Part shown: piece after piece, positions 1 to 64,000 of the stretch
How positions within the stretch are numbered: the stretch's first letter is position 1
How the letters are laid out: the number at the start of each line of letters is the position of its first letter
Source of the DNA: Siphlonurus alternatus
Lineage: Eukaryota > Arthropoda > Insecta > Ephemeroptera > Siphlonuridae
NCBI GenBank assembly: GCA_949825025.1
Contig: OX463780.1
Span: 38,668,979-38,732,978 of the forward strand
Direction of reading: 5' to 3'
Length of the DNA stretch: 64,000 nt
Notes under the pieces: generated by a model
Database searches by the model: none
What the model was told of the DNA's origin: nothing
What the model saw: only the letters and a program-made list of their open reading frames with translations
Made by a program: the position numbers and the translations under genes

Positions 1-3000
1 TGAAAATAAGTGGAAAATGTGTCACCTCCGGAAATTTTTCATGCAGGCGTCAACTTTTGCCCTTTAGTCGTTAAGACTGTAATTGTTCCTCCTTTGACTT
101 GATTTCAGTGAACACTTTGCATATCTTAAATTTTACAACAAATAATTCACTTTCTGTATACATTGCAGATAGCACTTAATTAAAATCCACCTTTGTTTCC
201 AAACACACTCCACCATTAAGTGTTAGCAGCAAAACACTCGAGCCACTTGTTTTGCGGTCTATCAACGTGCTAATTAGTGGACGCCAATTCAATCAAGCCG
301 GTAATTGAATCACCTGCGCGTACCTGTGGTGGCAGCAGTAATCATGCATTGCACAGTAATTGATGTTCCTATATTTACATGTGAATGCATTTTAATGCAA
401 GCATGGCAGAGTATAATTATATAAATACATAAAAACTATGTTGTTGACGACTGCTTTACATTGCATGATGGTTTTAACCTGCATATTATAGTAACGTATG
501 TACGTACATATATGTATATATCGGTGTTAGTATAAATATATATTATAAACAACATAAACTGATTTCTCCACTTGTAAATATCTCAATTCAAAACTGACCA
601 TTATCAATTTATTACAATGTATAGCCGATGCTTGTTTCCACTGCCCATTAAAAAGGTCCCTAAAGCTATTTGTAAGCAGAAACCGATAGAATTTCGGGCA
701 TGGGTTTCTTCTACAGTGCAAGCAGACTTTTATCATAAGAGTTTACGTATAAAACCATGCCCCATGCACGTGACTACTAGCCTGAGCAAATTATAGATTA
801 AATATATTTTTAACACATAAGTTTTTTCAATCGGTTTTTATAAGATCGTAACAAAAAATGCTTACAGAGCTTGACCGTAATTATGCAATTAGGCATTACC
901 ATGACGAAAATTAACTTCCGGTGGATGTTTGTGCGCAATTACCAAAGAAAGCGCTGATAAATGAAATTTTTTCTGTAAGAGACCGTCTTCAAAGTGAAGA
1001 AAATAATTTGTATTGACAACACCCACTTGGTGCGAGTTTTTTGGTGCTGTGCTGAGAGTGAAGGTGTGAGAGGGGAAGTATATACAGTTTTATCAGAGAA
1101 AAAAACAACAACATAGTATTGCTATCAGATACAATAAAGCGAATTGTACCGTGTTTTTGCTGCATTTTTTATTATTTTTTTTAAAGGCACCAAAAAAAAA
1201 TATTTTTTTATTTCTAAACTCAGTAATTTTTCTTTTGAATGTTCCAATTATTGATTTAATCAAATATAAAATATTCAATCGTGCTTTGCGAAATCAATAG
1301 TATAAAATATAAATGTTTACTTTCTATAAACAAAAATTTAATATAATTATAATGAAAATAACATGCGATTTAACATCATATTATACCATAATAGGTCTGT
1401 TCACAAATCAATCAGATATAATTAATAAATTATTTTCCTTGTATTATCTGTACAGATGATTCATCTGATTATTGATTCATGAATCGATTCTGCATTTACG
1501 AGCAGCTAGCTCTAATGTATACGGCTATATAGAGGTAGAAACCATGTTAAAGTTTAAAATGTTTTAAACAATGACCAAAAGAAGTACTATCTTATACTGT
1601 GCTGGTCTCTGTTATACTGCAAAGTATGTGCGTCGTATACTATAAATTGTTGGTAAAAGCATAAACTATTTGGCCGAACTTTTTTTGTCTCCGCGTTTCT
1701 CAAGTCATGATTCTACTGTGAGTTTTACTGCTCCAGACGAGAGACGAGGTTCGCACACACGGAGGAGCATCTGGTCTGCTGCCGTCTTCACAATGTATAA
1801 ATCTACATTCGTAATTCTGAAATTGAATTGACATTGTCGCTTGCTGTTGATTTCATTTGTATGAATTACTGCACTGTTTGTATTGCCATGTTATTTAATT
1901 AAAGTACGTATAATTAAAATATTTTATTGATAAACAACCCTTTGTTTTAAATGATTTTTTTGTTTGAAATAAAAATAATTATATATTGTTGTTATATTAA
2001 TTAAATTTTATATTAAATACCTTCTTATTTCATATACTTCAAATTTAAGAGAATTTGAGGTTATTTTAATTTACTGGTGTTCAGTAAAAAAAATTCAATA
2101 ATATCGATCGGTATCTTTTCAGGGAAGAAGTTTGGGAGGGGGGGGATTCTCTTGGTGAATACGCTATTACTGTATTTAATTTATAAATAATCCACAACTA
2201 AATAATATATAATAAAATTCATTACGGATTATGTCCTGATGCTAAACCGTTCCAGTGTAAAAATCCAAGTTTCTCAGGACAGGTAGATCTGTCAGGTAGC
2301 TTTCTGGCCCTCTGGGTGCGGGAGTACCCTTGGGCCTGCGAGAGGGTTCACTTGCGACAGTTTTACAGGGGTAAGGTCTAACTTTGCTTAAGAGGACATA
2401 AAGGACCAAGAGATGGCGCTGACGTCTGAAAATTTTGCTCTTTGCATCGAGGATACGGCAATAGTTATAGCATGGAGAGGATCACAAAAATTATGAAATT
2501 TTTAGGAAAAAAAATCACTTACGAAGTTGAAATATTTTTTTTATATTTGTCCGAAAGTATTTGACAACTAATTATTGTGTTTTGTCATTTCTATAAAATT
2601 ATGCTGTGGCTACTGACGGAGCATTTACGTGATTTTACAATGTTAATCATATTCAGCAATCCTCGCTAGACGCACGTAGTTCCAGCAGTTACCACTAGGT
2701 TCGCACTAACTTTATGACGCCAATACTGCAGTATATCCTTCGGTCGCGGAGCGTCCAGAGGCACAGGGCGAACGTCCAAGTGCCAAACACTTTATCGGGA
2801 GGAGGCAGCAGAAGGTGGTGGGGTCAAGGAGGTGCCTCAAGGTTTCGAAATATTAACTTTTTTCCCCTTTAATTGGTTTTCATTCAGCGTTGTAATTCGC
2901 AAAGTTACTTAATTATTCTCAATAGGTCAACCAATTAATTGATGCAATTTATCTAAAATAATATAAAATTTAGTGTTATAGGGAATTTGATAAAAATGAA

Positions 3001-5286
3001 GTATAATTATGATATGATTATATACTACGAGTATCATGCATTCATTATACACATAATTTAAATATTATAAATTACGTTACTATAGCAATTAATTTTAATT
3101 ATACAATATAAAGGTTGGTTTGACTAATAGAACACTATTATAATATGGAAGTAACTGAAAAGTTGTGATTATATTTTAATAATATATCATGCAAAATATA
3201 ATTCAATTGAAGATTCATGCACATAATATGTCACAATCGATCCCAATTAAAAGCATAATATAGTACATCATAAATACTATGTACCAATTAATATAATAGC
3301 TGTATGCTTGATAAGTTAGTGGCTATCAATAATTGCTCACACAATCGTTATGGCAATAAAACGTGCATGCTTATATATCTATAAAACACCTACAATATAG
3401 CAGGGTTGCAGCTCCGTGCACCGATCATACAAAATAAAATGGTAGTCATGGCAGCATTCAATTTATTTTTTGTTTCCTTCACCGCTTGCTTTTTATAATA
3501 TTTTATGATCTTGTACGTAAATGTACATCTTTCGTCAAAAGTTTTTGTTTTCTTTTTTACTATAATGATATATTATTAGTCTTTTATTAAACACAAAAAG
3601 TGTACATACGTTATATAATACGTTATAATATATAAAAGTTTAAAGTAAATATTTAAAAATGAAAAACCAAAATACAAGTTATATAGCGTATGAAGCAGTT
3701 AAACGATTACCTCTTGAAATGTACACATATGAATATTGTCCGGAGTAAGATATAAAACGGTTTGCCAAATAGGTATATAATATGCTACTGTCAAGGGATA
3801 ACTTTAAAACACAAAAAATGACTGAACTTGGTGAAAGTATTGCCATGACAAAACAAGAACAGCGTAAATAATTTGTCAAAGTGAAATAATAAAAAATAAA
3901 AAAATTGCTCCTTTTCTAAAAAGTGTAAATATTATATACAAAAAACACCATGTTTTCTACGAGATTATAAAAAAGCGTTTTATGAAAAAATAATATATAT
4001 AATATTATGTTCAACGTTTTAACTATTCATATATGCCAAGCAAATGTAATAATAAAAACTACTGCGATGTATAATTATTTTTAATCATGCAAGATTTTGC
4101 TGTTATATTTATAACATCTCTCAATACAAAGAAGACACAAAAATTATTAAATTAATAATTACAAGACTTAACATGCGCTCAACACCAACAGGAATTCACT
4201 GTATAAAATTAGTTCTAAAATCAACGAAGTGGATAATATCAACAAATTTAATTATTTCAATTTACTCATATTCTATCCTTACTTCCGTATATGCATAAAT
4301 ATAAAATATAATATGTTTTATTACGATCGTGGCAGATATCATTATATTGATCCATAAAATTAATTGAATACTTGTTTGTGATTGAGTGACTTCACGTATT
4401 CGTATGTCACACAAAAGAAATTATAATGTATACCGGTATTCTACATGAACTCTTTTACTCTTACAGTATGCGTACATACTGTACGTACTCATTATTTTTT
4501 ATTAATAAAAAGTGACAAGGAAAAAAATTACTTTGCTACTCTTTGCTATAAAAATATATACAGTATTATAGTTTATAGTCGTACAAGTCGACTACAGTAG
4601 TCGTTGTAAATATAGTCACTATGCTGTGGTCAATCTCTGCTTATGTCATACAATACATGCAGTATGCACAACTGTGCACGATTTTTTTTTTTTTTTTTAA
4701 CGTATGATGATAATTTGGTAATGCAAATTTATTGTTTTTGTATGACTTTTTGTGATAAAAAAATAAGGGTTAACTGAATTAGATAAATTTTAAACGTATA
4801 TGTATAAAGGCTTCTCGTACTTTGTAAATTATTCACTGAAATTTGAACATTGCAATATAATATACAGTAGATACTTTAAATAAATTCTTCTTCTAAATTT
4901 CAGCATAAATAATATTTGCAAAAATTTCATTAAGGGACACTGTGATGTATAGATTGAATGTACATAAATATATTTTTATACAGTACTTTTGTATCACGAC
5001 TGTTTGACTGTTTGCTATTTATGGAAATATTATGCAAAATAAAAGTAAAAATGTTCACTACTTCAAACTTCCATGCAAAATAAAAATGCCCGATATTTCA
5101 AAATAATAATTAATGCAACTGATCGAGGCATTACTTAAATGCACATACTTTTTTTTTCTAGCCAGTCAAAGCCAGTAGCAATATAAATATAACCACTGTG
5201 CATAATATACAAACATTATCAAACATATCTATGAATTGCGATTTTCAATAAAAATTGTTATTAAATTAATAAAAACCATCACTTAC
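1..5286. other. AT-rich intergenic tract, no supported gene
   Basis: The tract is AT-rich with long homopolymer runs, and all open frames in it are short and of random composition. A somewhat GC-richer patch at about 2240-2420 has exon-like signals on both strands. On the plus strand an open 88-nt stretch (2283-2370) lies between an AG and a GTAAGG. On the minus strand an AG-preceded frame at about 2337-2247 runs about 30 codons to a stop. Neither gives a protein I recognise. Another GC-richer patch at about 2690-2840 shows nothing identifiable. Confidence 0.6.
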
Positions 5287-5600
5287 CGTGCAAGATAAAT
5301 AAATCTCCACCACAAGGGGTTGCTACAGAACTGTTCACAAAAATACTACGATCGCTATAGTCTCGTAACTTCGAAGCGAGAGCACAAAAGCAGGAGAGAC
5401 GCACGTCACACAAACTCACGAGAGCGCACACTGCACACGACTGCTGAGTCGCGATGATGAGCGGCGTGGAGCAAGCAAAGCCAGCACAGAAGCCGGCAGC
5501 AGCATCCGCTTTGTGGCTTCGCGCACGCCGCGCAGCGCACCGCCCCTGCCGCGCCAGAGCCAGCTGCCTCGCCACGCTGCTTTTTGCTGTAGGGAGATTT
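5287..5600 (-). promoter_or_regulatory. GC/CpG-rich island ending in a strong splice donor: candidate promoter and first exon
   Basis: About 200 bases here (roughly 5380-5580) are strikingly GC- and CpG-rich against AT-rich flanks. On the minus strand the island runs into CACG|GTAAGTG, a near-perfect 5' splice site with its GT at 5286-5285. An open frame of about 100 codons covers the island, but the residues (Ala/Arg/Cys/Ser-rich) look like translated GC-rich DNA, not a domain. The simplest reading is a promoter plus non-coding first exon of a minus-strand gene running toward base 1 and beyond. No partner exon is certain. Confidence 0.3.
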
Positions 5601-8600
5601 GAACGCATTGAATAAACTAGGGGATGCATGCTTATATTATGATCTAGGCATTGCAAAAAAATAAAAAATGAAAAGAGGGAGCCATGAGGAAGGAGGGAAT
5701 TATAAGCCCTTAGAGAACTGGAATAACAATAATAATATAAAAACAGGCTTGAATAGATTGAAGTAAAGCTACACAAGTAAGATTCTAAAAGTTTAATATT
5801 AGGTCAAAAGAAATAAATTATATACTCATGTGGTCGTACTAATATTATAAGTGTTTAGTTTTTAACAATTGTAACTTTTTGTAACCTTTCTTTGCAACCT
5901 TTTTTTAGTAATTTTTATTCTTGCTATATAAATAAACTGTTTGATTGTGATTTTTTTTTTTTATGAATTGAAATTTTCATATTACAGTATTTTGTTGAAT
6001 ACACATTTATTTTTAACAAAGCGTTCTGTTAATAATTTTAATATTGCACAGTAAAAATATAAAAACGCAAGCCCTCTTGTGTGATCTCTGCCTACTAAAT
6101 CTCTGTTTGTACAACCAAACAAGATTCACATGGAAAAATTTAAAGGAAATTTATTTAAAAGTACGAGTCAAAAAGACAGTCATATGCTATGATCAGGAAC
6201 TTTACTCTGAAACCTGAATTGGGTAAAAAGTTTATATTAACGACATATTATACACACCCAAGTTCGCCAAGTTGATAAATAGTATGCATTTATTTTCAGA
6301 GTTTAATCCCTTTTTGCAATGTACTGTTCAGAAAATATATAGAAGACATTTTTCATTATTCTGCATGCACGAGATATCGCAAGGATATGTAACTAAAAAT
6401 AAATGCATGTTTAATTGAATTTCTACTATGCCATGTATTAAAGAAGTTTTTAATTTTATAATTTAATGTCATAATGTCTACCTGTTTATGTTAGCTTTAA
6501 TATGCTGTCTACGTATTTAAACTGGTGAATATATTTATGTGACGTACTATTGTCAACTGGACCTACCTGACCATGTAGCCTGTATTGAATAAATTTAATA
6601 GAGTTTACATAAAATAAAATTTCCATATTATCGCTTCAATCAAACAATTTTAAAAGGAAAATTTTAATGTTGAATACATTATTTGTGTGCATTAAAATTT
6701 ATTAAATTGAGGAGCAGCAATAATGATATTATGGTCTATTTTTTATATCGATCATTAGTACGGCTTCTTGCTTTTTAAAAAAATTACCCCACACATGCAT
6801 GAAAAAATATTACATAAAACTTAAACAAGTACATTTTGTAGAGTAAATGGAGTAAATGATAATAAATCAAAAAAGTATATAATATAATATAGTAAATTTA
6901 AAAATTATATTGCGGGGTTCATCATTAATTTGCCTGTCACACTGATATTTGCATTTCATTTTAAATTGAATTTAAATAAAAAATACATATATTATGTATT
7001 TTTGTTTTAAACTATGGACTGAAAGTTTTCAGATAAATTTTGTTGATATTACAACATGACAGCAAAGCAAACATATATAGTTTAATCGCCTTCTATAAAG
7101 ATTGCAATTATTTTCAAAGCCCCCTACTACATAAGTTGAACAAAAAGTTTGACCAAACACTTTTTGTTAGGGGCGAAGAAACATGAGCTTCCAATATATT
7201 TAAACGATATTATATTTTTTCATAAATGATTTATTGTTTATGAAGGTTTCATTTTTGTCCTTTAATCTCACGTGGCTTATGAAATGAGCATTATATTTTC
7301 TCATCTGTACATGCAGCGAATGCAAGCATACGTCATTAGCCAGGATCCTTTTAATAATTAAGGTACGATAGAATGGACGCTTTGTTGCTTATTTGTTGGT
7401 AGTTGTCAAAATTCAGTATCATACATCATGTCGATAAAATATCGCTCAAAAAATCTCTTGTTATTTAAATTTGTTATATATTATTATATTTAGAAATTAA
7501 CTTAAAAAATCATAACCATGTTCATCATAATTCATAATCATCAGTGGTTATAAAATAAATATATCATAATAATCTATTTTATTGAAAATGTCCTATAAAT
7601 TTGAATGCATGCAGACAGAAGCAGACTATTGAAGAGCTTATTTCATTCTTCATTTATACAATTATAGTATTATAGTATTATAGTTTTATAAGATTTATTA
7701 TATTTATTTAGAGAATCATGCACTTTTAACTTTTTGTATTTGTTGATAATGATCAATTGATCCTACATATAATTGCATGGAATACTAATTAATTAAATAA
7801 ATTTTTCAATACATGCAATCAATGAACTCGATACATTATACAATAAATAAAATAATGCCCAGCAAATAATATATACTACATATATGATTATATTTTATAT
7901 CAATAAATTATTATATCTTTTGTTCATCGCTGCTTATATATAAATATTATTATATCAATTTAACCTTTTTAAATTATGCTGTCTATTATGCATGGATGAT
8001 GGAAATGTTATTATATAATACATTATATAATATTATAATCATCTGTTATGATATACCTATAGAATTGAATATCTCTGGTAATGTACACCATTTATTGACT
8101 TTATTACATAACCTACTTTATTGTTCGATACAAAATACCATGCTGGGATCATATATCCTCAGTTACAATCGAGTTCAGTACACGTACGTATACCAAGCGG
8201 CACCAAAAAAAAAAAAAAAATGCTCTCTTGGGAGGATCGTATGCTCCAAGCTCTGCAATTAGGACAGCTAATTCATTTCTTTATTACTGTTGCTTGGGGA
8301 AATTAAATGAGAAATTGTGAGTTGCACACAGAGAATAACAATAAAATATAATATAAGTTTTAAATTGCAGCACTGCATGTAACATAATTATATGTAACAG
8401 ATGATGATGACAGGTTTTATATCATACATTATGCTTAACTGAATTTGCTCTTCTACTTAACACTTAACTCTTATATAATTATATATTACTCATATTCTTA
8501 TTTTCATTCCGTCTCAACTTAAGCATGCAGTATGTTCAGAGAGACAAATTTAGCAAGCACTAAATTGTATACAGTGATTATATATTATTATACTTTCTGT

Positions 8601-9914
8601 CCATGCAGTGAATAGAAATTTTACAGTCAAATAGTTCCCAGTGAAAGTTTTCATGTGAGTGAATAACGTATGAAGAAAAATCACATTATAAATTAATGTG
8701 TGTGCTTTTTTTTACAATGCTTACAAAAAAATAATAAAAATACATGATATATGCAAACAGTGTCAGCAAAATGGGCTGAAGTTGACAAACGAAATTTTCT
8801 TTTTCTAATGAGCAATTAGTTATGAGCAAATAGAGATTTTTTTTTAAAATATAAAAATACTTTTTATTACTATAAAGTACATAAAGATAGATAAATCTTG
8901 TTTCAACGAACTTGAATTTACTTGAAACGATCTTCATGTCAAACACAGCTCTGATTTTACTTATATACCAAAGACGTTTTGCATCTCTGTTATTCACTAA
9001 ATATCGACTCAATATACTGTAATGAACCATCGAAAACAACAATACAAACGCTATATATTGCGAAATGCTCTACTATGAACCTATCAATTATATCATTTGA
9101 GTGCAGCGAACGCATTGCCCTCTCTATTCTACCTAGCCCACACAATCCCTCTTGGTGCACCCTCTCGGTGATGGAGGGAGATCAGACACGCGTACGCCGA
9201 CATCGCCGCGGTGCAGGGTGACTGAGCACCCACCACCCCTCACCGCTCCACGTAACACGCACAAAGACACCCTCCCTCCAGTATGGTCCACCCAGCAGCT
9301 CACGAACTTTGACGGTGGGATCCGCTATCACAGAAAATATTCCTGTAAATCGTTTCAATTATATCAATGTGCAAAAAAATAGTTATATATACGTTTTAGA
9401 CAGTTTCAGACCTCAATCAATCATTTGTTGTATTATATGTATTAAGGTTTTAGATTGAATTGATAAATCTAGAATAATATCGTTTGAATTTGTACCAAAA
9501 AAAATAATAATAAATCTTTATATAAATTATATATTAATGTTATTTAGATAAAAAGACGAGATACAGTATTATAGATAAAAATAATATAATGCATGCACAA
9601 ATATATTATATTCCATCATTGTAGTTCCTCTAAGCTGCATGTCAATGATTTTAATGATTCAGTCAGTGCATGATCTTATAAATTCTAAATAAGATGATTT
9701 CTAGGTTATGCAATTTTCATACAATAGGTGATATGTACACAACTCGTCTTATTTTCATAAATCACAAAAGTAACTTATCAGTCATGAAACATGCCAACTA
9801 TTTACTGTTGTACATGTGTATTACATATTTCAATTTTTTGTTGTATATATAGTTGTATAGTAAAAGTGGAAATTATTAACTTCAATTAATTTTAATTATT
9901 TATAATATATATAT

Positions 9915-9970
<56 letters not shown>

Positions 9971-11870
9971 CTGCCCCGGGTGATGCGTGACATCGGATTG
10001 ATATCGATATAATATACCACAGTATTTTAAAAATAATATAAAATTAATTAAAGCAATTGACGCTATATGGAAACATGGAAACCTAGCTTATTTTAATTAA
10101 TATAAAAAAATATAATATCAGCACCATGCAAAGCATACATATATGGTAAAGGAAATTCCAGATTTTAATTATACATTCATTATTTTCATCGTGTTATAAA
10201 ATTGCTAACATTTTGTAGTTTATAATATTATTTTGTATTGATTTAATGTTGTCGTTTTAATAATTGACATTTACGTGGTAACGGTACGTTTACGTTTAAT
10301 ACTTTTACAGTAAAGTCGTTACATAGACTTGCTGTTAGCTCTTTAAAAAAAAAAAATACTTGTCGTAATACGAGAAAGGGACGCGAGAGAAAATCACAAA
10401 ATTCATTACCAATAAGCAAATTTATCTTATATACTTCCCGTCACTTCGGGCGCTAAGTAATTGTAAAATTGTACTCTGCATGACAAATATATGGTGGAGT
10501 AAAGTGCAAAAGAGCATCTAAAAACAAATCTCAATATTGCGTGTTGAAATGTATAAATGCTTTAATATCCCCCCATTGTAAATTTAGAATTACATAAATT
10601 TGGATTTACTTCAGTCTTACTTTTATAAAAGGTATTTTATATACATGAGTTATAGTTTCTTTTTATATTCATAAAGAAAATTTGTGTTATTCCTACAACA
10701 CAAGAGGTTTTAATAACTTTTTTTTTTTTTTTTTTTAAAAACAGAGTTCTGAAAAATCTATTTACAACTGTGAAAAGACTCTTTTTAATAAATTACCTGA
10801 CCATATCAAAAATTGAAAAAATAAGAAAATATTTAAAAGATTTTGTATAAATCTTGTAAAAAATGTTTCCGTACAGCAGGTAAATGAGTAAATAATTATT
10901 TATTAAATTTGTTTATATATAATTTTATTATAATATTTGTGATAGCTATAGGTCTGCTTTATGGCATATGAATGTAATTTTACAATTTTATAACATAGTG
11001 TAGGCATATGAAATATGTAATAATTCTATATAATATGTCAAATAATATTACCAAGGATGTTTAATTTATGTCAAAATTGTATAAATATAATATGCATGTT
11101 GCTTTTTACAAATGTATAATTAGCACAAGCTATATTAATAAAGAATTTAATTTAATTTGTGTGTGCAACAGACTTCATCTGATTGAATTTCATTAATTCA
11201 ATTTACACCAGCATGATAAAAAAATTAAAATATGTATAATAATTTATATATTTTTTTTTTTACATTTAATGGCGAGTAAGAATATGATTTTATTTTTTTA
11301 CTGTAACATGACTAGTTTTCTCTCTATCGATTATCATATATGCCCTTTATTTCTTGTTATATAATGATGTATAACAAAACTATATTATACTGTTATAATT
11401 ATAAATTAAAAACATTTTCTAGTAATCTCTTGAGGTTTTAGTGCTATAGTTATGGTAAGAAAATGTTAGTAATAACAATAGTATACCCACGAGATACTCG
11501 AGTAATTAGTTGTGTAATTAGCATGTGATTCTTTTAGCCTTTTAAGGAAATAGCATTTTATGTAAAATATTTAAAAAAAAAATACAATATATGGCTTGCT
11601 CAAGAGGTTTTTCTTTCTTTTTTAAATTTATTAAAGGTTAATATAAAGACTTAAAAATAATAACCTGTTATATACTGAAACTGAGAAACTCAAAACATAA
11701 AAATTTCATGAAACATGCATCACAATTTCGTAGATCAAGCAGTACTATCTATTTTATAACATAAAAAAGCCTACTAGTGGAACCATATAACATTTTATTA
11801 TATAACACAATAATAGACAATATACCGTTTATAATATATCTATGAGATATTTATGCACATTTTGCTAGCC
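5601..11870. other. AT-rich intergenic tract, no supported gene
   Basis: The tract consists of AT-rich spacer with short, compositionally random open frames. A GC-richer patch at about 9080-9320 has open frames on both strands but no recognisable protein or convincing pair of splice sites. A TA-dinucleotide microsatellite is listed separately. No RNA gene was recognised. Confidence 0.6.
9905..9968. repeat. (TA)n microsatellite
   Basis: About 64 bases of almost pure alternating AT/TA, interrupted by two TACA steps near the left end. This is a simple-sequence repeat. Confidence 0.95.
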
Positions 11871-11874
11871 AAAC

Positions 11875-11883
11875 ACTCTTTCC
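11875..11883 (-). promoter_or_regulatory. Purine-rich histone downstream element (U7 snRNA-binding type)
   Basis: On the minus strand GGAAAGAGT begins 12 nt after the 3' end of the histone stem-loop. In replication-dependent histone pre-mRNAs a purine-rich element about 10-20 nt past the stem-loop base-pairs with U7 snRNA to direct cleavage between the two. Spacing and composition fit that role. The assignment is by position and motif only. Confidence 0.7.
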
Positions 11884-11895
11884 GAAAAACATGGT

Positions 11896-11911
11896 GGCCC
11901 TGAAAAGGGCC
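11896..11911 (-). terminator. Histone mRNA 3'-end stem-loop
   Basis: Read on the minus strand this is GGCCCTTTTCAGGGCC: a perfect 6-bp stem (GGCCCT/AGGGCC) closing the four-base loop TTTC, followed by ACCA. It matches the invariant hairpin of metazoan replication-dependent histone mRNAs that is bound by SLBP and replaces the poly(A) tail. It lies 58 nt after the stop codon of the H2B-like gene, inside the normal range. A chance match to stem, loop, position and downstream element together is very unlikely. Confidence 0.92.
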
Positions 11912-11969
11912 TTTTAATAATTCACTCCCTGTTATGGGGTGTTAGACAGGGCCTGGGGGCCGGATGGAC

Positions 11970-12479
11970 TTAACGGTACCAACGTTTAGACTGCTTCCTA
12001 CAGCTGCAGTATGGATCCGGACCGAGCGAGTCGAGGGCCTCCCTGGCCACATGACCAGCCTCTGTACGTCGCTCATCGGAGGTCACGAGGAGGTGGAAGG
12101 CAGTCTCCAGGTCAGCCACGTATAAGGTTTTGCGGCCCACGAACCTCATGGCGACGCTTGCTTCGGCACACAGTCTGTCCATCAGACCATGCAGGAGGTC
12201 TTCCATCACGTTCTTGGTTGCCGTGGAAAGTTGCTCATTTCTGTACTGACATTGCAAAACGCGCTTGAGGTGGGACGCGAAGAGCGGTTTATCCGCAGAC
12301 CTCCTCTTTGATCTGGTAGTCGCATGATCACCACAGCCATGATATCGACAGCACCGGGTTCCTCGGCAGGGTGCGGCTTTGCTCTTCACCTTGCTGGAAG
12401 GCTTGTTCTTGAGCCTTGTGGTCGCAGGCCGGGGCGCACCTCCTGCTCGAGATTTTTCTTGAACCGTTTTTTCTTGCAT
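11970..12479 (-). CDS. Divergent histone H2B variant with a Cys-rich tail (169 residues, intronless)
   Basis: Residues about 64-152 align without gaps to the histone H2B fold. Helix 1 is KPLFASHLKRVL, helix 2 runs from LSTATKNVM through the diagnostic AEAS (about residues 84-108), helix 3 follows at ADLETAFHLL, and a C-terminal helix lies at about 134-152. A canonical H2B is about 123-126 residues; this one is longer. It has a 63-residue basic tail containing a CRGTRCCRYHGCGDH cluster and an extra C-terminal stretch ending CSCRKQSKRWYR. It contains 8 cysteines (38, 43, 44, 49, 77, 104, 158, 160), whereas ordinary H2B has essentially none. The ATG at 12479 is the first after an in-frame TAA 36 bases upstream. 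No intron is needed. The frame is GC-rich against AT-rich flanks. The histone stem-loop downstream implies S-phase-type, non-polyadenylated mRNA. A germline or sperm role is inference; a decayed H2B copy is less likely because the frame and 3' signals are intact. Confidence 0.85.
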   Translation of the reverse strand: MQEKTVQEKSRAGGAPRPATTRLKNKPSSKVKSKAAPCRGTRCCRYHGCGDHATTRSKRRSADKPLFASHLKRVLQCQYRNEQLSTATKNVMEDLLHGLMDRLCAEASVAMRFVGRKTLYVADLETAFHLLVTSDERRTEAGHVAREALDSLGPDPYCSCRKQSKRWYR

Positions 12480-15400
12480 TCTTTGAACTTTGATTTCAAA
12501 AATACCATCAACTTAGAGAATAATTTAATTATTCACCTGCTGAAGTCGGTTGATTTTTGTATTGTTGTTTAACTTAAGCATAATTTATCAACCTGTTGTT
12601 AGAATTTTTAAACAAAAAAAGAATTTAACGAACTTTTAAAATTAATTTTATGTTATAAAATGCCCATATTGATGTATATTTTTAAAAAAAATATTACATT
12701 AAATGCTTTATATTAAAATTTAAAAAATATATTTTATATTTTTTTTTGTTATTTTTTACTGCCGATTTGAATCAAAGTATTGTTTTCAATACATAAAAAC
12801 GGTCACAATTTATAAATAACATGTTACAACACACATGCACGTATAAAGCGGTTAGCTGTAATGCATTGTGATACTGTACTTACAAAATATGGCAGTCAAT
12901 ATTAAAAATTTAAATTTAGCAGCTATGGAGCCTTCATTTTGTGGTGTCCCCATCATCTTCACCACCATCTACGTCAAAAAAAAAAAAACTCGAAATCGCT
13001 TTTTCGTCATTAAAGTTAATCTTTAGAGGATGATAATTAAGATCTTAATTCAAAATAAGAATACCAATGAGTGGGGGTAGGAGATGCTTTCAAATTAATA
13101 GCTTCAATATAGCTACCCATCAGAAAAAGTCAAGCTTTCTAATATGGTGGCTTACGGAGAACATTTTATCACACCTCTGGTGAACACTTAAATCAAGTGT
13201 TACTTGAAACATCTAGTTACAGATCTTGCACCTCATTTTTACCATAAATGCAGCCACAAAATAACACATAAATTAATAATTATACTTTTTACATATAATG
13301 ATGTATAACGTTTACTTTGTAATATTATAAAACTACAAATTTGTGTCTCTAAATTAACATTAGTGCCATTTCATTGCATAAATTTAATATTAAAATAAAC
13401 TTAAAGTAAAAAAGTATTTTATTAAATTTATCTATTCCATTATGTTCTCTTGATTTGATTTGGGTCACACTATTTTATAACAAATCCAATTTACATTTTG
13501 TAATCTAGTTTGTACTCCCCATAGAGTTATCCTTGGAAATTAACGTCATCTAATATTGTTTCATGGAGAAGCTAAAAAGAACAAAAATCATACAAGACCA
13601 CCGTGTATGAAATTTCTAATTATTAAAATGTAACACAGACCATTAATTTTTTAATACTGTTCATTAAAAAGAGGTTGTCAAGTTTTATAATCACTTTATA
13701 ATTAAATTATTTTTTAACAAAGAGGAGTTGGAGGGTGTATTAAACTTATCTGTTACAGCTGTACTAAATAGTTAAATAGGTTTAGCAATACTTTAATAAT
13801 TCCAGAAGAAAAAAAATATTATATAAAGCATATTATATAACTTCTCCTTATAACCGGTATTTTAATAAATTAATATTACTTTGAAGAATCCATGTAAAAT
13901 TATTACAATGGAGCATTAAAAAACTAAAATGTTGTGATTTATACATTAATTTCGTTTAAACAAATTTCTCATGTATAAACAATTAGTTGAATTGTAAATT
14001 TAAAATAAAATAATAACATTTAGCGGCTTCATGAATTTTATAATATTCAGTATGAGGAACATGAAATTATTAATCAATTGCCTCCTTATTTTTGAAAATC
14101 TCAATATTTCCATTTTGCGCTTTTATATATACCAGCGTTGATGATGTAAACAATAACAATAAACCGTGATGTCATACAGGAGCATAATAACGCATATTAT
14201 AGCTTGCATAATAAAGTTTTGTACTCTGCACTACAGCATTACCAACACTACAGTACATACAAGGAAGCTCGTAAAAAAATAGATGGTGTCAAGACAAAAG
14301 CACTTAAGAACTAACTGTACTTAACCGTTACATCTGGAGATTATAGTTAGAGGGATGTACAGTATATATCATTATTATCATACTTTTATAATTTACCAAA
14401 ATTTAGTAAAACCACATTATTAAAAATAAACCAATAAAGTTTCTTTATAATTCACAGTACAGATTCTTAACTACAGATTACCAGAGTCAAGCATTGCTTT
14501 TTCATAACATTCTATCATATTTATATTATGATATATGTACTTATAGTCATGCATCTACAGAATTATAGTTCACACGTGGTCATGCAAACTTGTTGCACTT
14601 ATTGTTAGTGGTTTAAATGCTGATTTTAATGTTAACACTTAATTCTGCAAACTTTCTAATTAAATTAAATCAGACCATTATAAACATATCATCAATTTGA
14701 TATCACTCAGCTTGTATTATCAGTGATTGTCATCATTTTTAGTTGATAAAAAGCTCATATAACGGCACAGACAATTTAGCTAGAGTCAGCAAGTCAGATA
14801 TGGTAATATCTATTCACTAAATTCATCATTGTTTGTTTTATTTTTTATTTTATAACAAAAAAATCACGAAAATATATTATTATCTTCAACACTAACAAGC
14901 AAAAAAAAAAAAAAAAAGTAAAAGTAAAAAAAGTTACTCGACCGGGAAAAAAAAAAACTCCTTCAGTGTAGGTCGAACCGCTGTACTTTCTTGCTCGAGA
15001 AGTTGCATACGTTACAGGGTGTTAAAATAGTAAGTTTCATGTGCTTCTTGTAACACTTTAACATGTACTATATTTCAATGAGTTAAAAGACTATAGCAAT
15101 TTTGGTGCAGTGCGTATAATATATACACAAAATCTTATTTATTTTCAGCACAACTCACATGCAACTGTATTATATTGTATTATATTACAGAGTGCATAAT
15201 AATCATAACCATGATAAAGAGAAATTTAAATTTGATTTAATATTATAACATTATACTGAAGTAAACGTAAAAAGCTCAGGACTTTAAATTTTCTCATTTA
15301 AAAACTTTATTAACTTTATAGGAAAATGATTTTATTACAATTTCTTTCCGAATCAATAATTATCTGTTCGAGTTTTAACATGATTTACATATTTCCTTTA

Positions 15401-17373
15401 AACATATATATTAACATAATATAATTATACAAATCAATAAATTCAAAATGTCAAAATATGATCATAAAATTATATTATAAATAAATAGTTTTTATTCTAA
15501 TTGATTTTTATAAAAGACACAAAGAAAATAATTATCAATCATCACATATGACTATAAATCAAAGGCATTACGAGAGAAAAATGACATCACAAAATGTTGG
15601 GGACAGATTGTGACAGGTGGGTATAATATATGGTGGCATCGCTTCATTTCACCCTCCCCGTAGTATATAGTGGAGTTGAAAAAATGCTTTGCAAAATTTT
15701 AATTATATCCAATTAATTAAATTTTCATTTATTTCATGTCCTTTTGTTTTGTGAAATTTATTGTTTAAGGCAAATTCTTTTCAAAAATTTTAATTTTTTA
15801 AATTTGTTTTTATATAATTAATAAAATTTAGAACGTTTATTTTTATATTATAATATTACATTTATACATAATTATACATATATTAAATTTATTTAATTTT
15901 GGCTTATATAAAAAAATAATGTTACACAGTATACAATGTTCAATATAAAGTTGAAACAAAAGTTAATACAGCTTATAAAACTATAAAACTGAACCATGTG
16001 TTTTACCAGAGTATTATCAATGTTAAATTTGATCAATAGAAATTGTTGTTGATAATACATTAGTGGGTGGAGCTGAACACACAGTTAAGTTGATGCTTTT
16101 CATTCAAAGCAATTAAATGATAATATCGTTTAGCTGATGAAAGTGTTTTAAGTACCACATTTGTGAGACTAGCTTGATTGGCGTGAAACTTAAGGCCACT
16201 CTCACACGGCGGAGAGTGATTGATGGCGAAAGAGAGGGAAAAAGTGTGGTTCTACTTTATATCGTAAAGATCATATATATATAATAAAGTTTTCTCTTTT
16301 TTTAACAATTTAAAAATAAAGTTTAAATTGGGATTCTTTCAAAATTGCAATTTATACAATCAAATTAACACCTCAACTATATATATTATACAATTAAATC
16401 TTACAAAATAAGAGGAAATGTTTTAAAACAAAATGTATAGTCATGAGTTAATTATTTGAGTAATCGATTCTCACAACGTTGTTGACAGTAGTTGAACGCG
16501 GTGATAGTGATCAGTTGGAATTAAACGAAAAAGTTGAGTTTGTGTATACGATGTTAGAGCGATGCAAGGAATTGAACAAACATACAAGTGTGTGGTTGTA
16601 AGAGAGAGAGCAAGTGATCAACTAGGGATTCAGATATGGGAAGACCAGGCTGGAAATGAGTGTGTTGAGGAGATGAGAAGATAAACAGAGTAGCCTGCAG
16701 GTGACGGTGTTAATCAGGTTAATGTGATCTCCGCTCCGATCAGCCACGCCCCCAATCACATCGATCAGGCCAGGGGTGCGGACTGGCGGGAGCTGCGGGC
16801 TCGGTGGCCGGTACCGCCGCTCGACCGTGGTCCGCGGTCACACCGCAGCACAGCCTGCTTTCGTGTGTGTGTGTGCAAATCTAATCCAACCTTCTCCTAA
16901 TTAGCTTTGATGGTATGAACATTCAGCATGATGTACGAATAAACGTTTTAATTGGTACGTCTTTCTAAAAGTGAGGTTTTAATGGGAATTAAAATCAGTT
17001 TTTTTTATTGGGATATAAAATTTTAAAAACATTTAATTTAATTACAGTAGAACATACGTTAACAAAAAAAAAAAAAGAGAGAGAGAGAGAAATTTAAAAT
17101 TATATTTATTTTGTATTGTACCTAATTGTTTTGTGAGGATGATTGATTTTTTTAAGTGTTTTTTTTTCCGACGAATTTTGACTGTTAGTAATTTTTTTCT
17201 ATTATACAAACAGCTCGTACATGTCATATTATACAAAAATAATATAAATTTTAAACTGTAGAAATAAAAATTTCAAACAGAAATATTATAATATTTATAA
17301 TATTTTTTCATATTATAAATTTATAATGATTTTTTTTTCATATACAGCAAACAATAAAAAACAAAAACTTTAT
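12480..17373. other. AT-rich intergenic tract, no supported gene
   Basis: Spacer including the presumed promoter of the H2B-like gene (no unambiguous TATA box can be singled out in such AT-rich DNA). A GC-richer patch at about 16680-16870 has no recognisable coding content. Nothing else is supported. Confidence 0.6.
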
Positions 17374-17971
17374 AACTATGCTCGTTATATTATCGGGAGT
17401 GGGTTATTATTCAATTATACACTTAAAACTTGGTGTGATATCATTTATTGTTGTCTATTCCTTTTATACACGAGCCAGTGGTGCTATACAACTGCCACCG
17501 ACTGGACACAGTTCTCTCTCCTAGCTCTGCCTCTATCTAACTATGCTTGTTATATTATCGGGGTGGGTAGATATTATTCAATTATACGCACCTAAAACTT
17601 GGTGTATATCATTTATTGTTGTCTATTCCTTTACATGCATGAGCCAGTGGTGCTATACAACTGCCACCGACTCGACACAGTTCTCTCTCCTATAGGCAGA
17701 AATAGGTGTTTCACAAAGTGCTTCAGAAACGCCTAAAGTTTTTCAAAAAAATGCCCCCTTAGTTAAGACACATCTCGTGTTTCAGAAAGTGTTTCAGAAT
17801 AAGTTTAAAAACACTTAACGTGTTTCAGAAACACATTAAGTGTTTCAAATGTCATTTTTTGAAACACTTAAAATGTGTCTTAACTAAGGGGGCAATTTTT
17901 GAAACACTTTAGGCATTTCTGAAACACTTTGTGAAACACCTATTTCTGAGAGTGTAGCTCTGTCTCTATCT
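17374..17971. repeat. Tandem duplication, 165-bp unit, second copy interrupted by a MITE
   Basis: Copy 1 (17374-17538) and copy 2 (17539-17690 plus about 17955-17971) share the run from AACTATGCT through the segment reading GTGCTATACAACTGCCACCG to the CTCTCTCC TAGCTCTG segment, offset by 165 bases. Copy 2 is split by the inverted-repeat element at 17693-17954. The unit has no convincing open frame. Confidence 0.8.
17693..17954. mobile_element. Inverted-repeat MITE (262 bp) with TA target duplication
   Basis: The two halves are inverted copies. The left arm begins at about 17697 with CAGAAATAGGTGTTTCACAA and the right arm ends with its reverse complement at about 17946; both contain the segment around GCCCCCTTAGTTAAGACACA. 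The un-interrupted neighbouring repeat copy (TA at 17522-17523) is a natural empty site. It shows that TA was duplicated on insertion (17691-17692 and 17955-17956), as for Tc1/mariner-type elements. The outermost bases of the left end have diverged from those of the right end. No transposase is present. Confidence 0.85.
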
Positions 17972-19078
17972 ATCTGTCCTCTCTGCTTGCTAGCGTCTTC
18001 CTCCCCCTCCTTGAGAGCGTCCTCCTTTCTCCCTCTCTTCACCCCCTAACAAGAGGGTAGCTTCGAAGAAAGAGAGAGAAGGAGATGCGTGTAATACACC
18101 AACTGCAGGCCTGACCTGCTTGCTAGCCAGTTAATATGCTCCTATATCTCTCCAGTATCAATATAATCGTTACAACTTTAAAAAGGAAATAGAAAAATTA
18201 ATAGCAATGACAATTCACATTTTAAATTATCCTATTCAAAATCATAATGAACATCAGAATGTTACAACGAATTATTTTAATAGTATATTAAAAGTGATAG
18301 TTAATGTACCTATACCTTTTATATAACATACATTTTAATAGAAATTTATACACAAAGTTTGAACACATGATGCTTTCATGTTACTGTAAATAGAGTTAGC
18401 TATATCTAAAAGCATGTAATGGCCCGTCCAGTATGATAAATAGACTTAACAGAATACACCCCATTGAGATTCACATTAAAAAGCCCTCTCGATTGCGAGT
18501 TGTAAATTATTTAACATTGATGTGATAATCCTTGCCCGGGTGATTCAAGAGCACTTTTTAAACTTACTGTCAATAATTTTGAAATAACTACTACAGAATT
18601 AAATGAATATTTACACAACTTTAACATGCCAATGAATAATTTAGTAGACGCTGGTATTGTAAATTAAATGGTGTAATAAAATTAAAGCCATTTTGTATGG
18701 ACTGTATAGGTAAACCTTGTAAATACACTGCCTTTAAATAACCTGTAAATGTATCAATATATGTATATTGAAGTTCAATATGAAAACATAATTGTGTAAT
18801 TATTATATACATATTTTTAACTGACAATAATAGGTCAAAGTTCAATTTTCCATGTCATGTAACAAAACGATACATAATTTAAAATTCATTAACCTTATAT
18901 TTGTTTTTAGATTTTTAATACTTCGAAGTAATTGACAAGGTACTTTGTTTTATTCCAAACACTTATTTCAATAAAGAGTAAATTGAGAAAAGCTGTAACT
19001 TTTCCAGATAATTTCCCCGTGAGATCACAGTAGCTACTTTTTTAATGTTAAAAATGTTTTTCATGTTGCCCCTGTTAA

Positions 19079-19155
19079 GCATGCAACCCGCTCCATTTGA
19101 ATGCTGAACAAGTTGCCTAATTTTAAGGCGAGATGTTCAGTGAGCAACTTGTTTT
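19079..19155. repeat. Copy of a short dispersed repeat (AACCCGCT..GTTGCCTAA family)
   Basis: Contains AACCCGCTCC, then GCTGAACAAGTTGCCTAA, then an inverted partner of the GTTCAG/GCAACTTG motif. Related blocks occur at about 29075-29150 (GCTGAACAATTTGCCTAGCC), about 49401-49510 (opposite orientation: GTTAGGCAACTTCTGCAGCA then AGAGCGGGTTATA) and, as a fragment, about 22703-22735. Probably a short MITE family; the ends were not resolved. Confidence 0.4.
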
Positions 19156-21979
19156 AACAACAAACTTATAATATTCATACTAATTTTATTATTTGTAACA
19201 GTAATTTGGTCTAATCATACTAATAATACAGAATTGAAAGTCAGTATTTTTTATTAACAGGTTATTGCAACATGTTTTTTAAACTGTTATTTAAGATAAA
19301 ATCATAAACACTATTATTACAATCATTGTTAACTATTGAAAATTTAATTATAAATAAAAATATATAACTATAAATTTAATAAATTATTTAAAAAACTTAC
19401 ATACGTAAGAGTTATATTTGAGGTTAATTAATTTAAAAGTTTAAATTTTAACAATGTGAAAACGCTACTACTTTTCATTTTATTTGGCTAGTCTCAAAAG
19501 TTTTAATTAATAATTCGCATGGTTGTCACAAGGCTCGGTAGTTCGTGACAGGCGGCGTGACGCGGTGCCAACTTGGCATGTTTGTCGTGCTCTCCGCTTT
19601 GACCCTCGACCACTAGCTAGACTGATTGCTTGATTTCATTTCACGCGAGATACTTCTCCCATAAAGTAAAATTAGGTAGCAAACCCTCTTTTGTTCTTGC
19701 TGTACGCTAGACTGTAATTTACTTAATTTTTGTTTGAAGTCATAATACAGCAGGTTAAAGTTGTAAAATATATATACTTGATGATGAGAAAGAATGCTGA
19801 GGTTGAAATATCACAAAGTCAATAGAATTTCTAGTTTTATCATTTATGGATTATGTTAATAATAAAAGAAATATTTTATTTTATTATATACATAAAAATG
19901 TAAACATATAAAATAATGTCGCAACGATGTCATAGATGTCACAATATTTCTTATTTCATTTTAGTTTGACTTAAAATGTACTTAACAATTGTTATACACA
20001 GACATAGAATAGATTTAAGTCGTATTTATTTTTATTTTTTAACGTTCATAATATTTGTTACATGTATATTCACTTGAATATAGTTTTTATCAAATATAGT
20101 TTCATAACTTTAACCTGTTGTATATCTATGTACAATCTTCTGTGTAAGTCGAACCAACATGGAATAAAAAGAGGTTGTCAACATTGCAACATTTGATAAT
20201 ATACTTGCCTCGAAGCTATAGTAAACTGTTAAGTTCACCGACAGCCAACCATTCGTCTTGGTAGAGAACCAAAGAATTTGTGTCATAGCTTTTTCATGAT
20301 TTTCAGCCGTGTGATGAAACGAAAAATTTGCCAATATTTATTTACCAGGTTTTATTTACTTCGCTCCCACGTTAGCTCAGCTCTAAGTGGCACCGTTAGC
20401 ATAGATATTTATAATCCAACGCTGAAACCCTAACGTTGTATATAAAGTTTTAGTTAGATTTTTCAAAGAAGTAAACAGTGAATAAGTTTATATAAAAATA
20501 TTGATGAGATTTTATATTCTACGCAGGCAGAGTTTATATTTATATACAGTAAATTCAAAGTACTAATGAGATGCTATAGTTGTTTATTCCATTAGGGAGA
20601 TTTTTCATGTTTATATTTGCACTTAAACTCAAGAGGGAGCGTTCCATCGTAATTTAATGTAGTCTTTCATCAATAGCAAGTCGATTTGATACGCATTGTA
20701 AAACAGTAAAACACAATTTATTTTGTTAATACATAATATATGGAAGTAGAACATATTTTTTAAACCTATTTGAACCTATTTTAAATTTTCACACGTTTGA
20801 TGAAGCCACGTTAATTGTGTTATACAATAAAATTATATTCGTTAAAATGAAATTTTCTTCAATCAAATGAATTCAAGACAAGAAATAATAATAAAATTTC
20901 TTAGAAAAATATAAATTATAATATATAATATGTTTTAAAACTTTGCAACAAAGAATTGTGACTTTACAGGTGTAATTTTGGTTCATTTTTGTATATAAAA
21001 TTTTAGAAATTATTATTTTAACTAGCTATAATTACAGTTTTATATAAATCTGATTGTTTTTCTTTTCCTTTTACTTACAAGTATCATTTTCCCCCATACA
21101 GAAAACTTACTTGCGGAACGAATTTGAAATATCATTAGACCTTTATATTTATGTTCTTTCCCCTATTTTATTGCTTAGAATATTCCCTTTGGCTGTGTAT
21201 GTCATGTTGCCTCATGTACGATGAAAGAAAATGTAATAAATTTCAAACTAAATTTTCAATATAAAATTTTATCTTTTATAATATATCCATCATATTTTCT
21301 TTTAACCGTGAAATAGTTTATTTTTGTAGAAAAAAAAATAAACATCAAAGAATTTTAACTAGAAGAACCGTAAAATAAACTGTAGAAACTCAAATGCGCA
21401 TCACATGATAAATCATGTGTAGAAGAAACTTAAAAAATGTATTTTTTTTTTAATATTTACAACTATTTAATAAAAGTCTCTTTGCTTTTCCGTCCCAATC
21501 AAAGCTATTATTTTGTCCACTGCGCTGGGACTATTTTGATTATGTTTATTTTTATATCCTTTTATTTCTTATACATCAAAGAATGTTATATGTAATTAAT
21601 ATAAGTGTCTCACTGCTATACTTCTCTTTGTAACATAGAGGCATAGTACAGAATGGAATTATATTTTATCTTCATATTGACGGGAGAATATCTCCTTAGT
21701 AATTGTAACATTTGTTTTGCTTCTATATAGAAGAATCATTGCAGATGTCCAATTTAAATTAACTATTTCTATTATTTCTACAATCTAATATATTAAAAGT
21801 GCTTGGCAATCTGTTTGCAACTATTCTGGATAATCTTTGAGCATAAAGAATTAATTTTAGCCAATTTAATTATAAAATAAATAAAATTTAGTACATGATT
21901 TGATACGAGGAAAAAACTTTTTACCAACTTAAGCATATTTATAAAAATGAATGCAAGAACGTCATAAAGTGAAAAAAAA

Positions 21980-21985
<6 letters not shown>

Positions 21986-22019
<34 letters not shown>
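21986..22019. repeat. (AT)n microsatellite
   Basis: About 34 bases of pure alternating AT. Confidence 0.95.
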
Positions 22020-22023
<4 letters not shown>

Positions 22024-25000
22024 TTTTTGGGGAAAAAATTAGGCTTATTGTTAGGCTTATTGTTTTTTAATGAACCATTAAAGACTTGGCAAAGTTTGAA
22101 CTTACTTTGAACCTTCAAGATTGACAACCTGAATGGAATATAATTTTATTTTAATATATTAAAGGGTACGTTGCACAAATTATATTTAATATTACTATTT
22201 TTAAAATAAAGGAATTAATATAAGAGAGTAAAGGGTGTTCATTTTAATTCTTTATTTTGTACCTCTAAAACGAAACTCAAAACAGCTTTGTAGAAATATT
22301 TTTCTTTGTTTTTTAAAGCTCTCTGATTAGAATATTATGCGTTCTTATCTGCCATCTACCGCATAGTAGTTGAAGTTTCAGTAGCCCAAGATTTCAAGAT
22401 TTTGACAATCAAGTTCATATCAATTTTCAACCATCTCCCAGGGAGCCACGAGCTATGACTTAATTTTTATAACAAACATTACAATTTGTCATCATTGAAA
22501 TAAGATTCAGATTGTTATTTATTTATATCTATAATATACGTGCACTAGGTAACGTTCGGGCTTGAGGTTTACTTTAAAAATATATGTATTCTTCGATTAT
22601 TATAAGGACAATATCAAATTTATGCAATCCTTTGATCCTACGCACCCAAAGTTAAAGTTTGCAGGTGTTTTTGTTAAATGATTTTGCGTCATCATCCCGC
22701 CGTGAGGTTAGGCAACTTGTCTAGCATAACAAGTATACCTGCGTGCTGTTGTTGCATTTTAGATATATGTTTGTAAGGCTTTTCAATTGAATTAAACCTC
22801 AGAGACGATGTTGTCGCATGAGGAGGACAATAATAAAAATATAAGATGGAAAATAAATTAGTGTCAATTAAAGCTACACAACTAAAGTAAAATGGCCAAT
22901 AGAATGTTACTTTGTATATCATGATAAAGACTAGAAGAATTGTGTCTGGTGTACGAGCAAATTCTTTCTCTTGTCCAGCAGTTATTTTTTGTAACAATGA
23001 CCTGGTGGCCCAAATCGCAATGTTATCATTGTAGTCATTTAGCGGAGGGAGACGAAATTGGCTTGGGCCAATTTACCAATCTCAGCAGCTATACGTTGTC
23101 TAGAGGTCTCATTGGCGCGCCTATTATCTGCCCTTTGTTACCCAGGGATGCAAGACCCGAAGTGAAATACGAACCTCATGTATAGACACAGGATGTGGTG
23201 GAGCTGTTTGTACAGTTCGTTTCATTAAAGTATTGACATTTTACAGGTCCAAGACAAGCTTAAAAAAAACAAAATTAAAACCCTTGCCAATAATGACACA
23301 TTTCCAATTTTCAAAAAAATGTACTGATTAATTGTAGGTATACACTGTACAGTTATATATTGCAACATTTTCATTTGGAAAAATGACTGTCTGTTTTTTT
23401 AAATTTCAATCCAAGATATTAACTCAGTGCGTATATACACTGTTTCTCAATACTTTTTGACTTTGTTCTTGCGTTTTTTTAATACAAATTGGTGATTAAT
23501 TAATTAAAATTAAAAAGAAGTTTAATATTACATACTTAATTTGTTTTGCGTATTTGATTAATTTCAACATTTTAAACAAAGTATATTTTCGATGTATATA
23601 GTAAACACAGCATATTTATATCGTAATAGGCTGCCACTGCACCATTTCTGTCAGACATCGTCACCAGCTTGTGCAATTACTCCTCCTCATCTTAGATAGT
23701 CTTTAGCAATCGAGAAACTATTATAGTCTCCCGCGCGAACGCTCCTAAATCACTCGCCGCGTCAGACATTTAATTCCCGCAGTTAGCTTTTGTACTGCTT
23801 GTCATGTGAGATAAGAGCTAGCGGGGGTCGAGGTCACCCGAGGCGACACGAACTAGCCGTAATTCAAGATAATGACGACGGTGATTGTAAATAATCACTT
23901 CACTCCTCTCTAATGATAATTTGGTTGACCAGATTTAATAGCGATTGCGTGCAATAATATGCTAAATATATAAATATTCCATAAATGTACTTCCTTTTAT
24001 TTTAAATGGAATTTAAAGCACTTTCATTGTGTAATAACACAAAGAGAATGCTATTTTCATGTTTATCTCAATTATTGTTATTTTGCATTCAGAAAATTGT
24101 TATTGATTAAATTTTATAGTGCAAAATTACTTTGACATTCGGAACTTTATATACCACGCTGTCGCGAAGTCTTTTAAAGACGCATATTATAGACTCCATT
24201 TTTCTATACCTCTGTTAAGTCTATAAGGATAAAAAAGATTTGGCGATATTAATTTTTCCCAAAACATTTAAATTTTAATCTATAATGCCAATTCCATTTG
24301 TAGCCCGTGTATCCGAAAATAAGGGGAGGACGATAGCCCCCCTAAGGTTCTGAAATATATTTAGGCTTATTTAGAGATAAACTTTTTGTTCTCCTCCCGG
24401 GACATCAGCTACATTACCCGTTCATACTCATTTCTGGACACTGAGACATTAAAAACTATATGCAGGTGTCATAGACTTGAATTTACTATTTTTGCTATCC
24501 AGAGGTCACGGCGCGAGGTGTATTATAATACTACATGGTTAATACATAAAACTAAATCAAAGCATTCAAATATACACGCTGTCTTATAGTGTTTAATATG
24601 TAACCAGTAAATTTTAGATCCAGGCTGCAAAATTCAGGTAAAATCTATTTCAAAATCAATAATGTTAAAGTTATGCATGTACTATACATTATAATTTCCT
24701 TGAGAAACACTCTAATAAGAAAATTTCAAAGCAGACAGACTTAATGCCATGGAAAGATACAGAGATGTTATTTACAAGAAAATGTATTTATCATTTAGGC
24801 AAAGATTGGGAGAGTCTTAACGTCCTTTATATTTTCCTTGATATGCTAACCAAATATAACATGTTTACTTGATTTTGCAACGAGAGTCGCGACAAGTGTG
24901 CTGTATATAGCTGCTAACGTAAAAGACGTACGGAGTTCAGTGGCCACCAGGTCACGAGGGGCTTCATTCAAAATAATTTTTAAATGAAGAATAAAATTAA

Positions 25001-25239
25001 ATATAGTTTTAGAATAAAGAAGCATTTTTCTAAATACCACGACCAAAATTGCAAGTTAATACATTTTTTTGTTATAAACTTTATTATCGTTACAAACAGT
25101 ATTATATTTATCAGCATAACATTTAAGTCTATATTAAATTTATATACGCAACATTATACAACGAATTAACTCTTAAAAAAAACAACTGCTAATAATAAAA
25201 ACAAGTCTGTTTTGTATTAATTAAATGTTATATCATTAT

Positions 25240-25656
25240 TTTTTTTATTTTTTTTTTATTTTTTTTTTAATCAAACCCTATTGGGTACTTTTATTTACTA
25301 ATTACATACTACTTTGAAACCCCGAACCTTCCGAAACCCTAACTTGAGCGTTTCGCGGGCTCTTCTGGAACGGGGCCGGCCACGGCCTTGCAAATCCATC
25401 CCCGCATTTGCCTGCGGCTGAGGGAAACGTGGAAACCTCAGCCAAGATGGACGCTACAGCTTTTGTCAATGAACCGGAAGTGCAATGGTCCAAAGCCAGG
25501 GGAACCACATGGTGGAAAAGCGCAACGTTTTACCCCTGGGTGGGAAACGTGGTTTTTGTTGAAAATGGTCACCCATCCAACTACTAACCACGCGTGGCGT
25601 TGTTTGACTTCGGTGATCTGACGAGACCCGGTCAAGCGCACTGCGCCACACCTCCA
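25240..25656 (-). mobile_element. 5S rRNA-derived SINE (SINE3-like), about 417 bp
   Basis: Read on the minus strand, bases 25656 down to about 25566 resemble 5S rRNA. They include TCTCGTCAGATCACCGAAGT (the A-box/intermediate region) and, further on, GGTTAGTAGTTGGATGGGTG, the 5S C-box. These are the internal RNA polymerase III control regions. A non-5S body of about 290 bp follows, ending in an A-rich tail (T-rich on plus, 25240-25270). The whole is flanked by an 8-bp direct repeat ATCATTAT (25232-25239 and 25657-25664), the signature of target-primed insertion. Open frames crossing it are not genes. It lies about 340 bp upstream of the SLC22 start codon. A retroposed 5S pseudogene fused to unrelated sequence is the alternative. 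Confidence 0.85.
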
Positions 25657-25713
25657 ATCATTATAAAGATTAGAAGTATAAAAATATAAAGTTTCATTCA
25701 ATCTATCACATGA

Positions 25714-25721
25714 TGACGTCA
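25714..25721. promoter_or_regulatory. Perfect CRE palindrome (TGACGTCA)
   Basis: Full 8-bp CREB/ATF consensus, 274 bases upstream of the SLC22 start codon, in the short GC-richer segment between the SINE and exon 1. A second identical site follows 127 bases downstream. Function is inferred from motif and position. Confidence 0.4.
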
Positions 25722-25848
25722 TTTATCCTTGAAATCATTGCAGCTCAATATACCCTTGAATATCTACGTAATGCTAAACTCATTCACATTGATGTCAGAT
25801 AATTGTACTCAAGCCGAGAGACAGTGGCAGGAAACTGCACTCTCCAAG

Positions 25849-25856
25849 TGACGTCA
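25849..25856. promoter_or_regulatory. Second perfect CRE palindrome (TGACGTCA)
   Basis: Lies 139 bases upstream of the start codon, immediately before the GC-richer stretch (about 25855-25960) that probably holds the transcription start and 5' UTR of the SLC22 gene. Confidence 0.4.
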
Positions 25857-25994
25857 CGGTGGCAGCACACACTATTACCAAGGAGGAGGGACATGATAAC
25901 CGTCGTGAAGTCAGTAGCGTCGGAGCATCGTCCGGGAGCTCCGGAGAATATAGGCTGCCGTGATCTAAGTGCTGTGATATAATAAACTTAAATC

Positions 25995-28900
25995 ATGGCA
26001 GATATCGACTTTGATGCAGTTCTAAGTCAGGTTAGTACTAATAAAAATATTAACCATCATAAATGAAATTTTACAAAGTCAGCGTATATTTTTTTTATTA
26101 TCACATTACAGCATTTTTTCATCTTTGATTTTTAAAGCAAAAGTATACGATCAGTTATAAATTTGATTGTAAAATATTTAATGATACGTTTTTATTTGCG
26201 CTCTTGGCAGTGCATAATAATGCGGTGTTATTAGAACCGCAATAAAGCTATTATATTATATATATATATATGTGTGTCCTTGATATTGATATGTTTTTAT
26301 CATACGTATATCAACGGAGAATTAAGTAGTAGTAATATACGTACTATTATAATAATAATATGAGTCATTTTAATGAATTTAAAAATAAATCCTAGTATTT
26401 TTTTATGGTATGATAATTTGAAATTAACAGATAAAAAAAATATTTAGGATTTAGAGTTGCAGCCTTTTGATAAATAAAAATTTTATAAAATTTAAATTAC
26501 ATAAATATACAAATATTTATAAGTATACAAATTATGAATATTCAATAAGGCTTGCGCTATCACTTCTTGTACATCTTATTAATTAAGTGGCGGTACACAG
26601 CTTGCGTGCCTGCATGTACAAAAATTGGTGTTTGTGTTGACCACCGTGTTGCTTCACGGCTATAGATTTAACATCATTTCCATACGGTGAGATTACACCT
26701 GACGTTTCCTGAAAGATAACAAACGCAAAACAAGCATTTCATGCAATGCTATAACAGAATTAAATGTTAATAGTTTTAAATTAAGTACAAACAAATTATG
26801 ACATAAAAGTATTACAAAAATATTTATTTGACATTAATTAATTCAAATATACTGTATTACTGTATTGAATAATATTATATTGTTTAAAAAAAAATAATAT
26901 AAACCATCTTAAAGAACAGAAAGCATACTCCTGATGACGGCGAACTTATCTCAAACTTCTTTAATTCCATTATCAGAGTGTATGACCATATGCCCCTTAT
27001 AATCTCTAATGGCTCTGTAATACTATATAATTCACAATTTGGATACTGACGTCAAAAATCTATCATATTCGTAATCCACACTTTCCGCACTCGATCGATC
27101 TTTTATGTCCAAGTACAGTATGTAGTATGTACATAAATAAATCGGGTACAGAAAGTGTTCACTAGTAATTCAGGGGATTAGAAAATATTATGAATGTGGC
27201 AGATCGGTGAGCGGGGCCGCTACCAGAACCGCCTGTACTTCATGCTGTGCATCCCCGCCGCACTACCTGCCGTCTTCCTCGCCTTCAATCAGGTGAGTTA
27301 ACCTGAGGAACAACCCTGAGAACGTCCACCTTGGATAGTGTCCTTAGTATGAGTATACCCTCTTATTTATACATAAAACGCATATACAGGGTAATATAAA
27401 TTATAATATACGTATATGTATATAAATATTATGCAGTCATTCTGCATGAGCTTATTGTTATTTACATTTTCTTCTCAAAGCTGGTAGTACTGTACATAAT
27501 GCAATTTTTCCTTAATATCCCTTAAGAAAACTTCAACTGTACAGTTTGTTTGTATAGAGATGAAATTTTCTTGCAGGTAAAATTGTATCGTCTAATAGAA
27601 GTTTAAAAAAAAACATTATGAACACTAAAAATATACAATTTAAAAAAAAACATGTTCTTCGTATTATTTTTAAATTCTTAGTATATTTTTATGTAGATAT
27701 TTAATTTATGTTTACCAAAAAATATAATAAGTATATTCAGTGATAAATACACGAACAAGATAAAACATAGCTCTGTCTCATTTGATCAAATTACATAATT
27801 TGTTCCACTTGTGTCAATCTAGCTGTTTGCCTAATAACTATAAATAGACATCAGATACAAAAACTTAATTTTTATACAAGCCAAATTAATGCTAGTTTAG
27901 TAACAATGAAATCAATATTTCATGCAGATATATTGTTGGTAAGTGCAGCAATGGGGAAAAAATATATATATATATATAAATTATAATTTTATTCATTAAT
28001 ATAAATTACATTGAATAAAATTATATGATACATAATCATATAAATATACATACGTATAATTATGTATGTATATTGTACGTAAAGAAGCGCGTGTATCAAA
28101 CATGTACTGTACGTGTTTCGTCGATGCTTGTCCATATAATTCTGTTATCTCCTATCACTCGGCCAGAGAATGTTTATACATCACGTAAGGTGAAATGTTT
28201 CCGGAAATCCCGGGGAGATGCGAGATAACTCTCTGTAGGTTATCAAGTCATATTATCATCTCATCACTTGCTATTATCTCGAGTGCCTGTGCATGGTAAC
28301 AACACTGAACTTGAATATGTCGTCAAGGGAAAGTCACATCGTTGTTTAATTCTAAGAGATTTCATTCTATATTCGCGTAAAAGACGCTGGTTCAGACTTT
28401 AGAATGAGTTGGTCATAAAATTCAACATTTTCATATTTTGAAAATAATTTTTATGCTTGGGTTTTGTCTATTTAAAGTCACAAAAAAGCAGGAATCCTTC
28501 ATTTTTTTTTTTTTTTTTACATAAAATAGCTAAATAAGTATATATTATACAATACATCAAACAATTCATTTTCATTTTTAACTTAAAACAAAACGATTGA
28601 AAAGTCACATTCAGTAAATAATATTTCTTGGTGATAGGGATTCATTTTCAATATCACATTAATTAATTAGAAAAAAATACTTATTCGTCCAATTAAAACC
28701 TTCTGTGACGGTGCAGCTAATGTCTCAAATTGTGTGTACTATAGGTGTTCGTATCGGCCACCCCTGCCCACTGGTGTCGGGTGCCTGAACTAGACACCAT
28801 GCTTGGTCCCGAGGACGTGCGTGCCGCGGCTGTGCCCTTCACGCTGCTCTCGGACGGTTCGCGCGAGTACAGTCGCTGTGAGATGTACGACGTCAACTTC

Positions 28901-31900
28901 ACGGCGCTGCTGCTGCAGGGGATCGTGGGGGCCGCCCTCGAACCCGACTCGTCGTGGAACAGAACGGCCTGCAGGAACGGATGGCACTACGACAGAACCA
29001 ACTACGACGAAACTCTCGTCACCGAGGTACTCAAATAATTGAAATGCATCCTGAACATCTAGCCTTTAAGCATCCAAATAGAACGGGTTAACTCAGCAGC
29101 ATGAGGCTAATCAGATTTAATGCTGAACAATTTGCCTAGCCTCAAGGGGATACGATAAAGATACAAACATGTTAATTTTTTTACACTGCATTCAAATAAT
29201 AAAATTAGATAATCACTGGTTTAGATTTTCTCATGCATGTATTTAATTATTTTTGACCGGAATGCCAATAATTCACACCCCTGTAAATAAGCTCCTGACA
29301 ACATTGAGGGCTGTCTTCATGTCCCCAGCTGGACTTGGTGTGTGACAAGTCGTGGTGGACGGCAACCTCGACCACGTGCTTCTGCATCGGGTCACTCATC
29401 GGCAACGTGCTCTGCGGCATCATCGGAGACAGGTGAATGATAACATAATCATCACATTGTAACAAAATCAAGTGCAAGCATAAGTGTTAATCTCAAGCTA
29501 ATTAAGTCAAGTTTAATCAAGCGATAAATCTTTAGTTAATATCTGCTATTTTTTACTATGATTCAGTGTATGGAACTACATTTCTGTATTATATAAAATA
29601 AAATTCATAAAATAAAATTCATAAAATAAATATATACAGAGCTCATTATAATTATTTTTGTTAATCATAAAGACACGGGAACTTTCAATTATTTAAAGAC
29701 TGCAATGTACTCGTACTATACATGATATTCAAGTAAGAAAAAGAAAATTCACGAAATTTAAATTTTAATTATATTTTTATTTATTCATTTTTTTTTTTTT
29801 TACAAATTCAATTTGTCATAATTTTCCAGTACATGCCACATAATTAATATACAATGCTATCAAGCTCACTTAATAGTTGACAGTCCAACCTAAACTACCG
29901 ATGACTTCCTATAGACTGGGCCGGCGTCCCGCCTTCCTGTGCACCGTTTGCTGGCACGTTGTGTTCTCCATCGCCACGGCCTTCTCGCCTGACTACTTCA
30001 CGTACACGATCCTTCGCTCACTCAACGCTCTGGTCTTCCCCGCCATCTTCCAGGTGCCGTTCGTTCTTGGTAAGATTTTTGAAGCACCCGGAACTCCCCA
30101 TGGAGAGTTGCATGCACGGAACTTTTCCCTTACACACGAATGGTGATTTAAATGCCTACAAAACAATATTAATAATGTTCATTTTTTTCCAAAATATAGG
30201 ATAGTTAAAAAAAATTAATTAGATGATGATCAGAAACTGCCATATTATCTCGAGTATTATATTCTTGTTTCCTAATTTAAATCGAGTAGCTGAAAAGAAA
30301 GTGCTGTTGCAGCGTTGGAGCTGATGGGTCCGAAGCAACGCACGTACGCCGGCATGATGGTGTGCGTGTTCTTCTCCATGGCCCTGATGCTCCTGGCGCT
30401 GCTCACGCTCGTGCTGAGGGACTGGTTCTCTCTGCTCGTCGCCACCTCCACACCCTTCGTCTTCCTTTTAGGGTAACACTTAGTTCCATATTAGTACTGA
30501 ATATATCATATGGTAATTTTGAGTAAAATACAGCTGATTGAAATTTAATTCTGCCATATTTTTTTCTATATTCTGTTCCAATACAAAAACATTTTGCTTC
30601 ATGATTATTTTACTAAAAATGCTTTTGTTGGTAATAATGTACATATCCTTTACAGAATACAATTACATAATTAGCAGTACATCATACTATTTTCTATTTT
30701 TGTTAACTTAAACTTAATTAATTAGCCTGAGTTTGCAAGAACAACTTACGAGATATTTCTCGAAAAATAACTATAACTATATACTGACATTGAGTATACT
30801 CTAGAACCAAACCAGCAATATTATTTTACTTAACCAAGGTTCACTTTAATTAATAGTAATTAAGCTAAACCTTGCTGAGATTGAGCCGGTTTTGATTCTA
30901 TAAATGACTCAATTAGCACCATGACATGTCCACAGATACTACTGGATCATCCCAGAGTCCCCGCGCTGGCTGCTCAGCAAAAACCGCGTGGCTGAGGCGG
31001 AGGTCATCGTACAGCGCATGGCAAAGGTCAACGGTCACCCGGTTCCACCAAACTTTCTTCAGAACATACAGGTAATAGATAAGAGCATTGACATACGTTG
31101 CAGCCAAAGTTAATGAGTTACACGCGCACATTTTATTTTATTTCAATTTTTATTTAGCGCAAAATGTAACTGAAATATGATATTCTTTCCTTGTCATTAT
31201 AATCAATTTTCTGCATGTTTTCTTGCTTATGAGAGCTTCATGTCATAGGGTTACATTGTTGGAAGTCAATCATTTCCAAAATGTGACAGTAAGCATTGTC
31301 TGATGACAGCGAGAGAGGGCAAAGCTGACGCCCGCCCCGCCCCCTCGTGATGAGAAGATGAACGCGACGCCCCTGGACATGATGAAACGGCCTCTCCTGC
31401 GACGCACCTTCCTCATCATCACGCTGGACTGGGTGGCGAACGCCGTGGTATACAGCGGCCTCAACTACAACTCAGGCAACCTGGGGGTGAGCGACCAGAA
31501 GGCCTTCATGCTGGGAGCCATGGTTGAGCTGTTCAGCGTCCTCTGCTCGTGGTGGGCCATGGACCGTTGGGGGCGCCGAGCCATCGTCTGCGGCTCCATG
31601 CTCTTCGGGGGACTCGCCTGCGTCTCGTGTGGACTCGTCCCAGATGGTAAGCTCAAGTTCAAATCAGTGTGGTGTTTGGTGTGGGAATCCAGCCTCGTCT
31701 CACTTTAAATTTCACTTGCATTAGACATATCCGCTTTTTAATATTTAACGCATGAAAATAATTCAAATCATTGCTATTTCAATAATGCGATGAATAAAAG
31801 AGATTTAAAATGAGACTTTTTCTCCTAATAATATCTAAATAATATTATAACACGTAAACAGCCAGTATTCCAATTTTTCTTTTAATTTTCGCTTACTATC

Positions 31901-33203
31901 GTTCCTTATTTCTTGCTAGAAACTTGTACATATATACAATAAATTAATTAATTTAAAACATCACGTTTCAAATTTACATTGTAATCAAAGTTATTGTATC
32001 CAAGTCAATGGCAAGGTGACAAAAACAATCTTTCAAAAATTGTAAGCACAAATTGTGACCACAGGCGCAGTGTGGGCTACTGTCACGCTCGCAATGGTGG
32101 GGCGGTTTGGTATCTCTGCGTCATACGCCGTGTTCTACGTGTTCGTGGGGGAGCTGCTGCCCACCGTGGTGCGCAGTCAGTCGATGGCGCTCGGCAGTTT
32201 CGTGGCCAACTTCGGTCTGCTCGGCTTCCCCTCCATCGTGCACCTCGTAAGTAATGCGTGACGTGACGACAGGGGCGGAGTGGGCCACGGTGGCGCTCGC
32301 CATGGTCGGCAGGGCCGGCATCTCCGCCTCGTACTCGGTCTTCTACGTATTCGCGGCTGAAATCCTACCGACACAAGTGCGAAACCAAGCTATGGCACTC
32401 AGCAGTTTCGTCGCTGACGTCGGGCTACTGGCCTTCCCAATCATTGTGCATCTTGTAAGTATGGCGTGATTTATATGCACAATGGGTGAGTCTATTTTTT
32501 TTTTTGGAAATAATAGTAAAATTTATATAACTTAATTTTAATAGAAACTAATAAATTTTTATTTAAACCATGAACCTATACACTTGCTTTGCTATTTTTT
32601 TTATTAATTACAATTTTACAATTATGATTAAGCTATTTCTAGTGTCAACTCTCGTAAATATAAAGTATAAGCCTGCAGAAAATATTAAATTCATATTTTA
32701 CAAAGATATATGCTTGGAGACTTAAACGCTTGCAGTCCGAGAAATGTTTAATAAATTATTAATAAATCATTTTGATTATCTTAAGACAGTGAATCATTTA
32801 AAAAATAAGATTTTTTTCCTATAGACAAAATAAAATTCAACAATAGCTGCCAACTATTTTCTTAATATTAATATTTATTATGTAAGGATAATATAAGGAG
32901 TTTGTTTAGTGCTATTATATTTATGACTTGAATACTTGCATTGCTCTCATGATTCAGGGAAAACTTGAATAACCTATAATGTCCGTGTTCCAGGCCGTGT
33001 ACAACCGCGTGCTACCGCTGCTGGTGTTCGGAGCCCTGTCCCTGAGTGGGGCCCTGGCCTCTGCGATGCTACCTGAGACGTTGGGACTGCCGCTGCCGCA
33101 GACCCTGGATGACGGGGAGACGATGCACAAGAAGTCGCGCCAGATGCATCAGGAACAGACCATGTGCAGCTGTCTCCCGGGAAAGAGGGCTGGGCTCATC
33201 TGA
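25995..33203 (+). CDS. SLC22-family organic cation transporter-like protein, complete, 10 exon positions, 563 residues
   Basis: Exons: 25995-26030, 27203-27292, 28745-29026, 29329-29432, 29915-30069, 30313-30472, 30936-31071, 31310-31646, then 32065-32246 or 32273-32454, then 32994-33203. All junctions are GT..AG and phases agree. The product is a 12-helix plasma-membrane major-facilitator transporter. Visible hallmarks are an N-terminal GExGRYQ motif and a large first extracellular loop (exon 3) with Cys residues and N-glycosylation sites NFT and NRT. The LDLVCDK motif precedes helix 2, and the MFS signature DRLGRRP spans the exon 4/5 junction. YYWIIPESPRWL follows helix 6, DRWGRR lies between helices 8 and 9, and LPET follows helix 12. 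Length matches the family (about 550-560). An in-frame TAA directly precedes the ATG. Substrate is unknown; carnitine, carcinine or monoamine-like cations are possible from the family. Exon 9 exists in two alternative versions. Confidence 0.93.
27477..27605 (+). mobile_element. Degenerate MITE copy in SLC22 intron 2
   Basis: Shares AAACTTCAACT, GTTTGTTTGTAT and GAGATGAAATTTTCTTG, in the same order and spacing, with the better-preserved element at 40486-40628. Terminal repeats have decayed (GCTGGTAGTAC on the left, AAATTGTATCGTCTAATA on the right). Confidence 0.65.
32065..32246 (+). CDS. Alternative exon 9A of the SLC22 gene
   Basis: The exon has 182 nt, starting in phase 1 and ending in phase 0, and encodes residues 434-494. 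It covers transmembrane helices 10-11 with the family motif ExxPTxxR (here ELLPTVVR). It is preceded by ACCACAG and followed by GTAAGT. Including both 9A and 9B would shift the frame because each is 3n+2 long. Residue 481, the position equivalent to OCT1 Asp475, is Asn in this version. Confidence 0.9.
32273..32454 (+). CDS. Alternative exon 9B of the SLC22 gene
   Basis: The exon has 182 nt in the same phases as 9A, and 46 of 61 encoded residues are identical to 9A. It is preceded by ACGACAG and followed by GTAAGT. Only 26 nt separate it from 9A, and this gap contains 9A's donor, two TGAC branch-like motifs and 9B's acceptor. Retention of the gap hits an in-frame TGA at its fifth codon. Residue 481 is Asp, as in cation-selective OCTs. 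Confidence 0.9.
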
Positions 33204-34960
33204 AAACATGTCCTTACTGCAGATGTGAACTAGTTTTAATAGGCTGAACGCTACTGTCAAGTATTATACAAATATTAGATGGAAAACGTATTGGAAATAC
33301 AAAGAAAAATGTTAATTTAGAAACTTATGATTTTAGTTTCAACAGACAATTTTATTCTACTACATTTTTTTCACACTTTTTTTTATTATTATTTTCTACA
33401 GGTATAACAAATGTGCTGCGTTTTCCATTGTTCCAATTGCAATGCATTTTTTCAGTTTAAGTTCAGAGGGTTCAGAGCATCAGAAAGACATGTTATGCAT
33501 TTTATTTTTCAAAGCAACAACTTTACAATGGATTGAATCTCATTCCCAATATTTGTCAATATTTTAATTATAATTTAATTTATTAACAAAGAATTTTTAA
33601 TTGTATTAATTTTATTTTTTGTAAAAAAAAAAATGAAAAATACACACCCGTTAAGTGAGATGCTCAAATGCTATTTTTAAATAAAATACACAATATTACG
33701 TTGATCGATGTTCATTTACTTCTGCACGCGTATTAATTTGTGACTGGAACAGTCTGTATAATTTCTTTACTGCCCTCCTATATGATTTATGATGTACTTC
33801 ATTGACAATTTTTTATTTTTCAACAAAAATAAAGAATAAAAATTAATGACAGGAAAGCTGCCTGTTTTTTAGGTACACTTGTCTCGGTTATCTCATTATA
33901 AATTATAAAGAGTGTGCTTGCAATCTTGTGAATCTCCACACCTTGTGGTTGCAGCAAAAATTGCATGCAAGGGCAGAAATTTTTGTCAACTCGTAAGTCA
34001 TGAAACCGTAACCTTGCAAATTTTGCAATTTCACAACTTTTCTTCTAAAGCTAGCAAGACCCAGTGTCTAACTTCACCAAATTATTATACAGATTGCGGT
34101 AAGTTATTCACGAAATGTGTTTTTTTTATATTAAACATGTCTATAACAACAATATCGTCGTTACATTTCAGTAGAAAATGGAAATGGGTGTACTACAGGA
34201 CCTACATAAATATTATTTATAAATCAAATCATTTTAATGTTGATTTCCGACTATATTTTAAATTATATAATTTAAAATTCAAACAGCGTATACTGTACAT
34301 GTACTGTTAGCAAAATTATATTTGAATGACATTAATTTTATATCTAATTTGTATTAATTTGTAGAACCAGGTAAAAAGCAAAATAAAGAATTGATTATTT
34401 TATAAATTTATTCAATTTAAATAAATAATTTTTTTTTCTATAATACGACTAATGATTGGACATAGAAATATAATCATATAAATTTACCGCTTTGTGTGTT
34501 AATTAAATAAGTTTCCGTGTAATTTTGTTATAATATATTATACTGAGCCAGAAATGCAGTATATACTTAATACTATACAATTGGCAATAATGGTAATGAA
34601 CCAATGAATATAGAATATAATAATTATTATATATGTAGTATATGTACACGTGCTGTCTCTCAATATGTCCCCGAAGTACCAACAGACAACAATATTGCGA
34701 GCTACTATTTTTTTCACTATGTTATGTAGAATTAAAAATTATAAAGAAAATAATAATTTTTATATTATGATTTATTATTACAAATAAGATAAAAATAACA
34801 ATTATCATTTCTAAATTTATTTAAAAAAAAAATACAGTGTTGCAACTGTTGCAAGGAATACAAAAATATCAGTAATAAATATTTAGGCGTTAAATAAGCA
34901 AAAACTAAATTTAATATCAAATTCAACTATCAATTATGGTAGTTTTTGCTTGTTTTACAC
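33204..34960. other. 3' UTR and spacer between convergent genes
   Basis: AT-rich sequence. The open frame at 33912-34310 on the plus strand has no domain-like composition and I do not support it as a gene. No other feature was recognised. Confidence 0.55.
33828..33833 (+). terminator. Candidate poly(A) signal of the SLC22 gene
   Basis: AATAAA followed closely by a second AATAAA-containing run (GAATAAA), about 625 bases after the stop codon. An earlier AATAAA lies at about 33680. Which one is used cannot be told from the sequence. Confidence 0.4.
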
Positions 34961-35145
34961 CAGGCGCGGATCCAAGGGGGGGGCGATGGGGGCGATCGCC
35001 CCCCCCCCCAAAAGGCCCCAAAATACATTGAAGGTATTACCACCCCCCACCCATCGCCCCCTCCCACCCCAAAATTTAACATTGCGGGATAGGGCACCGC
35101 CCTCCCCCCCCCCCCCCCCAAAGCCACGGGCTGGATCCGCCCCTG
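34961..35145. mobile_element. hAT-type MITE (185 bp) with 8-bp target duplication
   Basis: Ends are CAGGCGCGGATCCA (left) and TGGATCCGCCCCTG (right): imperfect 14-bp terminal inverted repeats. They are flanked by the direct repeat TTTTACAC (34953-34960 and 35146-35153). An 8-bp duplication with CAGGGGCGGATCC-like ends is characteristic of hAT-superfamily non-autonomous elements. The interior is poly-C/poly-G rich; open frames through it are artefacts. Confidence 0.88.
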
Positions 35146-35310
35146 TTTTACACTTCAGTATAATCTCACGTCATAATGTCATAACTTGGAATTTGCATAC
35201 AAGCGTTTCAGTGTTATTTTAGTACTTCTTGCAACGAGTCTACATAATTATATAAAAAAATGTGCCCTGATTTAGTCTACACGGGTGAGGGTGCCGCTAA
35301 TAGTCCACGG

Positions 35311-36041
35311 TCACTTCTTCTTAATCTGACCTCCCAGCTTTGCGTTGTTGATTTCTTGCCACGAGCCGCCGAAGTTCCTCTGGAAAGAAAATAATGTCAA
35401 TAATATAACATGACAGATAAAGAGCAGTAAAAAAAATGGTATAAAAATGGGGAAAAAAATGACTTGTATTATTGTATAATTATATATTGTATAATTAACC
35501 TAAAAATTCATTTAATACTTTAATTAATTAAGAAGTCCGTTTGAAATTATAAATCAATTTTTCATGGTACAGCAAATTGTTACTTAAAATTAATTGTCAT
35601 TGCTGACGTCATGAAATGCATAAACACTACCATGGTTTATGACGTTTTAATAAAATACACTGTCCTTACCTTGCGAGCGTCTGTGTCATTGACATAACCC
35701 AGGCTTGCATGTGGTTTGTTCTGCAGCCTACCCTCGGAGCGACTCATGGGGTCTGGTCTAGACGTTGCGTCAGAGATGGACAGCTGCGTTTGTGAGTCTC
35801 CCGCGATGAGGTTGCGGTTGTCACCGTGTCCATGACTCCACCCGAATAGCAATCTGATGCTTTGAGAGAACCCAGGAGGCCGCTCCTCCGGGTCCTCCAC
35901 AGGGCTCAGCACGGGTGAGGGAGGTATAGGAGGAAGTGAGAACTGAGCAAGGGCGGCCAGGATTTCATCAGGGTATTGTATTTCTCGGTAACGACGGGAC
36001 AGACCACTTGCAGCCTCGTCTTCTTTGCTGCCTGCTGCAGG
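35311..36041 (-). CDS. Cytoplasmic tail exons 30-31 of the REJ/GPS-type protein
   Basis: Exon 30 (35670-36041) and exon 31 (35311-35379, ending in TGA) encode about 146 residues. The tail is rich in Pro, Ser and acidic residues, with SLPPIPPSPVLSPVEDPEE (SH3/WW-ligand-like) and a C-terminal KLGGQIKKK. There is no PLAT domain or further membrane helix, so the protein ends shortly after a single pass. This is part of the 35311-57161 gene, listed to mark the tail. Confidence 0.8.
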
Positions 36042-39000
36042 CTGTAAGATCAAGAACATATACCCAAGTATATATAGGTACATTGAAATATATAAAAAAA
36101 CATGTAGAAGTTAATAATAAAAGAGGGTCAATTTTAGAATTGCAGGCCCTGTGAACTGTAAATCACATTATACATGAGCGCAAATAATTGCATAATATAC
36201 AGTATATTTGCAAGCACAGCACCAAACTCTCGATTTCTCGTCCCAGTTTTAGTGGTCTAATTGCAGAAACAGGACAGTTGCAATGAGATCTCCTTACCTG
36301 ATCCTCCGGCATTCTGTCCCACACGTGGGGTCTGCTGGCGCTTCGAAACATGAGGGCCGCCCTTAGCGCCACGGCGAGGAGTAGAACTACGCTGAGAGCA
36401 GAGCCGGCAAACACCAGCGCCACCAACGTCTTCTCCTCTATAACAATTAAAGTAGAGTGAGCGATTGCATTTTTTTTAATATTTTATTTTCTAAAAATAG
36501 TTTAAGCTGCCCTCTATTGAGAAATGAAAACCAAAAAATTCCAACTCAAATAGTTTCACCACAAAAAATTACCAAAGTTGGTGTTTCGGAGGCCTTTTAT
36601 GTGCAGCCTTATGGAACATAAAACCGCGTTTTACTCCAACATTTTCTGAACTATGCTACCATTTAAAAAATACCTACGTAATCTGTGATGAATTCTTTAA
36701 TGGATTTTTTTTTAAGTTTTTGCGGGTTAATTCCCATAAGGATTTTCATGATTTGTTTTCCAAGAAAACGACCCCGTAAAAAAAATTTTTATTTTAAAAT
36801 TCATTAAAGAATTCATCATAGATTACGTAAGTATTTTTTAAATGGTACCATAGTTCAGAAAAAGTTGGAGTAAAACGCGGTTTTATGTTCCATAAGGCTG
36901 CACGTTAAAGGCCTCCGAAACACCAACTTTGGGAATTTTTTGTGGTGAAACTATTTGAGATGGAATTTTTTGGTTTTCATTTCTCAATAGAGGGTAGCTT
37001 AAGGCTTAACCTGAGAAATTTGGACGAAAAATTCGCTACAACAGATTTTCTTCAAATTAATTTGGTGGAATCACAACAATCGTCAAATTAGCTCTGAATT
37101 TTTTCGGAATTTTTTAACCGTTGGTTTAATTATAATTAATTTATTTAAATGAGAATTTTGTATCCTTCCAATGTTAAATTTGTTAATTAGCATTGCAAAA
37201 AAACTATACAACAGATTCTTTTACTTTTTTTTTTTACTAAAACCTAATTTTTTACACTATTTTTCTGAATTGTTTTCATATATTTTGAACCGTGGCGATG
37301 ATCGTTTCCTGTATGTGATGAGAAATGTGGCAACGTTCTCAAGGACTGTTGTCACCACCCCCTCCTAAAAATTTATGCGTATTCCAATGCAAACAGTGTT
37401 GCCACTATAGCCACGCCTCTTGACCTTGACAGACAAATTCTCAGGTTATACCTTAAACTATTTTTAAAAAATAAAATATTAAAAAAAAAATGAACTCGCT
37501 CACTCTACTTTAAATAACTTGGTGAACATTTGAGGCTCACTTTACAATTTTAACGAAAAGATATAAAAAAAAAGTGCATGGAATGTGTAATTTAAAAAAC
37601 TGTGCAATCAAAATTCTCACAATATCTATCTATGTTATTTATGCATTTTAAGATAATTAGTTATTAATTACATTTTTCTCTGCATGCATGCATGTTCATT
37701 AATACTCCTTTTGGATGTAAGGTGTAACTTTAAAATTAAATTCAAAAGAAAGAAGAAATTACATATCAGTGTATTTTTACTATTTTTAGTTTCAACAAGC
37801 GCTTGAATATCATGTTATTTGAAATTAATTGCTTCTGGAAGGAGATTGACTTAAAGGAGGAACGAGTCTGATGGATGACTTTTGGCAATTTTTTTTTTCA
37901 AGATAAAATAATTTATTTTTCCATGCTCACTATAATATAAGTCTATATTCGATGTAAGTATGTTTTACTGTGTAATGGGGAGTAAAACGTTGCAGTAGAA
38001 TTTCATTGTTATTTTACCCTTTGTTGTTTCGTTCTCATCGCCGTAGACATCAGGCCCTACGTCTACTCCTGGAGTGTTTGGTCCCACCTCGGGAGCTGGC
38101 GCTGCTGTGCCGGGGGCAGCTGCGGGGCCTGGAGCAGGGCCGGGAGCGGGGCCACCATCTGGAACAGGGCCTCCGGGCAAAGCTGGTCCAGGAGCAGATG
38201 TAACTCCAGGGGTGGCGCCCTCGACCCCAGGACCAGCTGGTGGGTTAGGGACTGGAAAAGGTACAGAAGGTCCTTCAGGAATTGCAGGTGAACCGGTTCC
38301 AGGGTCAGGTTTTCCAGGTACGGTTCCATCGGCCTTGGGACCAGCTGGTGAGTTTCCAGGACCTTCAGAAGCTCCAGGTAAAGCAGTCGCAGGCCCGGTA
38401 ATTGTTACTCCAGGGATTGCACCTTCAACCCCAGGACCAGTTGGTGGGTTTGGAACTGGAACAAGGACAGAAGGACCTTCAGGAATTGCAGGTGAACCGG
38501 TTCCAGAGGCAGGTTTTTCAGTTATGGTTCCATCAACCTTGGGACCAGCTGGTGAGTTTGCAGAGCCTTCAGAAGCTCCAGGTAAAGCAGGTACGAGGGT
38601 TGTCACTCCAGGAGTGGAAATCTCAACCCCAGAACCAGCTGGTGGGTTTGGAATTGGAAGGAGAGGAGGACCTTCAGGAATGACTGGTGAACCGATTCCA
38701 GGAGCACTTGGTGGCTTCACAGGGCTTTCAGAGACTCCGGGTAAAGCAGGTGTGGGGGTTGTTACTCCAGGGGTAGCTACTTCGACCCCAGGACGAGTTG
38801 GTGGGTTCGGGACTGGAAGAGGGACAGAAGGACCGTTTGGAATTGCAGGTGAACCGATTTCAGGGGCGTTTGGTGGGTTCGCAGAGCTTTCAGAAGCTCC
38901 AGAGAAAGCTGGCTTGGAGACTGTCACTCCAGGGATAGTAACTTCAACCTTGGGACTACTTGTGGGTGGATTGGGAACGGGTACAAGAGGACTCTCAGGA

Positions 39001-42000
39001 GCTGAGATTTCTGGGATAGTTGGTACAGGGGTAGATACTTTCGTGTTACTGGGAGCATTGGAGGATGGCGCACCTGCTACGTCAGGTGTAGCTTGAGCAG
39101 GCACGTTCAGCCGTTCACCGTCCATACCACGCAGCTCGAGGCGACCGAAACGCAGCAGTCGCGTGAGTTCCATCACCGCTCGCTTCACCAGCTCCTCGCG
39201 TCCCCACTCCAGCCGCACCGTTATCGTGCCTGCACAGTGCACAACCGTGACGTCACAACATGGAGTTGCATGATCAAGTGTGGAGCAAATTACTAATGCA
39301 ATTAACCATTAGTTTCATTAAGAATGTCTTTATTATATGGTATTATCCAACGTTCAAAATTACAATACTAATTTTTATAATATTTTCAATTCAATGTAAT
39401 AAAATTATGTTTTTTTAATTACTGACATTATTTGTAACGAGCATTCAGGAATATACGCTTAATCTAAAAATTTAATTTAATTAAGATGCTTAAATACATT
39501 TGTGGATATATTTCAACATTGAAGCTTCCAGTTGTAGTTAAACGGTCCTTCCTTAATTTTAAATAATGATTATATTAATTATTTATTCTCTGGTAAGCAA
39601 GTCAATAAAGTAATTTCTAGAAAATGGAAGAAGGACTATTTGGAACTACAGCATATAGACTCGATCATTATTACTAGCCGATTCTACAACTCTCGTGACG
39701 TCAAAATGTCTGCTATGTTCGCACCTCTCTCCAAAGTAGTCTCTGTCACGGCTTCCTCCGGAAGACGGGCCTGCTGAGCGATCTGCCGCCGCATGCGCAG
39801 CTCCAGCTCAGCCACATTGCCCGACGGCACTCCCAGCACACTGCGTACATCACGTGCGCGTTAGTGACACAATTAAATGTTATAAATAATGACTGAACAA
39901 ATTAAAAGTGCCTTACTTGAAGGTAAGAACGTGCGTCGTGAGTCGTGATGGCACGGGTCTGCCTTTCCCGTCCTGAACTAACCACTCCTGCTTGTCTCTC
40001 GAGGGGGGCGGGGTGGGACCTTCCTGCAGTAGGGGCAATTGGGGAACGGGGGACGGTGGTAACCACCCCATCGTGGGCAGAGGAGGGGGTGTGGTAGCCA
40101 GTACAGTGCTGAAACAAACGATTTCATTTTATTTTTTTGCAAAATGACAGTATGGAGGTACGTGGTATTAATAATTTAAAAAATATTGCTTATGAAAATA
40201 TGGCTAATTAATTTGATACGTTAAAATATTATATTGCAGCTGAAAATAGATAAATGACGAGATTTTACATTGCAACAGTGTTTGGGAACCTCGATATCTC
40301 AATACAACGAGCGTGGTATACCTGAAGTGTCCACCTGAAGCGCGGCAATCACAGTTCACGTATGGCTGTTGGGACGATGCCGCTTTCATAGTGCGACATG
40401 CCTCCGTGTCCCACTTGTCTGACTGCCAGCGAGCACACTGCAGAGAAGTTTAATTTTCAGCGCAGTTTTCAGCAATAAAACTTAAAGCCGGTATTACACG
40501 ATACAATTTCTCTAATTATTGCACACAATTTTTCCTTACAAAAAAACTTCAACTCCATTTGTTTGTATGGAGATGAAATTTTCTTGAAAGGAAAAAGTGT
40601 ATGCAAAATTGTATCATGTAATACAGGCTTAACGTTTGTACACCGACTCAATACTGAATTAAATTATTTTAAAGTAGTTTTTGTCTACGCACCTGTACAG
40701 AGTAACCCTCTACAAGTGACATGTTTGTGACGACTGGAAGTCGCAGAGAGATAGTAGTAACTTCATCGAGTCCTCCCAAAAACTGCACTTCCACCACACG
40801 ACTACGTCTGCTAATAAAGAGAACAGAAATTAAGACTAGAATAAAATAAAATCGGTAAATTTCTAGAGAGAGACAGTTCTCACCTCTCTACGAGGTTCCA
40901 GGACTTATTGCCCATAAACTCTCTGTCCGCTAGCGAGGTCGCAGCCACGCACATTGCAGACTTGGCGTTCATGACCACAATCTGAAACACAAGGGTAGTC
41001 CTGAATATATTATACATTTATGTTAACATTTCATTGATATATTAATTAAATAAGAAGTATACATTATATATTATTTATATTATTCAACCCCCACTTCGGA
41101 TCGGACTCACGTAAGCCGGTAGAGTAGACTCATCATGCCCGGTCGATGGGGCGAAGGGCGGCAGTTTGAGCTCCACGTTCTGCGAAGTCACCGCGGCCAC
41201 GGCGAGGCTGGCCACTCGAGAGCTGGTAGCCACCATGCCAGTACCATCCAGACCCGCGCACAGACCGCGCACGTACATCTGCAGGTCACTGCGCATGTGT
41301 ACTCGCTCTGTCTGCGCGACGTCACCAAGCACAGAGTCCAATATCAGGTGCTCGGAGACACGAAGTAATACCTCTACCTGGAAATATTTTACTGCATGTA
41401 CAGGGGCTATATAACCATGTAACAATTTTATTTATTATATATAGCTATTTAGGGATAGATTAGGGAGGAGACGATTATATTATATTAGTGATATTACAAC
41501 CCTCTCATATATTACAAAATTATGTGGGGGGTAGCGGAGTAGCAGTTTTCAACGCAGGACGTTCGTTGTGCTACAAAAAATAGTTACTTGCATTTTCTGG
41601 GTACCGGAACATCGAAAAATAAGTACTAGCAGATCTAAAATTAGATAATAAAAATAAAAATTCAATGCTTAGTCTCACCTCGTGCAGTGATAATGGTCTC
41701 ACGGCTGCCTCCTCTCGCTTACGTCGCGGTCTCGGCCACATGGGGGGACCCATACCACAACCTCCAATCACTCGTCGAGCTGGAGCGCGGGTCTTGGTTT
41801 CTGTAATGGAGAATCACAGTGTTAGTCTGAACAAGACCATATACCAACTATAGGAAAAAGAAGTATGTTTGCATTGCTTGATCGTAATTTAATTTAGAAA
41901 AGCTGTAATATTTATCAAAACTCTGGTAAAAAAAATCATTAGTAGTCTCACCTCTTGCTCTTAGTGCATCAAGAACCTTCTGCTTGAAGGACGCCACGGT

Positions 42001-45000
42001 TGCCAACACTCGCTCAGAAGGGGGCGGGTCCCTCAAGGAGGAGCTCTCGTCACCCAGGAAACGCAGAGCTTCCGGCAGCGACGACGGTGAGCTACCCAGC
42101 CTGTATGGACAACATACTCTTGTCTACTGAAATTGTCACTACTATTATATATCATTATAACAACAAACAACTGACTTCCAGAGCTAGGTAGCCGAAAGTT
42201 CACGATGGACAACATATATGAAAAAATTTTATTGCAGAAATGAATAGAGGGTACCAAATTATGCTACTCTGAATTTTTTCAGATTTTTTTAAAACCCAGA
42301 ATTATTTTTAAATAATTATTGAAAGTGCGGCCACGCCCCCTGGAGGCGTCAATAGGCGTCCAGTGTCCAGTCTCTATCCTTTTTTTTTAAGAATTCAGGG
42401 GTGCCAACTGAAATCACAGGACTTTCAATAATTATTTAAAAATAGTTCCGGGTCTCAAAAAAATCTGAAAAAACTCAGAGTAGCATAATTTGGAACCCTC
42501 TATTCATTTCTGCAATAAAATTTTTTCATACCATGTATGTTGTCCATTGCACAAGGTTTATTGGCCTCACCATTACATATAAAATATGTAATTCCATGTA
42601 CATATATTATCTTTCCTGTTAAAACTTTAATCATAAATTTCATAAGTGTCCATGATAATGTCCATTTAAAACTTAATTGCATGCAAGTAGCATGTATTTT
42701 ACGCACATGAGATAAACAAAGAACTATCCAGGGTGAAAACTAAAACTGCAAAATAATACACCTGGACCTAGAAAAGTTCAATGGGGCTGACTTTCAGTAA
42801 CCAAAGTATCAAATAAACGGTGTGGCAGACCCAGTGTGCATTTTACCCCGCATGTTGCTATAATTAATCTAGCGCCGGTTCTGACAACTGACCTCAACTC
42901 CATATCGGCGAGCGTGGCCAGCAGCGCCACTTCCACCCTGGCGTCGAGCTGGACAACCCTCTTCTCGGCCCCAGCCACCCCGCGAGCCGTCTTGAGCGCT
43001 CCCTGGGCCATCACCAACGCCGCCGCGAACTGCCGCGCTCCCAGCAGCTTGTCCACGCGGTTACCCACCGTGCTGAATCAAACAGACGTGGAAATACATC
43101 GAGATTATCCAAACTGAATTTACAGAAAAATAGCTAGTGATTTTTTATTTATTTTTAATTAACCAAGTGCTACATCTGAGAATATTTATTTAAAGTTTTT
43201 TAAAGGAAGTTTAAAGTCTAAATTGTATAACAAATATGCCTTTATGTATAGTTAAAATAAAATCCTGCAAAGTTACGTCAGCAGTTGTGAACGTTTAGGT
43301 ACGTGTACATTTTTATTGACAAATTGAACAGTAATTGGGAATAAGGAATAGTAATTCTCAAACACTGTGTATATAAAATAAATATAATTATTTTATATAT
43401 ATTATGTTAGTTTATCAAATCATAATTGCATTTATAATTATAATTTAGACTTTTATAAGATAATATATAGAATCAATAATTATATTACATGAGAATTATT
43501 AAATTTATTAGTAATCATTTTATTTTAGTAATTATTTTTAACTAGTTTTAAATTCTTTGTTTGCATGTCAGCAACGAATTTCCATATGCAAAGGTAAGTC
43601 CTTGCCGCTCACTGACACTACAGAAATGCCATATGGGTCTAGAATCACACTGGTGACTTTCCAGACTTAATTGTATGCTACACCGTTAAAACAAATGCGT
43701 CCCTCTCTTAAAGTAACTGACTTACGTGATATCCTCCTGAGTGAGGGCCGCCGGCATGGTCACGCGCACGGGCTCGGCCTCGGAGCTGGAGCACGCCCCC
43801 AGCGTGTCACACACACGCACCACCGGCACCAGTGAACACTCCTTGCCACCGCCCTCTGAAGAAACATAAAAAGTCGTTTTCGTTATGAAAATCCCTGGAC
43901 TCAAGTTCAACTCTATAACAAGAAAATTGGTATTGGACACATGCTAATTAATGAGAGGGATTCACGGCAGACGATGGACATACCACAAGGTAACACGGTG
44001 GTGACAATCAGGTTGAAGAGTGCGGAGTGGAGCGGCTGCACACTCGTCTTGCCGGCCTGTCGCCAGCCAAACTCGTACCACAAAGGACCTGCGTCCTCCG
44101 GGGCAGTCACCGCCCCCTGCGTCTCCACACGGACCGTGAACATCGTGCGCAGCGCCTGGCCGGAGGTAGGGCTAACCTGAGGACCAGGATGTGGAAGACA
44201 GTGAGAGTCTGGTGCTCTTCAGCAGCTAGGGTAAAGTACAAATATTTTACCTAATAAAACTTAATATTAATAAAATATTACTTAATTAAACAAAACTTAC
44301 AAAAAAATAATATCAAATATACATGCATTTGCATTTCGTCATGAATATAAGAAAACAGCATTGAATGATATGGACGTTTTACTTAGGGCAATGCTGGCTG
44401 CTTTTTATGGCGGAACTATATAAAAGCTGACCTTTTTTAAAAACATTCTTTATAGAATCACAATGACTAAAATTGTATTTATCTCGTTCCTCTTCTTTCA
44501 TAAAATATATTTTTCTATTCAAAGGACTTTGAAAAAAAAAAAAAAGTGAACAAATTGTACTTTTGCTTCCTACAATATTTTATTTAATAATAGTACAGTA
44601 TAACAGATCTTAGTTTACCTCTAGACAGTTCAGTAGATTAGAGGTAAACTAAGATTTGTTATACTGTAGTATTAATTATGACGTTTTATTTATTTGTATA
44701 TTTCGTACATATATTTGATCCTCCAACCTATGTTATTTAATAACTCAACATACTATTATTGTAAAAAATATTTAATTAATATAATTTCAGCTAATCTTAC
44801 TTGAAATATAGCCACAGATTTGTCCACTATGGACAGACATATCTGCTAAAATATAACTAGATCAACGTGGTACGTTCCTAGCTGAAGGCTACCGCAGTTG
44901 AGGACTGACCGAGAGTGTGGCGGGCATGGGCGGGCTGGCCACGTTCAGCTCGAGCTCGAGGGCCGCGCGCTGCAGGGCCACTCTGCCTGGGGCTCCGCTG

Positions 45001-48000
45001 CAGGCCGCCTCCATCAACACGCGGTGGCGAGTACCGGGCACCAGCTGGGAGGGCGTCAGCACCAGAGGCACGTCCCTGCGAACAACCGCCCAGGTTAGCG
45101 TTCATCTGACGTCACGAACCCGAAAAATGTAAACAACATTAAAAAAATAAATAATAAAATAACCATTAACTTGTATAGATCCGATCGAGCACTATTTTTT
45201 TTTTCAATGTTTTCACTGATAACCTGGTGGGAGGGGATAATAACTTATCAGTGCAGTTCATTAGCACCATTTTTTTACTTATTTAAAAAAAAATACTTAT
45301 TCAGCATGCAAGTAGAAATGTTTTTTAACCTTTATTTAATAATTTTATCAACTGTGTCATTTTAAACACTGATTGATGGATATAGTCTGATTTCTTTTTA
45401 GTCCCTGAGTGACGTGCCTACGACACTCACTTTGCGTACTCGCTGCTGCCCTCCTCCCAGAACTTCATCCAGCTGTCGTCCGCCTGCAGCTCGTCCATCT
45501 GGAGCGGCGCGTCTCCGGGTGAGCGCACGATGCTCCGCCAACGGGCCCAGCAGCGACCTCGCATGCCCTCGGCCCTGCCAGCCAGCACCAGTCCCACCAC
45601 GGGGTCCACGACTGTCAGCGAGTCTCTGGACGAGAGGCGGAGGACGGGTGGAGTCCCTCGCACCACTCGTACCTTCACCTGGGCGCGGGAATTGAGCTTG
45701 CTGGCCCCCGAACCGCGAGACACCGTCACCGTGAACACGTGACTGGAGAACAAATCACGTCCATAGACAGGTTCATTTTTACATGGTTAAATTGAGTGAT
45801 TACGGATAGAACATCAATGAAGACAATTATTTTAAAATAATAATAATCATAATAAAATTGCGATGGATATAGGCATGCAAGGATTATTAATATTTCAGCC
45901 TAATTTGGAATATAAAAATCCATCATATACTATTTTATTTATAAGGCTTCTACAGCAATATACTGAAATATTTCTCAAGTACAAGAGACTCACTCTCCGA
46001 CTGCAAGAGCTCCGGCCGGTAGACGTAGAATGGCGACCGCCATGTCCTTGTCGTAGATGGCCTTCAGCTGCGTGGGAGAGCCGGCCCGGGGAAGTATGCA
46101 CGGCAGACCCTCGCGCTCGCAAGTCCACGAGAACTGCAGCAGTCAGTGGGTTTTTGAGTTTCTTTAGGGTGCAATGTTATTGTATTGCAGAGTACAAAAT
46201 TATTGAATATTAATTTATTTTTATTATTTACATTATAAATTAAATGAATGTATTATATATATTGTTGATTATACACTATTAAACAAGGTTATTTCCATCT
46301 TTTTCATTTTAAAATTGACTTACGTGTTTTATGACGGTAAAATATTAATAATAATATTAAAGTTATAACAACAGACATACACCATATTAATGTAACAAAC
46401 CTGCAGAGGCCCTGCAATTCCATCCAGGTCACGTGATGCCGAGGCGTCCAGCTCGAGGGGTTGCGTGGTACCCAGCGTGAGGCTGGAGTACATGAGGACG
46501 GCCTTCAGACCCCTGGTGATGGCACGAACCACCAATGAGCCCTGATCAAACAAGCAATCATGCCAATAATTATTACGCCAATTGAAAGTGGGAATCTATC
46601 TCAAAATGCTCACAGTGGCGACGGGGTTGGTTCGGTCCTCGCCTATGTAAGCTGAGCACGAGAGCTGGTGTGCCACGCCCCCCTTCATGGAGAACGCTGG
46701 AAGTCTGAGGACGCGGCCCAGCGGAGCCTCGAGGGGCAGTGGACCGCCGGCCGCGATCACGCTCCATACGTACTGAAAACCGAGGTCATGAGGTAAAGAA
46801 AGGATAATTAAGATACGTTAATATCTTAAAAAATTACCATTAATATTTTTATAAAAAAGAAATTCTCAAGATAAATGATCTGCGGCATATTTGTAATTTT
46901 TACTTTTGAGAAAGATTCATAGAATGTCAAAATAATCTATATTTTAGTATATAATGTATATATAGTTTAAAAATCATTCATAAAATAAAATTTTACGTTC
47001 AGTTAGCTTCAAATTGTTAATTTAATTAAGTGAATGGTTGAAGCGCATGCATTACGATGTGTAGCCGGAACGTGCAGTTTGTTACTTCAATTTTCAATTT
47101 TGTCTTCTCTATTGGGACAAATCACTTCTGGAACACTCACTTCGACTCTTGCTGGCGGTAGCACGCGCGGGTCGCACGACAGGAGGATCGCCTCTGCCCT
47201 CAGCTCGGCGTCAGGTCGCGCACCCTCCGGCCCGAGCACCAGCAGACTGGAGGCTGCCGGGGAGGCAGGGTTGGCCGCGCTCACCAGCACCTCTCGCTCC
47301 TCGCCGCGCACCCCGAGCACGTCCATGCCGGACACCGTGAGTCGGTACTCCACGCCGGCCAACAGCTGTAGAACCAAGTCAGTGATGAGATGCAGAGGAT
47401 AAACTATACATATTAATTTTTTATTGCAGAAATGAATTAGAGGGCACCAAATTGTTACTATTTTTTTATATTTTATATTTTTTAAAAAAATGTATTAATA
47501 TATGTTCTGTTTTATATAATTTTTATAATTATTATGCATAAACAATCGAAATTACTGAAAACTGTTCTAAAAACCTCCACTGGGAGCAGGTCGAGAGTTA
47601 CCTGCGAGGTGTTGACAAGGAGTCGCCCGTCCTGAAGGGACTGCTGGATGTTGAGGCCAAGGTCCCGCATGCTCCTCCACAACAGCAAGTTACGGCGCTG
47701 GTCCCGCGGAGCGCTACCGGTGAATGCCACGCCCACCGTAAAGTTCAACGTGCGGCCGTCCTCCGAAATGACCCGCAGCTCGCGGCTAACCCCGGCCTCG
47801 CACGCGGGGGAGAGCGGCAGCACGCGGTACCGAGGAGCCGACCGCTGAAATCAAGGACCTTGTCAGTCCTCCACTACTTGTGGAGGGAGTATCACAGACA
47901 TGGCATTAACATCAGTATAGTAACGTAACTAAACCTAAGTCAGCAAATAAATATTAAAAGGGGTGTTGGCAGAATCCACAAAAGACTTAATTGGCGTATA

Positions 48001-51000
48001 TTTTAGAACATAAATATTTTTAGTACAAAAAGTTTAAGTTTTAGTTAGTTAAATTACGTTTTCAAAGCCCTACGTTAAAATCGATATTTTATGTATTACA
48101 TAATAATTATATATTAATTATGTATATATATTATGTAACATCGTTAAAAACAATGCAATGCATGTATAAGCATTACAGACAGTTTAACAATTATTACAGA
48201 ATGTAACTACTATAAGACAGCTTAAAAACTAACTAAATTATAAGCTGCTTACAAAATTAAAATTTGTTTTATATATAAATCATTCACCCGGTAGTATGTT
48301 AGTTCTTACTCACCGCGGCAGGGTGTTGCGTCACAGTAGTGAAGAGGCCTGGCAGCGGGTCCGCCAGTTCGGAGTCGATGGTTCCTGCCCGTCGTATGCC
48401 ACTGCCCACCAGCAATTGTACCTTGGTACCCGGTCGCACCACGTGCCACGGTCCCAACGTCACCGTGAGCCGCGAACCAGCGAACCGGCACCGGGACCCT
48501 GGAAGTGGAAGTTCACAAAACGTGTATAAGTTAGCCGGTAAAAACAAGTATATTTTGTTTCAAAAACTTTATAGTATTTAAAATTTATTTTTACTTATTT
48601 TCATAGACTGTTATAATTGTGTAACCTATATGTTCTAGATGCGGAAAAAAATAGCACAATTTTTCAATAAAACAAAATCATATCTATATAGTATAAATGG
48701 GGCAAAAATAGCATGATGAACCTAAAATATGATATTGTTTCTGTTTTATACATTACATGTATATATTTTGTCCAGTTTCCTTAGCTTTCTAGACTAAGCT
48801 GGCGACTCTGGCGAGTTTGAAATTTATTTTATATACTAATAGGTAATACCCTTGAAGTTTAAATTTGCTTCCTCGTTATATTGTTTTAATTTCCAGGCAA
48901 CAAAGAAAACAAGCCATCTCCTGGCGCCCAATAAGCTAGAATTAATCACAATTATATAGAAGTGTCACCTACCTGGTCCGAGGAGCGTGAGGGAGGCGGG
49001 GGAGAAAAGGTTGTTGCAGTCTGGCCGGGCCACCACGCTATGGTCGAAGTCCAGCCAGAGGGAGCGAAGGTCGGGCGAGAGCATGGTGCTCTGCAGGGCT
49101 GGGGCCGGGGCTCGCACCGTCACCTCCGCGCTCGCAGCACACCGTGCACTGTAAACAGTCACCTGATGAGGAGACTAAAATGCTACATGTCACAGTAAAA
49201 TGATGCTCCATAACGTTTCTTCAAACTATTTGAACTAAAAATTGGTTACTACACAGATATGTTATATTTTACGTATAATTATCTTTCTTCTTTGTTACAA
49301 ATAAGTCAGTATGATTGGGGAGGGTTACTACTACAATTATTTGAAATATTAATATTATAGTCAAAGAAAAAAATTGAGAATCATCGCCGACACGTAAAAT
49401 TTCCCCGCAAAGTTAGGCAACTTCTGCAGCACCAAATCAGAGCGGGTTATATATGCACCAGGGGCAAGATGGCGTATACTATAGTGTTCACATTTTCTTG
49501 GTGAGCAATTTGCTAGCCTCAAGACGTTCTGATTGAAAAGTTGTAATATTATACAGAAGAACTCTTTCATCTACATACCTGCTGACTGCCGCAGCCTCGG
49601 AAGCCGCAACCCTCAGGAGCAGACGTCCCGCAGCGTTGGGCTCAAAGCGCGCGCAGGTCACCATACCCTGAGCTGACAGGGCCGGCACGATGAGCACCAA
49701 CATGGCGGGGTTCTGGGACCACAGAACACACAGCAGTAGCTGATCGGGCGTGGCACTGGGAACCGTGGCCTTCAACTGCACACAAGAAAGGTCATCATGA
49801 GCATCGGGGTGGGTTTGAGAGACAACAAATACAGTACGAGTCGTCGTAGCTTTATAAATATTAGTACATATTTTATATTTCATGCTTGTCAACCACAAAA
49901 TCGGATTTCTTTTTCTTTTTCATCAGTAACATGTTTATAGTTTATAAGACTGATATTTTCTCCTTTGTTAATTTATATATTGTTCAAATTTTGTGCACTT
50001 AAAAATTACGATGAAATTAATCTTCAGAAACTCTTTCCTTGCATTTAATATTCAATTTGAAAAATGAAATAAAAATAAATTACAAAAATGACACTGAATA
50101 TAAAAAAAAAAAAACACATTTCATTGGAATCCCCTAAAACAAATATTAGCCATCATAGCATACATAACACAAAAATAATAACTTAATTGAATTCTAATTG
50201 AGGGGTCTCAAAACATAGTTCACTATGATAAGCCCACCTGGACCTCGACGCCGACCGTGGCTTGTGCTGGTTGGACGGTGGTGACCGCCAGCAGCGCACT
50301 GTCCACCACTGTGAGGGGCGGACCCTGCGGCAGCGGCAGAGGTGCTCCGGAGGCCTCCTCGCACTGCACCCGATAGCGACCCCGCGCAGGTACCACAACC
50401 TCCGCCTCGAGCGAACCCTCCCGCGTTGTCACCCGGCTCACAGCATCGCGGAACTGCAAAAATTGGTGACTGCCATGGTTGGGTCCAGAAAAACAGGTGA
50501 TTGCTCATACGATCGAATAGTAAAATGTTTGTCGATTCGTATTTTTTTTTTTCCTATTTGTATATATTGAATTTTAGATATCAGCGTACTGGCAGAAGTC
50601 TATCAAAACAAGGCATATAAATTTATACGTGTATACAAAATTACAACTAATTTTATTCGTTATGTAATATTTCAGACTTTCCAATAAAATGAAACCTCAG
50701 TTCATCATTACTACCTTCTTGCATGATAAAAGAAAACAATAACTTGTTGATTTTTTAACTTGTTAGTTAACTGCAGCAGCGGTAATATGACAGCAAATTG
50801 TAGTTACATGGCATATTATAGAAAGCAACTCTACATAATAAAACTACCAGAAATGTCAAATTTTATATACAAGATGAAATATGACTGTTCAACCATCATG
50901 TAGTTATATACAATCATTACAGACGCATTATAGGTCATCGATCATGGTACCAAGACATCAATATTTTAAGATTCATGCCATGCTCCACGATTAAATTTGT

Positions 51001-54000
51001 TTTTACAGGGATGATAACGGGGTGACGTACCATGGTGGCGCCACGCTTGAGGAAGCACTTGGCCCCGGCCACTGTGGTGACCTTCAGTCCGGCCCCCGTC
51101 AGAGACAGCGACGTGGTGCGGTCGCCACACCGGTCCAGCAGAGACGGCACGGCGCGGGTCACGCTCATGCAGCCTGCACACGTGGACAACATACACTTTA
51201 ATATAATTAGGATAATGTATGCTACAGTTATATATTTTCAGATCATTAAGAGTGCTTTCCATTAAGCATGAACATTAATTAATGATGATATACTACTCCA
51301 TAGATACCTCTGTGAGTTTGCAATGTTTGCAATTAATTTTACATAAATACGTAATATTTTAAATATAACACTTTTAAAAGAACGTATACTTTTTAATGAG
51401 CAATTAATGAAAGATGTATACAGAACACCTATGGCATCTATACATATATACTGTATCTATATTATATATATTTATTTAACTGGGTTTGCTTCCCAGAGTA
51501 TGAGGAGACATATACAAAATTTGCAATTTTATTTATTGTTCACTGAAGGGGAGGGAGGACGACTCACGGTCTCGGGTGAGGTCATCCTTGCCCAGACAAC
51601 GGCCGCAGTTGTCCCTGGAAAGCGCCGGGTCTCCGTCACAGCCGGCCCGGCATCCGCGTGTCTCCTGGCCGGCACACGCCCCGCACGTGTTCATGCCAGA
51701 GTCCGCGGGCCGCTTGCTGCTGCCTCCCACGCACATCCCGCACCTGCGAGCACGTGGGTCTTGTAGGTAAGTATTAGCACGCTGAACATTTTTTGTCCTT
51801 CCTGGGTACAGTATATTATATGGGTATTTGCAAATGAGTAAATGGGTATTAATTTATATAACAATTATAATATTAATTTAAATACAAATATACTTGAATA
51901 ATTAATATTGTATTTATTCCATTTTGTTTTTTCCGTTCACCAATTTGTTTTGCAATTTGCAATACAATTAAATTACAGAATTATACAATAATCTAAAATC
52001 ACACTAATTCGTACTAAATTATTATTTAATATGTAAGTAAATTAAAATTTTTGGTTCATTTTATATGCTGAATCATCAAGGCCGCGGATAATATTGTATG
52101 AGTTCATAAATAAACTCTTTACCTATACTCAAACATATAATAATATTAATAATATATTTTAGCATGGTATGCAATTTATGATAATAATTTTTATATATTT
52201 ATTTTAACACTACAAGTAGAGCACGGACACAAAGCCATACTCACAAGTTGATGAAAGCTCCGGGCAGTCCATTGCACTGTTTGACCGAGCTGGCCGGCGC
52301 GTCGTCACACTCGACGCAAACATACTCCTGCTCGTCATCTTCACGTGGCTGGGGCGAAGTCGTAGTCTTCGGGTCGGTCACTGGCGGCCGCGCAGTAGGA
52401 ACAAGCTTGTTGAGATTGGGGGACTGGCGGATGGACTCGGAGTCTGAGCCCCCGTCCTCATGACCCTCATCTACTGGTGCAGGTGCTCCCGGCTCTACTG
52501 ATGGGGATGGTGCATCTACTGGGGGATTGGGTGCAGGTGCGGAGGAGTCAGGAGGTTTAGATTCAGCAGGAGGATCTGACTTAGAAGGTTTTTCAGTGGT
52601 TCCTTTGTCACTGGGAGGGCCTTTTGGAGTGTCTTCTTTTGGGGCTACAGGAGTTTCTAGTTCTTTGGGAGTATCTGGTTTCTTGGGCTCCTCTCCGGGC
52701 TTATCAGAACCTTTCTCTGGTGGTTTAGTGGCTTCTGAACCTCCAGGTAAAGCGGCAGGAGGTTCCGAAACTTTGGGAGTTTCTGATGGTTTCTTGGGCT
52801 CCTCGCCAGGTTTATCAGAACTTTTCTCTGGTGGTTTAGTGACATTTGAAACTCCAGGTGAAGCTGCAGGAGGTTGTTCTTCTTTGGGAATTTCTGATGG
52901 TTTCTTGGGCTCCTCGCCAGGTTTATCAGAACTTTTCTCTGGTGGTTTAGTGACATTAGAAACTCCAGGTGAAGCTGCAGGAGACTCTGGACTTGCCGGG
53001 TCGGGCTTCTTCTCCCCCTCACTAGGTGGCTTGTTTTCACCTGGAGCCGGAGCACCGTCATGTGCTGGTGCTGGTGAAGGGTTTGCCGGGGCTGGTTTAA
53101 GATCATCAGCAGGCTTGGTTACAGAGCCTTCACCTGATGGTGAACCACCAGGAGTTGCTGTTGGCCCTTTAGGTGGGGTTGATTCTGCCGGGGATGGTTT
53201 AGCTCCTTCTAAAGGAGGAACAGCTGCCCCTGGAGTATCTTGACCTTTTGGTACAGTATCTGGTTTTGTTGCCGTTTCTTCTCCAGCTGGTACTGAAGTA
53301 TCAGGACCCTTTGGGTCAGTAGGTTTTGGTTGCTCTTCAGCAGGTCCGCTTGGAATTTTTGGCGTCTCGCCGGAAGGAGGTTGCGGTGATACAACTGCAG
53401 TATTTGCGTTCTCGCTACCGGGAGCAGGACCAGCGGGAGACCCAGGACCTGATGGGGGTGGTGATACGGGGTTCTCTACAGCAGGGGGGTTAATGGGGGA
53501 GTCAGGAGATGCGGTACCTCTGGGAAATTCCACTGGCGGGGGTTTTGGTGACGAATTATCAGGAGGATGAGGTTGCTTCTCGGGATCGGAAGGTGGTTTT
53601 GGTTCTGCAAGAGCCGGGCTACTCTCTCCCCCAGGAGACGCAGGAGCAGGCTTTGTGTCTCCAGCAGGAGTGCCTCCACCGTCCTGCTTTTCTGGAGGCC
53701 CTGTTTGAGCACACCGTCACGGGGCTAGATATTCTCTCAGTCGAATAAAGCGTGAGAAAATATATGCTGAAGTGTGTTGAAATGACACGGCTATATAATG
53801 TGTTTTTGTGATTATATTAATAAAATATTAAGATATTGTACTATTTATTATGATTTTCATGACATTTAAATATTTTAAGTGCATACAACATTGCGGTGTA
53901 AGCAGTGTTGCAATCAATGATGGCAAAAATAATAAAAAAATCATATTCATTACACCATGTAATATTATGGAACGCACTAACACAACACATTGGCAATTAC

Positions 54001-57000
54001 ACTGTAAAAACAAAAATGCATTTTTTTTTTCTGAAATTGAAAAATGCATATATATTTATATTAATTTTGCATGCATGAAATATATCTAATAAAAAGCTGC
54101 CCTTTCTACACTTGTATTATCATAACTGATATGTAACTCAACTAATATATCTAGGTTTTTTGAAGAAATGTATTATTATCATGTTTAGACGAATCCTTTA
54201 CCCTGAATTGAATAATAAATCAACTGTAACAAAAAACATCACTGTGTTATCGTAATAGAAACTATAAATGCTTATCGATTTGTTTTCATTATGTATATAA
54301 TTAAGCTGAATTATTCTGCGAGCTTGGAATGGGATGGATGGATTTTAGGCTGGATGATATCTATACATGCCATTACGTGAGTGCATTAAGTGATTAGTAC
54401 CCTAGAAGGCATTTTTGTTTTACATGTAAAAGCAATGAAGCTAAAGATCGAGATATTTCATTTCAACACAACAAAAATTATGAATATACACCACAACAAA
54501 ATCCATTCTATGTTGTATATTTTTGTTATTATGTAATTTTTCTATTCAAAAAGCTTTTATATGCAATCCATAAATTATGACATGCAAATACAAGAAATTA
54601 ACTATATACGCAGGTGAAATAGCGGAATAGCTGGTGCGATGTTAGACAAACAAAACGCAGGTGTATTTCAAATTTCAATGCATGGAATCTCTATGGCAGA
54701 CTTTTTATTAGTTGATTTGATTTTTTTAGCTCAAGAAAATTCAGTGCATTTCAGTGAAATAATTATACTTGCTAACATTTTTTTAAATGACGCATAAAAC
54801 AATGTGCAGACACTCTATAGGAGGCTGGAAAGAGGATATCACATCTCAAGAGTTTTTAATAATATATTAATATTATAAATGTGTCACATGTCATAAATCA
54901 TAAAAATGCCATAGAAATTTCAGCGGAGACGAAACAAAAATAGTCTAGTTCTTTTTTTTAGGCAATTTTTGGCCAATTTTCGACTTACCCGATGGAGTTG
55001 TAATTTTTGAAGGATCAGATGTAGGTTTTGTCACTGGATTTTGAGGTTTTGTATTTTCTGGAGGTTTCAAAGATGGGTCAACGGGTTTAGGAGCCGGATC
55101 GACAGGTTTGGTTTCTGAACCAGGCTGCTTTGAGACTGGAGGAGTGACGGTCGTTGTGGTAGTGGTTGTTTTTTCTTCTTCCATAGGTTTAACAGAAGGG
55201 TCTACAGGCTTTGGTCCTGTATCTACAGGATCAGGTGGTTTTACGGAAGGGTCTACAGGTTTTGGTCCAACATCAGGTGGTTTCATAGAAGGTTCTACAG
55301 GTTTTGGTCCAATATCAGGTGGTTTTACGGAAGGGTCTACAGGTTTTGGTCCAATATCAGGTGGTTTCATAGAAGGGTCTACAGGTTTTGGTCCAATATC
55401 AGGTGGTTTTACGGAAGGGTCTACAGGTTTTGGTCCAATATCAGGTGGTTTCATAGAAGGGTCTACAGGTTTTGGTCCAATATCAGGTGGTTTTACGGAA
55501 GGGTCTACAGGTTTTGGTTCAATATCAGGTGGTTTTACGGAAGGGTCTACAGGTTTTGGTCCAATATCAGGTGGTTTCATAGAAGGTTCTACAGGTTTTG
55601 GTCCAACATCAGGTGGTTTCATGGAAGGATCCTCAGGTTTTGGTTCAACATCAGGTTGCTGGGTGGCAACAACAGGAGGTTTCACGTCAGGTGGATTAAG
55701 AGGGGGGTCTAGTGTTGTATCTCCTCCAGTACCAGGGTTCTCTTCCATGCATCGGTTTGTATCCTCGTTATATTTCTGGGAAGCATGTGTAATAAACAAC
55801 GTAAGTTCTTTCTCCACACCATTAATTATTATACTGTATAAGTATATTATATAATTTAAAATTATCATTCATGATCAACATGTCTGTTCATAATAATATA
55901 CGATTCATGAATCAATAATCAGATATATAAATTTATTTAATTAGGAAAATCAAATAATGACGATTATGCCGAGATGAATGAAGGGATGAATGACTAAATG
56001 TACGCAGTACAAAAAACAAAACAAAACAAAATTAGGTGGGGGGGGGGGGGAAGAGTTTTTTTTCCATTTTTATTTTTTCAACCGTTTGAAATCTAAATAA
56101 TAAAAAAATACAAAAAAATACTAATTGTCTTAATAAAAAGAGATTTTTTAAAAGTCGAAAAATATACTTTTGCTACACACCAATGTTAACTGGATGCATA
56201 CTGTCAATTATAATAAGTAAGTGCATGTGAATTTTTCTGCAACTTTACGGAATATTTAAAAAAAAAATAATAAAGGTTTTGTAAAAAAGAAATACAATTT
56301 TCACATGAAGGATGGTTGTAAAATTTCTATCTCGTGTAACGTATTAAATAAGTGAAGTATAATTGTTAGTAATTTAAATAAGTTCTCTATAATATGTATT
56401 TACAGACCATAGAGGCCAAAATCTATACAATATATATGTGACTTTCTTCAACTTTATTATGTATAATATATATTATAATGATGAATAAAAAAAAAGAATG
56501 AGAGTAAAAAATACACAAATACAATTAAATAAAACAAAATACACAAGCCTGATTTGTATTAATATTATATATTGAACATAATATATATTTTAAAGAGCAC
56601 ATGCAGTTCATCAGTAAATAATTAATGTACTAGATGCCTTAATTATAAATTATATAGACCAATAAGTTTCGTAATTTAAAGAGCTCTATACAGCTGAAAG
56701 AAAATTAATATAATCTACCAAGAATTAAAATTAGGTATAATAATAATATGAAAAAATAAAATTATGAAATTTAACACAGATAGACATCACAATAAAAAGT
56801 TATGTATGATACTTACAAAAGAGGGGTTACACAGTGGAGTATTGGAATCTTGAGCGTAAATAGAAAATATCATATTCAATAACAGAAGACCAACTATCAT
56901 GTGACAACATTTGAGAGAGATTGGTCGGCAACTGGTGCTTCTATTGCCGACATATCCATGAGCAGCATTACGCCAAGGAGGAGCTCGGTACCGAGACATG

Positions 57001-57161
57001 GCGTCCGACCGGCGAATGACTTCTTGATTGCCGATATTTCTCTGTTCATCGGAGTACCGAGGAGAGTCTCGACAACTGGTAACAGAGCGTCGTTTCACTC
57101 GTCGGCTGTCATCAGTTTTTCCATTGCCGAGGAGCCATAGAAAAGCACAACATTGTGTCAT
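35311..57161 (-). CDS. Large single-pass REJ/GPS-type membrane protein (polycystin-1/receptor-for-egg-jelly ectodomain), 31 exons, about 2845 residues
   Basis: Exons 1-31, in transcript order: 56817-57161, 54989-55775, 52245-53700, 51568-51743, 51031-51173, 50238-50453, 49579-49775, 48973-49148, 48314-48498, 47602-47844, 47141-47365, 46614-46772, 46401-46541, 45994-46133, 45431-45742, 44910-45075, 43984-44176, 43726-43855, 42893-43072, 41952-42100, 41679-41800, 41111-41377, 40884-40981, 40693-40807, 40322-40437, 39917-40108, 39725-39840, 38018-39229, 36298-36437, 35670-36041, 35311-35379. Every junction is GT..AG, phases agree throughout and the total is a multiple of three. Order of parts: signal/anchor segment, Pro-rich repeats, Cys-rich module, beta-rich/REJ region (about 970-2107), GPS-like motif (about 2108-2146), Pro-rich stalk, one transmembrane helix (about 2657-2683), tail of about 160 residues. 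It probably acts at the cell surface in adhesion or gamete recognition (inference). The 11-helix channel part of polycystin-1 is absent. The start codon is uncertain. Confidence 0.82.
36298..36437 (-). CDS. Exon 29: the single transmembrane helix
   Basis: Encodes TLVALVFAGSALSVVLLLAV and a few more non-polar residues, followed by Arg-containing juxtamembrane sequence (FRSASRP). It is the only membrane helix after the ectodomain. The acceptor lies only 7 nt from the TTAA flanking the transposon in the upstream intron. Confidence 0.85.
36451..37509. mobile_element. Composite inverted-repeat element (1059 bp) with TTAA target duplication, piggyBac-like
   Basis: Terminal inverted repeats of about 55 bp start AGTAGAGTGAGCGA and are flanked by TTAA on both sides (36447-36450 and 37510-37513). 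Inside lies a second inverted repeat with about 210-bp arms (about 36503-36713 and 36793-37002), containing TTGGTGTTTCGGAGGCC and its complement. The rest is unique. TTAA duplication is the hallmark of piggyBac-type transposition; no transposase is present. It sits in intron 28 of the REJ/GPS gene, directly before the exon 29 acceptor. Confidence 0.82.
38018..39229 (-). CDS. Exon 28: proline-rich repeat stalk between GPS-like motif and membrane
   Basis: The first about 60 residues, with the end of exons 26-27, form an alpha/beta-looking segment (TITVRLEWGREELVKRAVME.. RLELRGMDGERLNV) that could be a SEA-like juxtamembrane domain. About 340 residues of degenerate tandem repeats (about 65-70 residues each) follow. 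They carry PNPPxGPGVE, TPGVT, PALPGASE and GSPAIPEGPS blocks and are rich in Pro, Gly and Ala. The long antisense frame (38074-39096, plus) is a by-product of this repetitive composition. Confidence 0.8.
40322..40437 (-). CDS. Exon 25: GPS-like motif without the cleavage triad
   Basis: Encodes CARWQSDKWDTEAC, then a spacer, then CDCRASGGHF. This keeps the four GPS cysteines and the two tryptophans (C-W..W..C....CxC). The HLT/HLS tripeptide after the last CxC, where autoproteolysis occurs in GAIN domains, is replaced by ASG. Assignment to the GPS family is by Cys/Trp spacing; inability to self-cleave is inferred. Confidence 0.65.
40486..40628. mobile_element. TTAA-flanked MITE (about 143 bp) in a REJ/GPS-gene intron
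   Basis: Imperfect terminal inverted repeats AGCCGGTATTACACGATACA (left) and, on the right, the complement of GCCTGTATTACATGATACAA. They are flanked by TTAA (40482-40485 and 40629-40632). A related decayed copy lies at 27477-27605 in the SLC22 gene. Confidence 0.75.
42205..42547. mobile_element. Foldback element (343 bp) with about 120-bp inverted arms
   Basis: The left arm starts ATGGACAACATAT and continues through ATTTTATTGCAGAAATGAAT. The right arm is its reverse complement to 42547. The loop carries GGCCACGCCCCCTGGAGGCG. Related sequences occur at about 47410-47480 (one arm) and about 63787-64000. Target duplication not resolved. Confidence 0.8.
43984..46772 (-). CDS. REJ-like region, exons 12-17 of the REJ/GPS-type protein
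   Basis: Residues about 1384-1753 show the pattern of the receptor-for-egg-jelly module. Repeated aromatic-Trp openings occur (YVWSVIAAGG, FSWTCEREG). LELDASASRDLDG is a typical REJ/PKD turn. FTVTVSRGSG is followed by VKVRVVRGTPPVLRL, and LRTMFTVRV precedes a PLWYEFGW strand, as in polycystin-family REJ regions. Exons 5-11 upstream are also beta-rich. Identification rests on motif recognition, not a database search. Confidence 0.65.
44591..44671. repeat. 81-bp near-perfect hairpin in a REJ/GPS-gene intron
   Basis: Arms of 32 bp (44591-44622 and 44640-44671) pair with two mismatches around a 17-nt loop; the stem includes TTAGTTTACCTCT. The size resembles a pre-miRNA, but a minimal palindromic MITE is equally possible (TA lies at both ends). 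Confidence 0.75.
47410..47480. repeat. Solo arm of the 42.2-kb foldback family
   Basis: TTTTTATTGCAGAAATGAAT then AGAGGGCACCAAATT matches one arm of the element at 42205-42547. The opposite arm is absent here. Confidence 0.65.
51568..52330 (-). CDS. Cys-rich CGxC module across exons 3 and 4
   Basis: Segment reading CVECDD, CNGLPG, CGMCVGG, CGACAGQ, CRAGCDGD and CGRCLGKDD, about 80 residues with ten or more Cys. CGxCxG(G/D) repeats of this kind occur in extracellular proteins as small disulfide-bonded modules. It joins the Pro-rich N-terminal stalk to the beta-rich ectodomain. The exon 3/4 junction splits a Leu codon (phase 2). The intron at 51744-52244 is AT-rich and unremarkable. Confidence 0.7.
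52650..52981 (-). repeat. In-frame tandem repeat, about 37 residues x 3, in exon 3
   Basis: Three copies of a unit containing VTKPPEKSSDKPGEEPKKP (third variant ATKPPEKGSDKPGEEPKKP), spaced about 111 bp, in the extracellular Pro/Lys/Glu-rich region of the REJ/GPS-type protein. The long antisense frames here are shadows. Confidence 0.9.
55190..55653 (-). repeat. In-frame 42-bp minisatellite in exon 2 encoding a 14-residue Pro-rich repeat
   Basis: About 11 copies of KPPDIGPKPVDPSV/M. Copies alternate largely between PSV and PSM versions, so the higher-order unit is about 84 bp. Central copies are nearly identical at the DNA level, indicating recent unequal exchange; edge copies have diverged (DVGPKPVEP, DPVDTGPKP). 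It encodes an extended polyproline-like, extracellular stalk. The antisense frame 55108-55854 is a by-product. Confidence 0.92.
56817..57161 (-). CDS. Exon 1: N-terminal signal/anchor exon of the REJ/GPS-type protein
   Basis: Frame from ATG 57161 gives 115 residues; a later ATG at 56900 begins directly with MIVGLLLLNMIFSIYAQD, a classic cleavable signal peptide. From the first ATG the same segment would sit at residues 88-104 behind a basic, Arg-rich leader. I favour translation from 56900 on biological grounds, but the sequence does not decide. Exon ends CNPSF|GTAAGT in phase 0 and joins KYNEDTNRCMEEN of exon 2. Confidence 0.65.
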
Positions 57162-57270
57162 CTTGTGTTACGGCTACTGACGCCTCATTTGCCGGTGTAA
57201 CTGCAGCTTGTTGGTTCTCTGCTCATGCGCATTCACAACGACGCATTGCAAAGCTTGCGTGGTTAAACAT
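57162..57270 (-). promoter_or_regulatory. Probable promoter/5' UTR of the REJ/GPS gene
   Basis: GC-richer, CpG-containing segment directly upstream of exon 1, including AATGCGCATGAGC on the minus strand, close to the NRF1 palindrome. Function inferred from position. Confidence 0.35.
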
Positions 57271-59022
57271 TATTCACTGTTACATTCTCTTTATACTCAT
57301 CAAAGCTGTATTATGACAGTTATATTACATAATAAATAAGTGTTTTTAGTCTATTTGATGCTCGATTTCAGAGTCATTTCAGAAATCGATGTCAATGTCC
57401 TGTTCAACTATTCATTAATTGTATACATTTTTGATGATTAATTGTTTGGTAGATAATAATGAATGAATGAATGATCAATAATAATAATATTAATATCACA
57501 GATATTCTCTGATAATAACATGTAAAATATTATAAATATTAATTATATTTTACTTTGATTCGCTTTTTATCTATAAAATGATAATTCGTCTTTTGTTAGA
57601 AATACATGGCATCAAATAGATCTTCTGAATAGAATTTTAATTAAGAGACAATATATATTGTATTGTTGAATATTGCTGAACGGCATTAAAATATTAATAA
57701 CTAATTTATTAAAGTTATATAGTGCTATTTCAAGCATGCAATATTACAAATAAATCACTGTCATGCAATATACTTAACCAGACCTTATTATAGTAATTAT
57801 TGTAATTAATAATAATACAGTATAATATTATGCAATTTGCGTGATTTATACAGTGTAATTACATACACGTTTTACTATTCTTTCGTTTTACTTTAACTTT
57901 ATTAAATTAATTTTCTTTGATGTAGATATAATAAATTGTTAATATTTTATATATAGAATTGCATGAAAAATAGCTAGTTTATAATCCTTATTAAATTAGG
58001 GAAGGATGACTATAAAATTTGAATACAAAAGCTGCATGATTTACAAAAAGCTTTCCGAGAGTCAACAAATCAAATTTTTAGTCCTGGTTACCCTCTATAA
58101 TTATAATTCCATTAAATAATATTGTTAGTGTTACAAACACATAAATGGGATAATGTTTTTATGTCACAATAGATCATACGACCTCGATCTTTACTATCTC
58201 TATACAATTGTTTGGCTCTGTGCAGTCATGGTAACACGTGGGTGACGATCACTCGCGCTTTGTGCATTAAAAAAAAAAAATCAATCTTGTCATTATACCT
58301 CATGCACCAAATATAGTTTTGTCACGGGTGCTTTCATGAAAACAAAGAATTGTTAGTAAACATGATTAAAAAAATAAAAATTAACACGTACCACTAGAAT
58401 TTTTGACGAGATGCACTGCAAAATATAGTGAAGTTAAAATTTTAAGCAATTAAATTACTTCAGCTCGATTATTACTTTACAAACTTTTTTGTTTCAATTT
58501 CGTAAATAGAAAAAATGCACAATATAAAAAAAAAAAAAAAACAAAGAAAAAAAAACATGTTCATAATAAATGCTTTAAATGTTATTTTGTGGGTGTATAT
58601 ACTAGCTACTGTGTAAGTAGTAGAGTGCACGGCTGCACGGTCATATTAAAATATTAAAAAGAGAAAGAAAAGAGAGACGAGAGAAAAAGAAATATGTGTA
58701 ACTCACTGTCAGTACTATTTTTTTTTTAATTGCAGTTTATCTCCTATATGCAAATCGATCGCTGCAAATAATAATAATAATAATAATTAAAACACAAATG
58801 AATGAGAAATACCAGTCAACTCTTAGCAACGCGAAAATTTAATGAACACAGCCATAGTAGAGTCCATTATAGATTCCATCTATAATAGTATAAATTCAAA
58901 GCAATATAAAATAATAAATTTAAAAATTTCGTTGTAAATTGCGAGATCGAGGTATGAGAAACAAAGTACACGAACTACGAAGCACAATATTTTTTGCTCC
59001 AACGCCTCCACCCTTATTGACC
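57271..59022. other. AT-rich intergenic tract, no supported gene
   Basis: Low-complexity AT-rich spacer with poly-A runs and a short (AAT)n tract near 58768-58787. Nothing gene-like was seen. Confidence 0.6.
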
Positions 59023-59235
59023 TCACACTTTTTCCTCCTGCCAGACTAGGATATTGATGACCGTACTTCCAAAGTACACACGGTACCAGCACGGTGCCAC
59101 CTTGCGCTCGACTCGGCGGGAGGTTACCACATACATGAACCCCGTGGAGTCAATGTTCGCCCGTGAATACTCGTCAAGTGCAACTCGTGCACGGGCTTTT
59201 TCGCTCGTTCCGCAGACTGATTGATGACTTGCCAT
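59023..59235 (-). CDS. Small hypothetical ORF or first coding exon (70 residues)
   Basis: A GC-richer frame in AT-rich surroundings, opening MASHQSVCGTSEKARARVAL and ending LVWQEEKV. The ATG at 59235 has a good context (GGCGGGATGG); an alternative ATG is six codons upstream. GTGTGAGG overlaps the stop codon, so this could be a coding first exon with a donor there. I recognise no domain. It may equally be a chance frame in a GC-rich island. Confidence 0.25.
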   Translation of the reverse strand: MASHQSVCGTSEKARARVALDEYSRANIDSTGFMYVVTSRRVERKVAPCWYRVYFGSTVINILVWQEEKV

Positions 59236-60191
59236 CCCGCCTGAGAAGGTCAATTTGCTTTTGTGCGGTTGAAAATATACAACTTTTTACATTCAATTTA
59301 CATGAAAAATTGGCAAGCAATTAATCAGCAAAATACGTTACTATAGCATACAAATTAATAAATTATAGTTAACAACTTAAAAACACAAGTTGTATTATTA
59401 ATTGCTAGCCGCGGTCTAGACCTCCACAGTACTTAAAATTTTAATGTAATATTATAATATTAATTAATAATATCAATAGTTAATTTATATATTACAAATA
59501 TGCATTTATAATTATATTAATTTTTTATATTTCATGAAGTGCACCAACCTCTTTCCAGCCCATGCAAAATAAAATTATTTGCATGCTTTCCGACTAGATC
59601 ACTTTTAGAAATGATCAAATTTATAAGAGCAAAGCCCGAAATAAAACTTCTCGTCGGTCTTTCTTTTTTCTGGTTTGATCATGTGGATAAATTTCTTCAT
59701 GGGTTTCATCATTTCTAGAAATGATCAAATTTAAATAATGAGTAAAGCCCGTCTCGTCAGGCTTTGTTTGAGAGTATTATAGTTATATAATGCATGGCCT
59801 CTAAATCTCACCTAAATAAATTAAGACGATTTTAATGATTTATTATTTAATTTACATTCATGCACGAAGAAATTATTCTATACAATAATTATTTAATATA
59901 AAAAAAGGTTTGATTATATGTAATTATATAATAATTATATACATTTGATTTTCTTTTAAATTGCTGTAGGTAATTTTTTGGAATGAATGAATTAATTAAT
60001 TTTGGTCGTAATTTTTAATGATGCTAATTTGATAACATTAATTGATATTTTTATCTTCAAATTGAAATTATTGTATTAGCATTTTATATAAAGTTTAAGG
60101 GCCCCAAAAGCTACTACAATGTTAGTATGTTGTATTATATAAGTATTGAGGAGACCTTCAGAAGCTGTAACCCCAAAGATCCCTCATGCTG

Positions 60192-61122
60192 CTACTGTCG
60201 CCGTCATAAGTCGGTGCGCTCCGACTTTGGAGTGTTGTAGCTGAGAGCTCAATTGGTGTAGACGATATTAAAAAATACTGGCACACGTAGAATCTTATTC
60301 TCTGTAAGAAAATGTTAATTTTATATTTTTGGAGCAAAAATTAAAATTTTGGCGAATTTTTTTATAACGCAAGGTCGGGTAAAATCAACGGTTTTTCCGA
60401 GTACCTCGGGTTTAAAAATTCACAGAAAATCAGGAAATTAAGTTATAACAACGAAATTTTAAAATCAATCGGCTAAATTGTCCTTAACGCAATGATGTAA
60501 GTTTAATTTTCATAAATTAATTAGTTAATTTTTAATTAATTAAGAAATTGATCTCCTCCCTGGAAAAACATTTTTCCGGAAAATCAAGTATTCCATCCTA
60601 AGGGTACTAATATTAGTCAACTTTTGTGGGTAGCACATTTTTCATTTAAGTCTTTGTTAATTTTTAATTAATTTTATTCCCTATTAGCGGGTGTTTGATG
60701 ACCTTAGGATGGCATACTTGATTTTCCGGAAAAATGTTTTTTCCAGGGAGGAGATCGATTTCTTAGTTCTTAATTAATTAAAAATTAACTAATTAATTTA
60801 TGAAAATTAAACTTACATCATTGCGTTAAGGAAAATTTGGCCAATTGATTTTAAAAATTTTGTTGTTATAACTTAATTTCCTGATTTTCTGTGAATTTTT
60901 AAACCCGAAGTACTCGGAAAAACCGTTGATTTTACCCGACCTTGCGTTATAAAAAAATTCGCCAAAATTTTAATTTTTGCTCCAAAAATATAAAATTAAC
61001 ATTTTCTTACAGAGAATAAGATTCTACGTGTGCCAGTATTTTTTAATATCGTCTACACCAATTGAGCTCTCAGCTACAACACTCTCAAGTCGGAGCGCAC
61101 CGACTTATGACGGCGACAGTAG
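60192..61122. mobile_element. 931-bp near-perfect palindromic element
   Basis: Arms of about 412 and 421 bp (60192-60603 and 60702-61122) are inverted copies with few differences, around a spacer of about 98 bp. Outer ends read CTACTGTCGCCGTCATAAGT and its complement. A TA is present at both ends (60193-60194, 61120-61121), compatible with TA target duplication, but no empty site confirms it. No coding capacity was seen. RNA read through it would form a very long duplex. Confidence 0.82.
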
Positions 61123-61717
61123 GTACTAGAGAGAACTACCTGAAAGATATATGTATACTGTATATAGCCCTGTACTGTTATACAGTATATATACTGTATA
61201 GCACTTCACATATTAATTGTTATATCTTGAAGACTCTAACAATAAGATTAATGATTAAATTTTGACATATTTGGAACATCTGTGTATTATATGATTGTGT
61301 ATGCCCCAGATTTTAATTTAATTTTATATATGTGACTATGTAGTACAAATATACACTTTAATATTATCCATTTTTACTACTTTTTAGTAACAGCAGGGCA
61401 ATAGCAATTTTTTCTCCCTTGCTATGCCACTGATTAACAGTATAACATTGACTTTTGCTGTTTGAAAAGAGAATTTACAGAATCCAGTTTGTAAAAACTA
61501 TTTAATATACATAATAATAATTTATTAAATACAAAACTCTGCTAAAAGTATATCAATTTAAAACAAAATTAAAAAAAAAATACATTACAAATATACACAA
61601 ATATATATATTATTAATATATATGTATATTTGTTATATATATACAAATCGCACAACAAAGGTATGGGCTTTACTTTTAAATACAACAACAAATTATTTCA
61701 TAATTTAAATTCCCAGC

Positions 61718-61723
61718 TTTATT
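61718..61723 (-). terminator. Poly(A) signal of seryl-tRNA synthetase
   Basis: AATAAA on the minus strand, about 83 bases after the stop codon: the expected position for the end of a short 3' UTR. Confidence 0.6.
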
Positions 61724-61805
61724 AATGCCACATAACGTTATGATAAGTAGAAAGCGATACAAAAGAGAGTAGCGCAGACAAGTGTCAAGGTCACGCCAGG
61801 GGTGG

Positions 61806-63653
61806 TCACTCCTCGCCCGAGGCCTTGGTCTTCCCCGCCTGCTTCTTCCCCTTCTTCGTCTCCGTCTCCTCTATCGGCGCAGGTTTTACGAATGGAATCT
61901 CGTCTTGGAACTCTGCAACACATCACCAATAATGTAATTAAAGGCTGGTGGAACAATGAGACTTAATTGCATACAGACAGAACTTTAACAGAATGATTTG
62001 AACAGCTCTGATTATTGAAGACTTCTAATAAAAAAAAAAAAAAGCTATATTAATTAGCAAAGCATACAATGAATGGGGACTTTCTAATAAAGAAAAACCT
62101 GCAGTTTTTTACTTTGCTTTAAAGGTGCATACCACTTTCACTTGCAAAAGGTACATATACTGTAATTATGTATTATATAATACCATCAATTTTCACTTGT
62201 GCTAATTATCTACCCTTGTTTTCATTAAGATAGACATTGGAATTTGACTCTATGACATCCTGATGACGTCATCATGACATCAGAGTCAAATTCAAATATC
62301 TATTTTCATAAAAACCAGCACAGTAAAAAATTGCTAGTATCAGCCAAAAGAAAATAATTATATCTTCATTTTTATTGAAAGTTTTATGCACCTTTAAGAA
62401 TTGAATGTCATGCAGGGTTGTCTAATTGCTATTGGCAAATTAATGAGTAGAAATTGTGACTCACCAGCTGGCATGAAGGGTTTGAGAACTTCAGGCACCT
62501 TCACCCCCGTCTCAGTCTGGTACGTTTCGAGAATGGCGCAGATGACACGAGTGGTGGCACACATTGTGGCGTTCAGCATGTGCACATACTCCGTCTGAGG
62601 AAGAACAAGAACATTGGTTTATACAAATTCAGAGTTTATTTTGTATACTATTTGGGACCTCTGATGAAAAGTAGTCTAAAGTTGAACTATATTTAGTTTA
62701 TACAGGAAACAAAATTTGATTCTGCTTAAAAATTTAAATTTATTTTAAATGATGATTGATTCATAGAAAGCTACGTAATTGCAGCAGAGTATCAAATACA
62801 ACAAGACATCAATGCCTATTAAATATCCAAGTGTGGCAAGATGTATGGGGACAGTCTGTATATATTTCGGATTTAAGAGCTGTCGTCTGCTTTATTAAGT
62901 GAGTGCAATTATGAGCTTTATGTTTTACCGATTTACAGCTCATAATTACACTCACCTGATGTAGCAGACAGCTCATTATTGTGGATGATTGTGGTAGGGC
63001 ATGCAGATAGCTCATTATTATGGATGATAGACTGTATGTAGGTTCAAGGCCACAAGGCTGCTTACCGTTGCATTCATCTTCTTGGTCTGGCCAAATCGAA
63101 CCAGCAGACGCCTCGCCTGGTAGTCAAGACAGTTGCTGCATGAGACCAGCTCACGGAATGCACCTGTACAACAAACATGTATACAGTATATGCATGAGAG
63201 GGATGGTCACTAAATAATAAATGGATATGAGCAATGTTTGAATTTATGGATAAATAACACATGTTTTTTTTCTTTATAAATCACAATAATTATTTTTTGT
63301 CAGCCTCCAGCCAGCTTCATTGTAACTACTTCAAGAAATCCTATTCTTTTATCTTTAGATATTCTTTAATCTCACAAATTATAAATGTATTGCACACAAA
63401 AGTACTCTTCAATAAACACACATTGTTATTAAATTTTAATACAAACTGCTGCTGTATGCTCACCTGAGCCAGGGAACCAGGCCTCGAGGTCCAGCTTCTT
63501 GGCCGCTGCATGGTTGAGGGCACCGGACACAATGTTAACGATCCGGTAGGCAATGCCGAGCTCTTTGCAGAAGTCTTCCGCGTTGCTGATCATCTCGTCC
63601 ATCATCTCCCAGGACTTGTTGTCGTGTGGTGATGTGATGCAGAACTGCTCCAC
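61806..63653 (-). CDS. Seryl-tRNA synthetase, cytosolic, C-terminal part (four exons; 5' end outside window)
   Basis: Exons 63464-63653, 63066-63163, 62465-62594 and 61806-61912 (stop TGA), with GT..AG junctions and matching phases. The product charges tRNA-Ser and tRNA-Sec with serine in the cytosol. The first exon visible here encodes [20 protein letters not shown], the segment just after class II motif 2. The next encodes [20 protein letters not shown], part of the conserved catalytic core. Then follows [19 protein letters not shown], class II motif 3 with its ATP-binding Arg. The last exon gives a Lys-rich C-terminal extension ([11 protein letters not shown]) after [11 protein letters not shown], typical of animal cytosolic SerRS. 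About 175 residues are present; upstream exons lie beyond base 64000. Confidence 0.96.
62123..62393. mobile_element. TTAA-flanked MITE (271 bp) in a SerRS intron, with a CRE palindrome at its centre
   Basis: Ends AGGTGCATA and TATGCACCT, flanked by TTAA (62119-62122 and 62394-62397). Weak inverted similarity runs through the arms. The centre (about 62240-62293) is a nearly perfect palindrome built around TGATGACGTCATCA. It fits a piggyBac-type non-autonomous element. Confidence 0.82.
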
Positions 63654-63786
63654 CTGCACAAGACTCAACGTCAAGAGAGACCCACCACTCATTCACGAAT
63701 CACAGCAGACATGACGTCTTCTAAATTATTAATGCTCATACGTCAAGACTTGTAAAGGAAAATTGATACAATATATTGACCTGCAT

Positions 63787-64000
63787 GGCAATTTTTTATT
63801 GCAAAAACAAAGAGAGAATACTAAATTATATTACTAACAAAAATAAGAATTATAAGAATTTTTTCGTTTTTTTTTTAGCCCCAGAACTATTTTTAAAAAT
63901 TATATAAGGTTCTGCAAGTTCTGTTGGCTTCACTGGATCCAATAAAAAGAATTGGGCCTCAATGCTTATTAGTACCTCTAGGGGGTGTGGCTGCACTTTC
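63787..64000. mobile_element. Partial foldback element, same family as 42.2 kb, cut by window end
   Basis: Starts ATTTTTTATTGCAAAAACAA and ends GGGGGTGTGGCTGCACTTTC, matching the arm start and the loop (in reverse orientation) of 42205-42547. The second arm would lie beyond the window, in a SerRS intron. Confidence 0.65.

Follow-up and report, generated by a model that had tools for sequence, protein, structure and literature searches.

We found that an SLC22 gene in the window, the whole 64-kb stretch of Siphlonurus alternatus DNA analyzed here, carries exon 9 in two adjoining versions, 9A and 9B, which are separated by 26 nt. Mutually exclusive splicing of the two copies by crowding of their splice signals is, with high probability, the best explanation of this arrangement. 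Mutual exclusivity is predicted because the 9A donor and the 9B branch-point region would likely have to occupy one common stretch of 26 bases and because the reading frame is maintained with one copy alone; that it is obligate, as the original prediction had it, we infer from the sequence. By alignment, exon 9 codes for TM10 and TM11; the earlier description of the exon pair gave neither this placement nor the fact that the copies diverge at a site occupied by Asp in OCTs and by Arg in OATs.

The gene has 10 exons on the + strand at 25995-33203, with exon 9 in two versions. Constitutive exons 1-4 (25995-26030, 27203-27292, 28745-29026, and 29329-29432) and 5-8 (29915-30069, 30313-30472, 30936-31071, and 31310-31646) assemble into an open reading frame that is collinear with SLC22 proteins, and exon 8 ends in phase 1 at the donor ATG/GTAAGC. 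Exon 10 (32994-33203), the common 3' exon with the stop codon, continues the frame from either 9A or 9B, and the assembled gene codes for 563 aa with either copy. The introns of the modelled gene are 238-1452 nt long.

The gene product is an SLC22 small-molecule transporter, judging by the names and sequences of its relatives. Both isoforms belong by sequence to the MFS / Sugar_tr group, with scores for Sugar_tr (PF00083) of 101.9 bits for isoform A and 108.7 bits for isoform B (Pfam cut-off 22.3). Among PDB sequences, the best 26 of 41 matches to isoform B were SLC22 proteins headed by OCTN2, OCT2, and OCT3, the OCTN2 match (6.8e-82) spanning residues 5-535. These two lines of evidence bear out the SLC22 identity first assigned to the gene. 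A homologue search scored 7998 candidates, of which 613 passed. Many of the best 120 of these 613 go by the name of an organic cation, carcinine, or beta-alanine transporter, and others are unnamed or hypothetical. One truncated protein (P0116) was left out of the 120, and the 119 homologues used below include a limpet protein (P0111, Patella vulgata) as well as unnamed proteins from metagenomes or transcripts. A separate observation is a 5S rRNA match on the opposite strand (25536-25654, - strand; 38.1 bits against a threshold of 38), which lies some 340 bases before the start codon of the SLC22 gene. It is perhaps a 5S-derived repeat or pseudogene.

The exon pair is confirmed as it was first described. 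Exon 9A (32065-32246, + strand) and exon 9B (32273-32454, + strand) are adjoining homologous exons of equal length and phase, as in a mutually exclusive pair. Each is 182 nt long and codes for residues 434-494, each is preceded by ACAG and followed by GTAAGT, and each is entered in phase 1 and left in phase 0. The copies have 126 of their 182 bases in common and agree in 46 of 61 residues, exactly as reported for the residues, lengths, and phases. The gap at 32247-32272 begins with the GTAAGT donor and finishes with the ACAG acceptor, again as predicted. It is made up of 15 + 1 + 10 nt, namely the 9A donor side (GTAAGTAATGCGTGA), one base, and the 9B acceptor side (GTGACGACAG). The 15 nt match the flank 3' of 9B at 13 positions, and 9 of the 10 nt match the flank 5' of 9A.

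A repeat search that was given no exon information recovered a tandemly duplicated unit of 207 nt at a spacing of 208 nt, with a first copy at 32055-32261 and a second at 32263-32469 (+ strand), the copies being 71% identical. The tandem duplication proposed earlier holds. The unit had been put at about 208 bp with about 15 bases past the donor; this stands, with the addition that 10 nt of upstream intron are included along with the 15 nt of downstream intron. The gap and flanks would be the expected remains of one tandem duplication of a short unit. A longer duplicated unit followed by deletion within the gap would leave an identical appearance. No third copy of exon 9 was found within the 64-kb window at E 1e-3 (tblastn).

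The reading frame survives only with exactly one copy of exon 9. Inclusion of 9A and 9B together shifts the frame and leads to a stop after 571 aa, omission of both shifts the frame with a stop after 460 aa, and retention of the gap gives a TGA after VSNA, at 498 aa. The frame logic originally put forward therefore stands in that double inclusion shifts the frame and gap retention gives a TGA. Stops in the last exon need not trigger nonsense-mediated decay (NMD), and NMD of transcripts with double inclusion or skipping is not assured, because both stops fall in the last exon.

The spacing of the two copies also argues against their being joined. Published surveys put the limit for joint use of a donor and a branch point at about 50 nt (PMC5740500, PMC7969005), and two exons with too short an intervening intron cannot be spliced together (PMC6071210). 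At 26 nt, the gap lies below this donor-to-branch-point threshold, in agreement with the earlier claim that it is too short for splicing 9A to 9B. Within 100 nt upstream of 9B, there are three matches to the branch-point pattern nTnAy, all of them in the gap (offsets -19, -12, and -7); this is about the chance number per 100 nt, and the 9B branch point is motif-predicted. The farthest of the three lies at the more usual branch-point distance. It is the A of the predicted motif GTAAT (32251-32255, + strand; branch A32254), 19 nt before 9B and at the 8th base of the 9A donor side. A branch point anywhere within the gap would be less than 50 nt from the 9A donor. We propose that U1 snRNP bound to the 9A donor (32247-32252) would exclude U2 snRNP from the likely 9B branch point A32254, and vice versa, so that exons would be joined as 8-9A-10 or 8-9B-10 and never as 9A-9B.

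The strength of the splice sites was compared within the gene and among paralogues. Over the six intron bases, the GTAAGT donors of 9A and 9B are the best of the gene's ten; over the nine-base consensus, two constitutive donors match at 8/9 positions versus 7/9 for the 9A and 9B donors. The acceptors contain 8/19 (9A) and 7/19 (9B) pyrimidines, and paralogue acceptors with AG at the same place (n = 12) contain 10-16 of 19. Within the gene itself, three of the eight constitutive acceptors do not exceed 9A in pyrimidine content (6, 6, and 8 of 19). The sites of 9A and 9B are not clearly weak or strong, because constitutive acceptors and donors rival them. The choice of exon would be left to regulation at the 3' splice sites, because the acceptors are pyrimidine-poor and the donors are perfect GTAAGT.

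We searched the genome for other copies of the exon and of the gene. A DNA search with 31900-33000, by a method that skips common words, found the locus itself as the sole match in the 455.7-Mb genome (102 contigs), in which the window occupies C3:38668979-38732978. With the exon-9B peptide, at least 19 exon-9-like places were found, comprising 9A, 9B, and 17 paralogous exons; this count is a lower bound, only the best candidates having been scored. Among these matches, 9A and 9B are the sole adjoining pair. The next closest two, more than 15 kb apart, lie in a group on contig C8 and probably belong to separate genes. That group (G000:C8:19477855-19602170; L055-L058, L060, and L068) contains six exon-9-like matches of other SLC22 genes within about 124 kb and is probably a tandem cluster of SLC22 paralogues. 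In a protein search of the genome (77 of 125 candidates scored), matches outside the gene reached at most 57% identity over short stretches. No retrocopy (fossil transcript) of the gene was seen among the matches listed in the DNA and protein genome searches.

All but one of the 17 paralogous exon-9 matches (L062) gave a local match, and residue 482 was readable in 15. Both splice sites were at the same position and in the same phase in 11 of the 16 readable matches, which makes exon 9 a long-standing unit of the family, duplicated in the present gene. The exon-9 borders were examined in 11 of the 12 paralogue stretches taken. Whereas the window gene has two copies of exon 9, the SLC22 paralogues examined in the genome show one each within the stretches taken, and no second copy was found there. 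A candidate second copy in paralogue L061 was rejected as a chance match (15 residues with a stop, E 0.12).

In a gene tree built without exon 9, the window gene groups with another mayfly, Ephemera danica (SH-aLRT 100). This tree was made by a quick method from 35 rows, which comprised 32 of the 119 homologues, the Ephemera danica protein split in two, and the window protein. The Ephemera danica protein (P0002, B566_EDAN016469) has 893 residues and fuses two tandem SLC22 gene copies, one of which is 62% identical to the window gene over 340 columns. Each fused copy has one exon-9 segment, and both segments have Asn at residue 482. The duplication is thus of a whole gene in Ephemera danica, in contrast to the exon duplication in the Siphlonurus alternatus window. 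In an exon tree of 24 homologues, the split Ephemera danica protein, and both window exons, 9A and 9B pair with weak support (72/71). An alternative tree in which 9A groups with Ephemera danica and without 9B is not rejected (p-AU 0.36).

Both copies look to have been kept as coding sequence. The differences between 9A and 9B fall on codon positions 1/2/3 as 11/8/37 (chi-square P = 1.2e-6), and the 61 codons divide into 31 with silent differences, 15 with amino acid changes, and 15 that are identical. The dN is 0.15, and synonymous sites are saturated (dS 6.1 by maximum likelihood, undefined by NG86). Free evolution of 9B would predict about 51 differences at codon positions 1 and 2, and 19 are seen (P = 2.5e-10, under Jukes-Cantor, with third positions assumed free and equal rates on both branches). 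There are no stops in 9B, which alone is weak evidence because 20% of neutral simulations are stop-free as well. The exons have a G+C content of 0.63 and 0.61, compared with 0.29 and 0.25 in the flanking introns.

These results bear on the possibility that only 9A is used and that 9B is a relic left by the duplication, silent or seldom included, which we consider unlikely. Such a relic would fit the slower evolution of 9A, whose end branch in the exon tree is 0.045 compared with 0.30 for 9B, and its closeness to the family: 9A shares up to 45 of 61 residues with homologues and 9B up to 38, and of 35 columns with a conservation of 90% or more, nine are altered in 9B and six in 9A. Copy 9A is the conservative, family-like one. 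Also consistent with a relic is that no 9B-like segment scored in the protein collection, where a search for a 9B-like exon in other species with isoform B residues 430-500 yielded 63 candidates but none at E <= 0.001; this negative is weak because the score required over 71 residues is high. However, the divergence of 9B is mostly synonymous, it has both splice sites with a GTAAGT donor, and it retains a GC-rich coding composition, besides the absence of stops and the rejection of unconstrained evolution under equal rates. Some of the changes in 9B are at near-fixed positions of the family, namely V468Q (V in 119 of 119 homologues) and L464I (L in 118 of 119). Given these changes, the 9B isoform could be a weaker transporter.

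Exclusivity could also arise from competing RNA structure (docker/selector pairs) or from U2/U12 incompatibility rather than from crowding, which appears very improbable here. In several genes, mutually exclusive exons are controlled by RNA structure (PMC6071210), but the local fold of 32180-32330 was no better than that of shuffled sequences (z = -0.18). Likewise, nothing stood out in pairing of the gap, the 9A acceptor, and the 9B donor with the flanking introns, for which at least 29 of 200 shuffles were as good in every case; these structure tests used one species and hence no covariation. As for U2/U12 incompatibility, all 10 of 10 donors are GT without the U12 donor pattern as generally known, and no sign of the minor spliceosome was found. 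That the short gap is an assembly artefact, produced by the collapse of two entire genes or of a longer intron, has a minimal chance of being true: the fused tandem copies of the Ephemera danica model indicate that gene-level duplication exists in the lineage, but collapse of near-identical repeats is unlikely because the copies are only 71% identical, and moreover the gap consists of both flanks plus one base and the locus lies within a contig of 50.2 Mb with a single match in the DNA search.

Under mutually exclusive splicing by crowding, isoforms A and B would differ at 15 residues, and the rest of the protein would be identical. In OAT1, TM10 contains Phe438, Asn439, and Glu447, TM11 contains Arg454 and Arg466, and the intracellular gate is formed by TM10 and TM11 with TM4 and TM5 (PMC10643130). 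By comparison with OAT1, the swap would replace TM10-TM11 and thus half of the cytoplasmic gate. The offset to OAT1 numbering is 16, taken from residues in a primer list that run without a gap across Phe438-Arg466 and slightly past either end (PMC10643130); beyond the stretch covered by the primers, for example at Lys431, it is extrapolated. The offset to human OCT1 is 8, from the alignment with PDB sequences. OCT1-3, OCTN2, OAT1, and the insect carcinine / beta-alanine transporters are of the same family and share TM10-TM11, and among the residues named, Arg447, Glu463, and Arg470, as well as Ser478, are retained in both isoforms. The changed residues were not enriched among the 9 positions named in two structure papers (2/9, P = 0.71); the two, 455 and 482, correspond to residues of OCT1 and OAT1 that are linked to substrate or charge. 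At position 455, isoform A has Ala and isoform B has Ser, where OCT1 has Gln447 and OAT1 has Asn439; OCT1 Gln447 contacts thiamine (PMC10567722).

The second changed site, residue 482, aligns with OCT1 Asp474 and OAT1 Arg466. The codon is AAC (Asn) in 9A (32208-32210, + strand) and GAC (Asp) in 9B (32416-32418, + strand), a difference of one base. Among the 119 homologues, the residue is G in 109, S in 8, R in 1 (the limpet), N in 1 (Ephemera danica), and D in none, and it is never Asp or Asn in the 15 readable paralogues of the genome. Asp482 is thus private to 9B among the arthropod relatives and paralogues examined. According to the published structural work, conservation of D474 is confined to OCTs, and most OATs and OCTNs have Arg instead; in OCT1, D474 pairs with Lys214 and is untouched by bound thiamine, metformin, and fenoterol in the structures described (PMC10567722). 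In our alignment, the position of Lys214 is Pro in the window protein. In rat Oct1, D475E led to a higher affinity for methylnicotinamide, TEA, and choline, with no change for MPP (PMC7559834).

Isoforms A and B would likely differ in what they carry. We suggest more tentatively that isoform B, with its Asp482, may favour organic cations. It is possible, though doubtful, that one insect transporter gene uses splicing to change its electrical preference, with Asp in 9B and neutral Asn in 9A at a TM11 site. If so, what vertebrates accomplish with separate genes for cation (Asp) and anion (Arg) carriers would here be accomplished by two exons that are 26 bases apart.

Exon pairs of this kind are already known. 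Those of alpha-tropomyosin and alpha-actinin are reportedly steric and mutually exclusive. The two insect exons of the Dscam exon 17 pair are said to be chosen by steric hindrance plus RNA structure, and that pair codes for a transmembrane segment, but Dscam is not a transporter. The steric pair formed by OGDH exons 4a and 4b is likewise unjoinable, with less than about 50 nt between donor and branch point; the human OGDH branch points are found 25-41 nt beyond the donor, in an intron longer than the gap described here (PMC7969005). Between 9A and 9B, by comparison, the entire space measures 26 nt and can hardly accommodate a separate pyrimidine tract. Among human clusters of mutually exclusive exons (MXEs), 57 of 629 (9%) have predicted steric interference by the same criterion of less than 50 bp from donor to branch point, and 377 (60%) have lengths not divisible by three (PMC5740500). 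Solute carriers named in that survey include SLC25A3 and SLC39A14 (PMC5740500), whereas the present pair is in an insect gene of the SLC22 family. Consistent with the original prediction, we found no report in the open-access literature of a mutually exclusive pair in an SLC22 gene.

If the two exons are used as predicted, the gene would amount to a natural experiment with two states of the SLC22 gating helices, in a family that includes many drug carriers. The 15 residues would change together, one of them at the site by which OCTs and OATs are told apart. The pair would also be an extreme case of steric exon exclusion, in which the 26-nt space makes the spacing rule testable by widening the gap.

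Several other features were observed elsewhere in the window. A histone 3' stem-loop (11871-11916, - strand; Rfam RF00032, 37.0 bits) lies just downstream of an ORF of 180 residues (11970-12512, - strand) that has a weak histone-fold match (PF00808, E 0.0017, 19 bits against a cut-off of 21.4). Together they are perhaps a strongly diverged histone gene of the H2B type. Long proline-rich ORFs were found on the - strand at 37965-39308, 52241-53716, and 54945-55868, the last of which contains tandem repeats such as PPDIGPKPVDPS. These ORFs lie amid what are perhaps exons of a large gene on the minus strand. A further six ORFs of lesser length at 35.6-49.9 kb, five on the minus strand and one on the plus strand, matched nothing in Pfam at E 0.01. 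Downstream of the SLC22 gene, in AT-rich surroundings, low-complexity sequence with runs of G and C is found at 34970-35130.
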